From positions 1-45,633 of the IMG/VR virus record IMGVR_UViG_3300048839_000848: a stretch of DNA of 45,633 nt, one strand, 5' to 3'. A program made the position numbers and the translations under genes. Source of the stretch: a virus. How positions within the stretch are numbered: the stretch's first letter is position 1; each line of letters starts with the position of its first letter. Under the pieces are notes generated by a model. That model saw only the letters and a list, made by a program, of their open reading frames with translations, did not search any database and was not told the DNA's origin. Below, piece after piece: positions 1 through 45,633 of this stretch.

Positions 1-24
1 GCGTGGTCTTCGTTCGTGGCTGTT
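1..24. repeat. Terminal overlap: first 24 bases identical to the last 24
   Basis: The word at 1-24 is also at 45610-45633 and once more at 45496-45519. The two tape-measure halves are in the same frame across it. This supports a circular or circularly permuted molecule. Because the word belongs to an internal tandem repeat, one or more units could have been lost or gained at the join. Confidence 0.85.
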
Positions 25-1404
25 CTGGATTGGGCGAGCGGGTTCGTCACTTCGCTGGATTGGGGCGCATTCGTCACGGCGTTGGGCGAGTGGTCTCAGT
101 ACGTGGGCAGCCTGGCTTGGTCTTCGTTCGTGACGGCGCTGGAGTGGGCGGCGGGATTCGTCACCTCGTTGGATTGGGGCAGCTTCGTCACGGCGATCAG
201 CGATTGGGGACTGTACATCACCCAGTTGGCGTGGGATGGCTATGTAAGTGTCCTGGACTGGGCGACTTATGCGGGCGGCTTTGCCTGGAACCAGGTGTTG
301 ACGGCGCTGCCCTGGGCGGAATATGTGCCGTCGCTGGATTTGGCGGCGGTGACGACGGCCTTCGACGGGGTGGCGGCGGCGATGGGGACGGTGGCCACGG
401 CGTGGGAGTCGGTGCAGGGGGTTGTCGATAAGATCGGCGAGGTAATGGCGCCGGCGTTCGAGCGCTTGCAGGCGGCGGTGGGTGCGCTGCCGGAGAAGTT
501 CGGCGAGTTATCGCCGCAGTTGACGGGGCTGGGAGAGGCGTTCGGCGGACTGGCGACGGCGCTGCAGCCGGTGCTGAATCTACTTGGTATGTTGGCGGCT
601 GCGCTGGGCGCGGGGCTGGTGGTGGCGGCGAACCTGGGCGTGAACCTGCTGGCAGCGGCGTTCGAGCGGCTGCCGCAACTGCTGGCGCCCATCATCGACC
701 AGGCAACGGCGACGATCAATTTGATTTCCAGCACGCTGACGGGAGTGACGGCGGCGGTGACGGCCATCGCCGCGGGGGACTGGTCGGCGGCGTGGGAGGC
801 GTTGAAGGGGATTGTCGACGGGGTCATTGCCTATGTGACGGAGTCGTGGACAAACTTCACGACGATGTTTGGGGAACTGGGCGACCTGTTTGCGGGGATT
901 GTGCCGCCGGGCTGGTTCGAGTCGCTGACCGGCTGGGAATGGCCGACGTTCGAGCCGCCGCCGCTGCTGACAAAACTCTTGGCGTGGAAGTGGCCGGGAT
1001 TCCCGGCGCTGCCGGGGATCCTCTATAGGCTGGTGCCGTGGACGTGGCCTTCACTGGAGATGCCCGATTGGTTGGATAGTTTGTTGAATTTCAAGTGGCC
1101 GGGTTTTCCGGCGCTGCCCTCATGGTTGGGTGGAAGTTCCGAGCCGGAGAAGCCGCCGGGGGAGAATGCACGCGGCACGAACTACTGGCGCGGCGGGTTG
1201 ACCTGGGTGGGCGAGCGCGGGGCGGAACTGATCAACCTGCCCAGAGGGACGAAGGTCTATCCCAATGACCTGTCGATGCAGATGGCGGGGGAGATGGCCG
1301 GCGGCGGGGTGCAGATCACGGTGAATGCGCAGGTGGCGAGCGAGTTGGACATCCACCAGTTGGCGTATCAGTTGGCGACGGAGTTCGAGCGGTGGCGACG
1401 GTAG
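1..1404 (+). CDS. Tape measure protein, C-terminal part (continues from the right end)
   Basis: This is the 3' part of the tail tape-measure gene, whose protein sets tail length and is packed inside the tail tube. The frame is open from base 1, and the first eight codons repeat the last eight codons of the window, so it joins the N-terminal part at the right end (about 1108 aa in total if the 24-base overlap is the true join). It begins with Trp-centred repeats every 9-10 residues (W..FVT.L.). A hydrophobic stretch, WKWPGFPALP-type motifs, and a C-terminal GGLTWVGERGAELINLP motif follow; the last is typical of tape-measure C-termini. The number of Trp units may be wrong because the contig ends inside near-identical repeats. 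Confidence 0.93.
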   Translation, partial: AWSSFVAVLDWASGFVTSLDWGAFVTALGEWSQYVGSLAWSSFVTALEWAAGFVTSLDWGSFVTAISDWGLYITQLAWDGYVSVLDWATYAGGFAWNQVLTALPWAEYVPSLDLAAVTTAFDGVAAAMGTVATAWESVQGVVDKIGEVMAPAFERLQAAVGALPEKFGELSPQLTGLGEAFGGLATALQPVLNLLGMLAAALGAGLVVAANLGVNLLAAAFERLPQLLAPIIDQATATINLISSTLTGVTAAVTAIAAGDWSAAWEALKGIVDGVIAYVTESWTNFTTMFGELGDLFAGIVPPGWFESLTGWEWPTFEPPPLLTKLLAWKWPGFPALPGILYRLVPWTWPSLEMPDWLDSLLNFKWPGFPALPSWLGGSSEPEKPPGENARGTNYWRGGLTWVGERGAELINLPRGTKVYPNDLSMQMAGEMAGGGVQITVNAQVASELDIHQLAYQLATEFERWRR

Positions 1405-1421
1405 AGGAACGGCAGGAACCG

Positions 1422-1796
1422 ATGAGCAATGTTGGCGGGGATGTCACGGGCGCCGAGGTAGAGGACGCCGGAAATGTGGTAGTGGGCAAGGGGAATCGAC
1501 AGACGGTGCATAACGCTCACATGGATGATGACAACCGTCAACAGGTGGTGAATGTAGGCAGCGACGGCGCCCACTACCAACGGCAGAGTGACCGGGATCA
1601 ACTGCGCATGGAGCAGAAGATGGATCAGGTGCTCTATCGGCTGGACAACATCGACCGGCGGGTGCAGCAGATCGAACTGGCGATGCAGTTTGGGGGAGGA
1701 AAGACCTCGCAAACGGAGAGACTGTTGATGCTGCTGGTGGGCGGGGCGGCGCTGATGACACTGGCGCTGAATCTGTACAGCCAGGTGCTGCGATGA
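1422..1796 (+). CDS. Small coiled-coil protein with C-terminal membrane anchor (XhlA-like layout)
   Basis: 124 aa, starting at an ATG with AGGAA upstream, 18 nt after the tape-measure stop. The N-terminal third is Gly/Val/Asn-rich (GGDVTG, VVVGKGN). Residues about 62-90 form an amphipathic helix (MEQKMDQVLYRLDNIDRRV), and residues about 100-120 form one hydrophobic membrane span. A coiled coil plus one C-terminal span is the layout of XhlA-type haemolysin/holin-associated proteins, but the sequence match is not strong. Its stop overlaps the next start (ATGA), so it is translated with two further membrane proteins. A role in lysis is an inference. Confidence 0.75.
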   Translation: MSNVGGDVTGAEVEDAGNVVVGKGNRQTVHNAHMDDDNRQQVVNVGSDGAHYQRQSDRDQLRMEQKMDQVLYRLDNIDRRVQQIELAMQFGGGKTSQTERLLMLLVGGAALMTLALNLYSQVLR

Positions 1797-2134
1797 CCTT
1801 TACGCTGTGGGAGTGGGTGCGCCTGCTCTGTTACTTGATTGCTGTGTGCTGTTTGCCGTATATGGTGCTGCGGCGACGTGCGCAGCGCAACAGCGCGGCC
1901 ACGATGTTCTATGCCGGTCTGACGCTGCTGTTTGCCTGGAATCTGTTCGACTTGACGATGTTGGCGTGGGGGCTGTCGACGCGCGAGACGCGCAGCTTTG
2001 CGACGCCGGTGATTGTGTTTGCAACGGGCGGGATTGTGTTGATGGTGTGGCGGGAAGTGCGGCGCCATCGGGATGAGCGGCGGGTATCGGGTGAAATCGA
2101 CAGGATTGAACAGTCGTTGAAACAGTTGGGATGA
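1793..2134 (+). CDS. Small integral membrane protein, function unknown (possible holin partner)
   Basis: 113 aa, with its start overlapping the upstream stop by four bases. Three hydrophobic helices can be seen: about 9-25 (LLCYLIAVCCLPYMVL), 37-60 and 68-86 (FATPVIVFATGGIVLMV). A basic, charged C-terminal tail of about 25 residues (REVRRHRDERR) follows, fitting an inside-facing end. Size, topology and position between two other small membrane proteins suggest part of a lysis or membrane module. I recognise no family. Confidence 0.75.
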   Translation: MTFTLWEWVRLLCYLIAVCCLPYMVLRRRAQRNSAATMFYAGLTLLFAWNLFDLTMLAWGLSTRETRSFATPVIVFATGGIVLMVWREVRRHRDERRVSGEIDRIEQSLKQLG

Positions 2135-2147
2135 GGAGAAACAGGTG

Positions 2148-2555
2148 ATGGACATCAATCAGTGGATGACGGTGGCGTTTGGGGTGGTGACGGTGGGCTT
2201 GCTGCTCTATGTGGTGGTGCGGAAGCCGCCGGCCAGCATCGGCGAGGCGCAAGCGCAGTTGTCGGAAGCGGTGGAGGCGGCGCGAGCGTATGTGATGGCG
2301 GCGGAGCAGCTCTGGCGCACGGGGAAGCTGCCGAAGGAGCAGCGGTTCGAGTATGCGGCGCGCCAGTTGATTGCCCAGGGCAACCTGGACGTTGAGCAGG
2401 TGACGGCGCTGGTGGAATCGGCGGTGTATTGGCTGAAACTGGCGGTGGCGCAGCAGACGGGGAAGCCGGCCAAGACGCCCATCTTCACTGGCACACCGTC
2501 CAGCCCGCCAGCACAGCCAGAAGGGGCGCAGGGGCTGCCGGTGCGCGAGGCGTGA
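2148..2555 (+). CDS. Holin-like protein (phage LL-H holin type)
   Basis: 135 aa. ATG chosen 10 nt after a GGAG ribosome site; a GTG one codon earlier is possible. One N-terminal membrane span (about 7-24, VAFGVVTVGLLLYVVV) is followed by a long helix with AARAYVMAAEQLW, a charged linker and a second helix. One span followed by a helical domain with an A.YV..AEQL.-G-K pattern is typical of LL-H family phage holins, which form the inner-membrane lesion that frees the endolysin. No endolysin lies next to it, so the lysis role is inferred from family resemblance only. Confidence 0.6.
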   Translation: MDINQWMTVAFGVVTVGLLLYVVVRKPPASIGEAQAQLSEAVEAARAYVMAAEQLWRTGKLPKEQRFEYAARQLIAQGNLDVEQVTALVESAVYWLKLAVAQQTGKPAKTPIFTGTPSSPPAQPEGAQGLPVREA

Positions 2556-2566
2556 TGCGATTGCGG

Positions 2567-2590
2567 CTGACAAGGCTTTCTTGTGGGACG
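2567..2590. repeat. Dispersed inverted repeat (CGTCCCACAA family), copy 1
   Basis: Reads TGACAAG - spacer - CTTGTGGGACG. It sits in the only gap between the holin-like gene and the Dit-like gene. One arm is imperfect. The same word family recurs about 16 times in this genome, mostly at gene borders. Confidence 0.7.
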
Positions 2591-2610
2591 TTGGATGAGA
2601 GGGTGAGCCG

Positions 2611-3942
2611 GTGATTTTGCAGGTGACGGATGGGACGACTACGGTGCAGCTTTCAGGGGCGGCGCCGATTGTCGGTTGCACGTATTTCCCCGGCACGCCG
2701 CAGCGCACGAACGGGCAGTATGCCGATGTGACGGAGACGGCGGAAGTGGTGCTGCGCGGCACGGCGGCGCAGATCCGCACGGCGGTGAACTCGCTGGAAC
2801 GGCTGTTCGAGCAAGCGGCGCGGCGGGCAGCCGGGGCGCTGCAGGCGCGGGTCTATGTGCAGTATACGCCGGTGGATGCGGATGCGGTGTGGCGCTCGGC
2901 GGTGTTGGAGGGGCGCGTAACCTGGTCGAGCGACCCAGGGCTGCGGCGGCTGGGGGAGACGACGCCGACGGTGAAGGTGGCTGTGTTCTGGCGGCGGCGC
3001 TTTTACTGGGAGGGTGCGGAGGCGGAATTGCAGCTATCCACATCCAACCAGGCGGCGGCCACGGGCGGGCGCACGATCAAGAATCACGACGACAGCGGCG
3101 CCGGCGATGATAACTGGGTGCAGATTGCGGCGAACCAGGTGACGGGGGTGCTGCCCGCCGGCGTGCGCATTCAATTGCAGAACACGACGGGGGCGGCGCG
3201 CACGTGGCGCAAGCTCTATGTGGCGCTGAATGCGCTTTCCAGCCCGGCGAACTTTGTCCATATCCTGGAGGCGGAGGCGCGGCTGACAGGCGGCACGGTG
3301 CAAAACGACGCAGCGGCGAGCAACGGACAGAAGCTGCAATTTACGGTGAGCGCCTCGTCGGTGATCTTCACGTGGACGTTGTCGGCGGCGCTGCTGCAAT
3401 ATGCGGCGGGCCGGCTGTTCCGGCTGCTGGCGACGGTGAACGGGGTGAGCGGGGCGACGCCGACGGGAACGGCGGTGGCGGAGATCCGGGACGCGAATGC
3501 GAGCGTGGCGCTGTGGCGCAGTGATGGAGTGGCGCTGCCCACGGCGGTGGGGATCCTGGACTTGGGAACGCTGCCGCTGCCGCCGGGCGGATACCAGACG
3601 AGCGCGGGAGCGCTGAACCTGACGGTGATGTTCACTGGTACGGGAACATGGACGCTGGATTTCTTGCAGTTGACGCCGACGGATGGGTTGACGATGTTGG
3701 CGTGTGCGGCTGCGGTGGCGAACAGCAGTTCTGTGGTAGTGGACAGCATCGAAGACCTGCGCTATGTGTTGACGGGTTCGGCGCAGTATCCCTACGTGGC
3801 GCAGAGCGGCGGTGAGATATTGCTGCTGCCCAACACGCTGCAGCGGCTGATTGTGCTGGCGGAGAGCGGCGAAGCCGGTCCGGCGATAGCTGACACGTTT
3901 GTGGTGCGGGTGTGGCATCGACCGCGCCGGGTGACGGTGTGA
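2611..3942 (+). CDS. Distal tail (Dit-like) protein
   Basis: 443 aa, with a GTG start after GAGAGGGTGAG. In siphoviruses the protein after the tape measure is normally Dit, which forms the ring joining tail tube to tip. The N-terminal about 130 residues (VVLRG...ARVYVQYTP...FWRRRFYWEG) resemble the Dit N-terminal tube-like domain. The remainder is a beta-rich region with repeated aromatic/Gly strands, possibly a galectin- or carbohydrate-binding-like insertion. The assignment rests on gene order plus general character, not on a decisive motif. Here three membrane genes separate it from the tape measure, which is unusual. Confidence 0.6.
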   Translation: MILQVTDGTTTVQLSGAAPIVGCTYFPGTPQRTNGQYADVTETAEVVLRGTAAQIRTAVNSLERLFEQAARRAAGALQARVYVQYTPVDADAVWRSAVLEGRVTWSSDPGLRRLGETTPTVKVAVFWRRRFYWEGAEAELQLSTSNQAAATGGRTIKNHDDSGAGDDNWVQIAANQVTGVLPAGVRIQLQNTTGAARTWRKLYVALNALSSPANFVHILEAEARLTGGTVQNDAAASNGQKLQFTVSASSVIFTWTLSAALLQYAAGRLFRLLATVNGVSGATPTGTAVAEIRDANASVALWRSDGVALPTAVGILDLGTLPLPPGGYQTSAGALNLTVMFTGTGTWTLDFLQLTPTDGLTMLACAAAVANSSSVVVDSIEDLRYVLTGSAQYPYVAQSGGEILLLPNTLQRLIVLAESGEAGPAIADTFVVRVWHRPRRVTV

Positions 3943-5945
3943 CGTTTGGCGTGCGGGTGCATGACCGGGTGGGCGCGGCTGTCTTGCCGCCGGCGGATGT
4001 GACATTCACACCGACGGCCTGGTCGTCGGCTGCGGTGGGCGGCCCGGTGGCGGCGGAAATTGAATTGACGGGCAACCCGGATGCCATGTTGCCGCTGGCG
4101 GCCTGGCTGGGGTATCGGCTGGCGGTTCTGGCCGATGAGCAAGAGGTCTGGTGGGGCCACCTGGAGAGCCTGACGGTGACAGCGGGCAGATTGACGCGCA
4201 CGGTGACGCTGGAGGGCATGGCGAACCGGGTGAAGGTGCTGTACTCCCAGGCACGGGCGGGCGGTGAGGTCATTGGCTCGGAAACGGATTGGACGGAAGA
4301 CGCGGCCAGCATTGCCGCGTATGGCAAGCGGGAACTGATTTACAGCGCGCCCTCTACGCTGACGGAGACACAGGCACAGGCGCTGCGCGGCCGTCTGTTG
4401 GCGACGCTGGCGCGACCCCAGAAGCGGTTGACGATGGGTGCAGGCGGCGCAGCGGGCCGGCTGGCGTGCCGCGGAGAGTGGCGGCGACTGGATGATGTCT
4501 ATTATGCGCAGGTGGCCGGCCTCGAGGCGTACACGCCGAACGGCAGTGGCGAGGTGATTCCGCTGGGCATGGGGTTCTCGTCGGCGTATCTCGGTTTTGG
4601 CGGGAGCGATAGCGCCAAGCGCATCCATGCGATTGACGGGCAGTTTTTAGTGTGGTCGTATGCGGGCTGGAAGGTGGTGGTGAGCGGCACGAGCGCAAAC
4701 AACGGCGTGAAGACGCTGGCCGGCGCTGACCGCAAGCCAGTGATGACGCGCACGGCGGCGACGATCAGCTTTGAACCGGCGGACGATATTCGCGACAGTG
4801 GCAATGGGTTGACTGACCTGGCGGTCGACGATGTGATTTGGGTGAGCGGTGCGGCCACAGGAAGCAACAACGGCGCCAAGCTGGTCAAGTCGCCAGGGGC
4901 GGGCCATATTGAGATTTCGCCCGGCTGGAGCGGCGGCGATATTGTCACCGGTGCGGCGGGGCCGACGGTGACGATCAAGCGGGGCAACAGCGTCACGGTG
5001 GAAGAGGCGGTCACGAACGAACGGCCCAACGGGTCGAATGTCGAAACGGTGACGGCGTATGGCCAGAAGGTGTACCAGACATTTGCGCTGGCGACGGCGA
5101 CGGCCTGGACGCTGGCGAAGGTGGAGATCCGGGCGCGGCGGGTGGGCAACCCGGCGGACAATCTGCGGGTGGCGCTGTACACGGACAGCGCCGGCGCGCC
5201 GGGGACGCTGGTGGAGGCGGTCACGGTGGCCGGCTCTGCGCTGGCGGATGTGATGGATTGGGTGGAGTTTGTGTTTGCGAACACGGCGACGCTCAACTAT
5301 GGCACGACTTACGGGCTGCTCATCGAACGCACGGGAGCGATGGCGCCGGCAGACTTTTACGAGGTGGCTTTCGATCCAGATGGCGCATATGCGCGCGGGG
5401 CGATGAAGCTGCACGACGGGACAACACACCAGACGGCGGCGGGGGATCTGATTTTCCGCTGTCTGGGTGCGCAGGACACGGCGCTGCAAATCCGGGATGT
5501 GGTGCAGGGAGCCGGGGTGGAACTGGCCGGGGTGCTGGTGCAGACGCAGAGCGGGCTGGCCACGGTGCAATATCAGGCCGGGGATGAGACGGCGCTGGCG
5601 ATTGTGGACGGGTTGCTGGCGCAGGGTGTAAGCAGCGGCGCCCGCCTGCTGGCGACGATGACGCCGCAGCGGTGGGTGCAGGTGATGGCGCAGACGCCGG
5701 CCAGCGAGCGGCTGCTGGTGTGGCGCGACGGTGCGCTGCACTATGCTCAGGGCGGTAGAACGCCGGAGGGCTGGCTGCCGGTAGGGGTGTGGGTGCATCT
5801 GGATGATGTGCTGTTGACGGGCGCCTGGGCCGGGCTGTCACCGGTCTTTGTGGAGCGGGCGACGTATCGGGTAAAGCAGGGGCTGGCGCTGGATGCGGAG
5901 TATCAGCGCAGTCCGGCTGATTTGTTGGGCGTGCAGCAGGGGTAG
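3939..5945 (+). CDS. Tail tip protein (Tal/baseplate hub-like) with carbohydrate-binding-type insertion
   Basis: 668 aa from a GTG whose last bases overlap the previous stop (GTGA); a GTG nine codons upstream is also possible. The N-terminal about 130 residues (FGVRVHDRVG...WGHLESLTVTAGRLTRTVTLEGMA) resemble hub/Tal N-terminal domains of siphophage tail tips. Residues about 376-507 form a jelly-roll-like module (QTFALATATAWTLAKVEIR ... ALYTDSAGAPGTLV) like the choice-of-anchor/glycan-binding modules found on secreted proteins. The C-terminal part returns to a tail-like fold. It lies directly upstream of the giant fibre. I see no peptidase or muramidase motif. Confidence 0.6.
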   Translation: MTFGVRVHDRVGAAVLPPADVTFTPTAWSSAAVGGPVAAEIELTGNPDAMLPLAAWLGYRLAVLADEQEVWWGHLESLTVTAGRLTRTVTLEGMANRVKVLYSQARAGGEVIGSETDWTEDAASIAAYGKRELIYSAPSTLTETQAQALRGRLLATLARPQKRLTMGAGGAAGRLACRGEWRRLDDVYYAQVAGLEAYTPNGSGEVIPLGMGFSSAYLGFGGSDSAKRIHAIDGQFLVWSYAGWKVVVSGTSANNGVKTLAGADRKPVMTRTAATISFEPADDIRDSGNGLTDLAVDDVIWVSGAATGSNNGAKLVKSPGAGHIEISPGWSGGDIVTGAAGPTVTIKRGNSVTVEEAVTNERPNGSNVETVTAYGQKVYQTFALATATAWTLAKVEIRARRVGNPADNLRVALYTDSAGAPGTLVEAVTVAGSALADVMDWVEFVFANTATLNYGTTYGLLIERTGAMAPADFYEVAFDPDGAYARGAMKLHDGTTHQTAAGDLIFRCLGAQDTALQIRDVVQGAGVELAGVLVQTQSGLATVQYQAGDETALAIVDGLLAQGVSSGARLLATMTPQRWVQVMAQTPASERLLVWRDGALHYAQGGRTPEGWLPVGVWVHLDDVLLTGAWAGLSPVFVERATYRVKQGLALDAEYQRSPADLLGVQQG

Positions 5946-5947
5946 CG

Positions 5948-8900
5948 ATGGCGGCGAAGAATGTCACAGAACTGTATCAGGCGCTGCGCCCGCTGATTTT
6001 GCGGGAGCTGGCCACGGCGGGCGGTGCGACGGCGGCCAACGGGGGCATGGAGACGCATGACCTGGCGGGGCCGTACCACACGGGGACGCTGCTGGAGAGC
6101 CAGGCGCCGTGGGCGGCGAGCAAGGTGGAATGGCAGGCGGCGTTGGCGACCCATGCAGCGCTGCCGGATGTGCATCACGCGCAGGCGCATGTGCTGGCGA
6201 CAAACGCCGGCCTGGGCGCTGATCACACGATCAGCGGGGCGGCGGCGGGTCATGTGCTGCGGGCATCCTCGGCGACGGCGGCGGCGTTTGCGCAGTTGGC
6301 ACACTCCGACCTGAGCGCCATCGGGACGAACACGCACACGCAGATTGACACGCACATCGCGAACAGTGACATCCACGTGGCGCACAGCGGGGTGAGTATG
6401 AGCGCCGGGGACGGGCTGACGGGCGGCGGCACGATTGCGGCGACGCGCTCGTTTGCGGTGGCGCTGTCGGCGGTGTCTGGTCTGGAGTTGACGGGCACGT
6501 CGCCGAACAAGACGCTGCAGCTTGCAGACAGCGTTGCCGGAGCGGGTTTAGCGTCCAACAATAAAGTCTTGTCGGTCGGTGTGGCGAACACGGGCGCCAC
6601 GGGGTTGACGGTGGAGGCGGATGCGGTCCGGCTGACAAGCAGCAGCAATCCGGGCGCGGCGGCGGCGGTGCTGGCGAGCGACGCCACCGGCAAACTCACG
6701 CTGCCGCTGCTGGTGGCAAGCTCGAGCGTGACGACGCCGCTGGTGACGGCCGGGGCGGGGCAGTCGCTGACGCTGCAGGCGCCGCAGGACATTATCCTCA
6801 GCCCGGGTACGAACCTGGCGAAGCTGGCGGCGGGGAAGCATTTGCAGTCTGAGACGTTTACTTCTGGTTTTGCCGGCGCCGGGTGGCGGATTGAGCAGGG
6901 CGCGCTGACTGCGGCAGAGGTGGACAATCTGACTGTGCGCGGGACGATGCGGGTCTATGAGCTGCTGATCCAGCAGATACGCGCGACGAACGGCTCTGTG
7001 TTTGTGTCGTCGTCGGCGAAGCTGGAGGCTGTGACGCTGGTGAGCGGCAGCACGTATGACTGCACTACTGACGGGAGCGCCGCGGATTATCAGCCGTTTG
7101 CTGTGGGGGATGTGCTGCGGGCGCAGCGGGTGAATCTGGGATCCGGCACGCTGGTGTGGCGCTCCGACCTGGTGGTGACGGCGATCAATGTGGGTGGGAA
7201 TGCCCGCAAGTTCAGGGCGACGCTGCAGAGCGCCACGACGGCGCCGGCGGCGGGCATGGAGTTTGTGCGGCTGGGCAACACGTCGGATGTGGCCCGGCAG
7301 GGCGCGGTCTATTTGACGGCGGATGATTCCGGCGCGCCGTTTATCGATGTGGTCGCCGGCATTGCGGCTCATGCGGACTGGAATACGGCGGGCAAGGTCA
7401 AGACCCGGCTGGGGAGGCTGGACGGCATTTTTGGCCAGACGGATGAATTTGGTCTGTGGGCTGGCACCGGGGTCACGGCTGGCGACCGCTACATCCGCGC
7501 CAGCAACAGCGCGCTCGAACTACGCAATATCCCCCTGGCGCTCTTCGACGGGAGCGCCAACACGCTGCTGCTGTCGCCGGGTGAGGGCAATCGTTCGCCC
7601 TTCTTGGCGCTGGGCAGCCCGCTGCCGACGGCGCCGATCACGAATGATGGCGTCTGGCTGGGGCTGGATGAGGCGACGACGAACTATGTGCAGAATCCGT
7701 CGTTCGAGGTGAGCACGGGGACATACTGGTCGTATTACAGCACGCCGACGGTGGCACAGGGCGGCGATGCGCTGTATGGCGCGTACAGTCTGAGCATGAC
7801 GACCGGGGCAGTAGCTGATCCTTATTTGTATCGACAGAATAGTGGGGCGGCGCTCGCCAGTGGCCAGGCGTGGACGTTTTCGGCGTGGGTGAAGGCGGGG
7901 AACGCAGGGGCGGTCGGCAAGACGGTGACGATCCGGCTGAGAGAGCAGCCGGGCAACCTGACTTCGGCGGTGACCATTGTGTTGTCGGCCGCCTGGCAGC
8001 GGGTGACGGTGACGCGCACGCTGACGAATGCGACGCCCACTGAACTGAATCACTACCTCCAGATTACCAGTGCGGCCAGCAGCGGCGATGTGCTGCTGGT
8101 GGATGGGGTGCAGTTGGAGCAGTTGGCCTATGCGACGCCGTACTGCGACGGGTCGCTGGGCGATGGGCACACGTGGAGCGGGACGGCACACGCCAGCGCC
8201 AGCAGCCGGGCAGGCGGGTATAAGCTGCGCGTGGGCACGGTGGCGAATGGTGTGCTGCAGCGGGGGCTGCTGTGGGACGGGGCGAACCTGGTGTGGAAGG
8301 CGGCGAACACGTCGCTCGATGCCAGCGGCAACCTGACGGCGAGCAATGCGACGCTGAGCGGGCAGGTGACGGCCACCACCGGGGCTATCGGCGGGTGGTC
8401 GATTGCCAGCACGACGCTGACCGGCGGCAATGTGCTGCTGGACGCTGCGGGCAAGATGCGAGTTGGCGCCGCCAGCGCGGACCGGCTTTGGATCGATGCG
8501 ACTCACGCTGATTATCGGCTTTGGGTGGGGGACGATACGCCGGGGGCGGCTGAGTTCTCGGTCACGAAGGGCGGTGCGCTGAGCGCGACGGGGGCGACGA
8601 TCTCCGGGGCGATTACGGCGACGAGTGGGACGGTGACGGGCGATTTCTCGGTGACGAGCGGCGGCAAGCTGACGGCCGGCGGCGGCGGGGTGCTCTTCGA
8701 TGCGAGCGGCCAGGCGATGGGGTTGTATCCAAACATCGATGGGGCGGCGACGCCGCCGGACACGGCGAAGGCGATTGCGTGGTATGACACGCCTTCGACG
8801 CGCACCGGCCTGCAAGCGCGGCAGTATGTGGGGAAGGCGAGCGACTCGACGCCGCATTGGAATGTGACGGTGAATCCGGGCGGGTCGTCGCCGCTGACGA

Positions 8901-11900
8901 TGACGCTGTGGTGGGGCGGGTCAACACTAAACGAATTGCGCTTTACGAATCTTGCGCTCGTCTTCGGACTTCCCGCCTTGTCGCTTGCCGGTGGACTGAC
9001 ACCGACAGCGCAGGTACTGAGCGGTTCTCGCCTGCAACTCAATAGCGGCAGTGAGTTCGTTTCGGCGGCGCATTTGAAGGCGGCGACGGCGAACACGTAT
9101 GACCTGGGCGAGGTGGGCGTCAAATGGCGCAAGCTCTATGTGCAGGAGGTGGTGGCCGACACGGTGAGCGGCGGCACGGCGCTGGGCGGCAACACGTGGC
9201 AGCGCCCCGACGCCGGGGATATGTACATCAACTCGTTCAGCGAGGCGGGCAACAGGACGCTGTATGTGGCGAATCCTGGCGCCGGGGTGATGCATTTGAA
9301 CGTGGAGGGCGACATTGCCCTGGGCGGTCTGGTGGACGGGGTCGACCTGGCGGCGTTCAAAACTGCCTACGATGGCCACAACCATGATGGACGCTATTAC
9401 ACGGAAACGGAGCTGCAGACGAGCGGCAGCGCAAGCGTGCATTGGGGCAATGTGACGAACAAGCCAGCGACGTTTGCGCCGGCGGCTCATGCGCTGGTGG
9501 GGAGCGACCACACGGCGAGCGGATTGACGGCTGGGCATGTTGTGCGGGCGAGCGGGCCGACGACGTTTGCCTGGGCGCAATTGGCGCACAGCGATCTGTC
9601 TGGGGTTGGCACGAACACGCACACGCAGATTGATAGCCATATCGCGGCGACGGCGGCGCACGGCGTGAGCGGGGCGATTGTGGGCACGACGGACACGCAG
9701 ACGCTAAGCAATAAGACGTTGACGACGCCGACGATTGCCAGCTTCGCCAATGCGCCGCACGCTCACACGAACGCTGCCAGCGGCGGCACGATTGCCCACG
9801 GCTCGCTGACGGGGATTGGGGCGAACGACCATCATAGCCAGGCGCATGTGCTGGCGAGCACGAGCGGCCTGGGGGCTGACCACACGGTGGCGGGGTTGAC
9901 GGCGCGGCAGGTGCTGCGGGCGACAGGGGCGACGACGGCGGCGTTTGGGGCGATTGAGGATGCAGACCTGCCCAGTACGATTGTCCGAACGAGTAGGCAA
10001 ATTATCGCCGGGAACGGGCTGACGGGTGGGGGGGCGCTGTCGGCAGATGTGACGGTGACGATGGGAACGCCGGGCGCGTTGAGCGCCACGTCAACCGATG
10101 CTGTGACTGCGACGAGCCACACGCACTCGATTGACTCGTCGATCGCGCGCAGCGCTATCACGCTGACTGCCGGCGACGGGTTGACGGGTGGCGGAAATTT
10201 GACTGCCAACCGAACACTTACGCTTGGCACGCCGGGCAGCATCACGGCGACCTCGACGAATGCGGTGACAAGCACGAGCCACACGCACGCGGCGGACAGC
10301 ACGCTGGCCCGGTCTGCCATCACCATCACGGCGGGCGCCGGCCTGACGGGTGGGGGTGACTTGACGGCGAACCGGACGCTCGACATTGGCGCCGGCGACG
10401 GCATCACGGTGGGGGCGGATGCTATCAGCCTGGCGCTGTCGGCGGTGTCGGGGTTGGAGTTGGCGGGTACGTCGCCGAACAAGACGCTGCAGCTTGCGGA
10501 CAGCATTGCCGGGGCGGGTTTAACGACCAACAATAAAGTGTTGTCGGTCGGCGTCTCTGGGTTGGGGCTGTCGGTGGGTGCGGATGCGGTGACGCTGACC
10601 AGCAGCAGCAATCCGGGCGCAGCGGCCAGCATCTTGGCGAGCACGGCGGCGGGCGGGTTGACGCTGGTGGATATGTCAGTGACTTCGTTGGCCACGAGCC
10701 GCCTGGTGGCGAGCGACGGGGCGGACAAGCTGGTGAGCGTGGCCGACTTGTCGGCGTGGGTGGCAGGCACGGCGAACCGGGTGTCGGTGGCGAGTGACGG
10801 CGACGGCACGATTACGCTGTCGGCGCCGCAGGACATTCACACGGCGGCATCGCCCACTTTCGTTGGGGCAACGTTGACCGGCTTGACGGCCAGCCGCCTG
10901 GTGGCGAGCAATGGCAGCGACGCGCTGGTGAGCGTGGCCGATTTGTCGGCGTGGGTGGCAGGCACGGCGAACCGGGTGTCGGTGGCGAGTGACGGCGACG
11001 GCACGATTACGCTGTCGTCGCCACAGGACATCCACACGGCGGCATCGCCCACGTTCATTGGGGCAACCTTGACCGGCTTGACGGCCAGCCGCCTGGTGGC
11101 GAGCAATGGCAGCGATGCGCTGGTGAGCGTGGCCGATTTGTCGGCGTGGGTAGCTGGCACGGCGAATCGGGTGTCGGTGGCGAGTGATGGCGACGGCACG
11201 ATTACGCTGTCGTCGCCACAGGATATCCACACGGCGGCATCGCCCACTTTCGTTGGGGCAACGTTGACCGGCTTGACGGCCAGCCGCCTGGTGGCGAGCA
11301 ATGGCAGCGATGCGCTGGTGAGCGTGGCCGATTTGTCGGCGTGGGTGGCGGGCACGGCGAATCGGGTGACGGTGGCGAGTGACGGTGACGGCACGATTAC
11401 GCTGTCGGCGCCGCAGGACATCCACACGGCGGCATCGCCCACATTTGGCGGGCTGATTGCGCCCTGGCTACGCCCGGCCAGCGACAGCACGACGGCGCTG
11501 CAACTGCGCAATGCCAGCGGCGCTGCGATCCTGACGGTTGACACGACGAACGGGCGGGTGGGGATCAACGGCACGCCAGGGAATTACCGGCTGGATGTGA
11601 CGGGGAGCGCCCGGATTTCGGATGATCTGCTGGTGGCGGATTATCTGGACGTGGACGGGGCGGCGACGGTGGCGGGCACGTTCGACGTGGGGACGGTGCT
11701 GCGGGTCAACACAGCCGGGACTCGCATTGGCATCAATCGAGAGGCGGATAGTCAATTCGATTTGGATGTGGCCGGGGCGATCCGGGGGCAATACCTGGTG
11801 GGGAAGCACGCGATCCAACTGGCCAGCGCGGTGGGGGTGTGGCACTTCGACGGGCCGGGGCCGTATAACCTGGATTTCAGCGGATCGGCGCACAGCCACG

Positions 11901-14900
11901 CGGGCGTGGGTCCAAACACGCTCAGCGGCGGGGCGATCTACAGGCCGGGTCGGTTTGGGAAGGCGCTGCAGTTGGCGTCGGCGACGACGAACCTGATTAC
12001 GAATCCGTCGTTCGAGACAAACTCCACGGGCTGGGTCACAAACAGTGCAACTTTGACGCGGGTGGAGGGAATTGCCCAGTACGGCGCGTATTCGGCGTTG
12101 GTTGTTCAGACTGGCGCATCGGCACGAATTGCGTACACGATCACGGTGGCAGCAAGCACAACCTATACTGTGTCAGCCTGGCTATACTCGCCGCTGGGGA
12201 ACACAGGTTTGCCGTACCTCTACGTGCAAAATGTCAATGGCAGCGCATTCAGCCAAAGCAGCAACGTCTCGGCACATGGCGGATGGCAGCGGGTGACGAT
12301 CACTTTCACGACTCCAGCCGATGTCACCTCAATTGTTGTGCGAGTTTACCCGAATGGCACGGCGCAAAGCGTCTACGTTGACGGCGTGCAGCTTGAGCAG
12401 TTAGCTTATGCGACGCCGTACTGCGACGGCTCGCTGGGCGATGGGCACACATGGAGCGGGACGACACACGCCAGCGCCAGCAGCAGGACGGTGGCTTCGA
12501 TTCAATACAACAGCATCGTGCCAGCAGCGGCCTGGACAGTGGCGGGTTGGTTCCGGTCTACTATTGCGGAAAATGCAGGTGCGCCGACTGGCGGGCGGCC
12601 GCGCTTTCTCACGATTGGGCCGTTGGGTGCAGCATCGAGCGCCGTGCTGCGGGTCAATGGTGCGGCGACTGCGCTGGAATTGGTAACGTATAGCCCGGCT
12701 GGGGCGGCGACGACGGCCACCAACGTGGCTGATCTCAATTACACGCCAGCGGATTGGATCTTCCTGGCGGTGTCGTATGACGGCGACAAGCACCGTGTTT
12801 TTGCTGGTCTGGCCGGCGCGGGCGCAATGACGACGTATATTGGCACTTCACTGCCCGGCAACTATGGCAACAACGGATTAGCGCTGCTTTTCGATGGTCA
12901 ACCGGGATTTGATCTGCTAGATGAGTTACTCGTTCTCGACTACGCAGCGGATGCGAAGCTGGTCAGGGCGATCTACGAGAGCGATGCGCCGGTGTTTGTG
13001 GCGTCGTCGGTGCTGCACTGGCGCAGCCCGTCACGCGTGCCGGTGTGGGTGGATGAGTACGGGCTGTGGGCGCAGTCGGTGAGCGGCGCGGCGATCCTGG
13101 GGGTGTATGGCGGCGACCCGCGCAACCCTGCTGGCAATGTCACCAGGTCGTGGGGCGGCGTGACGATGGCGGAGAATGATGTGGTGATCGGGCGCACGAC
13201 GGCGGGCGCGGCGCTGCACTGGGATGACAGTGCGGGTGCGCTGCTGCTGGGGGTGCAGAGTGGCAACCACATCGAACTGACGAGCACGACGCTGAAGATC
13301 AAGGCGGGCGTGAATGACCGGATCTCGCTGGACAGCGGCGGGAATGCGTCATTTGTCGGAGCCATCGATGCGAATTCGGGCACGCTGGCCAGCCTGACGG
13401 TGGACGGGGCGCTGACGGTGGGCGCGAGCGGGAGCATTGGCAGCGGGGCGACGAGTTTTGCGGCGGGCACGGGGTTCTGGCTGGAGTATAACGGCGGGAC
13501 GCCCCGGCTGCGCATCGGCACGACGGCGGGGAACCGGCTGACGTGGGATGGGACGACGCTGACGATTGCGGGGAGCGGCGGCGGGATTACTGGGATCAGC
13601 GGCAGCAACATCACGACGGGGACGATTGACGCCAGCGTGGTGACGGTGACGAACCTGAACGCCAGCAATGTCAGCACTGGCACGTTGAGTGCGGATCGGA
13701 TCGGGGCAAACAGCATCACGGCGGCGAAGATTGCCGCAGGGACAATCACGGCGACGGAGATTGCGGCGAGTACGATCACCGGGGCGAAGATTGCCGCCAC
13801 CACGATTACGGCGAGCAACATCGCCGCCGGGACGATCACGGCGACGGAGATTGCGGCGAGTACGATCACCGGGGCGAAGATCGCCGCCAACACGATTACG
13901 GCAAGCAACATCGCCGCCGGGACGATCACGGCGACGGAGATTGCGGCGAGTACGATCACCGGGGCGAAGATCGCCGCCAACACGATTACGGCAAGCAACA
14001 TCGCTGCGGGGACGATCACGGCGACGGAGATTGCGGCGAGTACGATCACCGGGGCGAAGATCGCCGCCAACACGATTACGGGCACGCAGATCAGCGGGAC
14101 GACCCTCTCGGCGATCTTTGCCGATATGGGGACGCTGACGGCGGGCAGCATTGTGATCGGCTCGACGAATAAGCTGTGGCTGAACGATGCTGGGGACGGC
14201 GGCCTGGCTATCGGCGGGTCGGTGAAGGGGAGTGCGCCGTTCCAGGTGAGCGCGGCGGGGGTGCTGACGGCCACCAACGCCAGCATCACGGGCACGATTG
14301 ACGCGAACGCAGGGTATCTGGGGGATTTGACGATCGACGGTGTGCTGAACATCGCCAGCGGCGGCGAGATTCGCCAGGGCACAGGGGTGCTTGGCAGCAA
14401 CTACACGGGGCTGCGGGTGTGGCGCGATAGTTGGGTCGGGCGCATCGGCGGGTACAACGCGGATACGCTGCAATGGTATGCGGGGACGGATGGGAAGCTG
14501 TACGCTGGTGGAGGGAATGTAAGCCTTGACTCAGATGGTATCAACATCAATGCTGGATCTACCCTGCGCTTCGTTTCGACCTCATTACGCGGCGTAATTG
14601 AAGCGGGCAACCCAGTTGACAGCTCGATTTCTAACTATCCTGGTCTAACCATAAAATCAAACGGCAGCGCGGTTGCCGAAACCGTAAACCTCCTCGCAAA
14701 GGCTTCCAGCAACCGCAGGGCGGAGGTGTCGGCGGATGCTTCTTCTAACAGTACAATCAGTCTATATGCTTACCCGGGCAGCGCGGCCACGGCGTCGTTG
14801 TTGCAACTGAGCACCAGTTCATTTTCTGTGGCGGTGGGTTCAACTCAAAGCACACTGGCCATACCAGTAAGTGGAACGGTACAGTTGACTGGTAATTTGC

Positions 14901-15076
14901 TGCTTGACGAACTATCCAGTACACCAGACGCGCCCGGTGAAGGGTATCAGGCTCGGATGTACCTTAAGAGTGATAAGCTGATTATTCAATACAAGGACGG
15001 CATCAACACGCGCTATAAGTACCTCGATCTGACAGGTACGGGCATAACGTGGACACACACGACAACTGCACCATAG
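5948..15076 (+). CDS. Giant tail fibre / host-specificity protein, 3042 aa
   Basis: The largest gene, one uninterrupted frame, starting 3 nt after the previous stop. It is built of modules. Fibre shaft repeats of the GDGLTGGG type occur at about residues 150-300 and 1350-1500. Four 65-residue repeats lie at about 1584-1835 and four 30-residue ITATEIAASTITGAKI-type repeats at about 2598-2715. Two CBM-like jelly rolls (NPSFE...VDGVQLEQLAYATPYCDGS) lie at about 578-756 and 2018-2180. The second is followed by a LamG-like domain (TVAGWFRS...DELLVLDYAADAKLV) at about 2181-2350. The tip, from about residue 2855 (VSLDSDGIN), has AT-richer codon use than the shaft, as expected for an exchangeable receptor-binding end. 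No chaperone-cleavage motif is evident. Confidence 0.88.
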   Translation: MAAKNVTELYQALRPLILRELATAGGATAANGGMETHDLAGPYHTGTLLESQAPWAASKVEWQAALATHAALPDVHHAQAHVLATNAGLGADHTISGAAAGHVLRASSATAAAFAQLAHSDLSAIGTNTHTQIDTHIANSDIHVAHSGVSMSAGDGLTGGGTIAATRSFAVALSAVSGLELTGTSPNKTLQLADSVAGAGLASNNKVLSVGVANTGATGLTVEADAVRLTSSSNPGAAAAVLASDATGKLTLPLLVASSSVTTPLVTAGAGQSLTLQAPQDIILSPGTNLAKLAAGKHLQSETFTSGFAGAGWRIEQGALTAAEVDNLTVRGTMRVYELLIQQIRATNGSVFVSSSAKLEAVTLVSGSTYDCTTDGSAADYQPFAVGDVLRAQRVNLGSGTLVWRSDLVVTAINVGGNARKFRATLQSATTAPAAGMEFVRLGNTSDVARQGAVYLTADDSGAPFIDVVAGIAAHADWNTAGKVKTRLGRLDGIFGQTDEFGLWAGTGVTAGDRYIRASNSALELRNIPLALFDGSANTLLLSPGEGNRSPFLALGSPLPTAPITNDGVWLGLDEATTNYVQNPSFEVSTGTYWSYYSTPTVAQGGDALYGAYSLSMTTGAVADPYLYRQNSGAALASGQAWTFSAWVKAGNAGAVGKTVTIRLREQPGNLTSAVTIVLSAAWQRVTVTRTLTNATPTELNHYLQITSAASSGDVLLVDGVQLEQLAYATPYCDGSLGDGHTWSGTAHASASSRAGGYKLRVGTVANGVLQRGLLWDGANLVWKAANTSLDASGNLTASNATLSGQVTATTGAIGGWSIASTTLTGGNVLLDAAGKMRVGAASADRLWIDATHADYRLWVGDDTPGAAEFSVTKGGALSATGATISGAITATSGTVTGDFSVTSGGKLTAGGGGVLFDASGQAMGLYPNIDGAATPPDTAKAIAWYDTPSTRTGLQARQYVGKASDSTPHWNVTVNPGGSSPLTMTLWWGGSTLNELRFTNLALVFGLPALSLAGGLTPTAQVLSGSRLQLNSGSEFVSAAHLKAATANTYDLGEVGVKWRKLYVQEVVADTVSGGTALGGNTWQRPDAGDMYINSFSEAGNRTLYVANPGAGVMHLNVEGDIALGGLVDGVDLAAFKTAYDGHNHDGRYYTETELQTSGSASVHWGNVTNKPATFAPAAHALVGSDHTASGLTAGHVVRASGPTTFAWAQLAHSDLSGVGTNTHTQIDSHIAATAAHGVSGAIVGTTDTQTLSNKTLTTPTIASFANAPHAHTNAASGGTIAHGSLTGIGANDHHSQAHVLASTSGLGADHTVAGLTARQVLRATGATTAAFGAIEDADLPSTIVRTSRQIIAGNGLTGGGALSADVTVTMGTPGALSATSTDAVTATSHTHSIDSSIARSAITLTAGDGLTGGGNLTANRTLTLGTPGSITATSTNAVTSTSHTHAADSTLARSAITITAGAGLTGGGDLTANRTLDIGAGDGITVGADAISLALSAVSGLELAGTSPNKTLQLADSIAGAGLTTNNKVLSVGVSGLGLSVGADAVTLTSSSNPGAAASILASTAAGGLTLVDMSVTSLATSRLVASDGADKLVSVADLSAWVAGTANRVSVASDGDGTITLSAPQDIHTAASPTFVGATLTGLTASRLVASNGSDALVSVADLSAWVAGTANRVSVASDGDGTITLSSPQDIHTAASPTFIGATLTGLTASRLVASNGSDALVSVADLSAWVAGTANRVSVASDGDGTITLSSPQDIHTAASPTFVGATLTGLTASRLVASNGSDALVSVADLSAWVAGTANRVTVASDGDGTITLSAPQDIHTAASPTFGGLIAPWLRPASDSTTALQLRNASGAAILTVDTTNGRVGINGTPGNYRLDVTGSARISDDLLVADYLDVDGAATVAGTFDVGTVLRVNTAGTRIGINREADSQFDLDVAGAIRGQYLVGKHAIQLASAVGVWHFDGPGPYNLDFSGSAHSHAGVGPNTLSGGAIYRPGRFGKALQLASATTNLITNPSFETNSTGWVTNSATLTRVEGIAQYGAYSALVVQTGASARIAYTITVAASTTYTVSAWLYSPLGNTGLPYLYVQNVNGSAFSQSSNVSAHGGWQRVTITFTTPADVTSIVVRVYPNGTAQSVYVDGVQLEQLAYATPYCDGSLGDGHTWSGTTHASASSRTVASIQYNSIVPAAAWTVAGWFRSTIAENAGAPTGGRPRFLTIGPLGAASSAVLRVNGAATALELVTYSPAGAATTATNVADLNYTPADWIFLAVSYDGDKHRVFAGLAGAGAMTTYIGTSLPGNYGNNGLALLFDGQPGFDLLDELLVLDYAADAKLVRAIYESDAPVFVASSVLHWRSPSRVPVWVDEYGLWAQSVSGAAILGVYGGDPRNPAGNVTRSWGGVTMAENDVVIGRTTAGAALHWDDSAGALLLGVQSGNHIELTSTTLKIKAGVNDRISLDSGGNASFVGAIDANSGTLASLTVDGALTVGASGSIGSGATSFAAGTGFWLEYNGGTPRLRIGTTAGNRLTWDGTTLTIAGSGGGITGISGSNITTGTIDASVVTVTNLNASNVSTGTLSADRIGANSITAAKIAAGTITATEIAASTITGAKIAATTITASNIAAGTITATEIAASTITGAKIAANTITASNIAAGTITATEIAASTITGAKIAANTITASNIAAGTITATEIAASTITGAKIAANTITGTQISGTTLSAIFADMGTLTAGSIVIGSTNKLWLNDAGDGGLAIGGSVKGSAPFQVSAAGVLTATNASITGTIDANAGYLGDLTIDGVLNIASGGEIRQGTGVLGSNYTGLRVWRDSWVGRIGGYNADTLQWYAGTDGKLYAGGGNVSLDSDGININAGSTLRFVSTSLRGVIEAGNPVDSSISNYPGLTIKSNGSAVAETVNLLAKASSNRRAEVSADASSNSTISLYAYPGSAATASLLQLSTSSFSVAVGSTQSTLAIPVSGTVQLTGNLLLDELSSTPDAPGEGYQARMYLKSDKLIIQYKDGINTRYKYLDLTGTGITWTHTTTAP
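10697..11446 (+). repeat. Four tandem 195-bp repeats inside the fibre gene
   Basis: Units begin at about 10697, 10892, 11087 and 11282, with a period of exactly 195 bp (65 codons). Each encodes SRLVAS...VSVADLSAWVAGTANRV...DIHTAASPTF. The copies differ by few, mostly synonymous bases, pointing to recent duplication. They build a regular stretch of the fibre shaft. Confidence 0.93.
13741..14085 (+). repeat. Four tandem 90-bp repeats inside the fibre gene
   Basis: Units begin at 13741, 13831, 13921 and 14011 with a period of 90 bp (30 codons), encoding TITATEIAASTITGAKIA with Asn or Thr variants. They are nearly identical at DNA level. Repeats of this I-A/T-I type are common in phage fibre shafts. 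Confidence 0.93.
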
Positions 15077-15084
15077 GAGGCGAC

Positions 15085-15426
15085 ATGCCAGGGATCATCA
15101 TCAACAATCTTGCGAATGAGTTGCAGTTTACGGAGTATCACCGCAGGCGGGACGCGCTGCGGCACGGGGTGTTTCCGAACCTGGTGAAGGCGTTGGGGAT
15201 TTACTCGGCGTTTGTGGCGGATTATGGTCCGGGCGGGGCGCTGCATGATGCGGAGTTGTGGGATTATTATCTGCAGACGATTGCGCCCATCGCGGCGGTG
15301 CAGGAGGGGATGATGGCCGGGGCGCAGCAGATTGTGAGTGCGATGGAGGCGGTGGAACGGGCGGCGCCGGGGACATTTGGGATTGAGGTGCCGGAGGTGG
15401 AGCCGGAGCCGGAGCCGGAATTGTGA
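15085..15426 (+). CDS. Small protein behind the tail fibre, function unknown
   Basis: 113 aa. The ATG follows a perfect AGGAGG ribosome site that overlaps the end of the fibre gene. The protein is mostly helical (ELQFTEYHRRRDALRHGVFPNLVKAL) and ends in an acidic Glu-Pro tail (VEPEPEPEL). Its place right behind the fibre fits a fibre-assembly or tail-accessory role, but no family is recognised. Confidence 0.75.
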   Translation: MPGIIINNLANELQFTEYHRRRDALRHGVFPNLVKALGIYSAFVADYGPGGALHDAELWDYYLQTIAPIAAVQEGMMAGAQQIVSAMEAVERAAPGTFGIEVPEVEPEPEPEL

Positions 15427-15457
15427 ATTGTGAATGGTCAATTGTGAATTGTGAATG
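15421..15457. repeat. AATTGTGAA tandem repeats between two small genes
   Basis: Four copies of the 9-base word AATTGTGAA or its close variants lie between the stop of the fibre-associated gene and the next start. Short, simple repeats of this kind are seen between bacterial genes. The stretch carries no recognised signal. Confidence 0.75.
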
Positions 15458-15844
15458 AATGGGGGAATGATGGCGAAGTCGAAGGTGACGCTGGGGCAGA
15501 TTGAGCCGCTGGCGCTGGCGGTGAATGGGGCGATGGCGCAGGCGGACTCGTATGGCACGCGCTTCAAGCTGCGCGAGGTGCTGCGCAGCCTGGCGACGCA
15601 TGGTCAGGACCTGGATGCTGAGAAGCAGGCGCTGGTGCAGGAGTTTGCGCTGAAGGATGAGGACGGGGCACCGATGATCAAGGACAACTCGTTTGATTTC
15701 GGCGACCAGCAGGATGAGGTCGACCGGCGCTGGCGCGAGCTGATCGGGACGCAGGTGGTGATCCAGCATAAGCTGACGCTGGAGGATGTGGCGGGGCTGC
15801 CGGCAGATCCGGCGCTGGATGCGTTGGAGTTGTTGTTGGGGTAA
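15455..15844 (+). CDS. Last gene of the late operon, DUF1617-like phage protein
   Basis: Up to 129 aa. In-frame ATGs at 15467 and 15470 sit right behind a GGGGGA, so the true start is uncertain. The pattern RFKLREVLRSL...ALVQEFALKDEDGAPMIKDNSFDFGD resembles DUF1617 phage proteins (similar length, same KDE.G.P core). I know no function for that family. It is the final + strand gene before a long hairpin and the oppositely oriented integrase. Confidence 0.7.
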   Translation: MNGGMMAKSKVTLGQIEPLALAVNGAMAQADSYGTRFKLREVLRSLATHGQDLDAEKQALVQEFALKDEDGAPMIKDNSFDFGDQQDEVDRRWRELIGTQVVIQHKLTLEDVAGLPADPALDALELLLG

Positions 15845-15921
15845 CGTCCGACAAGAAAGGCTTGTCAGTCGTCAGTCGTCATGCGTCAAGTAAAAGCATG
15901 ACGACTGACGACTGTCGGACG
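15845..15921. terminator. Long hairpin between convergent late operon and integrase gene
   Basis: Nested inverted repeats. The outer arms CGTCCGAC (15845-15852) and GTCGGACG (15914-15921) belong to the dispersed repeat family. The inner arms 15867-15884 and 15896-15913 pair perfectly over 18 bp around an 11-base loop. It fills the gap between two converging genes, so it probably stops transcription from both sides. No clear T-run is present. Confidence 0.75.
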
Positions 15922-15922
15922 C

Positions 15923-16882
15923 TCACAGCCGCCACTTGTCGGCCACCGACGACCGGCGTTGGGCGGCGACCAGGTCCACCTCGGCGAGCCGGGCGTAGAT
16001 GCGCAGGGTGTTCATGTTCTCGTGGCCCAGCATCTCTTGCAGTTCCAGCAGGTTGCCGCCGTTGCGCAGGAAGTTGACGGCGAAGGTGTGGCGGAAGCGG
16101 TGCACGGTCACTTTGAGCACGGCGGCCCGGGCGCCGATGTCCTGCAGGGTGCTGCGCAGATTGTTGCGTTCGATGGGCCGGTTGGTGCCGGTGGCAAAGA
16201 GCGGATCGGTGGGCTGCGCATCGGGCCGTGTGACCAGGTAGCGCCAGAGGATGCGGCGCCCGGACTGGCCGAGGAAGACGACCCGATCTTTGTTCCATTT
16301 TCCCTTGCGCACTAACAATCGCCCCTGTGATTGGATGTAATCCCGGATCTCGAAGTTACAGAGTTCGGCGGCGCGCACGCCGGTGTCTACCAGGGTGATG
16401 ATGATGGCCTGGTCGCGCAGGTGGAAGACGCTGGCCTCGCGCACGGAGCGGTCACGGCGGGTGCGCCATTCGGCCTTCTGCGCGCAGGCGCCGAGCATGG
16501 ACTTGATCTCCAACTCGGAATAGATTTCGATGACTGGGGAGCGGTATTTGGGCTTCTGCACGTGGTCACGGATGACGTGGGGCACGTCAAGTTCGCCAGA
16601 CGCCCACGTCCAAAAGGAGGACAGGGCGGTCCAGACGTTGCAAAGTGACTTCTTGCTCAGATTGTACTCGTCAACGATATCGGCCATCCAGCGCTGCACG
16701 TCGGCGGGGGTGATGTCCACCAGGGCGGTGGCGCCGTAGCGTTCGGAGAAGCGGCGGAAGGTGACGGTGTAGTCGCTGATGGTGCCTTTGCTGAAGTTGC
16801 TGCTGCGCGCCAGCCAGTAGCCTTCGAGGGCGTTGTCGAAGGTGATGGCCTGGCGCTGTTTGGGTTTGCGGGTGGCTGCCAT
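15923..16882 (-). CDS. int: Phage integrase, tyrosine recombinase
   Basis: 319 aa with an ATG behind GGAGGA. An N-terminal SAM-like core-binding domain (about 15-100) precedes the catalytic domain, with all expected residues: R170 (TGVRAAEL), K195 (KGKWNKDR), H261 and R264 (HRFRH), H287 (LGHEN) and nucleophile Y296 (IYARL). Such enzymes join attP to a host attB, usually a tRNA 3' end, and the attP candidate with a tRNA-Val 3' half lies about 170 bp upstream. The gene opens the minus-strand lysogeny block. This is the more likely integrase of the two recombinases because of its position. Confidence 0.95.
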   Translation of the reverse strand: MAATRKPKQRQAITFDNALEGYWLARSSNFSKGTISDYTVTFRRFSERYGATALVDITPADVQRWMADIVDEYNLSKKSLCNVWTALSSFWTWASGELDVPHVIRDHVQKPKYRSPVIEIYSELEIKSMLGACAQKAEWRTRRDRSVREASVFHLRDQAIIITLVDTGVRAAELCNFEIRDYIQSQGRLLVRKGKWNKDRVVFLGQSGRRILWRYLVTRPDAQPTDPLFATGTNRPIERNNLRSTLQDIGARAAVLKVTVHRFRHTFAVNFLRNGGNLLELQEMLGHENMNTLRIYARLAEVDLVAAQRRSSVADKWRL

Positions 16883-16934
16883 TGAATCCTCCGGGTGCTC
16901 ACGGAAATAAGCCGTGAGGTCAGTGGTCTGGGAA

Positions 16935-16964
16935 CGTCCGACAATTTCCCAGAACGTCCCACAA
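16935..16964. repeat. Two direct half-copies of the dispersed repeat arm
   Basis: CGTCCGACAA at 16935-16944 and CGTCCCACAA at 16955-16964 stand 20 bp apart in the same direction in the integrase leader. Together they show both forms (G or C at position 6) of the arm. No matching reverse arm stands next to them. Confidence 0.7.
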
Positions 16965-16986
16965 TAAATTTCGGCCCTTGAAATGG

Positions 16987-17033
16987 CTGAGACCGCTTCG
17001 TCAGGAGTAAATCTCCTGGCAAAGCGGTCTCAG
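16987..17033. other. Perfect long hairpin in the integrase upstream region
   Basis: A 12-bp perfect outer stem (CTGAGACCGCTT with AAGCGGTCTCAG, 16987-16998 / 17022-17033) and a 6-bp inner stem (CAGGAG with CTCCTG) enclose the loop TAAAT. It lies between attP and the integrase start. It may be a terminator blocking readthrough from attP into int, a recombination-protein binding site, or an RNA element in the int leader. No T-run is seen. Confidence 0.6.
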
Positions 17034-17037
17034 TGCA

Positions 17038-17048
17038 CCGTCCGACAA
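17038..17048. repeat. Single arm of the dispersed repeat beside attP
   Basis: CCGTCCGACAA ends six bases before the tRNA-like attP core. It is another isolated arm of the family found at gene borders throughout the genome. Confidence 0.6.
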
Positions 17049-17053
17049 TATTT

Positions 17054-17098
17054 TGGTGGGCGTGACAGGACTTGAACCTGTGACCTCACGGATGTGAA
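17054..17098 (-). other. attP: Candidate attP core: 3' half of a tRNA-Val(CAC)
   Basis: Read on the minus strand, it runs from an anticodon loop TTCACAT (anticodon CAC) through GAGGTCACAGG, a T-loop GGTTCAAGTCC and CCTGTCACGCCC to a terminal ACCA. The 5' half of the tRNA is missing: no GGGCGTG acceptor strand and no pairing partner for the anticodon 3' stem CCGTG. So this is not a working tRNA but the piece that restores a host tRNA after integration. A second copy of GAACCTGTGACCTCA lies at 17119-17133 (first at 17074-17088) and may be an integrase arm or an older remnant. The host tRNA identity is read from the loop, which is well conserved. Confidence 0.82.
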
Positions 17099-17212
17099 GA
17101 TTCCAGGGCAAAACAGGCGAACCTGTGACCTCAAGGCCATCGTTTTGGCCAATCCGTGAAGTCACTGGCTGCCCAATCCAGGCTGTCGCGGATAAGTGTG
17201 AAGGGGGTCTGT

Positions 17213-17250
17213 GGTCCGACAACAGTGCGTCCATTTTTCTTGTCAGTCGG
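17213..17250. repeat. Degenerate copy of the dispersed inverted repeat
   Basis: GGTCCGACAA is followed, after a longer spacer, by CTTGTCAGTCGG. The arms are less well matched than in the compact copies. It lies in the gene-free stretch of about 475 bp between the integrase start and the DUF3800 stop. Apart from attP and short repeats I see no gene there. Confidence 0.5.
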
Positions 17251-17253
17251 CCA

Positions 17254-17265
17254 GAACGAGCGTTC
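17254..17265. promoter_or_regulatory. Palindrome GAAC-N4-GTTC, SOS-box-like
   Basis: AGAACG-AG-CGTTCT is a perfect palindrome whose core matches the GAAC-N4-GTTC shape of LexA boxes in Gram-positive-type bacteria. It has no obvious promoter beside it and its flanking bases differ from the usual C/G, so this is only a possibility. Confidence 0.25.
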
Positions 17266-17320
17266 TGCATTTCGCCCGTGCAGTCTATGGTCGCTCCTCG
17301 CGTTCAATGTTTCCTGGGAA

Positions 17321-17349
17321 ACGTCCCACAACCTTTTGTTGTCGGACGG
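17321..17349. terminator. Inverted repeat behind the DUF3800 gene, likely terminator
   Basis: CGTCCCACAAC and TGTTGTCGGACG form a nearly perfect stem of 10-11 bp, directly behind the stop codon of the minus-strand DUF3800 gene. It is a full copy of the dispersed family. The position suggests a transcription end. Confidence 0.65.
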
Positions 17350-17357
17350 CGCCGGCG

Positions 17358-18128
17358 TCACCGGCGCGCCCGCGTCAAACACGCCGGACACGTGCATAAC
17401 TGGTTCCTGGGCTTGCGGTGCACCAGCCCGTGGATCACCCCATCTTCCTGATCGAAGCGCCCTTCGATGCAGTTGTAATAGGTCAGGTCGCTGGCGTTGT
17501 AGCGCCGAAAGACGGCGTAGGCGACGTGATCGGCTAACTGCACGATGCGCGATGACTTCGAGTCGACGAAGAGCGGCACCTCGCAGATCCCGGTGAGATA
17601 CTGGCCCCACCGGTTGCCTTCCTGCCGGAAGGTGGCCGCCAACCCCTGCAAGCTGGTTTCGTAGGTGGATTTGTCCATGACGATCAACCCGCGGTGCTCT
17701 TCCTCGCGGCGCTCCTTGACGGCCTGGGCGCCGTTGAGCCGCTTCAAGTAGCGGTCGAAGCGGCTGCTGATCTCCTCAAAAGCCTGGCGCACCGGATCAC
17801 CCGTGAACGATGCCTTGTGGATGGCGCAGGCAAAGGTGATGACATCCGGGTACGCCTTATCCAGCACGGAGAGCACTTGTTTGATCACGGTGATGCGCGC
17901 CGGGCGCTCGCGCATTTCCCGCCAGATGCCTGTGCGCCCGCCAAAGATATCGACTGCGTGCAACTCCACGTCTTCGGGCGCGTCGGTGAGGGTCTGGACA
18001 AGTTTCTCCAGCTCGTAGGAGAGCCAACGCAGGCTGCGTTCGGGCACGCAGACGCCGCCCAGCACGAAGTATTCTTCGTTGGCGTTGTGCGGTGAACCGG
18101 AATCGTCGAGGTACAAAATGTGCATCAT
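17358..18128 (-). CDS. DUF3800 protein, putative RNase H-like enzyme linked to an upstream tandem-repeat RNA
   Basis: 256 aa from the first of two adjacent ATGs. Conserved acidic motifs of DUF3800 are visible: LDDSG (D8, D9), HAVDIFGG (H57, D60), IVMDKS (D152) and VDSKSSRIVQLADHVAY (D189, D200). The C-terminal Cys pattern C245-C247-C250 (CTCPAC) is also typical of the family. The arrangement of acidic residues suggests an RNase H-like nuclease fold; this is inference. Its AGAGG ribosome site lies inside the 3' arm of a hairpin that ends only six bases before the ATG. Two tandem RNA repeats and a strong promoter stand farther upstream. Promoter, repeats, terminator-like hairpin and protein in this order match type III toxin-antitoxin loci. 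Confidence 0.85.
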   Translation of the reverse strand: MMHILYLDDSGSPHNANEEYFVLGGVCVPERSLRWLSYELEKLVQTLTDAPEDVELHAVDIFGGRTGIWREMRERPARITVIKQVLSVLDKAYPDVITFACAIHKASFTGDPVRQAFEEISSRFDRYLKRLNGAQAVKERREEEHRGLIVMDKSTYETSLQGLAATFRQEGNRWGQYLTGICEVPLFVDSKSSRIVQLADHVAYAVFRRYNASDLTYYNCIEGRFDQEDGVIHGLVHRKPRNQLCTCPACLTRARR

Positions 18129-18132
18129 AACA

Positions 18133-18290
18133 AAAGGCCTCTTGAAGATGTGACTCCCCAAGAGGCCTCTCTGGTCTTTGAGCCGGGCGGGACTTGCTCC
18201 CAACGGACCGCCTGCTGCAGCCCTCCCAACCCTACCTGAGCCGGGCGGGACTTACTCCCAACGGACCGCCTGCTGCAGCCCTCCCGACAT
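18133..18290 (-). ncRNA. Tandem-repeat leader RNA upstream of DUF3800
   Basis: The predicted transcript starts near 18290 and runs to the hairpin before DUF3800. It holds two 49-base direct repeats (18285-18237 and 18227-18179 in the transcribed direction), 58 bp apart. They differ at one position, U or C in the loop of a GGGA-G(U/C)AAG-UCCC hairpin, which fits a conserved RNA fold. GGCGG/CCGCC and a GCTGCAGC palindrome offer further pairing. No open frame fits. A run of repeats between a strong promoter and a terminator is the form of type III antitoxin RNAs. DUF3800 genes are also known to be preceded by candidate structured RNAs (named DUF3800 motifs). Function is inferred. Confidence 0.7.
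18135..18168 (-). terminator. Terminator-like hairpin covering the DUF3800 ribosome site
   Basis: A perfect 10-bp stem (AGGCCTCTTG with CAAGAGGCCT) with a 14-base loop. In the transcribed direction (minus strand) the 3' arm is followed by TTTTGTT and then the ATG. The stem contains the AGAGG that would serve as the DUF3800 ribosome site. It can therefore act as a leaky terminator, as a translation lock, or both. Confidence 0.75.
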
Positions 18291-18296
18291 GCCTCT

Positions 18297-18325
18297 AGTA
18301 TAGGGAATCATTTGTGACTTGTCAA
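18297..18325 (-). promoter_or_regulatory. Strong sigma-70-type promoter for the DUF3800 leader RNA
   Basis: On the minus strand TTGACA (18325-18320) is followed after exactly 17 bases by TATACT (18302-18297), a near-consensus promoter. The predicted start is near 18290, five bases before the first repeat. It sits 78 bp behind the HicB-like gene, so the RNA can be made independently of that gene. Confidence 0.85.
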
Positions 18326-18402
18326 TATCTTATCTATATCTCACCCGCCCACCCACTCACGCCTCTACCCCACCCGCCGGGCGCGGGTCGATGGCCACTG
18401 GC

Positions 18403-18609
18403 TCATGCGGCCAGGGCAAAGACGCCCGGCAGTTCGGGCGCAGGCTCGCCATGCTCCAGCCGGTCGGCGATGACCCGCAGCACCAGCGCCTGCACGCGGC
18501 GGATCGCCTCCTGGCGCGTGCGACCGTAGGCCAGCGCACCGGGCAGCGCTGGCGCCTCGGCCAGAAAGCGGCCATCCTCTTCCTGCTCGATTTCGATTGC
18601 TACGCTCAT
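18403..18609 (-). CDS. HicB-family antitoxin-like protein, without HicA
   Basis: 68 aa, with an ATG behind AAGGAA. It shows the HicB partial RNase H-like fold pattern: EIEQEEDGRFLAEAPALPGALAYGRTRQEAIRRVQAL, followed by a short helix. The usual C-terminal RHH DNA-binding extension is absent, as in many short HicB-like proteins. HicB normally binds the HicA mRNA interferase, but no HicA-like frame exists on either side. It precedes the DUF3800 RNA on the same strand. It may neutralise a host HicA or simply be a remnant. Confidence 0.72.
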   Translation of the reverse strand: MSVAIEIEQEEDGRFLAEAPALPGALAYGRTRQEAIRRVQALVLRVIADRLEHGEPAPELPGVFALAA

Positions 18610-18626
18610 CCCATTTCCTTTTGTGC

Positions 18627-18632
18627 TACACT
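18627..18632 (+). promoter_or_regulatory. Extended -10 promoter candidate for the small accessory genes
   Basis: TGC-TACACT forms an extended -10 element 21 bp before the next ATG, with AGGAGG in between. No good -35 is seen. It lies in the short divergent gap between the HicB-like gene and the + strand gene. Confidence 0.45.
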
Positions 18633-18652
18633 ATCCCCAGGAGGATCACCCT

Positions 18653-19093
18653 ATGTCTACGAAAGTATTGCAAGATGCCCTGATCGATCTTCACCTGGGG
18701 CCACCGGGCAAAACGAAACTCTTGGTCGACGGCGTCGATATCAGCCGGACAGTCCATCGGATCGAACTCACGATGGAACCGGGCAATATCGCCCAACTTG
18801 TATTGCACTGTCACGTCAAGCACGCACAACTGAGCGGCCTGGGCGATGTGGTGCTGATTGGCCAGGATGAAAACACCCAACCGCCACCCCTGCGCCCCGC
18901 CGGCCCGGCCTACTACGACACGCTGCGGTGCGAAGTGTGCGGCGAAAAGGCCACCGACGTGGTGGTGGATCAACTCGACATCACCACCGTGGGCAGCCAG
19001 GCCGGGGAGTATCGCCCGCTCTATCCGCCTCATCACTTCTGTGCGGCGCACACACGGGAATCGACCACGTATGCGCTAAACGCTTCAGTCTGA
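18653..19093 (+). CDS. Small zinc-ribbon-like protein, function unknown
   Basis: 146 aa with a strong AGGAGG ribosome site. The N-terminal half looks beta-rich (KTKLLVDGVDISRTVHRIELTM...LVLHCHVKHAQL). The C-terminal half holds a CEVCGE ... HHFCAAH pattern that could bind zinc. It is transcribed against the surrounding minus-strand lysogeny genes, in the zone where temperate phages carry accessory cargo. No family is recognised. Confidence 0.75.
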   Translation: MSTKVLQDALIDLHLGPPGKTKLLVDGVDISRTVHRIELTMEPGNIAQLVLHCHVKHAQLSGLGDVVLIGQDENTQPPPLRPAGPAYYDTLRCEVCGEKATDVVVDQLDITTVGSQAGEYRPLYPPHHFCAAHTRESTTYALNASV

Positions 19094-19113
19094 CAACCCA
19101 GCAGGATCACCCT

Positions 19114-19383
19114 ATGCCCTACGGAATCTCACTGCCAACGTCCTTCCCCACCTGGTGCGGCGTCGAAGCGCTCAGTGTGGCGCAGCAGCCGCAATTGTTC
19201 TTCGGCCTGGCCAGCGAACAGAGCGTCGCCGGCGTCATGTTCCTGCGTCTCGACGTACCCGCCGTCAACGATGAACCGGCCAAGACCTTGCTGCTGGCGC
19301 CTGCCGTGATTCGCCGCATCGAGCCAATGAACGAAGAAGATGCACGCCGATTGATGACGCGGCGCCACAAGTCAAAGGCCTAA
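19114..19383 (+). CDS. Small protein, function unknown
   Basis: 89 aa. Its leader (AGGATCACCCT then ATG) copies the leader of the gene before it, suggesting a shared origin of the two starts or duplicated expression signals. The sequence (FFGLASEQSVAGVMFLRLDVP...IEPMNEEDARRLMTRRHK) shows no known domain. Its end overlaps the convergent DUF2513 gene by 12 bp. Confidence 0.65.
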   Translation: MPYGISLPTSFPTWCGVEALSVAQQPQLFFGLASEQSVAGVMFLRLDVPAVNDEPAKTLLLAPAVIRRIEPMNEEDARRLMTRRHKSKA

Positions 19384-19722
19384 CTGGCGCAGCATCGCCG
19401 CACTGGCCACCGCTTTCAGTACCTCGAAGACCAGCCCGCCAGCCCTCTCCGTCTGCATCTTCGCGTTGCGCCACTGGCTATCGTCGCGCACACTCTCCAA
19501 GAATTCATGCCCCGCCCAGGTCAACCGGATCGGACGTGCATTGATTTCGTCCACAGTCTGCACCGTATCGATTTCCAACAAGCCAGCTTCGCCCATGATG
19601 ATGAGATGGTGCGTGACGACTTCATCGTCATAACCGTCGACGGCCAATTCCTCCGGTCCTTCGGGTGGCGCATCCTCCACCGCCAGCAGAATCAGCCGCA
19701 CCAGGTCCATATCCCGCTTCAC
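19372..19722 (-). CDS. DUF2513 protein
   Basis: 116 aa with a GTG start behind GGAGAG. It matches the DUF2513 pattern: KRDMDLVRLILLAVE at the start, VVTHHLIIMGEAGLLE in the middle and RLTWAGHEFLESVRDDSQW later. The family is small and common in prophages and looks like a winged-helix fold. No function is established to my knowledge. It stands alone on the minus strand between the repressor and the accessory genes. The 139 bp between it and the repressor stop contain no gene that I can support. Confidence 0.85.
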   Translation of the reverse strand: MKRDMDLVRLILLAVEDAPPEGPEELAVDGYDDEVVTHHLIIMGEAGLLEIDTVQTVDEINARPIRLTWAGHEFLESVRDDSQWRNAKMQTERAGGLVFEVLKAVASAAMLRQLGL

Positions 19723-19861
19723 TTCGGCGTCTCTCCGTCCTTCTTTTCCCTCGCCCGCATCCCCCGCCCGATCTCCGCCGGCGCCTCACTCCACCGTCCA
19801 GCGGCAGTCCTCATCCATCACCAGGGTGACCAGCCGCCGGCGCAGGCGCAGCCAGGCGAGC

Positions 19862-20323
19862 CTAAGCAGGCTCCGTAGGTTGTGCAGGCGGCGCCGGGCT
19901 ATCGTACCGTTCGGTTGTGTCATCGGGCACCTCGCCTATGATGTGGGGTTGGGCTGGCAGCAGTAAGCGCTCGATGACTTCCAGCGTAAATTGACGTTCG
20001 CCTGGCGTTTCCCGCGCCAGCACCAGCAGCAGCGCGCGCACGATGGCCCGCTCCGGCCCCGGCAACTGCGCCAGCAGCGCCGCCTCCTGCGCACGGTTCT
20101 CCGCCCGCACCGGGTCCGGGTCGTCCGTCAGGCCGAGTAGGTAGTCGGTCGTCGTGCGGTAGCGTTTGGCCAACCTGGTCAACAATGACCAAACGTTGGG
20201 CTGATTGCGACCACGTTCAAGATCGGATAAGTACTGAGGTGTAAGCCCCTCGTACTCTCCTACCTGCCCAAGTGACAATCCGATCTGTTGGCGTCGCTCT
20301 CGTAGCCGTTCACCGATGGTCAT
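19862..20323 (-). CDS. XRE-family transcriptional repressor (CI-like)
   Basis: 153 aa from an ATG (MTIGERLRERRQQIGLSLGQV). The helix-turn-helix spans about residues 5-60 (SLGQVGEYEGLTPQYLSDLERGRNQP...LLTRLAKRY). The C-terminal half has a helical segment (EAALLAQLPGPERAIVRALLLVLA) and a Pro-rich tail; there is no LexA-type protease domain, so it is probably not cleaved by RecA. It faces the early operon across a short control region with a consensus promoter and a palindrome. It most likely maintains lysogeny by repressing that promoter. Confidence 0.88.
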   Translation of the reverse strand: MTIGERLRERRQQIGLSLGQVGEYEGLTPQYLSDLERGRNQPNVWSLLTRLAKRYRTTTDYLLGLTDDPDPVRAENRAQEAALLAQLPGPERAIVRALLLVLARETPGERQFTLEVIERLLLPAQPHIIGEVPDDTTERYDSPAPPAQPTEPA

Positions 20324-20334
20324 GTCAACAATGA

Positions 20335-20347
20335 TACGACCATCGTA
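20335..20347. promoter_or_regulatory. Operator candidate, palindrome TACGA-CCA-TCGTA
   Basis: A perfect 5-bp inverted repeat with a 3-base centre, 12 bp upstream of the repressor start, in the divergent control region. Binding of the XRE repressor to its own start region would fit, but no second copy of this exact word is seen near the early promoter. Confidence 0.45.
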
Positions 20348-20379
20348 AGCTATTTGTTTAATCAATTTTGGCAATGGTA

Positions 20380-20408
20380 TTGACAAGTCTAAGTTAATGG
20401 CGTATAGT
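20380..20408 (+). promoter_or_regulatory. Early promoter (TTGACA-17-TATAGT)
   Basis: TTGACA at 20380-20385 and TATAGT at 20403-20408 are separated by exactly 17 bases. The first early gene starts 42 bp downstream. The surrounding DNA is clearly AT-richer than the genes. This is the probable target of the XRE repressor. Confidence 0.85.
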
Positions 20409-20449
20409 GTTTCCACAAACTCAGTCAATAGCGTTTATGGGGGAACCGC

Positions 20450-20656
20450 ATGAGCATGAATGAACCAAAGACCGAATGGATCCGCCTGGTGGCATCCCCG
20501 ACTGACAAGGCGTTGCTGGAGACGATCACCCAGCGCAGCGGAGATGACAACCTGTCCGCCACGGTGCGCCGGCTGATCCGCCAGGAGGCGATGCGGCTGG
20601 GGCTGGTCCCGGCGGGCAACGGCACGGCGCCGGACGCCGAGGCGGTGGCGGCGTGA
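20450..20656 (+). CDS. Probable ribbon-helix-helix regulator, first gene of the early operon
   Basis: 68 aa. EWIRLVASPTDKALLETITQRSGDDNLSATVRRLIRQEAMRLG has the strand, helix, helix order of Arc/CopG-like proteins (short strand 9-14, helices about 18-30 and 36-48). It occupies the position of Cro/anti-repressor genes directly behind the early promoter, so an early regulatory role is likely. Its stop overlaps the next gene's GTG start. Confidence 0.6.
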   Translation: MSMNEPKTEWIRLVASPTDKALLETITQRSGDDNLSATVRRLIRQEAMRLGLVPAGNGTAPDAEAVAA

Positions 20657-20892
20657 CCGACAGCCAACTGGAAGCCTGGGAGGAAGTGGTGGCCGCCGCC
20701 AAGCGCGACGCCGCCAACCATCGCATGGCGCTGAACATCAAGAAGCTGGCCTATTACGAGAAGAGCGCCCACCGGCGCAAGCTGGCCCGGTGCGAGGCGA
20801 TCCTGGCGATGGATGAGGTCTACCAGCGTCTGCGCCAGATCGAGGAGGCGCCGGGCGGCTTCGACGCCGAACTGGACGACATGCTGAGCTAA
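20653..20892 (+). CDS. Small helical early protein, function unknown
   Basis: 79 aa, with a GTG start overlapping the upstream stop (GTGA). It is highly charged and entirely helical in appearance (EAWEEVVAAAKRDAANHRMALNIKKLAYYEKSAHRRKLARCEAIL), suggesting a coiled-coil or nucleic-acid-associated small protein. No family is recognised. Confidence 0.7.
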   Translation: MTDSQLEAWEEVVAAAKRDAANHRMALNIKKLAYYEKSAHRRKLARCEAILAMDEVYQRLRQIEEAPGGFDAELDDMLS

Positions 20893-20898
20893 CGGCCC

Positions 20899-21020
20899 AG
20901 CCCGGTGAGGGCGGGAGCGGTGCGATAGCCTCTTATGGGGTGGTCGCTTCGGGGGAACCGCTCCCGCTTTCACCGGGGCTGCGCAGGTACGGGGTTTCGG
21001 GACAACCTGTCCACCTGCGC
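20899..21020 (+). ncRNA. Candidate structured RNA or origin: consecutive long hairpins
   Basis: Arms 20899-20921 and 20957-20980 pair over about 23 positions (AGCCCGGTGA... with ...TCACCGGGGCT) around a 35-base loop. A second hairpin (GCGCAGGT 20981-20988 with ACCTGCGC 21013-21020) holds an inner GGACA-ACC-TGTCC stem. The stretch from 20893 to 21120 contains no convincing gene. It could be a riboregulator in the early mRNA, an untranslated leader, or a replication origin. The pairing is directly visible, the role is not. Confidence 0.6.
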
Positions 21021-21040
21021 GGCGCCCTGTCCAAGCGGTT

Positions 21041-21066
21041 TGAGATTGTGAGATTGAGCGATTGAG
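21041..21066. repeat. GAGATTG-type short repeats
   Basis: TGAGATTGTGAGATTGAGCG and the following bases repeat the words AGATTG and CGATTG. The same kind of stretch occurs at 23085-23112, 34611-34625 and 38617-38651, always between genes. Confidence 0.6.
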
Positions 21067-21120
21067 CCGGGCGCGCGGCGCCGGGTCTCTTTGATGCACC
21101 CTTTTTCCGAGGAGGCGGTG

Positions 21121-21234
21121 ATGCACGAAGCAGCAGCAGGGCAACGTCCCACAAGGGGTTATTGTGGGACGAAACGTGTAGTTATGTCTTGCCGAGGTGG
21201 GTGGACAAAACCCGCGCGGGCGGTGCAGCCGTGA
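21121..21234 (+). CDS. Very small leader frame coupled to the ASCH gene, coding through a dispersed repeat
   Basis: 37 codons with a good GAGGAGG ribosome site. Its stop overlaps the GTG start of the ASCH gene, so translation coupling is plausible. Codons 9-17 are a perfect inverted repeat of the dispersed family, which would give mRNA structure inside the frame. The peptide (MHEAAAGQRPTRGYCGTK...) looks like no protein family. It may be only a translated leader. Confidence 0.4.
   Translation: MHEAAAGQRPTRGYCGTKRVVMSCRGGWTKPARAVQP
21145..21171. repeat. Perfect copy of the dispersed inverted repeat
   Basis: CGTCCCACAA, a 7-base loop GGGGTTA and TTGTGGGACG form a perfect 10-bp stem. This is the cleanest symmetric copy of the family. 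Confidence 0.85.
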
Positions 21235-21722
21235 AAGCGCTCACCATAACGCAGCCCTGGGCGACGTTGATCGCCCAGGGGCATAAACGCATCGAGACGC
21301 GTAGTTGGAGCACCAACTACCGCGGCCCGCTGGCCATACATGCCGGCAAAAACTTGCCCAATTGGGTTGCGGACCTTGTACGCAGCGAACCAAAATTCAC
21401 CACCGTGCTGGGTGATTTGTTCGACCCGAGCAAGCAGGCGCTTGGCGACCTGCCGCGCGGTTTCATCGTGGCGACCTGCCAATTGGTCGCTGTCAAATTC
21501 ATTCCGTTGCACGATAAGGGGTGGGACTGGATCGGCCCGACAGGTCGCCGATTTCACTATCCCGTCACCGATTGCGAACTGGCGTTCGGAAACTTCACGG
21601 TCGGGCGCTACGCCTGGCTGCTGGCTGACGTGACACCCCTGGAAAAACCAATCCCTACACGCGGCGCGCTGGGGTTATGGTCCGTGCCCGCCTACGTGAT
21701 GAAACAGATGGTGCAGCCATGA
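21231..21722 (+). CDS. ASCH domain protein
   Basis: 163 aa from a GTG overlapping the small upstream frame. The ASCH signature is clear at the N-terminus: ALTITQPWATLIAQGHKRIETRSW followed by YRGPLAIHAGK, and GFIVATCQLVAV in the middle. ASCH domains are PUA-like beta barrels that bind RNA or nucleotides, and phage versions are frequent in early operons. The substrate here is unknown. Its stop overlaps the start of the next gene (ATGA). Confidence 0.88.
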   Translation: MKALTITQPWATLIAQGHKRIETRSWSTNYRGPLAIHAGKNLPNWVADLVRSEPKFTTVLGDLFDPSKQALGDLPRGFIVATCQLVAVKFIPLHDKGWDWIGPTGRRFHYPVTDCELAFGNFTVGRYAWLLADVTPLEKPIPTRGALGLWSVPAYVMKQMVQP

Positions 21723-23053
21723 ACGAACTCACTCGCTATGAACCGGCGCTGGTGGAGGTGCTTGATGCCGACGACGGCGCGGCCCTCACTGACGTTCGGG
21801 GTTCGGATGATGAGGCGGTGCGCCAGGCGCAGGAGGCGCGCAAGCGGGCGGAGTTCGGGCAGGCGATGCTGCAGGCGCAGCTTGCCAACGACGAATGGAT
21901 GGCGGTGCAGTGGTCGAACCTGCACGAGGACTGGCTGCGCTTCGTGGACAGCAGCCGTTCCGGGTCGGAGCACACGCTGCGCAACTATCGACTGGCCACG
22001 CGGCAGTGGCGCGAGTACGTCGCCACCCTGCGCCACGAGCTTGGCCCGGACGCCGGCTTTCCGGTGAAGCTGTGGCAGGTGGACGCCGGCCACGTGCGCG
22101 GCTGGCAGCAGCAAATGGCGGATGCCGGCACGGCGCCGGCCACCATCGGCTTGAAGTTGTCGGCGGTCTCCTCGTTCTATTCCTTTGTCATCAATGAGAA
22201 GCGCATGGCTTTCGGGGTCGAGATGTGCCTGTTCGTGGACGCCCTGGGCAATGCCCGCGCCAACCCGTTTCGCTTCGGCAATATCCAGCGGCCAAAGGTG
22301 AGCAGCGAGAGCGGGCGCGCCCGTCCGCTCCAGCCGCAGGAGCTGGGCGCGCTGTTCACCTACTTGCAGGGTCGCCAGCACACGCTGGCCGGCGCCCGCA
22401 ACTTCGCCCTGATCCTGACCTACCTGGAGACCGGCTTTCGCAACGCCGAAGTGGTGCGGATGCAGTGGAAGCACATTCGCCCGTCGAAGTCGCAGCGCGA
22501 GCGCATCATCTACGCCTGGAAGGGCAAGGGCGGCAAGACGGAAGATGAACCGTTGCCCGAACTCGTCTGGAACGCCATCGTCCACTACCTGTTCATGGAT
22601 GGACGTTGGATCCCCAATGCGCCGCTGCACGAGCAGCCGCTGCAGCCGGACGATTACATTTTCCGTGCCGTGAGCCATCACGGCACGGCGTACCTGGCCA
22701 ACGTGGACGCCGACGCCATCGACCCCGACGGCGCCATCAGCGGCAAGAGCGTGCTGCGCGTCCTGCGCACGGCGCTGCGCCGGGCTGGCGTGGCGGATGC
22801 GGCGACGGTGCGGGTGCATGACCTGCGCCACACGTGGGCGCTGCGCATGGTCGCCGACGGCGCCAACGACAGCGAGGTGCAGCGGCGGGCGCATCATTCG
22901 TCCCTGGAGACCACGGCGCGCTACATCGGCAGCCTGAAGCAGAAGAGCCGGGACCGCAAGGACCTGCGCAGCGGGCGGCTGGCCGTCCAGTTGCGCGCCT
23001 TCGCCGACGGCGACGCGCCGGGGAGTTGGGAGGAGGTGATCGAGGGGGCATGA
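21719..23053 (+). CDS. Second tyrosine recombinase (XerC/D-like)
   Basis: 444 aa. N-terminal residues 1-60 are an extra acidic/helical extension, the SAM-like core-binding domain spans about 65-185 and the catalytic domain about 200-420. All catalytic residues are visible: R241 (TGFRNAEV), K270/K273 (KGKGGKTE), H367 and R370 (HDLRHTW), H393 (HHSSLETT) and Y402 (RYIGSL). It is longer than, and clearly different from, the integrase at 16 kb. It sits in the early operon rather than beside attP, so it may resolve multimers, act on a second site, or promote excision. Confidence 0.92.
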   Translation: MNELTRYEPALVEVLDADDGAALTDVRGSDDEAVRQAQEARKRAEFGQAMLQAQLANDEWMAVQWSNLHEDWLRFVDSSRSGSEHTLRNYRLATRQWREYVATLRHELGPDAGFPVKLWQVDAGHVRGWQQQMADAGTAPATIGLKLSAVSSFYSFVINEKRMAFGVEMCLFVDALGNARANPFRFGNIQRPKVSSESGRARPLQPQELGALFTYLQGRQHTLAGARNFALILTYLETGFRNAEVVRMQWKHIRPSKSQRERIIYAWKGKGGKTEDEPLPELVWNAIVHYLFMDGRWIPNAPLHEQPLQPDDYIFRAVSHHGTAYLANVDADAIDPDGAISGKSVLRVLRTALRRAGVADAATVRVHDLRHTWALRMVADGANDSEVQRRAHHSSLETTARYIGSLKQKSRDRKDLRSGRLAVQLRAFADGDAPGSWEEVIEGA

Positions 23054-23112
23054 CGACGGACAAGGGTTTGTTGTGGGACGTGAAAGATTAGAGATTAGAG
23101 ATTAGGAGATTG
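23051..23112. repeat. Dispersed inverted repeat followed by AGATTA tandem words
   Basis: ACAAGGGTTTGTTGTGGGACG (split here as ACAA-GGGTTTG-TTGTGGGACG) is followed by AGATTAGAGATTAGAGATTA. Both repeat families stand together directly behind the second recombinase gene. Confidence 0.65.
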
Positions 23113-23118
23113 ATTATC

Positions 23119-23361
23119 ATGAGGGACTTGTACACGAAGGACGGCGTAGCCGAAAAAAGTGATCTGTCCAGCCGCATGGCGGACAACGTGGTGCAGGCGC
23201 TGCACCAGTACATGCAGGCGCCGGGCAGCGCAACGGCGGAGATGGTGCACGCTTACAGCACGGCGCTGTCGTCGCTGTCGCTCCTGGCCATTGCGGAGCA
23301 GTTGCAGGCGCTGGTGGCGGAACTGGAGCAAGGCGACGGGGAGGAGGAGGTGAGCTGGTGA
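23119..23361 (+). CDS. Small helical early protein, function unknown
   Basis: 80 aa, with an ATG 10 nt behind AGGAG. The body is a regular helix-rich sequence (SRMADNVVQALHQYMQAP...LSLLAIAEQLQALVAELEQ) with an acidic tail. No domain is recognised. Its stop overlaps the next GTG start. Confidence 0.65.
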   Translation: MRDLYTKDGVAEKSDLSSRMADNVVQALHQYMQAPGSATAEMVHAYSTALSSLSLLAIAEQLQALVAELEQGDGEEEVSW

Positions 23362-24332
23362 AGGCCACTGACAAGATTTTCACGCGCTACTACGAAGCGC
23401 TGATCGCCGACTGGGACGACGAACACGCAATCGTTGGTGCAGCTCGCATGGCCTTGCGGCTGGCCATCGGCGATGCCTACGCTGCCGGCGGCGCGCTGGC
23501 GGATGACCTGGCGGCGATTGTGGCCAGCCAGGCGCAGGCAAAGCCGGAACAGCGGCAGGCGGAAGCGGCGATCAACCAGATCGGGCGGCTGAATGAGTGG
23601 CTGGAAGTGAACGCTCCGGCGCTCTACCACAACCCCGATCTCGATACTGCCGCCGCAATAGTGGCGGAACTGGGGGTGCGTGACCGCCGGATGATCGAGC
23701 AATCGGCGGCAATTGCCGATCTTCGCATCTCACTGATAGATGCGAACGAGGACGCTGCCAGCGCACACCAGGAACTGACGACGCTGATCGCCGAGCGGGA
23801 CGGCCTGCGCCAGCAGATAGTGCAGATGGACGCCGACAACGCGGAACTTGTGCGGCAATTGCGCCAGGCCCGCAATGAGGCCGACGCCCGATGGTTCAGC
23901 GGCGATCAGGAGCTATCCGAGCAACTGCGACTGGCACAGGCGGAGATCGACCGCCTCACGCGCCAGAACGTGATCGCTACCGACACGTTCAACAGCCTGG
24001 CCGCCGAGCGCACCAACGGCGCCGGCCCAAACCCTACGACGGCGCCGGGCTGGAACCGCAGCCACCCGGCGTGGTCGGGACTGCCGAAGGCGGATCTGGA
24101 CGTGATCGACCAACTGACAAGCGGCGCGACGACGTTCCGCAAGCTGGCGAAGACGCTGCGCCGCGACCTGGTGATCCGGGTGCTGCGCAGCCTGGCCGTC
24201 GACGGCGAGGTCAAGGCGTTGACCTACGACAAGCGCAAACCGGATTGGATGCCGACGAGCGGCGCGGTGGTGATGCTGTCGGAGACCGGGCGCTGGTCGA
24301 ATCTGCTGGCGATGGCGCTGACGCCGGCGTGA
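23358..24332 (+). CDS. Coiled-coil protein with C-terminal helical (winged-helix-like) end, function unknown
   Basis: 324 aa from a GTG overlapping the upstream stop. Residues about 100-215 form a long coiled coil (heptad-like ELTTLIAERDGLRQQIVQMDADNAELVRQL and later). The C-terminal about 80 residues (LDVIDQLTSGATTFRKLAKTLRRDLVIRVLRSLAVDGEVKAL) look like a small winged-helix DNA-binding fold. Its location before the ParB-like and ATPase genes suggests a DNA-associated structural or replication role. This is inference. Confidence 0.7.
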   Translation: MKATDKIFTRYYEALIADWDDEHAIVGAARMALRLAIGDAYAAGGALADDLAAIVASQAQAKPEQRQAEAAINQIGRLNEWLEVNAPALYHNPDLDTAAAIVAELGVRDRRMIEQSAAIADLRISLIDANEDAASAHQELTTLIAERDGLRQQIVQMDADNAELVRQLRQARNEADARWFSGDQELSEQLRLAQAEIDRLTRQNVIATDTFNSLAAERTNGAGPNPTTAPGWNRSHPAWSGLPKADLDVIDQLTSGATTFRKLAKTLRRDLVIRVLRSLAVDGEVKALTYDKRKPDWMPTSGAVVMLSETGRWSNLLAMALTPA

Positions 24333-24562
24333 TCGAACTGCCGCCGGTGCGCGACCTGCACGGGCATGTGGTGTGGCGGGTGAAGCTCGCCAGCCCCAGG
24401 GAGATGACGTGCACGGTTTGCGGGGAGACAACGCTGGACGATTACTGCGTGCGCTGCGCAGATGAGCAGGACCTGACGCACCACAAGGCCATTCAGGCGG
24501 CTCGATTGGTGCCTACACTCAGTTATCTTCAACCTGGAGAGTATGAAAGGAACGGATCATGA
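24329..24562 (+). CDS. Small zinc-ribbon protein, function unknown
   Basis: 77 aa with a GTGA overlap to the upstream gene. It contains CTVCGE ... YCVRCAD, two CxxC pairs about 13 residues apart, as in zinc ribbons. The N-terminus is short and basic; the C-terminus carries no signal. The next gene starts inside its stop (ATGA), so it belongs to the tightly coupled early operon. Confidence 0.75.
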   Translation: MIELPPVRDLHGHVVWRVKLASPREMTCTVCGETTLDDYCVRCADEQDLTHHKAIQAARLVPTLSYLQPGEYERNGS

Positions 24563-24837
24563 GCATTTACAGCCGTGGCGACCGCTATTACTGGCGGCGC
24601 CGTGCCCGTTGGATTGTGTTGCGCATCAACTATCTGCTGGCAGTGCTGGCCGTCGCCGTGCTGCTGGCTTCGACAGGCTCAGCCAGCGGCCAAAGCTGGG
24701 ATCGCTGCTGGCGGATTCCGCACGGGCAGGTGTGCGTTGCCCGGGCTCAGAAAATCACACGCATCGTGTGCGATTGGGGCTGGCAGCCTCGCTTTGGCCA
24801 GCCGCCGCGTTGCGTGGCGATGGAGGTGCAGCCGTGA
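24559..24837 (+). CDS. Small protein with signal peptide or membrane anchor
   Basis: 92 aa, starting in an ATGA overlap. The basic N-terminus (RRRARW) and a hydrophobic stretch at about 18-37 (IVLRINYLLAVLAVAVLLAS) form a signal peptide or anchor. The exported part has two Cys pairs (WDRCWRIPHGQVC, IVC...PRC), fitting a small disulfide-bonded extracytoplasmic domain. A copy of the TTCGACAGGCTCAGC repeat lies in frame just behind the hydrophobic part. The function is unknown; surface exclusion is one possibility. Confidence 0.65.
   Translation: MSIYSRGDRYYWRRRARWIVLRINYLLAVLAVAVLLASTGSASGQSWDRCWRIPHGQVCVARAQKITRIVCDWGWQPRFGQPPRCVAMEVQP
24667..24683. repeat. GCTTCGACAGGCTCAGC repeat, copy 1 (in frame in a gene)
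   Basis: A 17-base word that also occurs at 25041-25057 and, as GCTTCGACAAGCTCAGC, at 32722-32738. It is of the kind found scattered in many bacterial genomes. Here it codes for ASTGSAS-like residues. Confidence 0.75.
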
Positions 24838-25082
24838 CCCTGCGCAAACTGCACAGCACCGCGCCGCATGGCAGCGCCCGGCCTGCGCCGGACTACCACG
24901 TCAAATGCGAACGGGGCCGCTATCGGGTCTATGACAAGCAGCAGCGCTTCCGGTGCGAGTTCGCCACGCCGGAGGCGGCCAACGCCTACGTCGCCAGCCG
25001 CACGGCGGCACCGTCCCACAATAAAGCATTGTCGGACGGTGCTTCGACAGGCTCAGCAACCGGGCGGGCGGTGGCGGCATGA
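24834..25082 (+). CDS. Small protein, C-terminus formed by inserted repeats
   Basis: 82 aa from a GTG overlapping the upstream stop. Residues 1-60 look like a compact domain (DYHVKCERGRYRVYDKQQRFRCEFATPEAANAYVAS). The last about 22 codons are a full inverted repeat followed directly by the GCTTCGACAGGCTCAGC word, read in frame. This suggests the original C-terminus was replaced by repeat insertion. The function is unknown; the next gene overlaps (ATGA). Confidence 0.65.
   Translation: MTLRKLHSTAPHGSARPAPDYHVKCERGRYRVYDKQQRFRCEFATPEAANAYVASRTAAPSHNKALSDGASTGSATGRAVAA
25009..25057. repeat. Dispersed inverted repeat plus GCTTCGACAGGCTCAGC word
   Basis: CACCGTCCCACAAT and ATTGTCGGACGGTG pair at 13 of 14 positions around a 5-base loop. 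The second repeat family starts directly behind it. Both lie inside the 3' end of a coding gene. Confidence 0.85.
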
Positions 25083-26953
25083 CGACGCGCACCGAGACAC
25101 CGAACATTCTGGATACTGTGCTCACGCTGAGCGGCGCAACCCCGGCGCCGCCAGCGGCCACCCTGGTGGCGCTGACGGCCATCGTCAACGACGGCGGTAC
25201 GCAGATGCGGGCGGGGATGGACGCCGCCACGATCACCGAGTATGCCGACGCGCTGGCCGAGGCCGACGCCTGGCCTTTCCCGCCGATTGTGGTCTTCCAT
25301 GACGGCGAGAAGTATTGGCTGGCCGATGGCTTTCACCGCGTCAACGCCGCGCACCGCAGCGGCAAGTTCAGCCAGATTCCGGCAGACGTGCGCGCCGGCA
25401 CGCGGCGCGATGCCATCCTCCACGCGGCGGGCGCCAACGCCGCGCACGGGCTGCGCCGCACGAACGGCGACAAGCGGCGCTCTGTTGAAGTGCTGCTGCG
25501 GGATGAGGAATGGTCGCAGTGGTCAGATCGTGAGATTGCCAAGCGATGCCTTGTCAGCCACAACTTTGTAAGTGAGTTGCGAAAGGTGATCGCGCCGCCA
25601 CTGTCATCGGATGACAGTCAACGGCGGAGAATCGGCGCCGACGGGCGCACGATCAACACGCAGAACATTGGCACCAACCGGCCCGCCCGCCTGTTCGTGA
25701 ACGATCTGAAGGGGCTGGTGGCGAAGTGGATGGGGATGCACTGGCAGCACGCGTGGCCGGATAACCCCAGCCACACCAACGGAGAATTCTGGCAGAGTCT
25801 CGTGGCGTGGATGCATGAGAACGTGCGGGAGACCTGGCAGGAAGGCGATTTGAAGGAAGCGATCAAGGCGCTGCACTGGCTGAACCGACCTGAGCTTCAG
25901 CCCGCCGCACCGGCGCCGTCCCAGCGGCTTGCCACGGCGGTATCGCCCGCACCCACCCGAATGGAGATTTTCGAGATCGAGCAGTTGGTGCGCAAGTTGG
26001 CTGACGAGCGCAACGCCACACCTGGCGCCCTGCGCCTAAGCGCACGGGAACATATCGGTCCTGTCTGGCAGGAAAGCATACGCCAGGCGCAAGGCACGCT
26101 TCTCTATCGAGATCTGGCGCAGGCGATGAACAACGTGGCCAGCCAGATGGAGCAGCGGCCCGCCACGGCGTCTGCTGCAACTGACAGCGACCTCCACACC
26201 GGCGCAGGCCGCACACCGGCGCCACCGCTTACGGTGGCGGAACTGGTGGAAGACCTGGACGGCTACCTGACGGGCATCCCGGCGACGGAGATCGACCAGG
26301 CGGCCAAAGGTGCGCAGAACCGGGCGCTGATGACGGCGCAGCAGTGCTTGAGCGATTTCACCTATCGCCAGGCGGACCTGTACCGGGCATTGCAGCGGCT
26401 GGCGTTGCAGCGCGGCGCGGCGCAGCCCGCAGAGCCGGTGGTGGACGGGGATCGTCCGCTGCCGGCGTGGGCGGCGCCGGAACCGGCCACCGTGGCGCAG
26501 ACCGTCGCCGATGTGGTGGCGGTGCACGGTGAAGCCGCGCCAGTGGACAACCCGTTCCCGCCTGTGCCAGACGATCTGGCTGCGGCGGGTTGGGAGTTGC
26601 GAGGCAGCGAATTTGGCCGCTATTACCTGATCAACACACGCACAGCGCGCACCACGCGCTCGTGTTCAACGGTCGATAAGGCATTCGAGATAGCGCGCGG
26701 CCTGACAACCGGACAGTGGAGTCCAGAAAAAGCCTGGACTACCCCGGCGCCGGTCGCTGCGACCCTCGCCCGCCACCCTCAATACGACGACCTGTTCGAG
26801 TTCGCCGAACTGTTCAAGCTGGCGATCAAGGAGACGCACCGCTGGGCGCACATCACGGGCGAGCACACGGCGATCCTGGAAGCGGAGCGGGGGCTGCGCC
26901 ACCTGGTGGAACGCACGGCGGCCATTCTGGATGGATTCACGGGGCAGCCATGA
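25079..26953 (+). CDS. ParB/Srx-fold protein with helix-turn-helix (phage ParB-like)
   Basis: 624 aa. The N-terminal about 125 residues form a ParB/Sulfiredoxin-like domain: VNDGGTQMR...IVVFHDGEKYWLADGFHRVNAAHRSG (GFHR at about 84-87). A helix-turn-helix follows at about 148-170 (SDREIAKRCLVSHNFVSELRK). The C-terminal 400 residues are helical and low in known motifs, possibly several small domains. ParB-type proteins bind DNA and some use CTP or cut DNA; phage versions occur near replication genes. A plasmid-like partition role is unlikely because no ParA is present. It is coupled to the ATPase behind it. Confidence 0.82.
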   Translation: MTTRTETPNILDTVLTLSGATPAPPAATLVALTAIVNDGGTQMRAGMDAATITEYADALAEADAWPFPPIVVFHDGEKYWLADGFHRVNAAHRSGKFSQIPADVRAGTRRDAILHAAGANAAHGLRRTNGDKRRSVEVLLRDEEWSQWSDREIAKRCLVSHNFVSELRKVIAPPLSSDDSQRRRIGADGRTINTQNIGTNRPARLFVNDLKGLVAKWMGMHWQHAWPDNPSHTNGEFWQSLVAWMHENVRETWQEGDLKEAIKALHWLNRPELQPAAPAPSQRLATAVSPAPTRMEIFEIEQLVRKLADERNATPGALRLSAREHIGPVWQESIRQAQGTLLYRDLAQAMNNVASQMEQRPATASAATDSDLHTGAGRTPAPPLTVAELVEDLDGYLTGIPATEIDQAAKGAQNRALMTAQQCLSDFTYRQADLYRALQRLALQRGAAQPAEPVVDGDRPLPAWAAPEPATVAQTVADVVAVHGEAAPVDNPFPPVPDDLAAAGWELRGSEFGRYYLINTRTARTTRSCSTVDKAFEIARGLTTGQWSPEKAWTTPAPVAATLARHPQYDDLFEFAELFKLAIKETHRWAHITGEHTAILEAERGLRHLVERTAAILDGFTGQP

Positions 26954-28227
26954 TCACCGAGCGAATGCAGAAGCGGCTGCTGTATCAGGCTTTTCTGGCG
27001 CAGGGAGACGCCAGCATCGATCCTGATGAAATTGATCTGGCTGGTTGGGTCTGGCCGTGGAGTGAATTGTTCCTGCGCGCGTATCGCTGGCTGGGTCCGT
27101 TGGATAGCGATACGGCGCTGCATGAGGCGGCGCGTGGGCTTGCCGACAAAGACAGCGAGCAGTCGAGGGAATGGTTGCGGGAAATCAGAGATTGCTCGGA
27201 GCCGATCCACTTCCCCAGCCTAGCGGAGATCGGCGACACGCTGCCGCCGGTGCGCTGGCTGTGGCCGGGGTGGATTCCCCGCGGGATGCTGAGCCTGTTG
27301 GGTGCGTTCCAGGGCACGGGCAAAAGTTATTTTGTGCTTGACCTGGCGCGCACGGTGATCGAGGGCGGTCCCTGGCCCGACGGGCAGCCGGTGGAGCAGA
27401 TCGGCAATGTGATCTACGTCGAAGCCGAGGGCATTCCGCAGGTGACGAATGACCGGGCGAAAAGCCTGGGCATGAACCGGCAGAACATCTGGCTGCTCAT
27501 GGCGGAAATGGGCGAGATGATCGACTTGACGCAACCGGTGTGGCAGGACAGGTTGGTCGACATGGCCACGACGCTGAAACCAGAGTTGATCGTGATCGAC
27601 TCGCTGACCAGCATCAGCAGCGCGGGGCAGAACAGCGTCGAGGACACCAACCGGCTCCTCATGTTCCTGGTGGGGCTGTCCCGCCACGTGGATTGCGGGC
27701 TGCTGGTGCTGCACCATCTGCGCAAGCCGCCGGGCGGCCAGCTATCCCTGCCGGGAATGTCGGTGCACGACTTCCGCGGCAGTGGCCACATTACGGCGAT
27801 GGCGCGCACGGTGCTGGGGCTGACGGTGGTGCAGACGGGGCGGCAGTTCAGCCTGAATGGGAAGCGGCGCCTCGACCTGGTGAAAACCAACCTGGGGCGC
27901 TATCCCACCGGCGTGGGCATCGAGATGAAGGAGGAGGGGGAGCGGGTCACGTTCACCTATGGCGAGCCGCCGAGTTTCGACCAGAAGTCAGCCGGTGAAG
28001 AGGCGGAGGAATGGCTGATCGAGTACTTAGAAGAGCACGGTACGAGCAAGCCGGGTGAGATTACAGAAGCGGCTAAAGCGGCGGGAATTGAGAGAGGGAC
28101 TCTGTATCGTGCACGGGCGGCACTGAAGGGCATGATCCGGGACACGGAGAAGAACAGGTACAGCCCGACAAACCGCTGGAAGCTGGCCGATGATGACGAC
28201 GATGAAGACACAGTTGAGGAATCGTAA
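26950..28227 (+). CDS. RecA-like ATPase (AAA_25/RepA helicase-like) with C-terminal winged helix
   Basis: 425 aa from an ATG overlapping the ParB-like stop. It carries a Walker A at 118-126 (GAFQGTGKS), a Walker B at 213-218 (LIVIDS) and a motif LLVLHHLRKP at about 251-260. This order matches the AAA_25/RepA-type RecA-fold ATPases used in phage and plasmid replication. Residues about 355-400 form a winged helix (AEEWLIEYLEEHGTSKPGEITEAAKAAGIERGTLYRARAAL). The tail is very acidic. No polymerase or primase is present, so this ATPase probably helps the host replisome start on phage DNA. It ends the operon before a long hairpin. Confidence 0.85.
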   Translation: MITERMQKRLLYQAFLAQGDASIDPDEIDLAGWVWPWSELFLRAYRWLGPLDSDTALHEAARGLADKDSEQSREWLREIRDCSEPIHFPSLAEIGDTLPPVRWLWPGWIPRGMLSLLGAFQGTGKSYFVLDLARTVIEGGPWPDGQPVEQIGNVIYVEAEGIPQVTNDRAKSLGMNRQNIWLLMAEMGEMIDLTQPVWQDRLVDMATTLKPELIVIDSLTSISSAGQNSVEDTNRLLMFLVGLSRHVDCGLLVLHHLRKPPGGQLSLPGMSVHDFRGSGHITAMARTVLGLTVVQTGRQFSLNGKRRLDLVKTNLGRYPTGVGIEMKEEGERVTFTYGEPPSFDQKSAGEEAEEWLIEYLEEHGTSKPGEITEAAKAAGIERGTLYRARAALKGMIRDTEKNRYSPTNRWKLADDDDDEDTVEES

Positions 28228-28310
28228 CTATTCTACCGTTCTACTGTTCGATACCTTTTGAGACTTGACCCACTCACAAAGTATCGAACGGTAGAACAGT
28301 AGAATAGTTA
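28225..28310. terminator. Long imperfect hairpin behind the replication ATPase
   Basis: Arms 28225-28255 and 28280-28310 pair over about 29 of 31 positions (TAACTATTCTAC ... GTAGAATAGTTA). They start on the TAA stop itself, with a loop of 24 bases. The DNA is AT-rich in contrast to its surroundings. Within each arm, TTCTACCG/TTCTACTG is repeated. It is a terminator or an origin-like structure; no T-run follows. Confidence 0.65.
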
Positions 28311-28352
28311 CCCTCTGCAAAGGGAAAACGATAATGAAACAACTATCAACAA

Positions 28353-28379
28353 CGTCCGACAAGAAAGGGTTATCAGACG
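28353..28379. repeat. Dispersed inverted repeat, imperfect copy
   Basis: CGTCCGACAA is paired loosely with TTATCAGACG. It lies right before the small frame-disrupted gene. A 17-codon frame starting at 28334 reads through it and is probably meaningless. Confidence 0.6.
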
Positions 28380-28588
28380 ATGAATGATGGACTTGATACG
28401 AATATGCCTGGCCGCCGTATGGCGACGCCGCCGGCCTGCTGGAAAACGCCATCGAGCCAACTGCGCAGATCAGCGCAGCGGCTGCGCACCAGGCGGCCCA
28501 GGATCGCCGGCTGGATGCGCTGGAGGCTGAGGTCGTTGCGCTGCGCCAGCGGCTGGCACGGCTGGAGTATGTGGAGGTGACGGAGTGA
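28380..28588 (+). pseudogene. Small coiled-coil gene with an apparent -1 base frameshift
   Basis: From the ATG at 28380 the first six codons read MNDGLD. If one T is added near 28396 (CTTGAT to CTTGATT) the frame runs on as YEYAWPPYGDAAGLLENAIE and ends with a fine Leu-heptad helix (LDALEAEVVALRQRLARLEYVEV) just before a GTGA overlap to the next gene. Without it, the heptad frame has no start codon and the ATG frame gives a Trp/Arg-rich nonsense sequence. Either a real mutation or a sequencing error at a T run. Confidence 0.55.
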
Positions 28589-28674
28589 CCGGCGATTTCA
28601 TTGCCGGCCTGGCCGTCGGCGGGATGGTCGGCGCTCGTGGTGGCGAGCGCCAACGGCGTGGAGGTGTGGGGTGA
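28585..28674 (+). CDS. Tiny hydrophobic peptide frame
   Basis: 29 codons from a GTG overlapping the upstream stop and ending in an overlap with the next GTG. It contains FIAGLAVGGMVGARGGERQRR, a short hydrophobic Gly-rich piece with a basic end. Support comes only from the chain of stop/start overlaps that is typical for this operon. Confidence 0.4.
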   Translation: MTGDFIAGLAVGGMVGARGGERQRRGGVG

Positions 28675-28754
28675 ACGAGGAGGCGCAGATGTGGCTGGTG
28701 GCGCTGATCTGGACGGCGACGCTGACGGCGCTGTTGGTGATGGCGGCACGGTAG
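28671..28754 (+). CDS. Tiny single-span membrane peptide
   Basis: 27 codons from a GTG in a GTGA overlap; an ATG six codons later has GAGGAGG in front. MWLVALIWTATLTALLVMAAR is a clear single membrane helix with a basic last residue. Short membrane peptides like this are common in phages. The role is unknown. Between its stop and the next gene lies a 123-bp stretch with one small hairpin. Confidence 0.5.
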   Translation: MNEEAQMWLVALIWTATLTALLVMAAR

Positions 28755-28810
28755 CGGCGGAGACGGAGCGGGCGAACTTCTACTATGGGCTGTACACCGG
28801 AAAATGAGGA

Positions 28811-28831
28811 AGAGACGCACGGGGCGTCTCT
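28811..28831. terminator. Small hairpin AGAGACGC/GCGTCTCT
   Basis: A perfect 8-bp stem with a 5-base loop in the gap before the two-span membrane gene. The 3' side continues CCCAGG instead of a T-run, so termination is uncertain. Confidence 0.4.
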
Positions 28832-28877
28832 CCCAGGTGATCGAAGCAGCAAACTTGGATCGGAGCCATGATACCAC

Positions 28878-29531
28878 ATGCAGAATGAACTGATGGACGC
28901 CAGCCTGCGCAAAGCGCCGCTCACCGTCGGCGCCGTGCTCGCCGTCTGGCTGCAGAATGCCGGCGGCGGCATCGGCGCGCTGGTGGCGGTGGGCGTGGTG
29001 GCCTGGCTGCTGGGCGTGGATGCCGGAACCGGGCTGCGCTGGGCCGCGGCGGCCGGCGGGCTGCTCTTTGCCGGGTTGATGGTGCTGCGCAGCGCCATCG
29101 ACGAGATCGTGGATTGGACGGACTGGCGCGCGATGCTGGCCGATCTGGAGGCGCTGGAGGAGCAGAATGAACTGCTTGAGCAGCAGAACGCCAGCCTACG
29201 CCGCGACCTGGCCGCAGCGGAGACCTATGGCGCATACCGGGCAGCCCGGCCCGGCGTGGTGGTGCAGGACCGCAACGGCGAGGCGATGCCCGCGCCCGCG
29301 CCGACGCCGATCCGCAACGATGCAAAGACGCTGCTGCAGCTTCACTTCGACAGCGGCGAATGGCCATCGAAGAATCGCACCTGTCCTCGGCTGGGGTGGA
29401 CGACCAGCCGCTGGCAAGAGGCGCGCGACGAGTTGGAGCGCCACGGCATCATTGCAACTCGTAACAATCAGACCGTCGTGTTGGTGGGCAGCCTGGCAGA
29501 AGCATTGGCGAAGTTGGCAGGTGATTTCTGA
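28878..29531 (+). CDS. Membrane protein with coiled coil and C-terminal winged-helix-like domain
   Basis: 217 aa; a second ATG four codons on is also possible. Two hydrophobic spans at about 30-48 (GGGIGALVAVGVVAWLLGV) and 53-71 are followed by a coiled coil at about 85-115 (LADLEALEEQNELLEQQNASLRRDL). The C-terminal part (TLLQLHFDSGEWPSKNRTCPRLGWTTSRWQEARDELERHGII) looks like a small winged-helix domain on the cytoplasmic side. Membrane tethering of a DNA-binding-like domain is unusual. The function is unknown. Confidence 0.7.
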   Translation: MQNELMDASLRKAPLTVGAVLAVWLQNAGGGIGALVAVGVVAWLLGVDAGTGLRWAAAAGGLLFAGLMVLRSAIDEIVDWTDWRAMLADLEALEEQNELLEQQNASLRRDLAAAETYGAYRAARPGVVVQDRNGEAMPAPAPTPIRNDAKTLLQLHFDSGEWPSKNRTCPRLGWTTSRWQEARDELERHGIIATRNNQTVVLVGSLAEALAKLAGDF

Positions 29532-29608
29532 GCGGCCGACGGCCGGCCGCCCGGCCGGCTATCTGGTAGCCGTTCCGGCCGGGTCTAATTCAGCAGGGAG
29601 GTAGGGAG

Positions 29609-29926
29609 GTGGAAGTGATCGCATTCGTGAATGGAATGGTGCAGATCGGGGTGATCTTTGGCACCGTATCATGCGTTAAGGATGCCCGCCAACGCCAGCT
29701 GGTGCTGGCGCTGGCGGGCGCGTCGGAGGCCTTCAGTGTGGCTGGCTTGCTGCTGTTGATGTTCCCGACGCTGCCGCAACTGACGGAAGCCGCCAAATGG
29801 TTGCTCTACGCCGCCATCGGGCTGGCGGTGGTCGTCGGCGTGGTGACGGCGCTGCGATCGCAGCGCACGCGGTTCGCCTGGCCGCAAGGGCGCTATCACA
29901 AGTATCGTTCGTATCGGAGGATTTGA
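29609..29926 (+). CDS. Small three-span membrane protein
   Basis: 105 aa from a GTG behind AGGGAGG. Hydrophobic stretches lie at about 8-24, 32-54 and 66-83, and the C-terminus is basic and aromatic (RFAWPQGRYHKYRSYRRI), which fits an inside position. The 77 bp before it are made of GGCCGG-rich palindromes. Its stop overlaps the next start. No family is recognised. Confidence 0.65.
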   Translation: MEVIAFVNGMVQIGVIFGTVSCVKDARQRQLVLALAGASEAFSVAGLLLLMFPTLPQLTEAAKWLLYAAIGLAVVVGVVTALRSQRTRFAWPQGRYHKYRSYRRI

Positions 29927-30447
29927 TGAGCGACAACAACGGATGTATTCCCGGCGCGGCGCTGCTGGGGCTGGTGCTGCTGATTGCCACCATCGTGATC
30001 GGCGCGCCGGTGCTGTCGGAGGCTGGGCTGTCGTGGGACAGCACCGGCGTAATTGCCCGGCAGAACGCCAGGCTGGAGGCGGAGCGGCTGCGCCTGAATG
30101 CAGAGACCCGCCAGGCCATCGAGCGCGAGGAGACGGCGCGCATCATGAGCGACAACATGATGACGACGATCCAGTGGCTGGCCGTCACCGGCGGCATCGT
30201 CGGCGGGCTGGCGGTGGCTGGCTGGGCGACGCAGCGCAGCGTAGCGGCCTGGGCAGCGCGCCCACATCGGCCTGCGGCGCCGCCGCCAGCGCAGATTATC
30301 GTGATGGCGGCGCCCTACCTGGAGAGCGACCGCACGGCGCGGGTAGAGCAGATCGAGGCTGACGGATACCGCGGTTGGGCCGTGCTCTACCCGCGCACGG
30401 AACGGTTCGTGCCGCTCCAGTTGACGGACGGCCAGCATAGGGGCTGA
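29926..30447 (+). CDS. Two-span membrane protein with connecting helix
   Basis: 173 aa with a CGGAGG ribosome site and a start overlapping the upstream TGA. Spans lie at about 10-28 (AALLGLVLLIATIVIGAPV) and 84-100, joined by a charged helix (RQNARLEAERLRLNAETRQAIEREE). A Pro-rich linker and a small C-terminal domain (VMAAPYLESD...GYRGWAVLYPRTERFVPL) follow. The function is unknown. Together with the two genes before it, this forms a block of membrane proteins far from the lysis-type genes. Confidence 0.65.
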   Translation: MSDNNGCIPGAALLGLVLLIATIVIGAPVLSEAGLSWDSTGVIARQNARLEAERLRLNAETRQAIEREETARIMSDNMMTTIQWLAVTGGIVGGLAVAGWATQRSVAAWAARPHRPAAPPPAQIIVMAAPYLESDRTARVEQIEADGYRGWAVLYPRTERFVPLQLTDGQHRG

Positions 30448-30456
30448 GTCCTATGG

Positions 30457-30504
30457 TTGACGCTGCTTGTCATGGCGTGCTATAGTCACGCCATGACAAG
30501 CAGC
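30457..30504 (+). promoter_or_regulatory. Promoter embedded in a perfect 18-bp inverted repeat
   Basis: TTGACG (30457-30462), 18 bases, then TATAGT (30481-30486). The arms GCTGCTTGTCATGGCGTG (30462-30479) and CACGCCATGACAAGCAGC (30487-30504) are perfectly complementary, with the -10 box forming the loop. A protein bound here would cover the promoter. Antitoxins of the Phd type bind such palindromes at their own promoters, and the Phd-like gene starts 16 bp downstream. Confidence 0.85.
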
Positions 30505-30519
30505 AACAAGGAGACCCGT

Positions 30520-30807
30520 ATGACCATCACAACGTTGGACAGCCAGGTCGCCCGCGACAACTTCGCCGGGCTGCTGGCAACCGTGGCGAAGGGTGATGAG
30601 AGCATCGTTATCACCGACCAGGGCGAGCCGGTGGCCGCGCTGGTGGACTACGCCGCATTCGTGGCGCTGGCCGAGGAACTGGACGACATGCAGGCGGCGC
30701 AGCGCGCGGCGGCGGTCCTCGCCGACTTGGACGCCGGGCGCACGGACACACGGCCCTGGGCGGATATCCAGGCGGAATGGATCGCCGAGGGGCTGCTCGA
30801 TGGCTGA
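30520..30807 (+). CDS. Phd/YefM-family antitoxin-like protein, without toxin
   Basis: 95 aa, with an ATG behind AAGGAGA. The Phd/YefM fold is clear: TLDSQVARDNFAGLLATVAKGDESIVITDQGEPVAALVDYAAFVALAEEL, then a C-terminal toxin-binding-type tail (RPWADIQAEWIAEGLLDG). These antitoxins repress their own operon and neutralise a Doc, RelE or PIN toxin. None of those is found next door; the following frame is an unrelated 60-residue protein. It may guard against a host toxin or act as a repressor only. Confidence 0.82.
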   Translation: MTITTLDSQVARDNFAGLLATVAKGDESIVITDQGEPVAALVDYAAFVALAEELDDMQAAQRAAAVLADLDAGRTDTRPWADIQAEWIAEGLLDG

Positions 30808-30816
30808 GATGCAGCG

Positions 30817-30827
30817 TTGTCGGACGG
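30817..30827. repeat. Single arm of the dispersed repeat
   Basis: TTGTCGGACGG directly behind the stop of the Phd-like gene, with no second arm close by. Confidence 0.5.
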
Positions 30828-30843
30828 TGGTCAACGCAAATTT

Positions 30844-30868
30844 ACAGGTGAGATTTTGTCTCACCTGT
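30844..30868. promoter_or_regulatory. Perfect palindrome ACAGGTGAGA-TTTTG-TCTCACCTGT
   Basis: A 10-bp perfect stem with a 5-base loop, in the 120-bp gap between the Phd-like gene and the next small gene. TTTACA overlaps its left edge and GATAAG follows its right edge, though the spacing is too long for a normal promoter. It may be an operator or a factor-independent terminator in either direction. Confidence 0.5.
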
Positions 30869-30927
30869 GATAAGATGGACGCAGTTGCGGCGAGCAGGGT
30901 CTGGTGGGCAGTTCCCCGGTGGTGTGG

Positions 30928-31110
30928 ATGAGCGACGAAGCAAAGAACCGGCAGATCATGATGGTGTGTGCGGAGTTGGCGAAGGTGCTGGCTGGGTTGA
31001 TGCAGGCGCCGGCGCCGAAGGGCCAGCAGGTGATCATCCACGTGTCGAAGGACCGCCGCGACGTGTGGATCGAGCGACCGGCGGAGATCGTGCATATTCG
31101 CAGCGATTGA
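30928..31110 (+). CDS. Small protein at the end of the early region, function unknown
   Basis: 60 aa from an ATG; an in-frame GTG eight codons upstream is possible. SDEAKNRQIMMVCAELAKVLAGLM forms a helix and QQVIIHVSKDRRDVWIERPAEIVHI forms strands. No strong ribosome site is seen. It is the last gene before a clear terminator, so it closes the early transcript. Confidence 0.55.
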   Translation: MSDEAKNRQIMMVCAELAKVLAGLMQAPAPKGQQVIIHVSKDRRDVWIERPAEIVHIRSD

Positions 31111-31149
31111 GCCGGGCAGGATGACAACCGCATAGCGTGGCCGGCAACC

Positions 31150-31188
31150 GGAGCGCATTCTCACAGAGAGGATGCGCTCCGCTGTTTT
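31150..31188 (+). terminator. Rho-independent terminator of the early region
   Basis: GGAGCGCAT (31150-31158) pairs with ATGCGCTCC (31172-31180), with an inner CTC/GAG pairing, followed by GCTGTTTTT. The 20 bases before it (GCGTGGCCGGCAACC...) are shared with the terminator at 36.9 kb. Confidence 0.85.
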
Positions 31189-31279
31189 TGGAGGGGTGCG
31201 CCAGGTTTCGCATAGGCATAATTGAGGGGTAGGGGCGGGTGCGGCGGGCTGGCGCCCGCGGTTGGCTGGAACGTGAAAA

Positions 31280-31323
31280 GTTCCCAAAGTACCCTTTTGC
31301 GGGGGTGGGGGTTCCCAAAGTAC
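31280..31323 (+). repeat. Two direct repeats GTTCCCAAAGTAC before the small terminase gene
   Basis: The 13-base word is at 31280-31292 and 31311-31323, 31 bp apart (about three helical turns), immediately upstream of the proposed terS start. The gap from 31111 to 31328 otherwise holds a terminator and a GC-rich hairpin. Candidate binding site for a regulator or for the terminase at pac/cos. Confidence 0.6.
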
Positions 31324-31328
31324 GGGTT

Positions 31329-31865
31329 GTGAGCGCAGAAGAGACGATTTTCCCGGCAAGTCCAGATGTTCCAGGCCAGGCGCAGAGCCGCCGGGCGTAT
31401 CACGATCTGCTGGCGTCGTTGGAGTCGTTTGCCTGGTGGCAGGACTATCGTGACCTGGTTGGCCGCGGGTGGGACTGGCGCAAGGCGGTCTATATTGCGT
31501 GGCGGGCGTCACCGGTGCAGGGGCGCCAGCCGGAAACGCAGGACGAACTGGCGACGACTGTGTTGGGGTTGGCCAGCGACCGGGTGATCAGCAAGTGGCT
31601 GGAGAAGCACCCGGAAATGCAGGATGAGGTTGTGCGGATGCAGGCGGCGCCGCTGTTGCAGCACCGCCGGGATATCTACGAGGCGCTGGTGGCGGTGGCA
31701 CGGGACCCTGACCCGAAGGCTCATTCTGACCGCAAGCTGGCGCTGGAGATGCTCGGCGATTACCGGCCCCGAGCACAGGCGGATGTGGCGGTGACGAACG
31801 CCGATGCAGGGGTGCTGATTTACCTTCCCGACAATGGCAGAGAAGACAACGCAGATTCAGATTAG
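31329..31865 (+). CDS. terS: Terminase small subunit
   Basis: 178 aa from a GTG; GTGs at 31305 and 31239 are in frame, so the start is not certain, and no good ribosome site is seen. The N-terminal helices WWQDYRDLVGRGWDWRKAVYIAWRASP and VLGLASDRVISKWLEKHPEM form a helix-turn-helix DNA-binding part. The core (HRRDIYEALVAVARDPDPKAHSDRKLALEMLGDYRPR) is typical of small terminases. It selects phage DNA for packaging with the large subunit, whose gene overlaps its 3' end by 32 bp. The short repeats just upstream may be its target. Confidence 0.8.
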   Translation: MSAEETIFPASPDVPGQAQSRRAYHDLLASLESFAWWQDYRDLVGRGWDWRKAVYIAWRASPVQGRQPETQDELATTVLGLASDRVISKWLEKHPEMQDEVVRMQAAPLLQHRRDIYEALVAVARDPDPKAHSDRKLALEMLGDYRPRAQADVAVTNADAGVLIYLPDNGREDNADSD

Positions 31866-33255
31866 GGCGCAGGCGGGGCCGCAGGAGGTGTTCCTGGCGT
31901 CGCCGGCTGACCTGGTGATTTATGGCGGCGCGGCGGGCGGCGGGAAGTCGTTCGCCCTGCTGCTGGAGCCGCTGCGTCATGTGCGCAATGGGCAGTTCAA
32001 CGCGGTGATCTTCCGGCGCACGTCGGTGCAGGTGCGCAACCCCGGCGGGCTGTGGGATGAGTCGATGAAGGTTTACCCGCTGCTGCAGGCGACGCCGCGG
32101 GAGTATCTGTTGGAGTGGCAGTTCCCCAGCGGCGCCACGGTGAAGTTTGCGCACATGGAACATGAGAAGAACCGGCTGGACTGGCAGGGCAGCCAGATTC
32201 CGTTGATTGCATGGGATGAGCTGACCCACTTCACGCGGGATCAGTTCTTCTACATGCTGAGCCGCAATCGTTCGCTGTGTGGCGTGCGGCCGTACATGCG
32301 GGCGACGTGCAACCCGACGCCCGACGACGACCCGGTGGGCGGGTGGGTGCATGAGTTCGTGGGCTGGTATATCGGCGAGGATGGCTATGCGCTGCTGGAG
32401 CGTTCGGGCGTGGTGCGCTGGTTTGTGGTGGTGAACGATGAACTGCGCTGGGCGGATGACCCGGCGACGCTGCGGGCGCAGTATCCGGGCAGTGAGCCGA
32501 AGTCGTTCACGTTCATTCTGTCGAGTGTGTTCGACAACAAGATTCTGCTCGATGCAGATCCGGGCTATCTGGCGAATTTGATGGCGCTGCCGCTGGTGGA
32601 CCGGGAACGGCTGCTTGGCGATGGGCAGCGCGGCGGGAACTGGAAGATCAAGCCGTCGGCGGGGAAGGTGTTCAACCGGGGTTGGTTCGAGATTGTGGAG
32701 GCGGCGCCGGCGGCTTCGACGGCTTCGACAAGCTCAGCCACAGGTGGCGGGCGCACGGTGCGCTTCTGGGACCTGGCGGCGACAGAAAAGAGCGTGGCCA
32801 AAGCTGACCCTGACTACACGGCGGGGGTGCTGATGCGGCGGGTGGGTGATGTCTACTACATCCTCGACGCCATTGCGGTGCAGGAGGCGCCGGGGCGGGT
32901 GGATGCGCTGCTGCGCAACACGGCGAGCCAGGACGGGGCGCAGGTGGCGATCCGCTTCGAGCGGGAGGGCGGCGCCAGTGGGGTGCGCGATGCGCGCAAC
33001 ACGGCGGCGCTGCTGGCCGGGTATGACGTGCGCGCGGTGCAGCCGCAGGGTGACAAGGTGATGCGGGCGAAGGGGCTGGCGGCGCAGGCGGAAGCGGGGA
33101 ATGTGAAGCTGGTGCGCGGCGCGTGGAATGACCGGTTTCTGCGCACGCTGCACGCGTTCCCAGAAGGGGCGCATGACGATGAGGTGGACGCGGCGAGCGG
33201 CGCGTTCAATGACCTGGTGAAAATGGTTCGGGAGCAGGGGACTGTTCGGGGGTGA
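31834..33255 (+). CDS. terL: Terminase large subunit (packaging ATPase and nuclease)
   Basis: 473 aa. ATPase domain: Walker A GGAAGGGKS at about 31-39, then WDEL (LIAWDELTHF, catalytic Asp-Glu) at about 125-135. The C-terminal RNase H-like nuclease starts at about 310 (RFWDLAATEKS, first catalytic Asp) and includes GVRDARNTAALL and HDDEVDAASGA (last acidic pair). Between the domains, at about 292-306, the linker AAPAASTASTSSATGGG is encoded by a GCTTCGACAAGCTCAGC repeat, so a host-like repeat was tolerated in the hinge. It packages DNA through the portal encoded next. Confidence 0.95.
   Translation: MAEKTTQIQIRAQAGPQEVFLASPADLVIYGGAAGGGKSFALLLEPLRHVRNGQFNAVIFRRTSVQVRNPGGLWDESMKVYPLLQATPREYLLEWQFPSGATVKFAHMEHEKNRLDWQGSQIPLIAWDELTHFTRDQFFYMLSRNRSLCGVRPYMRATCNPTPDDDPVGGWVHEFVGWYIGEDGYALLERSGVVRWFVVVNDELRWADDPATLRAQYPGSEPKSFTFILSSVFDNKILLDADPGYLANLMALPLVDRERLLGDGQRGGNWKIKPSAGKVFNRGWFEIVEAAPAASTASTSSATGGGRTVRFWDLAATEKSVAKADPDYTAGVLMRRVGDVYYILDAIAVQEAPGRVDALLRNTASQDGAQVAIRFEREGGASGVRDARNTAALLAGYDVRAVQPQGDKVMRAKGLAAQAEAGNVKLVRGAWNDRFLRTLHAFPEGAHDDEVDAASGAFNDLVKMVREQGTVRG
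32712..32740. repeat. GGCTTCGACAAGCTCAGCC repeat inside terL
   Basis: A direct doublet of GGCTTCGAC followed by AAGCTCAGCC, in frame in the linker between the ATPase and nuclease domains. Same family as 24667 and 25041. Confidence 0.8.
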
Positions 33256-33258
33256 GCG

Positions 33259-34611
33259 ATGGCGAGTGATCTGGAATTGGCGGTGGCGGCGCTGACGGGG
33301 AAGAAGCGGCGCTATGATGCGCTCTGGCGCTACTATGACGGCGAGCAGCCGCTGGTCTATTCGAGTGAAAAGCTGAAGGAAATCTTCAGCGGCCTCGAAG
33401 CGCGCTTCACGGAGAACTGGTGTGCGGTGGTGGTGGACAGCGTGCTCGACCGGCTGGAACTGTACACGCCGACGGTGGCCGGGGATGAAGCGTTGGCGGC
33501 GCAACTGGCGGGCCTTTGGGAGCAGACGGGGCTGGTGGACGATGAGTATGGCGTGCATGAGGATGTAACGGTCACGGGGGAATCGTTCGTGGTGGCCTGG
33601 CCGGACGAGGAAGAGGGCGTGGTGCAGGCGTTCCACAACGACGCCCGGCTCTGCCATGCGGAGTATGACGCGGAGAACCCGCGGCAGATGCGCTTTGCGG
33701 CGAAGTGGTGGAACAACGGCGACGGCATCCGCCTGACGCTCTACTATGCGGATCGGCTGGAATACTACGCCAGCCGGCGCTCGTACAAGGCGGGGGAGAC
33801 GCCGACGGCGAAGGCGTTCGAGCCGTGGGCGTCGGGGCCGGACGGTGCGACGGTGGCGGAGAACCCTTACGGGCAGATTCCGGTCTTTCATTTCCGGTCC
33901 AACCGGCGCAAGCCGAAGTCGCAACTGGTGAACGTGGTGGAGGTGCAGGACGCGGTGAACAAGCTGCTGGCCGACATGATGGTGGCGGCGGAGTTCGGGG
34001 CATTTCCGCAGCGCTATGTGATCAGCAGCGCGGGCATCGCCAACCTGAAGAACAACCCCAATGCCATCTGGGACCTGGTGGCGGCGGAACAGGGGATGCA
34101 GGCGACGACGCCGGGGCAGTTTGCGGCGACGGAGTTGCAGAACTATCTGAATGCGATCAACAAGCTGTCGGCGGACATCGGCATCATTACGCGCACGCCG
34201 CGCCACTATTTCTATCAGCAGGGCGGCGACCCCAGCGGCGAGGCGCTGCTGGCGATGGAGGCGCCGCTGACGAAGAAGACGCACCGGCTGCAGCAGACGT
34301 TGGTTCCGACGTGGCGCGATCTGGCGGCGTTTCTGCTGCGCTTGCAGGAACAGGAGGTGACGACGCAGCAGATCCGGGTGGTCTATGCGCCGGTGGAGAC
34401 GGTGCAGCCGCGCTCGACGGCGGAGATTCGCAAGCTGGCGGTGGAGGCCGGGGTGCCGCTGCGCACGCATCTGCGGCGGGCGGAGAACTGGTCTGAGAAG
34501 GATGTGGCACAGTTGGATGATGACCGGGCGGCGGAGCGGCTGGCCGAGCGGAGTTATGCGGATGCGGTGTTGGGCGCGGCGCAGCGGGACTTTGACCGCG
34601 GTGTGGTGTAG
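33259..34611 (+). CDS. Portal protein (SPP1 gp6-like)
   Basis: 450 aa, starting 3 nt after terL. RRYDALWRYYDGEQPLVYSSEKLKE and FTENWCAVVVDSVLDRLEL at the start, then GESFVVAWPDEEEGV, NPYGQIPVFHFR and LVNVVEVQDAVNKLLADMMVAAEF, follow the SPP1 gp6-type portal pattern in order and spacing. The length is normal for the family. The portal forms the dodecameric DNA gate of the head and binds the terminase. Confidence 0.92.
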   Translation: MASDLELAVAALTGKKRRYDALWRYYDGEQPLVYSSEKLKEIFSGLEARFTENWCAVVVDSVLDRLELYTPTVAGDEALAAQLAGLWEQTGLVDDEYGVHEDVTVTGESFVVAWPDEEEGVVQAFHNDARLCHAEYDAENPRQMRFAAKWWNNGDGIRLTLYYADRLEYYASRRSYKAGETPTAKAFEPWASGPDGATVAENPYGQIPVFHFRSNRRKPKSQLVNVVEVQDAVNKLLADMMVAAEFGAFPQRYVISSAGIANLKNNPNAIWDLVAAEQGMQATTPGQFAATELQNYLNAINKLSADIGIITRTPRHYFYQQGGDPSGEALLAMEAPLTKKTHRLQQTLVPTWRDLAAFLLRLQEQEVTTQQIRVVYAPVETVQPRSTAEIRKLAVEAGVPLRTHLRRAENWSEKDVAQLDDDRAAERLAERSYADAVLGAAQRDFDRGVV

Positions 34612-34629
34612 AGATTGGGAGATTACGGG

Positions 34630-34677
34630 CGACAAGTCTTTGTTGTGGGAGCAAAAGTCAGGCGCCCCTACGGGGCA
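34630..34677. repeat. 48-bp repeat, copy A (dispersed arm plus GCGCCCC hairpin)
   Basis: CGACAAGTCTTTGTTGTGGG is followed by AGCAAAAGTCAGGCGCCCCT and GGGGC. A near-identical copy is at 40749-40796. Both stand just before a small late gene. The second part is itself a hairpin (GCCCC/GGGGC). A short AGATTGGGAGATT stretch lies directly before it (34611-34625). Confidence 0.8.
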
Positions 34678-34686
34678 GGTGGGGTG

Positions 34687-34977
34687 ATGGCAACCTGGAG
34701 ACGCAAGCGTAAGCGGGTGAACTGGGGTGCGATTGAGTACGGTTGGAACACCTATGAGGAGAAAGAGGGCATGGCGGTCGGTGGCAGTGTGACGGCGGCG
34801 TATCGCTGCCAGGTGAGCGAGTACAAGTTGACGGCGACGTCCACGAGCGCGCCGCGGAATGAATGCGCCAACGTGGAGGCGGCGGTGGCCATCCTGGAGC
34901 GCGGGGAGGCGTGCACCGTGGCGAGTGCGGACATTCCGCAGTTGCGCCAGCGGCTGGCCGGGCTGGGGGTGGCGTGA
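34687..34977 (+). CDS. Small head-module protein, function unknown
   Basis: 96 aa from an ATG behind a G-rich AGGTGGGGTG. The N-terminus is very basic (TWRRKRKRVNWG), the rest is mixed (YRCQVSEYKLTATSTSAPRNECANVEAAVAILERGEACTV). It lies between portal and the minor head protein. No family is recognised. Its stop overlaps the following GTG. Confidence 0.6.
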   Translation: MATWRRKRKRVNWGAIEYGWNTYEEKEGMAVGGSVTAAYRCQVSEYKLTATSTSAPRNECANVEAAVAILERGEACTVASADIPQLRQRLAGLGVA

Positions 34978-35108
34978 CAATGGCTGACTTGGCGGCGGTA
35001 CTTTGCATCCTCTCCCTGCTGACCATTCTCGGTGGGGGTGTGTTGTTTCTGCTGTACGGCGTGCGCGGCACGGTGGCCATGCTGCGCCAGTGGCTGGACC
35101 AAAGGTAA
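34974..35108 (+). CDS. Tiny single-span membrane protein
   Basis: 44 aa from a GTG in a GTGA overlap, or 42 aa from the ATG two codons later. Residues about 4-28 (MADLAAVLCILSLLTILGGGVLFLLYGV) are one membrane helix, followed by a short basic amphipathic end. A membrane peptide inside a head-gene cluster is unusual. Perhaps related to the toxin-bearing minor head protein behind it, but this is speculative. Confidence 0.5.
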   Translation: MTMADLAAVLCILSLLTILGGGVLFLLYGVRGTVAMLRQWLDQR

Positions 35109-35112
35109 GACG

Positions 35113-36591
35113 ATGCCGCCGGTTGTGATTGACATGATGCAGAGTTGGCGCGCTGACTTGCTGCGCGGGGATGCGGCGATGCAGCAGGAGATGGCGCAGC
35201 AGTGGCTGGGCGTGGAGCAGGCGCTGCAGGCGCAGGTGGATGCGCTCGCCCTGGAGCTGCAAGGCGGCGGGCGGGTGACGATGGGCCACTTGCAGCGCTC
35301 CCGGCGCTATCAGCAGTTGATGGGCCAGGTGGACGATGAACTGGGGAAGTATGCCCGTTTTGTCGAAGGGCGGGTGGAGAACCGGCAGCAGGCGCTGCTG
35401 AATGCGGCCATCTCGCACAGCCAGGCGGCGATCAATGCGGTGGCCACCGAGGCGGAGATGTTGGTGCAGTTCAACCGGCTGCCGGTGTCGGCGGTGGAGA
35501 ACATGGTCGGCCTGACGGGCGCAGGGACGCGGGTGCGCGACATCCTGGCGGATGCGAGCCGGGCGGGGCCGGAGGCGCTGCGCCAGCGGCTGGTGGATGG
35601 GATTGCGCTGGGTTGGAATCCGTTGAAGACGGCGCGGGATGCGCTGCGCAATGGGCTGGCGCAGAGTTTCACACGCATGGCGACGATTGCGCGCACGGAG
35701 ACGCTGCGGGTGTACCGGCAGACGACGCTGGAAAGCTACCGGCAGAGCAATGTGGTGGTGGGGTATCGGCGGCTGGCGGCGAAGGATGAGCGGACGTGTC
35801 TGGGCTGCTTGATGGCGGATGGGCAGTTTTACACGAAGGATCAGCCGTTTGATGCCCATCCAAACTGCAGATGCGCAGCGATACCGGTATTGAACAAAGG
35901 CACCCCGATTGACTACGAGACCGGACAGGAGTGGTTTGCCCGGCAACCGGAGAGCGTGCAGCGGCGGATGCTTGGCCCAGGCCGGTGGGATTTGCTGCAG
36001 CGAGGTGACATTTCGCTGCATGACTTGGTGACGCTCCAACCGGACGATACATGGGGTGGGGCGCTGGCGCCCACCACGGTGGGGCGGTTGGCTGCGTTGG
36101 GCAGGCGGGATGGGATGGTGGATGCTCGGAATATGTTGGGCGTTTCGGCAGAGGCGCGGCGGATTCAGTGGGAGTGGGTGCACGGCAGCCGCACCCGCCC
36201 TTCGGTTGTGTTGAAGGAAACCTTATCACGTGCGTTGGGTGTGGAAGGTGTTGTGTTCAACCCTGCCGGGTTTGTTGTCTCTCAAGATGAGATTGAGTTA
36301 ATGCAAGGCGCTGTGCAGGAAATTTACGAACGAACCCAACAGTATTTAAGAGACCAGGGCATTCGCTCGATGCACTTGTTTCGCGGTGTGAAAGGCGCTA
36401 CAATGGAACCGGGTGTTATTGAATCGTGGACGAGTGATGTAAGTACTGCTGTTCGGTTTAACGGGTTTCGGGTATTCGAGGAAAACATACCGGCTGAACG
36501 AATTTTTCTTTATCATCGCGGTCCTGGTTGGCGTAATGGCAAGTTTGGCGAACAGTATGAGTATTTGGTTTTGGGAAGTGAGCCAAAGTGA
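35113..36591 (+). CDS. Minor head protein (MuF type) fused to an ADP-ribosyltransferase-like toxin domain
   Basis: 492 aa. Residues about 1-265 are a phage Mu F/SPP1 gp7-like minor head protein, with helices, FTRMATIARTETLRVYRQTTLESYR, and the zinc pattern C229-C232-H249-C252-C254 (CLGC ... HPNCRC). Residues about 375-490 show an R-S-E type ADP-ribosyltransferase order: LFRG (R424), ESWTSD (S438/S441), and GEQYE (E480/E483). The DNA for this part is AT-richer than the front. MuF proteins with C-terminal toxin domains, including ADP-ribosyltransferases, are known from temperate phages. The toxin would travel in the virion and act in the infected or a competing cell. The target is unknown. Confidence 0.82.
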   Translation: MPPVVIDMMQSWRADLLRGDAAMQQEMAQQWLGVEQALQAQVDALALELQGGGRVTMGHLQRSRRYQQLMGQVDDELGKYARFVEGRVENRQQALLNAAISHSQAAINAVATEAEMLVQFNRLPVSAVENMVGLTGAGTRVRDILADASRAGPEALRQRLVDGIALGWNPLKTARDALRNGLAQSFTRMATIARTETLRVYRQTTLESYRQSNVVVGYRRLAAKDERTCLGCLMADGQFYTKDQPFDAHPNCRCAAIPVLNKGTPIDYETGQEWFARQPESVQRRMLGPGRWDLLQRGDISLHDLVTLQPDDTWGGALAPTTVGRLAALGRRDGMVDARNMLGVSAEARRIQWEWVHGSRTRPSVVLKETLSRALGVEGVVFNPAGFVVSQDEIELMQGAVQEIYERTQQYLRDQGIRSMHLFRGVKGATMEPGVIESWTSDVSTAVRFNGFRVFEENIPAERIFLYHRGPGWRNGKFGEQYEYLVLGSEPK

Positions 36592-36842
36592 AACGTCGCA
36601 TCGTCTATGATATGAACGGATTGCCAGTTACGCGGTTTTCGCCTGAGAGCGATGCGGACATGGCGGAGTTGTATCGTATGGTTGAACGCGGTGAGTTAGA
36701 TATGCGCGAGAGCTTTGGGGATGATCCTGAACTGTGGGAACGTGTAAGAGTGGAACAGCGAGAAGTTGAACTGGAGCGGAAAGAGTATGTGATTGTCAAC
36801 GGTGTGCTTAGATTGCAAGACGCACCGTCCGACAAGAAATGA
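36588..36842 (+). CDS. Small protein coupled to the MuF-toxin gene, possible immunity protein
   Basis: 84 aa from a GTG in a GTGA overlap with the toxin gene. Acidic (SPESDADMAELYRMVERGELDMRESFGDDPELWERV), with the AT-richer codon use of the toxin domain. This suggests that both were gained together. Small acidic partners behind polymorphic toxin domains are often immunity proteins. That is inference; no immunity family is recognised. Its last codons lie in a dispersed inverted repeat. Confidence 0.65.
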   Translation: MKRRIVYDMNGLPVTRFSPESDADMAELYRMVERGELDMRESFGDDPELWERVRVEQREVELERKEYVIVNGVLRLQDAPSDKK

Positions 36843-36855
36843 TTGTGGGACGGTA
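36825..36855. repeat. Dispersed inverted repeat at the end of the toxin cassette
   Basis: ACCGTCCGACAA and TTGTGGGACGGT pair at 11 of 12 positions around GAAATGA, whose TGA is the stop of the upstream gene. It may end transcription or mark the edge of the imported segment. Confidence 0.85.
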
Positions 36856-36934
36856 GACAGGCGCAAACATTTGTGCTAGACTACCTCTAGCCCGGTGATG
36901 GGCGATAACTTGATATGCGTGGCCGACAACCGGA

Positions 36935-36966
36935 GCGCACTCTCTTTTTTGAGGGTGCGCTTTTTT
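36935..36966 (+). terminator. Rho-independent terminator before the scaffold gene
   Basis: GCGCACTCTC pairs with GAGGGTGCGC (one G-U) around TTTTTT, followed by TTTTTTG. The 20 bases in front (GCGTGGCCGACAACCGGAG) copy those before the terminator at 31.15 kb. So the scaffold and capsid genes must have their own promoter or read-through. Confidence 0.9.
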
Positions 36967-36989
36967 GTTGGCGAGCAGGGCGGCGGGCG

Positions 36990-37058
36990 GCGTGATGCCA
37001 AGCGTCGAGCGTGATGCAAAGTCTTCCGGCGTGATGCCAATTCCCAGGAGCGTGATGC
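36990..37058 (+). repeat. Four GCGTGATGC direct repeats before the scaffold gene
   Basis: GCGTGATGC stands at 36990, 37009, 37029 and 37050, with spacings of 19, 20 and 21 bp. The last copy lies between the AGGAG ribosome site and the ATG. Regular spacing near two helix turns suggests a cooperative protein-binding array, or an RNA-binding element for translation control of the scaffold. Confidence 0.65.
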
Positions 37059-37062
37059 GAAT

Positions 37063-37635
37063 ATGAGTGAGGATGCTTTGAACAACGAGGGCGCGTCCGG
37101 CGCTGGCCAGCAGGGCGGCGAGAATGGCGACAGGGACGGGACCGGGGCGGCCAGCAACGGCGCACCGGTGTCGTTCGATGAGTGGCTGAACGGCCAGGCC
37201 GACGAGGTGAAGTCGCTGGTGACGGGTAGCATTGGGAAGCTGCAGAACGCGCTGAATGATGAGCGGACGCAGCGGCGGTCGCTGGCGAAGCAGATCGACG
37301 ATCTGTCGAAGCAGGCGGAACAGGGCAGCCAGTTGCGCGCCCAGTTGGAGAAGCTGAGCGGCGATTTCGAGAGCGCCAGCCGCAAGGCGACGTTCTACGA
37401 GTCGGCGCCGGCAGAGGTGACGAACCTGCGGCTGGCGTGGCTGGTGGCGAATGACGCCGACTTGATCGACAAGGACGGCAAGACGAACTGGGCGGCGCTG
37501 AGAACAGCGGCGCCGGAGTTGTTCAAGCGGGTGACGCCGCCGGCGAATGCCGGGGCGGGGGCGAAGCAGACCGGCGTGGACGATGGGCGCAGCATGAATG
37601 CGTTCATCCGGGCTGCGTCCGGGCGTGGTGGGTGA
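37063..37635 (+). CDS. Capsid scaffolding protein
   Basis: 190 aa. A Gly/Asn-rich acidic N-terminus is followed by a long coiled-coil region at about 60-110 (KLQNALNDERTQRRSLAKQIDDLSKQAEQGSQLRAQLEKL). The end contains LRLAWLVANDADLIDKDGKTNWAALRTAAPELF, which is typical of phage scaffold (DUF4355/gp20-like) C-termini. It sits directly before the major capsid protein, where scaffolds lie. AGGAG is 12 nt before the ATG. Confidence 0.85.
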   Translation: MSEDALNNEGASGAGQQGGENGDRDGTGAASNGAPVSFDEWLNGQADEVKSLVTGSIGKLQNALNDERTQRRSLAKQIDDLSKQAEQGSQLRAQLEKLSGDFESASRKATFYESAPAEVTNLRLAWLVANDADLIDKDGKTNWAALRTAAPELFKRVTPPANAGAGAKQTGVDDGRSMNAFIRAASGRGG

Positions 37636-37659
37636 TGCAGTTGATTCAGGAGGAGTGAG

Positions 37660-38607
37660 ATGCCAGTCTACAACAGTGTGATTTCGAGAACGGATGCGGA
37701 GGCGCTGATCCCTGAGCAGGTGAGCCAGGAGATTGTGAAGCACGTGCCGCAGCAGTCGGTTTTTCTGCGCATGGCGCGGCGTCTGCCGAACATGAGCAGC
37801 AAGAAGACCCGGATGCCGGTGCTGGCGGCGCTGGTGAGCGCCTATTTCGTGAACGGCGACACCGGGCTGAAGCAGACCACGCGGTCGCAGTGGGAGAACA
37901 AGTATATCGAGGCTGAAGAGTTGGCCGCGATTGTGCCGATCCCGGAAGCGGTGCTGGATGACAGCGAATATGACGTGTGGGGCGAGCTGCGCCCGCTGCT
38001 GATCGAGGCGCTGGGCGTGGCCATCGACCAGGCTGTGTTCTACGGCACGAATGCGCCCTCTTCGTGGCCCACGGCGATTGTAACGGCGGCTGCGGCGGCC
38101 GGGCACACGGTGACGCTGGGCACGGGCGCCGACATCTATGACGACATCATGGCGGATGGCGGCGTGCTGAGCAAGGTGGAATCCGATGGCTTTGCGGTGA
38201 CGGGCCATGTGGCGGCGCTGAGCATGAAGGCGAAGCTGCGCGGGCTGCGCGACGGGGCGACGGGTGTGCCGATCTTCAGCCGCACGCCGCAGGCGGCCAC
38301 GCCGTATGAACTGGATGGGGTGCCGATGGACTTCCCGACCAATGGTTCGGTGGACCCGGCGACCTCGCTGCTGATCTCCGGCGACTACCAGCAGGCGATG
38401 TACAGCATCCGCCAGGATGTGACGTACAAGGTGCTCGACCAGGCGGTGATCCAGGATGGCGCCGGGGCGATCATCTACAACCTGGCGCAGCAGGACATGG
38501 TGGCGCTGCGGGTGACGATGCGCCTGGGCTGGCAGTTGCCGAACCCGGTGAACCGGGTGCAGGCGGTGGCGGCGAACCGCTATCCGTTTGCGGTGCTGCT
38601 GCCGTAG
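37660..38607 (+). CDS. Major capsid protein (HK97 fold)
   Basis: 315 aa with a strong CAGGAGGAG ribosome site. The order is that of HK97-type capsids: LIPEQVSQEIVKHVPQQSVFLRMARRLPNMSSKKTRMPVL (N-arm and P-domain strand), YIEAEELAAIVPIPEAVLDD (E-loop), a helix ELRPLLIEALGVAIDQAVFYGT (long spine helix), then A-domain strands to the end. The length is normal without a protease-cleaved delta domain, fitting a separate scaffold. Confidence 0.93.
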   Translation: MPVYNSVISRTDAEALIPEQVSQEIVKHVPQQSVFLRMARRLPNMSSKKTRMPVLAALVSAYFVNGDTGLKQTTRSQWENKYIEAEELAAIVPIPEAVLDDSEYDVWGELRPLLIEALGVAIDQAVFYGTNAPSSWPTAIVTAAAAAGHTVTLGTGADIYDDIMADGGVLSKVESDGFAVTGHVAALSMKAKLRGLRDGATGVPIFSRTPQAATPYELDGVPMDFPTNGSVDPATSLLISGDYQQAMYSIRQDVTYKVLDQAVIQDGAGAIIYNLAQQDMVALRVTMRLGWQLPNPVNRVQAVAANRYPFAVLLP

Positions 38608-38616
38608 GTAGGGCGC

Positions 38617-38651
38617 AGAGATTGAGAGATTGAGCGATTGCGAGATTGGGA
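38617..38651. repeat. GAGATTGAGA tandem words behind the capsid gene
   Basis: Four words of the form GAGATTG or GCGATTG in a row, between capsid and next gene. Same family as 21041-21066. Confidence 0.65.
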
Positions 38652-38690
38652 GACTGCGGTCGCCCGGTCATTGACAAGGAGATAGGTGAG

Positions 38691-39152
38691 ATGAAGAACG
38701 CACGGGTGTGGGTAGGGGTGGCGCTGGTTGTGGCGCTGGTGTGCCTGGTGGGGCTGTCGGCGAGCATGGGCGCCGGTCCGGCGCTGGCGGCGCCGCAGGC
38801 GATTCCGACGCCGGTGAGCGTGACGCCGGGCAACGGTGCGCCGCAGGTGGCAACGTTCTGGCGTGCTGCGCCGCTGACGGCGAGCGGGGCGGGGACGGAG
38901 GCGATCATTGCCGGCGAGAAGGTCGATCTGCAGTGGGTGATCGACCAGACGGCGGTGAACACGGTGACGCTCAAGCTGCAATTCTCGAACGACAGTACGA
39001 ACTGGGTGGACGGGGCGACCTTTGTGACGAACAACGCGGCGGACGCCGGGGACATGCAGCAGTATGCGGTCTTCGGGCGCTATCTGCGGGTGTATGCGAC
39101 GGTGACGAACAGCAACCCGGTGACGGTGACGGTGATCGGCGTGGTCAAGTAG
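38691..39152 (+). CDS. Probable head decoration-position protein carrying a signal peptide
   Basis: 153 aa with AAGGAGATAG upstream. Residues 1-34 look like a bacterial Sec signal peptide: KNAR, a hydrophobic core (VGVALVVALVCLVGLS) and a cleavage-like PALAAPQ. The rest is a beta sandwich (VTLKLQFSNDSTNWVDG ... RYLRVYATVTNSNPVTVTVIGVV). Decoration proteins usually stand here and are cytoplasmic, so a signal peptide is odd. The protein may be exported, or the hydrophobic stretch may serve assembly. Confidence 0.65.
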   Translation: MKNARVWVGVALVVALVCLVGLSASMGAGPALAAPQAIPTPVSVTPGNGAPQVATFWRAAPLTASGAGTEAIIAGEKVDLQWVIDQTAVNTVTLKLQFSNDSTNWVDGATFVTNNAADAGDMQQYAVFGRYLRVYATVTNSNPVTVTVIGVVK

Positions 39153-39165
39153 GCCAGGTGCAGCG

Positions 39166-39579
39166 ATGGCGGTGACGGTTCCTGATGCGATGGTGGCCAG
39201 GCTGCGCCGGTTGACGGCAGAGCCGACGGCGACGACCTACACGGACGCCAATCTGCGGGAGTGCATCGAGCGCTATCCGCTGGCCGACGCCGACGGTTAT
39301 GCGCCAGACAGCGACCTGTGGGCCGGCGCGTGGGACATCAACCCCGCGGCGGCGGATATCTGGGAGGAGAAGGCGGCGGCGCTGGCTGCCGCTTTCGACT
39401 TTGCGGCGGATGGCGGCGACTACAAGCGCAGCCAGGCGTACAACCAGATGCTGCAGCAGGCGCGGCGCTTCCGGTCGATGCGCCGGACGACCACGTTCGT
39501 GATGGTGGCGGAACCGCCGCCGGCGGGCGCGGTGCGCGTGGAGAGTTGGATCGGGAACTTGCCGGAGGAGGACGACTGA
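39166..39579 (+). CDS. Head-tail connector protein (gp6-like)
   Basis: 137 aa. A helical protein with VARLRRLTAEPTATTYTDANLRECIERYPL at the start, matching the pattern of adaptor/connector proteins that bind under the portal (TYTDA..L...IE..), and an ADGGDYKRSQAYNQMLQQARRFRS helix. It is located right after the capsid and decoration position, as usual for the adaptor. The stop overlaps the next ATG (TGATG). Confidence 0.75.
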   Translation: MAVTVPDAMVARLRRLTAEPTATTYTDANLRECIERYPLADADGYAPDSDLWAGAWDINPAAADIWEEKAAALAAAFDFAADGGDYKRSQAYNQMLQQARRFRSMRRTTTFVMVAEPPPAGAVRVESWIGNLPEEDD

Positions 39580-39872
39580 TGATCTATCGAGACCCGCGCA
39601 GCGGCCAGACGCAGGATGTGGCCGAACGGGAGACGGTGCTGCGCCAGTTGCTGGAGCGGGCGGGGTGGGTGGTTGTGGATGTTTCCCAGGAAACACTGGC
39701 GTTTGCTACGGTCAAGATCGGCGATGAACTGGTTGTGCTGCCGCCCGGTATGCAGCCAATGGCAAAGCCTGGCTTCAAGCTGGTTGAAGTGACCGACAAC
39801 GACAGCGACATGCCGGAGTTCATCGAGGCGCCGGAAGATGCGCCCTCCTCGAAGCGCAAGCGGAGCAAGTAA
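39579..39872 (+). CDS. Small neck-region protein, function unknown
   Basis: 97 aa from an ATG overlapping the preceding TGA, with GGAGGAGGAC in front. RQLLERAGWVVVDVSQETLAFATVKIGDELVVLPPGMQP suggests a small beta domain, and the C-terminus is basic (SSKRKRSK). It stands between the connector and the head closure protein. No family is recognised. Confidence 0.65.
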   Translation: MIYRDPRSGQTQDVAERETVLRQLLERAGWVVVDVSQETLAFATVKIGDELVVLPPGMQPMAKPGFKLVEVTDNDSDMPEFIEAPEDAPSSKRKRSK

Positions 39873-39874
39873 CG

Positions 39875-40267
39875 ATGTTGGCGTTGACGGCGGCGGAGTT
39901 GGCGGCGATGCGTGGCGTGCAGAATGGCTCCATGCTGGACACGTGCACGCTGCGCACCTGGGCGCCGACGGTGGATGCGTTCGGCAGCGAGGTGGAGGGC
40001 TGGACGCTGCGCACGGGGGTGGCGTGCGGCCTGGATGTGACGGGCACGCGCCAGAAGGAACGCCGGCGCGCCGATGGCACGATTGCGGTGGCGCAGGCTT
40101 CGCTGCGGTTGGCGCTTGCGGACGGCGCCAGCCTGACGGGGAAAGACTCAGTAGTGATCACGCATCGCAACGGCGAGGCGCTGTCGCCGACCTTGACCTT
40201 CGGGATCGATGGGCCGGTGGAGCGGGGGCCGACAGGCGTGGTGGTGCGGCTGGTGGCGGTGACGTAA
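39875..40267 (+). CDS. Head closure / stopper protein
   Basis: 130 aa, starting 2 nt behind the previous stop. The small beta-barrel pattern MLDTCTLRTWAPTVDAFGSEVEGWTLRTGVACGLDVTG, then ASLRLALADGASLTGKDSVVITHRNG, fits gp16-like stopper proteins that plug the neck after packaging. Gene position before the HK97 gp10-like gene agrees. The stop is shared with the next start (TAATG). Confidence 0.7.
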   Translation: MLALTAAELAAMRGVQNGSMLDTCTLRTWAPTVDAFGSEVEGWTLRTGVACGLDVTGTRQKERRRADGTIAVAQASLRLALADGASLTGKDSVVITHRNGEALSPTLTFGIDGPVERGPTGVVVRLVAVT

Positions 40268-40707
40268 TGCCTGACATCACAGTGCGGGTGCAGGGCACGG
40301 CGGAGCTGCGGCGGGCGCTGCACCAACTGCGCGGGGCGCAGCGGCGCCAGGCGCAGCGGGACGGCCTGGACGCCGGGGCGCGCATCGTCGAGACGTATGC
40401 GAAGGTGGCAATGTCGGAAGAGAAATCCGGCAGGACGTATGCGCGTGGCGGCCGGGAGCACAGAGCCAGTGCACCAGGCGAGGCGCCAGCGGTTGACTAT
40501 GGCAACCTGAAATCATCGATTCAGGTGTTCGAGGTGACGCCGGAGCGGGCGATCATCGGCACAAATGCTGAATATGCTGAGCATTTGGAATTTGGCACGT
40601 CACGGATGGAGCCGCGTCCATACATGCGTCCGGCGCTGGATGAGCACGAGCATGAGATCGTCGGCGCCATCGAAGATGCGGTGCGCGGGTTTGTGGAGTC
40701 AGTGTGA
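40267..40707 (+). CDS. HK97 gp10-like tail completion protein
   Basis: 146 aa from an ATG in a TAATG overlap. The typical HK97 gp10 end is clear: ERAIIGTNAEYAEHLEFGTSRMEPRPYMRPALDEHE. The N-terminus (TAELRRALHQLRGAQRRQAQRDGLDAGARIV) fits the family's helix. These proteins join head and tail during neck assembly. Confidence 0.88.
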   Translation: MPDITVRVQGTAELRRALHQLRGAQRRQAQRDGLDAGARIVETYAKVAMSEEKSGRTYARGGREHRASAPGEAPAVDYGNLKSSIQVFEVTPERAIIGTNAEYAEHLEFGTSRMEPRPYMRPALDEHEHEIVGAIEDAVRGFVESV

Positions 40708-40715
40708 CGCCTCTC

Positions 40716-40796
40716 CCTGACGGTCGAGGTTCGGTTGTAGGGTTCGGCTGACAACTCATTGTTGTGGGAGCAAAAGTCAAGCGCCCCTCTGGGGCA
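40716..40796. repeat. CCTGACGGTCGAGGTTCGG repeat followed by the 48-bp repeat, copy B
   Basis: The first word (40716-40734) recurs as CCTGACGGTCGGGGTTCGG at 42125-42143. The second part (40749-40796) matches the repeat at 34630: CTGACAACTCATTGTTGTGG, AGCAAAAGTC and the GCGCCCC/GGGGC hairpin. They fill the 111-bp gap before the tail terminator gene. Confidence 0.8.
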
Positions 40797-40818
40797 GATG
40801 ACTGGTGACAGGTGACGC

Positions 40819-41211
40819 ATGACGCTGGAAGAGGGGTTGCGGACGTATACGCTGGCGGGGAGCGCGGTGGCGGCGCTGGTGGGGACGCGCATGTATCCCC
40901 GGATGCTGCCGCAGACGCCGACGCTGCCGGCGCTGGTCTATCAACGCATCGACACGCGGCGACAGCACGACCTGGCCGGCCCGGACGGTCTGCCCCGGCC
41001 TCGAATGCAGGTGACGTGTTGGGCGCCGCTGCCGCTGAGCGCCTCCGGCCTGGCCGCCGCGGTGCGTCAGCGGCTGGACGGCTATCGGGGTGCGATGGGG
41101 ACGGTAAGTGTGGAGAGTTGCCTGCTCGTGGGTGAGCGGGATGTGACAGACACGGAAGCCGGGCGCTACGGGGTGGCGCTGGACTTCATGATTCAGTATC
41201 AGGAGGGATGA
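40819..41211 (+). CDS. Tail terminator protein (DUF3168)
   Basis: 130 aa. The DUF3168 pattern is visible: EGLRTYTLAGSAVAALVGTRMYPRMLPQTPTLPALVYQRID, later VTCWAPLPLSASGLAAAVRQRLDGY and a closing YGVALDFMIQY strand. Such proteins cap the tail tube and bind the neck. Placed right before the tail tube gene as usual. Confidence 0.88.
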   Translation: MTLEEGLRTYTLAGSAVAALVGTRMYPRMLPQTPTLPALVYQRIDTRRQHDLAGPDGLPRPRMQVTCWAPLPLSASGLAAAVRQRLDGYRGAMGTVSVESCLLVGERDVTDTEAGRYGVALDFMIQYQEG

Positions 41212-41214
41212 GAG

Positions 41215-41646
41215 ATGGCTGGCAAGGCTGGTTTTGGAACAACGATTTCGTTTGGCACGGGCACGGGTACGGTGGCGATTGCCAACGTGACGAACATCGC
41301 CGGGCTGGATGGCGACACGGAAGTGATCGACGTGACGGCGCACGACAGCGGCAGCGCGTACCGGGAGAAGGTGGCGAGTTTCATCGATTTGGGGCAGGTG
41401 ACGCTTGACTTGAACTTCGACCCGAACAAGCCGTCGCACAAGGCAATCACGGGCGGGCTACTCTATCTGCAGGCGCAGCGCACGGTGGAGACGTTTACGG
41501 TGACGTTCCCCGGCACGCCGTCGCACAAGGTGGCGTTCAGCGCGTTTGTGAAGAGCGCCGGCTTCGAGGCGCCGTTCGACGATAAGCTGGCGATGAGCGT
41601 GACGCTGGAAGTGACCGGCTCGGCTGCATGGACCTACGGGACTTGA
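41215..41646 (+). CDS. Major tail (tube) protein
   Basis: 143 aa. AGFGTTISFGTGTGTVAIANVTNIAGLDGDTEVIDVTAHDSG and the closing strands AMSVTLEVTGSAAW are typical of lambda gpV-type/TP901-type tail tube proteins. It follows the tail terminator gene with a strong GGAGGGATGAGAG leader. It should be the most abundant tail protein. Confidence 0.9.
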   Translation: MAGKAGFGTTISFGTGTGTVAIANVTNIAGLDGDTEVIDVTAHDSGSAYREKVASFIDLGQVTLDLNFDPNKPSHKAITGGLLYLQAQRTVETFTVTFPGTPSHKVAFSAFVKSAGFEAPFDDKLAMSVTLEVTGSAAWTYGT

Positions 41647-41649
41647 TGC

Positions 41650-42108
41650 ATGGCTGACAAAGCCTTGATGCTCAACATCGGGTGCGGGATGCGGCAGATC
41701 GAAGATTGGTTCAACCTCGACGATCTGCCGTATCCGGGGCTTGACCTGGTGCATGACCTGATGGACACGCCCTGGCCGCTGGCGGATGGGTGCGCGGTGC
41801 GGGCGATGGCGCATCATGCTATCGGGCGGGTGGTGCGCGCCCGGTACGGTCTGCTGCGCTTTATGAATGAGGTGCACCGGCTGCTCCGGCCCGGCGCTGA
41901 GTTTCTGATTGTGGCGCCCTACGGCATGAATCAGGCGTTCTTGCAGGATCCTACGTTTTGCACGCCGGTGACGGAGGCAACCTTCTACCATTGCGACCCA
42001 GAGCACAAGAGCGGGCTGTGGCAGCGGTATCAGCTGAAGCCGTGGCGGATTGCGCATCTGGCGTGGGATGTGGCGAGCATTCTGGAGGTGACGCTTGTCA
42101 GGCGGTAA
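41650..42108 (+). CDS. Small class I SAM-dependent methyltransferase
   Basis: 152 aa. Motif I LNIGCGMRQIEDWFNLD (SAM-binding Gly loop plus acidic residue) and LLRFMNEVHRLLRPGAEFLIVAPYG (motif around the beta-4/5 strand) are clear. RAMAHHAIGRV lies where the family has its VRA.HVLEH segment. It is short and lacks the last strands, as many phage methyltransferases do. Set between the tail tube and the chaperones with a glycosyltransferase. Perhaps they modify a glycan on the virion or cell surface, an inference. Confidence 0.8.
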   Translation: MADKALMLNIGCGMRQIEDWFNLDDLPYPGLDLVHDLMDTPWPLADGCAVRAMAHHAIGRVVRARYGLLRFMNEVHRLLRPGAEFLIVAPYGMNQAFLQDPTFCTPVTEATFYHCDPEHKSGLWQRYQLKPWRIAHLAWDVASILEVTLVRR

Positions 42109-42955
42109 GGCGGTGGCGCCCCTTCCTGACGGTCGGGGTTCGGATGGGCCGGTGCGTCCGATCCGCACTGTCGTGATGGACAGCGGTGATCCGGGGTATG
42201 CGAACCGGCTGTTGGTGGGCACGGCCTGCACCGGCCTGGTCAGGATTGAATGGGTTGCGGCGCGCTACGGGCAGTTGATTCCGATCAACTGGTCGATGGC
42301 GCAATTGATGCAGTACATGGCGGGGACGTTCCCGCTGCGCTTTCAGGTGGCGGACGCGCAGAACCTGATCGTGAAGGACGCCATCGAGAAGGACATGGAG
42401 TGGCTGTTCTTGCTGGAGCATGATGTGGTGCTCCCGCCGGACACGTTTGTGCGGCTGAACCGCTACATGCGGGAGGCGACGGCGCCGGTGGTATCGGGTC
42501 TCTATTTCAGCCGGGCGCAACCGTCGGAGCCGATGATTTTCCGGGGGCGGGGCAACTCCTTCTTTGATGGCTGGCGCATGGGCGACGTGGTGGAATGCGA
42601 CGGCGTACCGACGGGCTGCCTGCTGATCCACATGGGCGTGCTGCGGCTGATGTGGGCGGAGAGCGAGGAGTACACGGTGGGCGGGGTGAAGACCCGCCGT
42701 GTGTTCAACACGCCGCGGGATGGCTGGTTCAACCCAACGACGGGGCAGTACAACCTGACGGCGACGACCAGCGACCTGGAATGGTGCGACCGGGTGATGC
42801 GGGGCGATTATCTGCGCCGGGCGGGGTGGCCCTGTGACGAGCGCCGGGGCCGGTGGCCTTTCCTGGTGGATACGAACATCTTTTGTTGGCATATCAACCC
42901 TGACGGGCGGCTGTTCCCGTCGAAAGCGGAGTTGGCGGAATGGGAAAGCAAGTGA
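42095..42955 (+). CDS. GT-A family glycosyltransferase-like protein
   Basis: 286 aa from a TTG behind GGAGGTG; an ATG at 42176 would give 259 aa. The region ANRLLVGTACTGLVRIEW, DAIEKDMEWLFLLEHDVVLPPDTFVRLNRYM and PVVSGLYFSR gives the GT-A nucleotide-sugar fold, with EHD in place of DxD. Residues about 9-19 (APLPDGRGSDG) are encoded by the CCTGACGGTCGGGGTTCGG repeat, so the true N-terminus may be later. It overlaps the methyltransferase gene by 14 bp and the next gene by 16 bp. The substrate is unknown. Confidence 0.75.
   Translation: MSGGKAVAPLPDGRGSDGPVRPIRTVVMDSGDPGYANRLLVGTACTGLVRIEWVAARYGQLIPINWSMAQLMQYMAGTFPLRFQVADAQNLIVKDAIEKDMEWLFLLEHDVVLPPDTFVRLNRYMREATAPVVSGLYFSRAQPSEPMIFRGRGNSFFDGWRMGDVVECDGVPTGCLLIHMGVLRLMWAESEEYTVGGVKTRRVFNTPRDGWFNPTTGQYNLTATTSDLEWCDRVMRGDYLRRAGWPCDERRGRWPFLVDTNIFCWHINPDGRLFPSKAELAEWESK
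42125..42143. repeat. CCTGACGGTCGGGGTTCGG repeat at the glycosyltransferase 5' end
   Basis: Matches 40716-40734 at 18 of 19 bases. In this frame it reads LPDGRGSD, a known kind of repeat-encoded peptide in bacterial proteins. Confidence 0.8.
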
Positions 42956-43362
42956 CAAGCAACGGGAAGCAATTTCTAAGCAAGGCGGACATCCTCGGCC
43001 AGCAGGACATTGTGACGGAAGATCTGTTTGTGCCGGAGTGGGATGCGTGGGTGAAGGTGAAGGTGATGACTGCGGCGGAGCGGGATCACTTTGAGGCGTC
43101 TACGGTGCAGCGGGAGGGGAAGAAAACGTCACTGAACCTCCAGGGCATCCGGGCGCGGCTGTGCATCCTGTGTCTGGTGGATGAGGACGGCCACCGCATG
43201 TTCTCGGATGAGGATGAGTATGCCCTGGGCACGAAGTCGGGGGCGGCGCTGGACCGGATTTTTTCGGTAGCGCAGCGCATCAACGGGATGCGTGATGAAG
43301 ATGTGGCGGCGCTGGCAAAAAACTCCGACGGCGCCCCAGCCGAAGATTCGCCTTTCGACTAG
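42940..43362 (+). CDS. Tail assembly chaperone, gpG-like
   Basis: 140 aa. ADILGQQDIVTEDLFVPEWDAWVKVKVMTAAERDHFEAS and later helices fit tail assembly chaperones that sit before the tape measure and coat it during tail building. Near its end is an exact slippery heptamer (A AAA AAC) in frame, followed by a strong stem. So part of the ribosomes should shift to the -1 frame and add the following gene's sequence, as with lambda gpG/gpGT. Confidence 0.88.
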   Translation: MGKQVTSNGKQFLSKADILGQQDIVTEDLFVPEWDAWVKVKVMTAAERDHFEASTVQREGKKTSLNLQGIRARLCILCLVDEDGHRMFSDEDEYALGTKSGAALDRIFSVAQRINGMRDEDVAALAKNSDGAPAEDSPFD

Positions 43363-43380
43363 CATTGGCGCTGGGGCGCC
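43317..43380 (+). promoter_or_regulatory. Programmed -1 ribosomal frameshift signal
   Basis: Slippery sequence AAAAAAC at 43317-43323, read as gcA AAA AAC in frame. A 6-base spacer follows, then GGCGCCCCAGC (43330-43340) pairing perfectly over 11 bp with GCTGGGGCGCC (43370-43380). All three elements match known -1 shift signals in tail chaperone genes. After the shift the frame is open through the next gene. Confidence 0.92.
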
Positions 43381-43652
43381 CGGATGTGGATGGGCTGCTG
43401 TGTGAGATGAGCAGCAGCCAGTTGGCGGAATGGCTGGCGTATTTCCAGCTTGAGCCGTTCGGCGAGGAGCGGGACGATCTGCGCATGGGAATTGTGGCGA
43501 GCACGATTGCGAATGTGAACCGGTCGCCGAAGCGGAAGAAACCGTATGAGCCGCGTGATTTTATGCCCCAGTTTGACGAGGATGAGGAAGACCCGGAGGA
43601 AACGGCGCAGCGGTTGATGGCGCAGATGAAGGCGGCGTTGGGCGGCAAGTGA
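43323..43652 (+). CDS. T part of the tail assembly chaperone fusion (gpGT-like)
   Basis: Read as a -1 extension it adds 109 residues (LRRRPSRRFAFRLALALGRPDVDGLL ...) to the first 128 codons of the gpG-like gene, total about 237 aa. It contains SSSQLAEWLAYFQLEPFGEERDD and a basic, then acidic end (RSPKRKKPYEPRDF, FDEDEEDPEE), typical of the T domain that binds the tail tube protein. An independent TTG start at 43365 has no good ribosome site, which supports the frameshift reading. Confidence 0.88.
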   Translation, partial: LRRRPSRRFAFRLALALGRPDVDGLLCEMSSSQLAEWLAYFQLEPFGEERDDLRMGIVASTIANVNRSPKRKKPYEPRDFMPQFDEDEEDPEETAQRLMAQMKAALGGK

Positions 43653-43680
43653 ACGTCTGACAAGAAACACTTGTGGGACT
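43653..43680. repeat. Dispersed inverted repeat before the tape measure gene
   Basis: ACGTCTGACAAG and CTTGTGGGACT pair imperfectly around a 5-base loop, filling the gap between the chaperone stop and the tape measure ATG. It occupies the place of a ribosome site, leaving only a weak GGGA there. Confidence 0.75.
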
Positions 43681-43686
43681 TAAAAC

Positions 43687-45633
43687 ATGGGCACGATTGC
43701 GAATCTGGCTGTTCAACTGAGCATGGATGCCGCTAACTTCGAGCGGGGGATCGGCGGCGCGCTGGCGAAGACGGAGGCGCTGACTGACAAGCTGACCAAC
43801 GTCGGGCGCACGATGACGATGGGTGTGACGGCGCCGCTGGTGGGCGCAGGCGCGGCGGCGATTAAGTTTGCCACTGACCTGAATGCAGGGATGGCGAACA
43901 CGCAGAGCCTGGGGCTGGCCGCAGAGCGGGTGGCGACGCTGAAGGGCAACATCCAGGAGATGGCCGTCACCGTGGGCAAGGACACGGCGGATCTGGCGGA
44001 TGGTCTGTACCAGGTCGTTTCGGCGTTCGGCGACACGGCAGACACGGCGGAGATTCTGGAGATCAATGCGAAGGCGGCGGCGGCCGGGCTGGCCACCACG
44101 ACGGACGCCATCAACCTGACCAGTGCAGTGACAAAGGGTTTTGGCGACACGAGCGCCGAGGCGGTGCAAAAGACCAGCGACCTGGCGTTTGTGGCGGTGA
44201 AGCTGGGACAGACGACATTCCCGGAACTGGCGGCCAGCATGGGGCGCGTGGTGCCGATTGCGGCCTCGCTGGGGGTGAAGCAGGAAGAACTCTTCGGCGT
44301 GATGGCAACGGCCACCGGCGTGACCGGCTCGGCGGCGGAGGTGAGCACGCAACTGCGCGGGGTGCTGCAAAGTTTGATGGCGCCCACGGAGAGTATGACG
44401 CAGTTGATCGACTCCCTCGGCTACGAAACGGGCGCCGCCCTTTTGCAGCAGGAAGGGATGCAGGGCGCCATCGAGAAGATCGTGGCGGCGGCGGAAGCGG
44501 CGGGCGTGCCGCTGCAAAGTTACATCGGCAGCATCGAAGGGCAGACGCTGGCACTGGCGCTGGCCGGGCCGCAGGCGGATGTGTTTACTGAGAAGATGGC
44601 CGCAATGCAGGATGTGGCCGGAGCTTCGGAGGCGGCGTTTGCGGCGCAGACGCAGGGGATCAATGCGGCCGGCTTCACGATGAAGCAGTTGTCGGTCAAG
44701 GCGACAGTGTTGGCGCAGAAGATCGGCGACGGGCTGGCGCCGGCGTTGGGGATTGTGCTGGAGCGGGTAACGCCGCTAGTGGATTGGGTGGGCAACCTGG
44801 CCAGCAGCTTTGCCGGGCTGGATGCGACGACACAGACGATGATTGTGGCGGGGGCTGGCCTGGTGGCGGCGCTGGGGCCGGTGCTGGCGATGCTGCCGAT
44901 GATTGCGACGGCGGTGGGTGTGTTGGCGTCGCCGGTGGGGTTGGTGATCGGCGCGGTGGCGCTGTTGGGCGCGGCGTGGGCGACGAACTTTGGCGGGATT
45001 CAGCAGGCGACGGCGGCGGCGTGGGGGACGATCCAGCAGGTGTTGGGCGGGCTGCCGGGCTATGTAGACAGGATATTGCAGTCTGCGCAGTCGGGGTCGT
45101 TTGACTGGGACACGCTGATCCCAGATCTGGACTGGGGCGGTTTTGTAGCTGCGCTGGATTGGAATGCGTTCGTTACTACCCTCACAGACTGGGGACAGTA
45201 CGTGAAGAACCTGGTCTGGAGTGGCATGGTTGGGGCCCTGGACTGGGCGAACGGCTTTGTGACCTCGCTGGATTGGGGTGCGTTCGTCACGCAGTTGGCG
45301 GACTGGGCCGTCTACGTCAAGCAACTGGCATGGGACGGATTGGTTGCGCTGCTGAAGTGGGACCTGTTCATCACGCAGTTAGCGTGGGATGGCTTTGTGA
45401 CGGTTCTTGATTGGGCGAGCGGGTTCGTCACCTCACTGGATTGGGGCAGCTTCGTCACGGCGTTGGGTGAGTGGTCGCAGTACGTGGGCAGCCTGGCGTG
45501 GTCTTCGTTCGTGGCTGTTCTGGATTGGGCTGGTGGGTTCGTCACTTCGCTGGATTGGGGCGCATTCGTCACGGCGTTGGGCGAGTGGTCTCAGTACGTG
45601 GGCAGCCTGGCGTGGTCTTCGTTCGTGGCTGTT
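43687..45633 (+). CDS. Tape measure protein, N-terminal part (continues at base 1)
   Basis: 649 codons to the window end. The first about 330 residues are the phage minor-tail/tape-measure domain (NVGRTMTMGVTAPLVGAGAAAIKFATDLNAGMANTQSLGL ... KDTADLADGLYQVVSAFGDTADTAE ... GVTGSAAEVSTQLRGVLQSLMAP). Hydrophobic segments follow at about 375-425 (TMIVAGAGLVAALGPVLAMLP, IGAVALLGAAWA), as often used for membrane insertion. From about residue 480 it turns into W..FV..L. repeats every 9-10 residues. No start other than the ATG fits. It is preceded by an inverted repeat rather than a strong ribosome site. Confidence 0.95.
   Translation, partial: MGTIANLAVQLSMDAANFERGIGGALAKTEALTDKLTNVGRTMTMGVTAPLVGAGAAAIKFATDLNAGMANTQSLGLAAERVATLKGNIQEMAVTVGKDTADLADGLYQVVSAFGDTADTAEILEINAKAAAAGLATTTDAINLTSAVTKGFGDTSAEAVQKTSDLAFVAVKLGQTTFPELAASMGRVVPIAASLGVKQEELFGVMATATGVTGSAAEVSTQLRGVLQSLMAPTESMTQLIDSLGYETGAALLQQEGMQGAIEKIVAAAEAAGVPLQSYIGSIEGQTLALALAGPQADVFTEKMAAMQDVAGASEAAFAAQTQGINAAGFTMKQLSVKATVLAQKIGDGLAPALGIVLERVTPLVDWVGNLASSFAGLDATTQTMIVAGAGLVAALGPVLAMLPMIATAVGVLASPVGLVIGAVALLGAAWATNFGGIQQATAAAWGTIQQVLGGLPGYVDRILQSAQSGSFDWDTLIPDLDWGGFVAALDWNAFVTTLTDWGQYVKNLVWSGMVGALDWANGFVTSLDWGAFVTQLADWAVYVKQLAWDGLVALLKWDLFITQLAWDGFVTVLDWASGFVTSLDWGSFVTALGEWSQYVGSLAWSSFVAVLDWAGGFVTSLDWGAFVTALGEWSQYVGSLAWSSFVAV
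45125..45633 (+). repeat. Trp-centred tandem repeats of the tape measure (continue to about base 330)
   Basis: Units of 9 or 10 codons with Trp at the start and the pattern W..FVT.LD or W.QYV..LA. Larger units of 114 bp (four small units) repeat nearly exactly at the end, e.g. at 45496 and 45610. About 25 Trp units exist if both ends are joined. Confidence 0.9.

Follow-up and report, generated by a model that had tools for sequence, protein, structure and literature searches.

The locus described here lies on the minus strand of the window, i.e. the whole 45,633-nt stretch of viral DNA analysed (IMG/VR record IMGVR_UViG_3300048839_000848), between an integrase gene (15923-16882) and a repressor-like gene (19862-20428). 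In the direction of transcription it consists of a predicted promoter, two direct copies of a structured RNA, a terminator-like hairpin and a gene for a DUF3800 protein (Table 1). The distance from the predicted RNA start to the ATG of the gene is 165 nt.

Table 1. Features of the DUF3800 locus (17358-18325) in order of transcription
Feature	Position	Strand	Remarks
Sigma-70-type promoter TTGACA-17-TATACT	18325-18297	-	11/12 consensus; predicted transcription start ~18290
DUF3800-VI RNA copy 1, three-way junction	18290-18238	-	49.9 bits; lowest two pairs of outer stem unformed
DUF3800-VI RNA copy 2, three-way junction with all 20 pairs	18232-18180	-	60.1 bits
Terminator-like hairpin, 10-bp GC-rich core + TTTTGTT	18168-18129	-	-27.9 kcal/mol; 3' arm holds AAGAGG
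DUF3800 gene, 255 aa, RNase HII-like fold	18125-17358	-	Pfam DUF3800; fold from predicted structure

A first-pass annotation of the same DNA had reported a near-perfect promoter and a 10-bp hairpin with a T-rich end that bears the ribosome site of the gene, and both are present. The paired arms of the hairpin (AGGCCTCTTG/CAAGAGGCCT) span 18168-18135 and are followed by the T-rich stretch, and the AAGAGG ribosome site in the 3' arm lies 12 nt upstream of the ATG. The hairpin is absent from the strict terminator scan of the window, probably because its loop exceeds the length limit of that scan.

The two RNA copies are 96% identical over 52 nt, with a start-to-start distance of 58 nt and a spacer of 5 nt. 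The annotation had described direct repeats that differ at one base in a predicted loop. The direct copies and the T/C difference in the loop of the third stem, which is the sole difference from GGGAGG to GGCTCA, were found as described, but there is a second difference (TCGGG/TTGGG) at the 5' edge of the unit. Folded alone, each unit forms a three-way junction (-26.2 and -26.6 kcal/mol). A tandem fold in which copy 1 pairs with copy 2 is lower in energy (-59 vs -53 kcal/mol), but near-identical copies always permit such pairing, and it was rejected. Copy-wise folding is preferred because single units are the rule among relatives and because the diverged copies of the nearest relative (L158) each match the model.

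In a covariance search against the Rfam DUF3800 motifs, both copies match family RF02915 (DUF3800-VI) over all 52 positions, with E-values of 9.8e-12 and 5.6e-9 and with scores above the gathering score of 35 bits. Rfam gives this family the type 'Cis-reg'. The annotation had mentioned candidate structured RNAs ahead of DUF3800 genes; the repeats of the window belong to one such curated family and are thus an already known RNA, not a new one. The DUF3800 motifs were reportedly described by Weinberg and colleagues in 2017.

The annotation had tied its proposal to conservation of the repeat structure in relatives, and such conservation is found. In an alignment of 20 units from phages and several bacterial phyla, 95.7% of the cells of the three-way junction are paired and two-sided changes occur at 13 of the 20 pairs; none of 500 shuffles equals this covariation, and slid registers also fall far off. 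On this comparative evidence, the junction is a real and selected structure. On rhizobial plasmids the 52-nt RNA is 98-100% identical, as against 82-95% for the adjoining gene, and the flanks upstream of the RNA are mostly unalignable. The tandem arrangement, which the annotation had emphasised, is present in the window, but relatives as a rule have one copy and not an array: two copies are uncommon and occur only in the window and L158, whose protein is 60% identical to that of the window and whose two RNA copies have diverged, both still matching the model. Three further candidates for DUF3800-VI RNA were judged to be chance matches, namely L142 and, at 12-14 bits, L135:114-175 and window:21598-21620.

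The positions of promoters and stops bear on whether the RNA is transcribed as a separate unit. Upstream DNA was sufficient at 30 loci, from phages, plasmids and several phyla, and at every one of them the best sigma-70-like promoter ends 5-9 nt ahead of the base that opens the outer stem, a placement found in 10% of shuffled upstream DNA; the nominal p value of 6e-31 is too small, since the loci are related. Therefore, it appears that the RNA begins at the transcription start. Transcription may stop before the ATG in two ways. In class A, a U-run comes after the outer stem of the RNA itself, shortly ahead of the start codon (L131, L134, L139, L144, L145, L161, L168, L169). In class B, a further hairpin, GC-rich and with its own U-run, lies between the RNA and the gene (window, L141, L150-L154, L158, L159, L162-L167, L170-L177). 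On the protein tree, class B comprises two groups, one proteobacterial (97/98 support) and the other formed by the window, L158 and L159 (100/99), the latter being placed among class A. The conserved feature, as judged from these sequences, is the succession of RNA, stop and gene, whichever terminator is used. In the minimum free energy (MFE) folds, the RNA and the terminator stand side by side in many leaders and form alternative folds in some. The comparison with relatives suggests that class VI comprises stand-alone RNA genes that start at +1, and that the RNA is a separate partner of the protein.

The RNA is linked to the gene throughout the subfamily. The 31 genes sampled by protein, which share at least 33% identity across most of their length and come from viral contigs, plasmids, phages and Planctomycetota genomes, without exception have the RNA beside the gene start; it was detected by covariance model or Rfam in 27 and by folding and eye in four (L151, L152, L169, L170). 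More distant DUF3800 genes, two actinobacterial (L181, L182) and one Pf1-like (L155), are without such an RNA, and the pairing therefore belongs to a subfamily. Relatives are also carried by plasmids of 3.6-7 kb and by other phages, and a 3.6-kb E. coli plasmid (NZ_CP104685) carries the pair of RNA and DUF3800 gene. The order of promoter, RNA, stop and nuclease-like gene is kept across phages, plasmids and several phyla. A single-protein search of the genome contigs collection yielded no relative of the DUF3800 protein; pattern-scan matches in these contigs were mostly chance, and were sorted by flanking pairing and the presence of DUF3800.

More than ten loci have an intact RNA with a broken or absent gene. 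The gene is broken at six loci found by their RNA (L132, L133, L136, L147, L270, L275), and on two plasmids (L178, L183) it is split beside an intact RNA; orphan RNAs with no gene occur at L143, L149, L271, L273, L274 and L137. The excess of broken genes over lost RNAs would fit a harmful protein and a harmless RNA, although it is partly expected, the gene being the larger mutational target and some assemblies being poor or draft.

The orientation of the RNA was also compared. In Zavarzinella formosa (L135/L200), an RNA of 56.8 bits is divergent from an intact DUF3800 gene of 241 aa, the product of which is 42% identical to the protein of the window. A separate promoter (TTGACC-17-TAGAAT) precedes this RNA, which ends in a T-run; since the RNA is transcribed away from the gene, it cannot be the 5' UTR of that gene. 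It is the one clear divergent class VI locus, on a draft contig of 3.5 kb. A rule that the RNA always lies in the 5' UTR of a regulated gene thus fails at this locus and at five of the orphans (L143, L149, L271, L273, L274). Another locus (L276) is ambiguous, with a promoterless DUF3800-VI RNA 545 nt before an intact gene. Fourteen matches to other DUF3800 RNA classes (I, V, VII, VIII, IX, XI) were found beside DUF3800 genes, and in 11 of them, including members of classes V, VII, VIII and IX, the RNA lies downstream of the gene on the other strand, in convergent orientation. Rfam types these classes as sRNA genes, and several of the RNAs, not all, closely follow a consensus promoter and terminate in a U-run. 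Because of the Zavarzinella divergence and the opposite-strand position of the other classes, the label 'Cis-reg' is probably wrong or incomplete for class VI.

The gene product matches Pfam DUF3800 (PF12686) with 62.4 bits (curated cut-off 21). The AlphaFold2 model (pLDDT 93.4) is closest in fold to RNase HII and the eukaryotic RNase H2 (Z 10.7, rmsd 2.8 over 155 residues), followed by RNase H1 and Piwi domains; Foldseek alone gives a borderline best E-value of 1.6e-3. The residues D7, D/E8, E54, H56, D151, Q196 and D199 are conserved. We infer that D7, D/E8, D151 and D199 correspond to the RNase HII active site, and the D[DE]xG of the first strand is reminiscent of the DEAG motif in RNase HII. 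On the model, the protein has an RNase H fold with a predicted acidic site, which agrees with the acidic pattern of an RNase H-like nuclease noted in the first-pass annotation. It is also in line with published descriptions of DUF3800 as a nuclease of RNase H fold whose site is rearranged (PMC10910872, PMC12669027). Other searches with the protein gave no match in NCBIfam, a weak partial match to the PADLOC model PDC-S51 (15.9 bits), an unnamed family only in PHROGs, and, by sequence, neither a solved relative nor a ToxN-like chain in the PDB. Pfam gives only DUF3800 and the best fold matches are to RNase H, so that no known type III toxin family (ToxN/CptN/TenpN-like) is matched, as the annotation had held.

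Several known systems resemble the locus. ToxIN sits on a small plasmid. It shares with the locus a promoter, RNA units, a terminator that sets stoichiometry, a protein gene and carriage on mobile elements (PMC5772629). ToxN, however, belongs to an unrelated endoribonuclease family, as against an RNase H-fold protein in the window, and ToxI consists of 5.5 repeats of 36 nt that form pseudoknots (PMC5772629), whereas DUF3800-VI forms one or two three-way junctions of 52 nt. The ToxIN-like type III assignment of the annotation therefore stands for the order of promoter, RNA, stop and gene, with one promoter and a terminator between RNA and gene, which is conserved and matches both ToxIN and AbiF/RCd22, but not for the protein, which has no ToxN-type Pfam family. 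In AbiF/RCd22 of the Clostridioides difficile prophage phi027, two abiF motifs are accompanied by a promoter and a terminator, RCd22 starts 168 nt before the abiF ATG (165 nt in the window), and RCd22 neutralises AbiF in cis and in trans via direct RNA-protein contact (PMC12373285). The likeness thus extends to a prophage gene, two tandem RNA motifs, a sigma-70-type promoter, a terminator and a nuclease-fold protein. In contrast, AbiF is a HEPN RNase with an unrelated RNA motif (RF03085), and its toxicity and neutralisation in trans are experimentally proven, whereas the DUF3800 module is known here from sequence. Rfam DUF3800-VI itself is like the window in the three-way junction and the partner gene, but it is filed as cis-regulatory, whereas the window has two tandem copies and the comparison indicates a stand-alone RNA gene from +1. 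DUF3800 is also an accessory nuclease at some Cas12a2 and type VI-F loci (PMC10910872, PMC12669027), with the same domain and RNase H fold; unlike these, the window has neither CRISPR nor a TPR domain, but a stand-alone gene with its own RNA.

The match in order with AbiF/RCd22 and ToxIN, together with the RNase H fold, makes a protein-RNA module working like a type III toxin-antitoxin system, closest to AbiF/RCd22, the best reading, and we hold it, by analogy, to be somewhat probable. Under such a scheme, a short, strongly transcribed RNA would start at +1 and mostly end at the hairpin ahead of the gene, while occasional read-through would yield a little of the nuclease, which excess RNA would bind in trans and keep inactive. 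A failure of RNA synthesis, by loss of the element or by host shut-off by another phage, would free the nuclease to harm the cell, with prophage maintenance or abortive defence as the outcome. The RNA would then probably be more than a gene switch, namely an antidote against a toxic nuclease. The anatomy of the locus, the structure of the RNA, its constant linkage and the one locus where it is not a leader are read directly from the sequences, whereas toxicity, binding, inhibition and the trigger are inferred. Several points count against an antitoxin: RNase HII-like enzymes act on RNA/DNA hybrids, an activity from which a toxin that cleaves mRNA would not be predicted; the RNA unit is single in most relatives; and the six orphan RNAs are superfluous for a pure antitoxin.

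The most serious rival is a ribonucleoprotein effector, in which the nuclease would strictly depend on the RNA as a positive cofactor or scaffold, in the manner of OMEGA or CRISPR-like systems, the RNA being an activator and not an inhibitor. The obligate linkage of RNA and gene, the RNase H fold of the predicted model, the strong conservation of the RNA and the accessory role of DUF3800 at some Cas12a2 and type VI-F loci (PMC10910872, PMC12669027) all accord with it. However, the RNA lacks a variable stretch resembling a guide, the end of the transcript coincides with that of the structure, especially in class A, and the near-identical tandem copies of the window and the orphan RNAs fit a titrating partner at least equally; we regard an activating role as unlikely.

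A cis-regulatory leader would be an attenuator, or a leader that binds a protein or ligand, that sets read-through into DUF3800 and does nothing in trans; one variant is autoregulation, with the DUF3800 protein binding to its leader. The RNA does lie upstream on the strand of the gene in nearly all class VI loci, a terminator stands between the two, and the Rfam type agrees. Such a leader nevertheless accounts poorly for the divergent Zavarzinella RNA, for orphans that retain promoter and stop, for the other DUF3800 RNA classes on the opposite strand that Rfam treats as sRNAs, for the many MFE folds in which RNA and terminator are not exclusive alternatives, and for a terminator arrangement that varies between clades, and it is considered improbable. 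Chance or unrelated repeats, favoured by the small unit size and nothing else, are already refuted by the Rfam E-values, covariation, linkage and recurrence, and have practically no likelihood.

The RNA family, the protein family and the type III-like principle are already known; new are the evidence for class VI as a stand-alone RNA gene from +1 and the twin copies in the window and L158. The literature search, which did not take in the original motif description, found no study testing DUF3800 with its RNA. Some dozen curated RNA families take their names only from an adjoining DUF3800 gene and have no known role. It is possible, though somewhat less likely than not, that the DUF3800 proteins and the approximately 11 Rfam RNA classes (I-XI) together form a single large superfamily of toxin-antitoxin-like modules that has gone unrecognised, in which each RNase H-fold nuclease would be held by its own stand-alone structured RNA, as leader, divergent or convergent neighbour; phages would carry complete modules and also orphan RNAs, possibly as decoys. 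The reading of the class VI RNA as a separate gene and partner of an RNase H-fold nuclease would, if right, add an enzyme fold outside the ToxN-type systems to RNA-controlled toxin or defence modules and account for a widespread class of bacterial RNAs without known role.

Some loci have further features. A 277-kb phage (L137/L120, record G007, 112799-112851, minus strand) has an orphan DUF3800-VI RNA of 44-51 bits adjoining an RNA polymerase beta-like gene; this jumbo phage is without any DUF3800 gene, and the RNA is possibly a decoy against a host module or a chance match at the scale of the whole collection. The orphans of Gemmatimonadota (L271, L273, L274) have good promoters and T-rich ends, and in L273 an ORF resembling a UvrD-like helicase (by eye) takes the usual position of DUF3800 behind the RNA. 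An alphaproteobacterial sRNA, ar15, precedes the DUF3800-VI RNA by ~115 nt on plasmids of Rhizobium and Agrobacterium (L153 1671-1780, L154 1673-1782). In L276, a strong GC-rich hairpin with T6 (1950-2098), on the strand opposite the intact DUF3800 gene (32% identical), is perhaps a second RNA gene in divergent orientation.

In the window, a sequence like the 3' end of a tRNA, read by eye near 17060, adjoins the DUF3800 locus and is a plausible attP. The integrase and repressor setting, this attP candidate and the relatives on small plasmids and phages fit maintenance or defence cargo. Two different tyrosine integrase genes are present (15923-16882, minus strand; 21677-23053, plus strand), with the DUF3800 locus and the repressor-like genes between them. 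Directly upstream of the RNA promoter is a solitary small ORF (18403-18609, minus strand) that is HicB/UPF0150-like, its matches being below the Pfam cut-off, with no HicA seen. A single open frame of 3042 aa occupies 5948-15076 on the plus strand.
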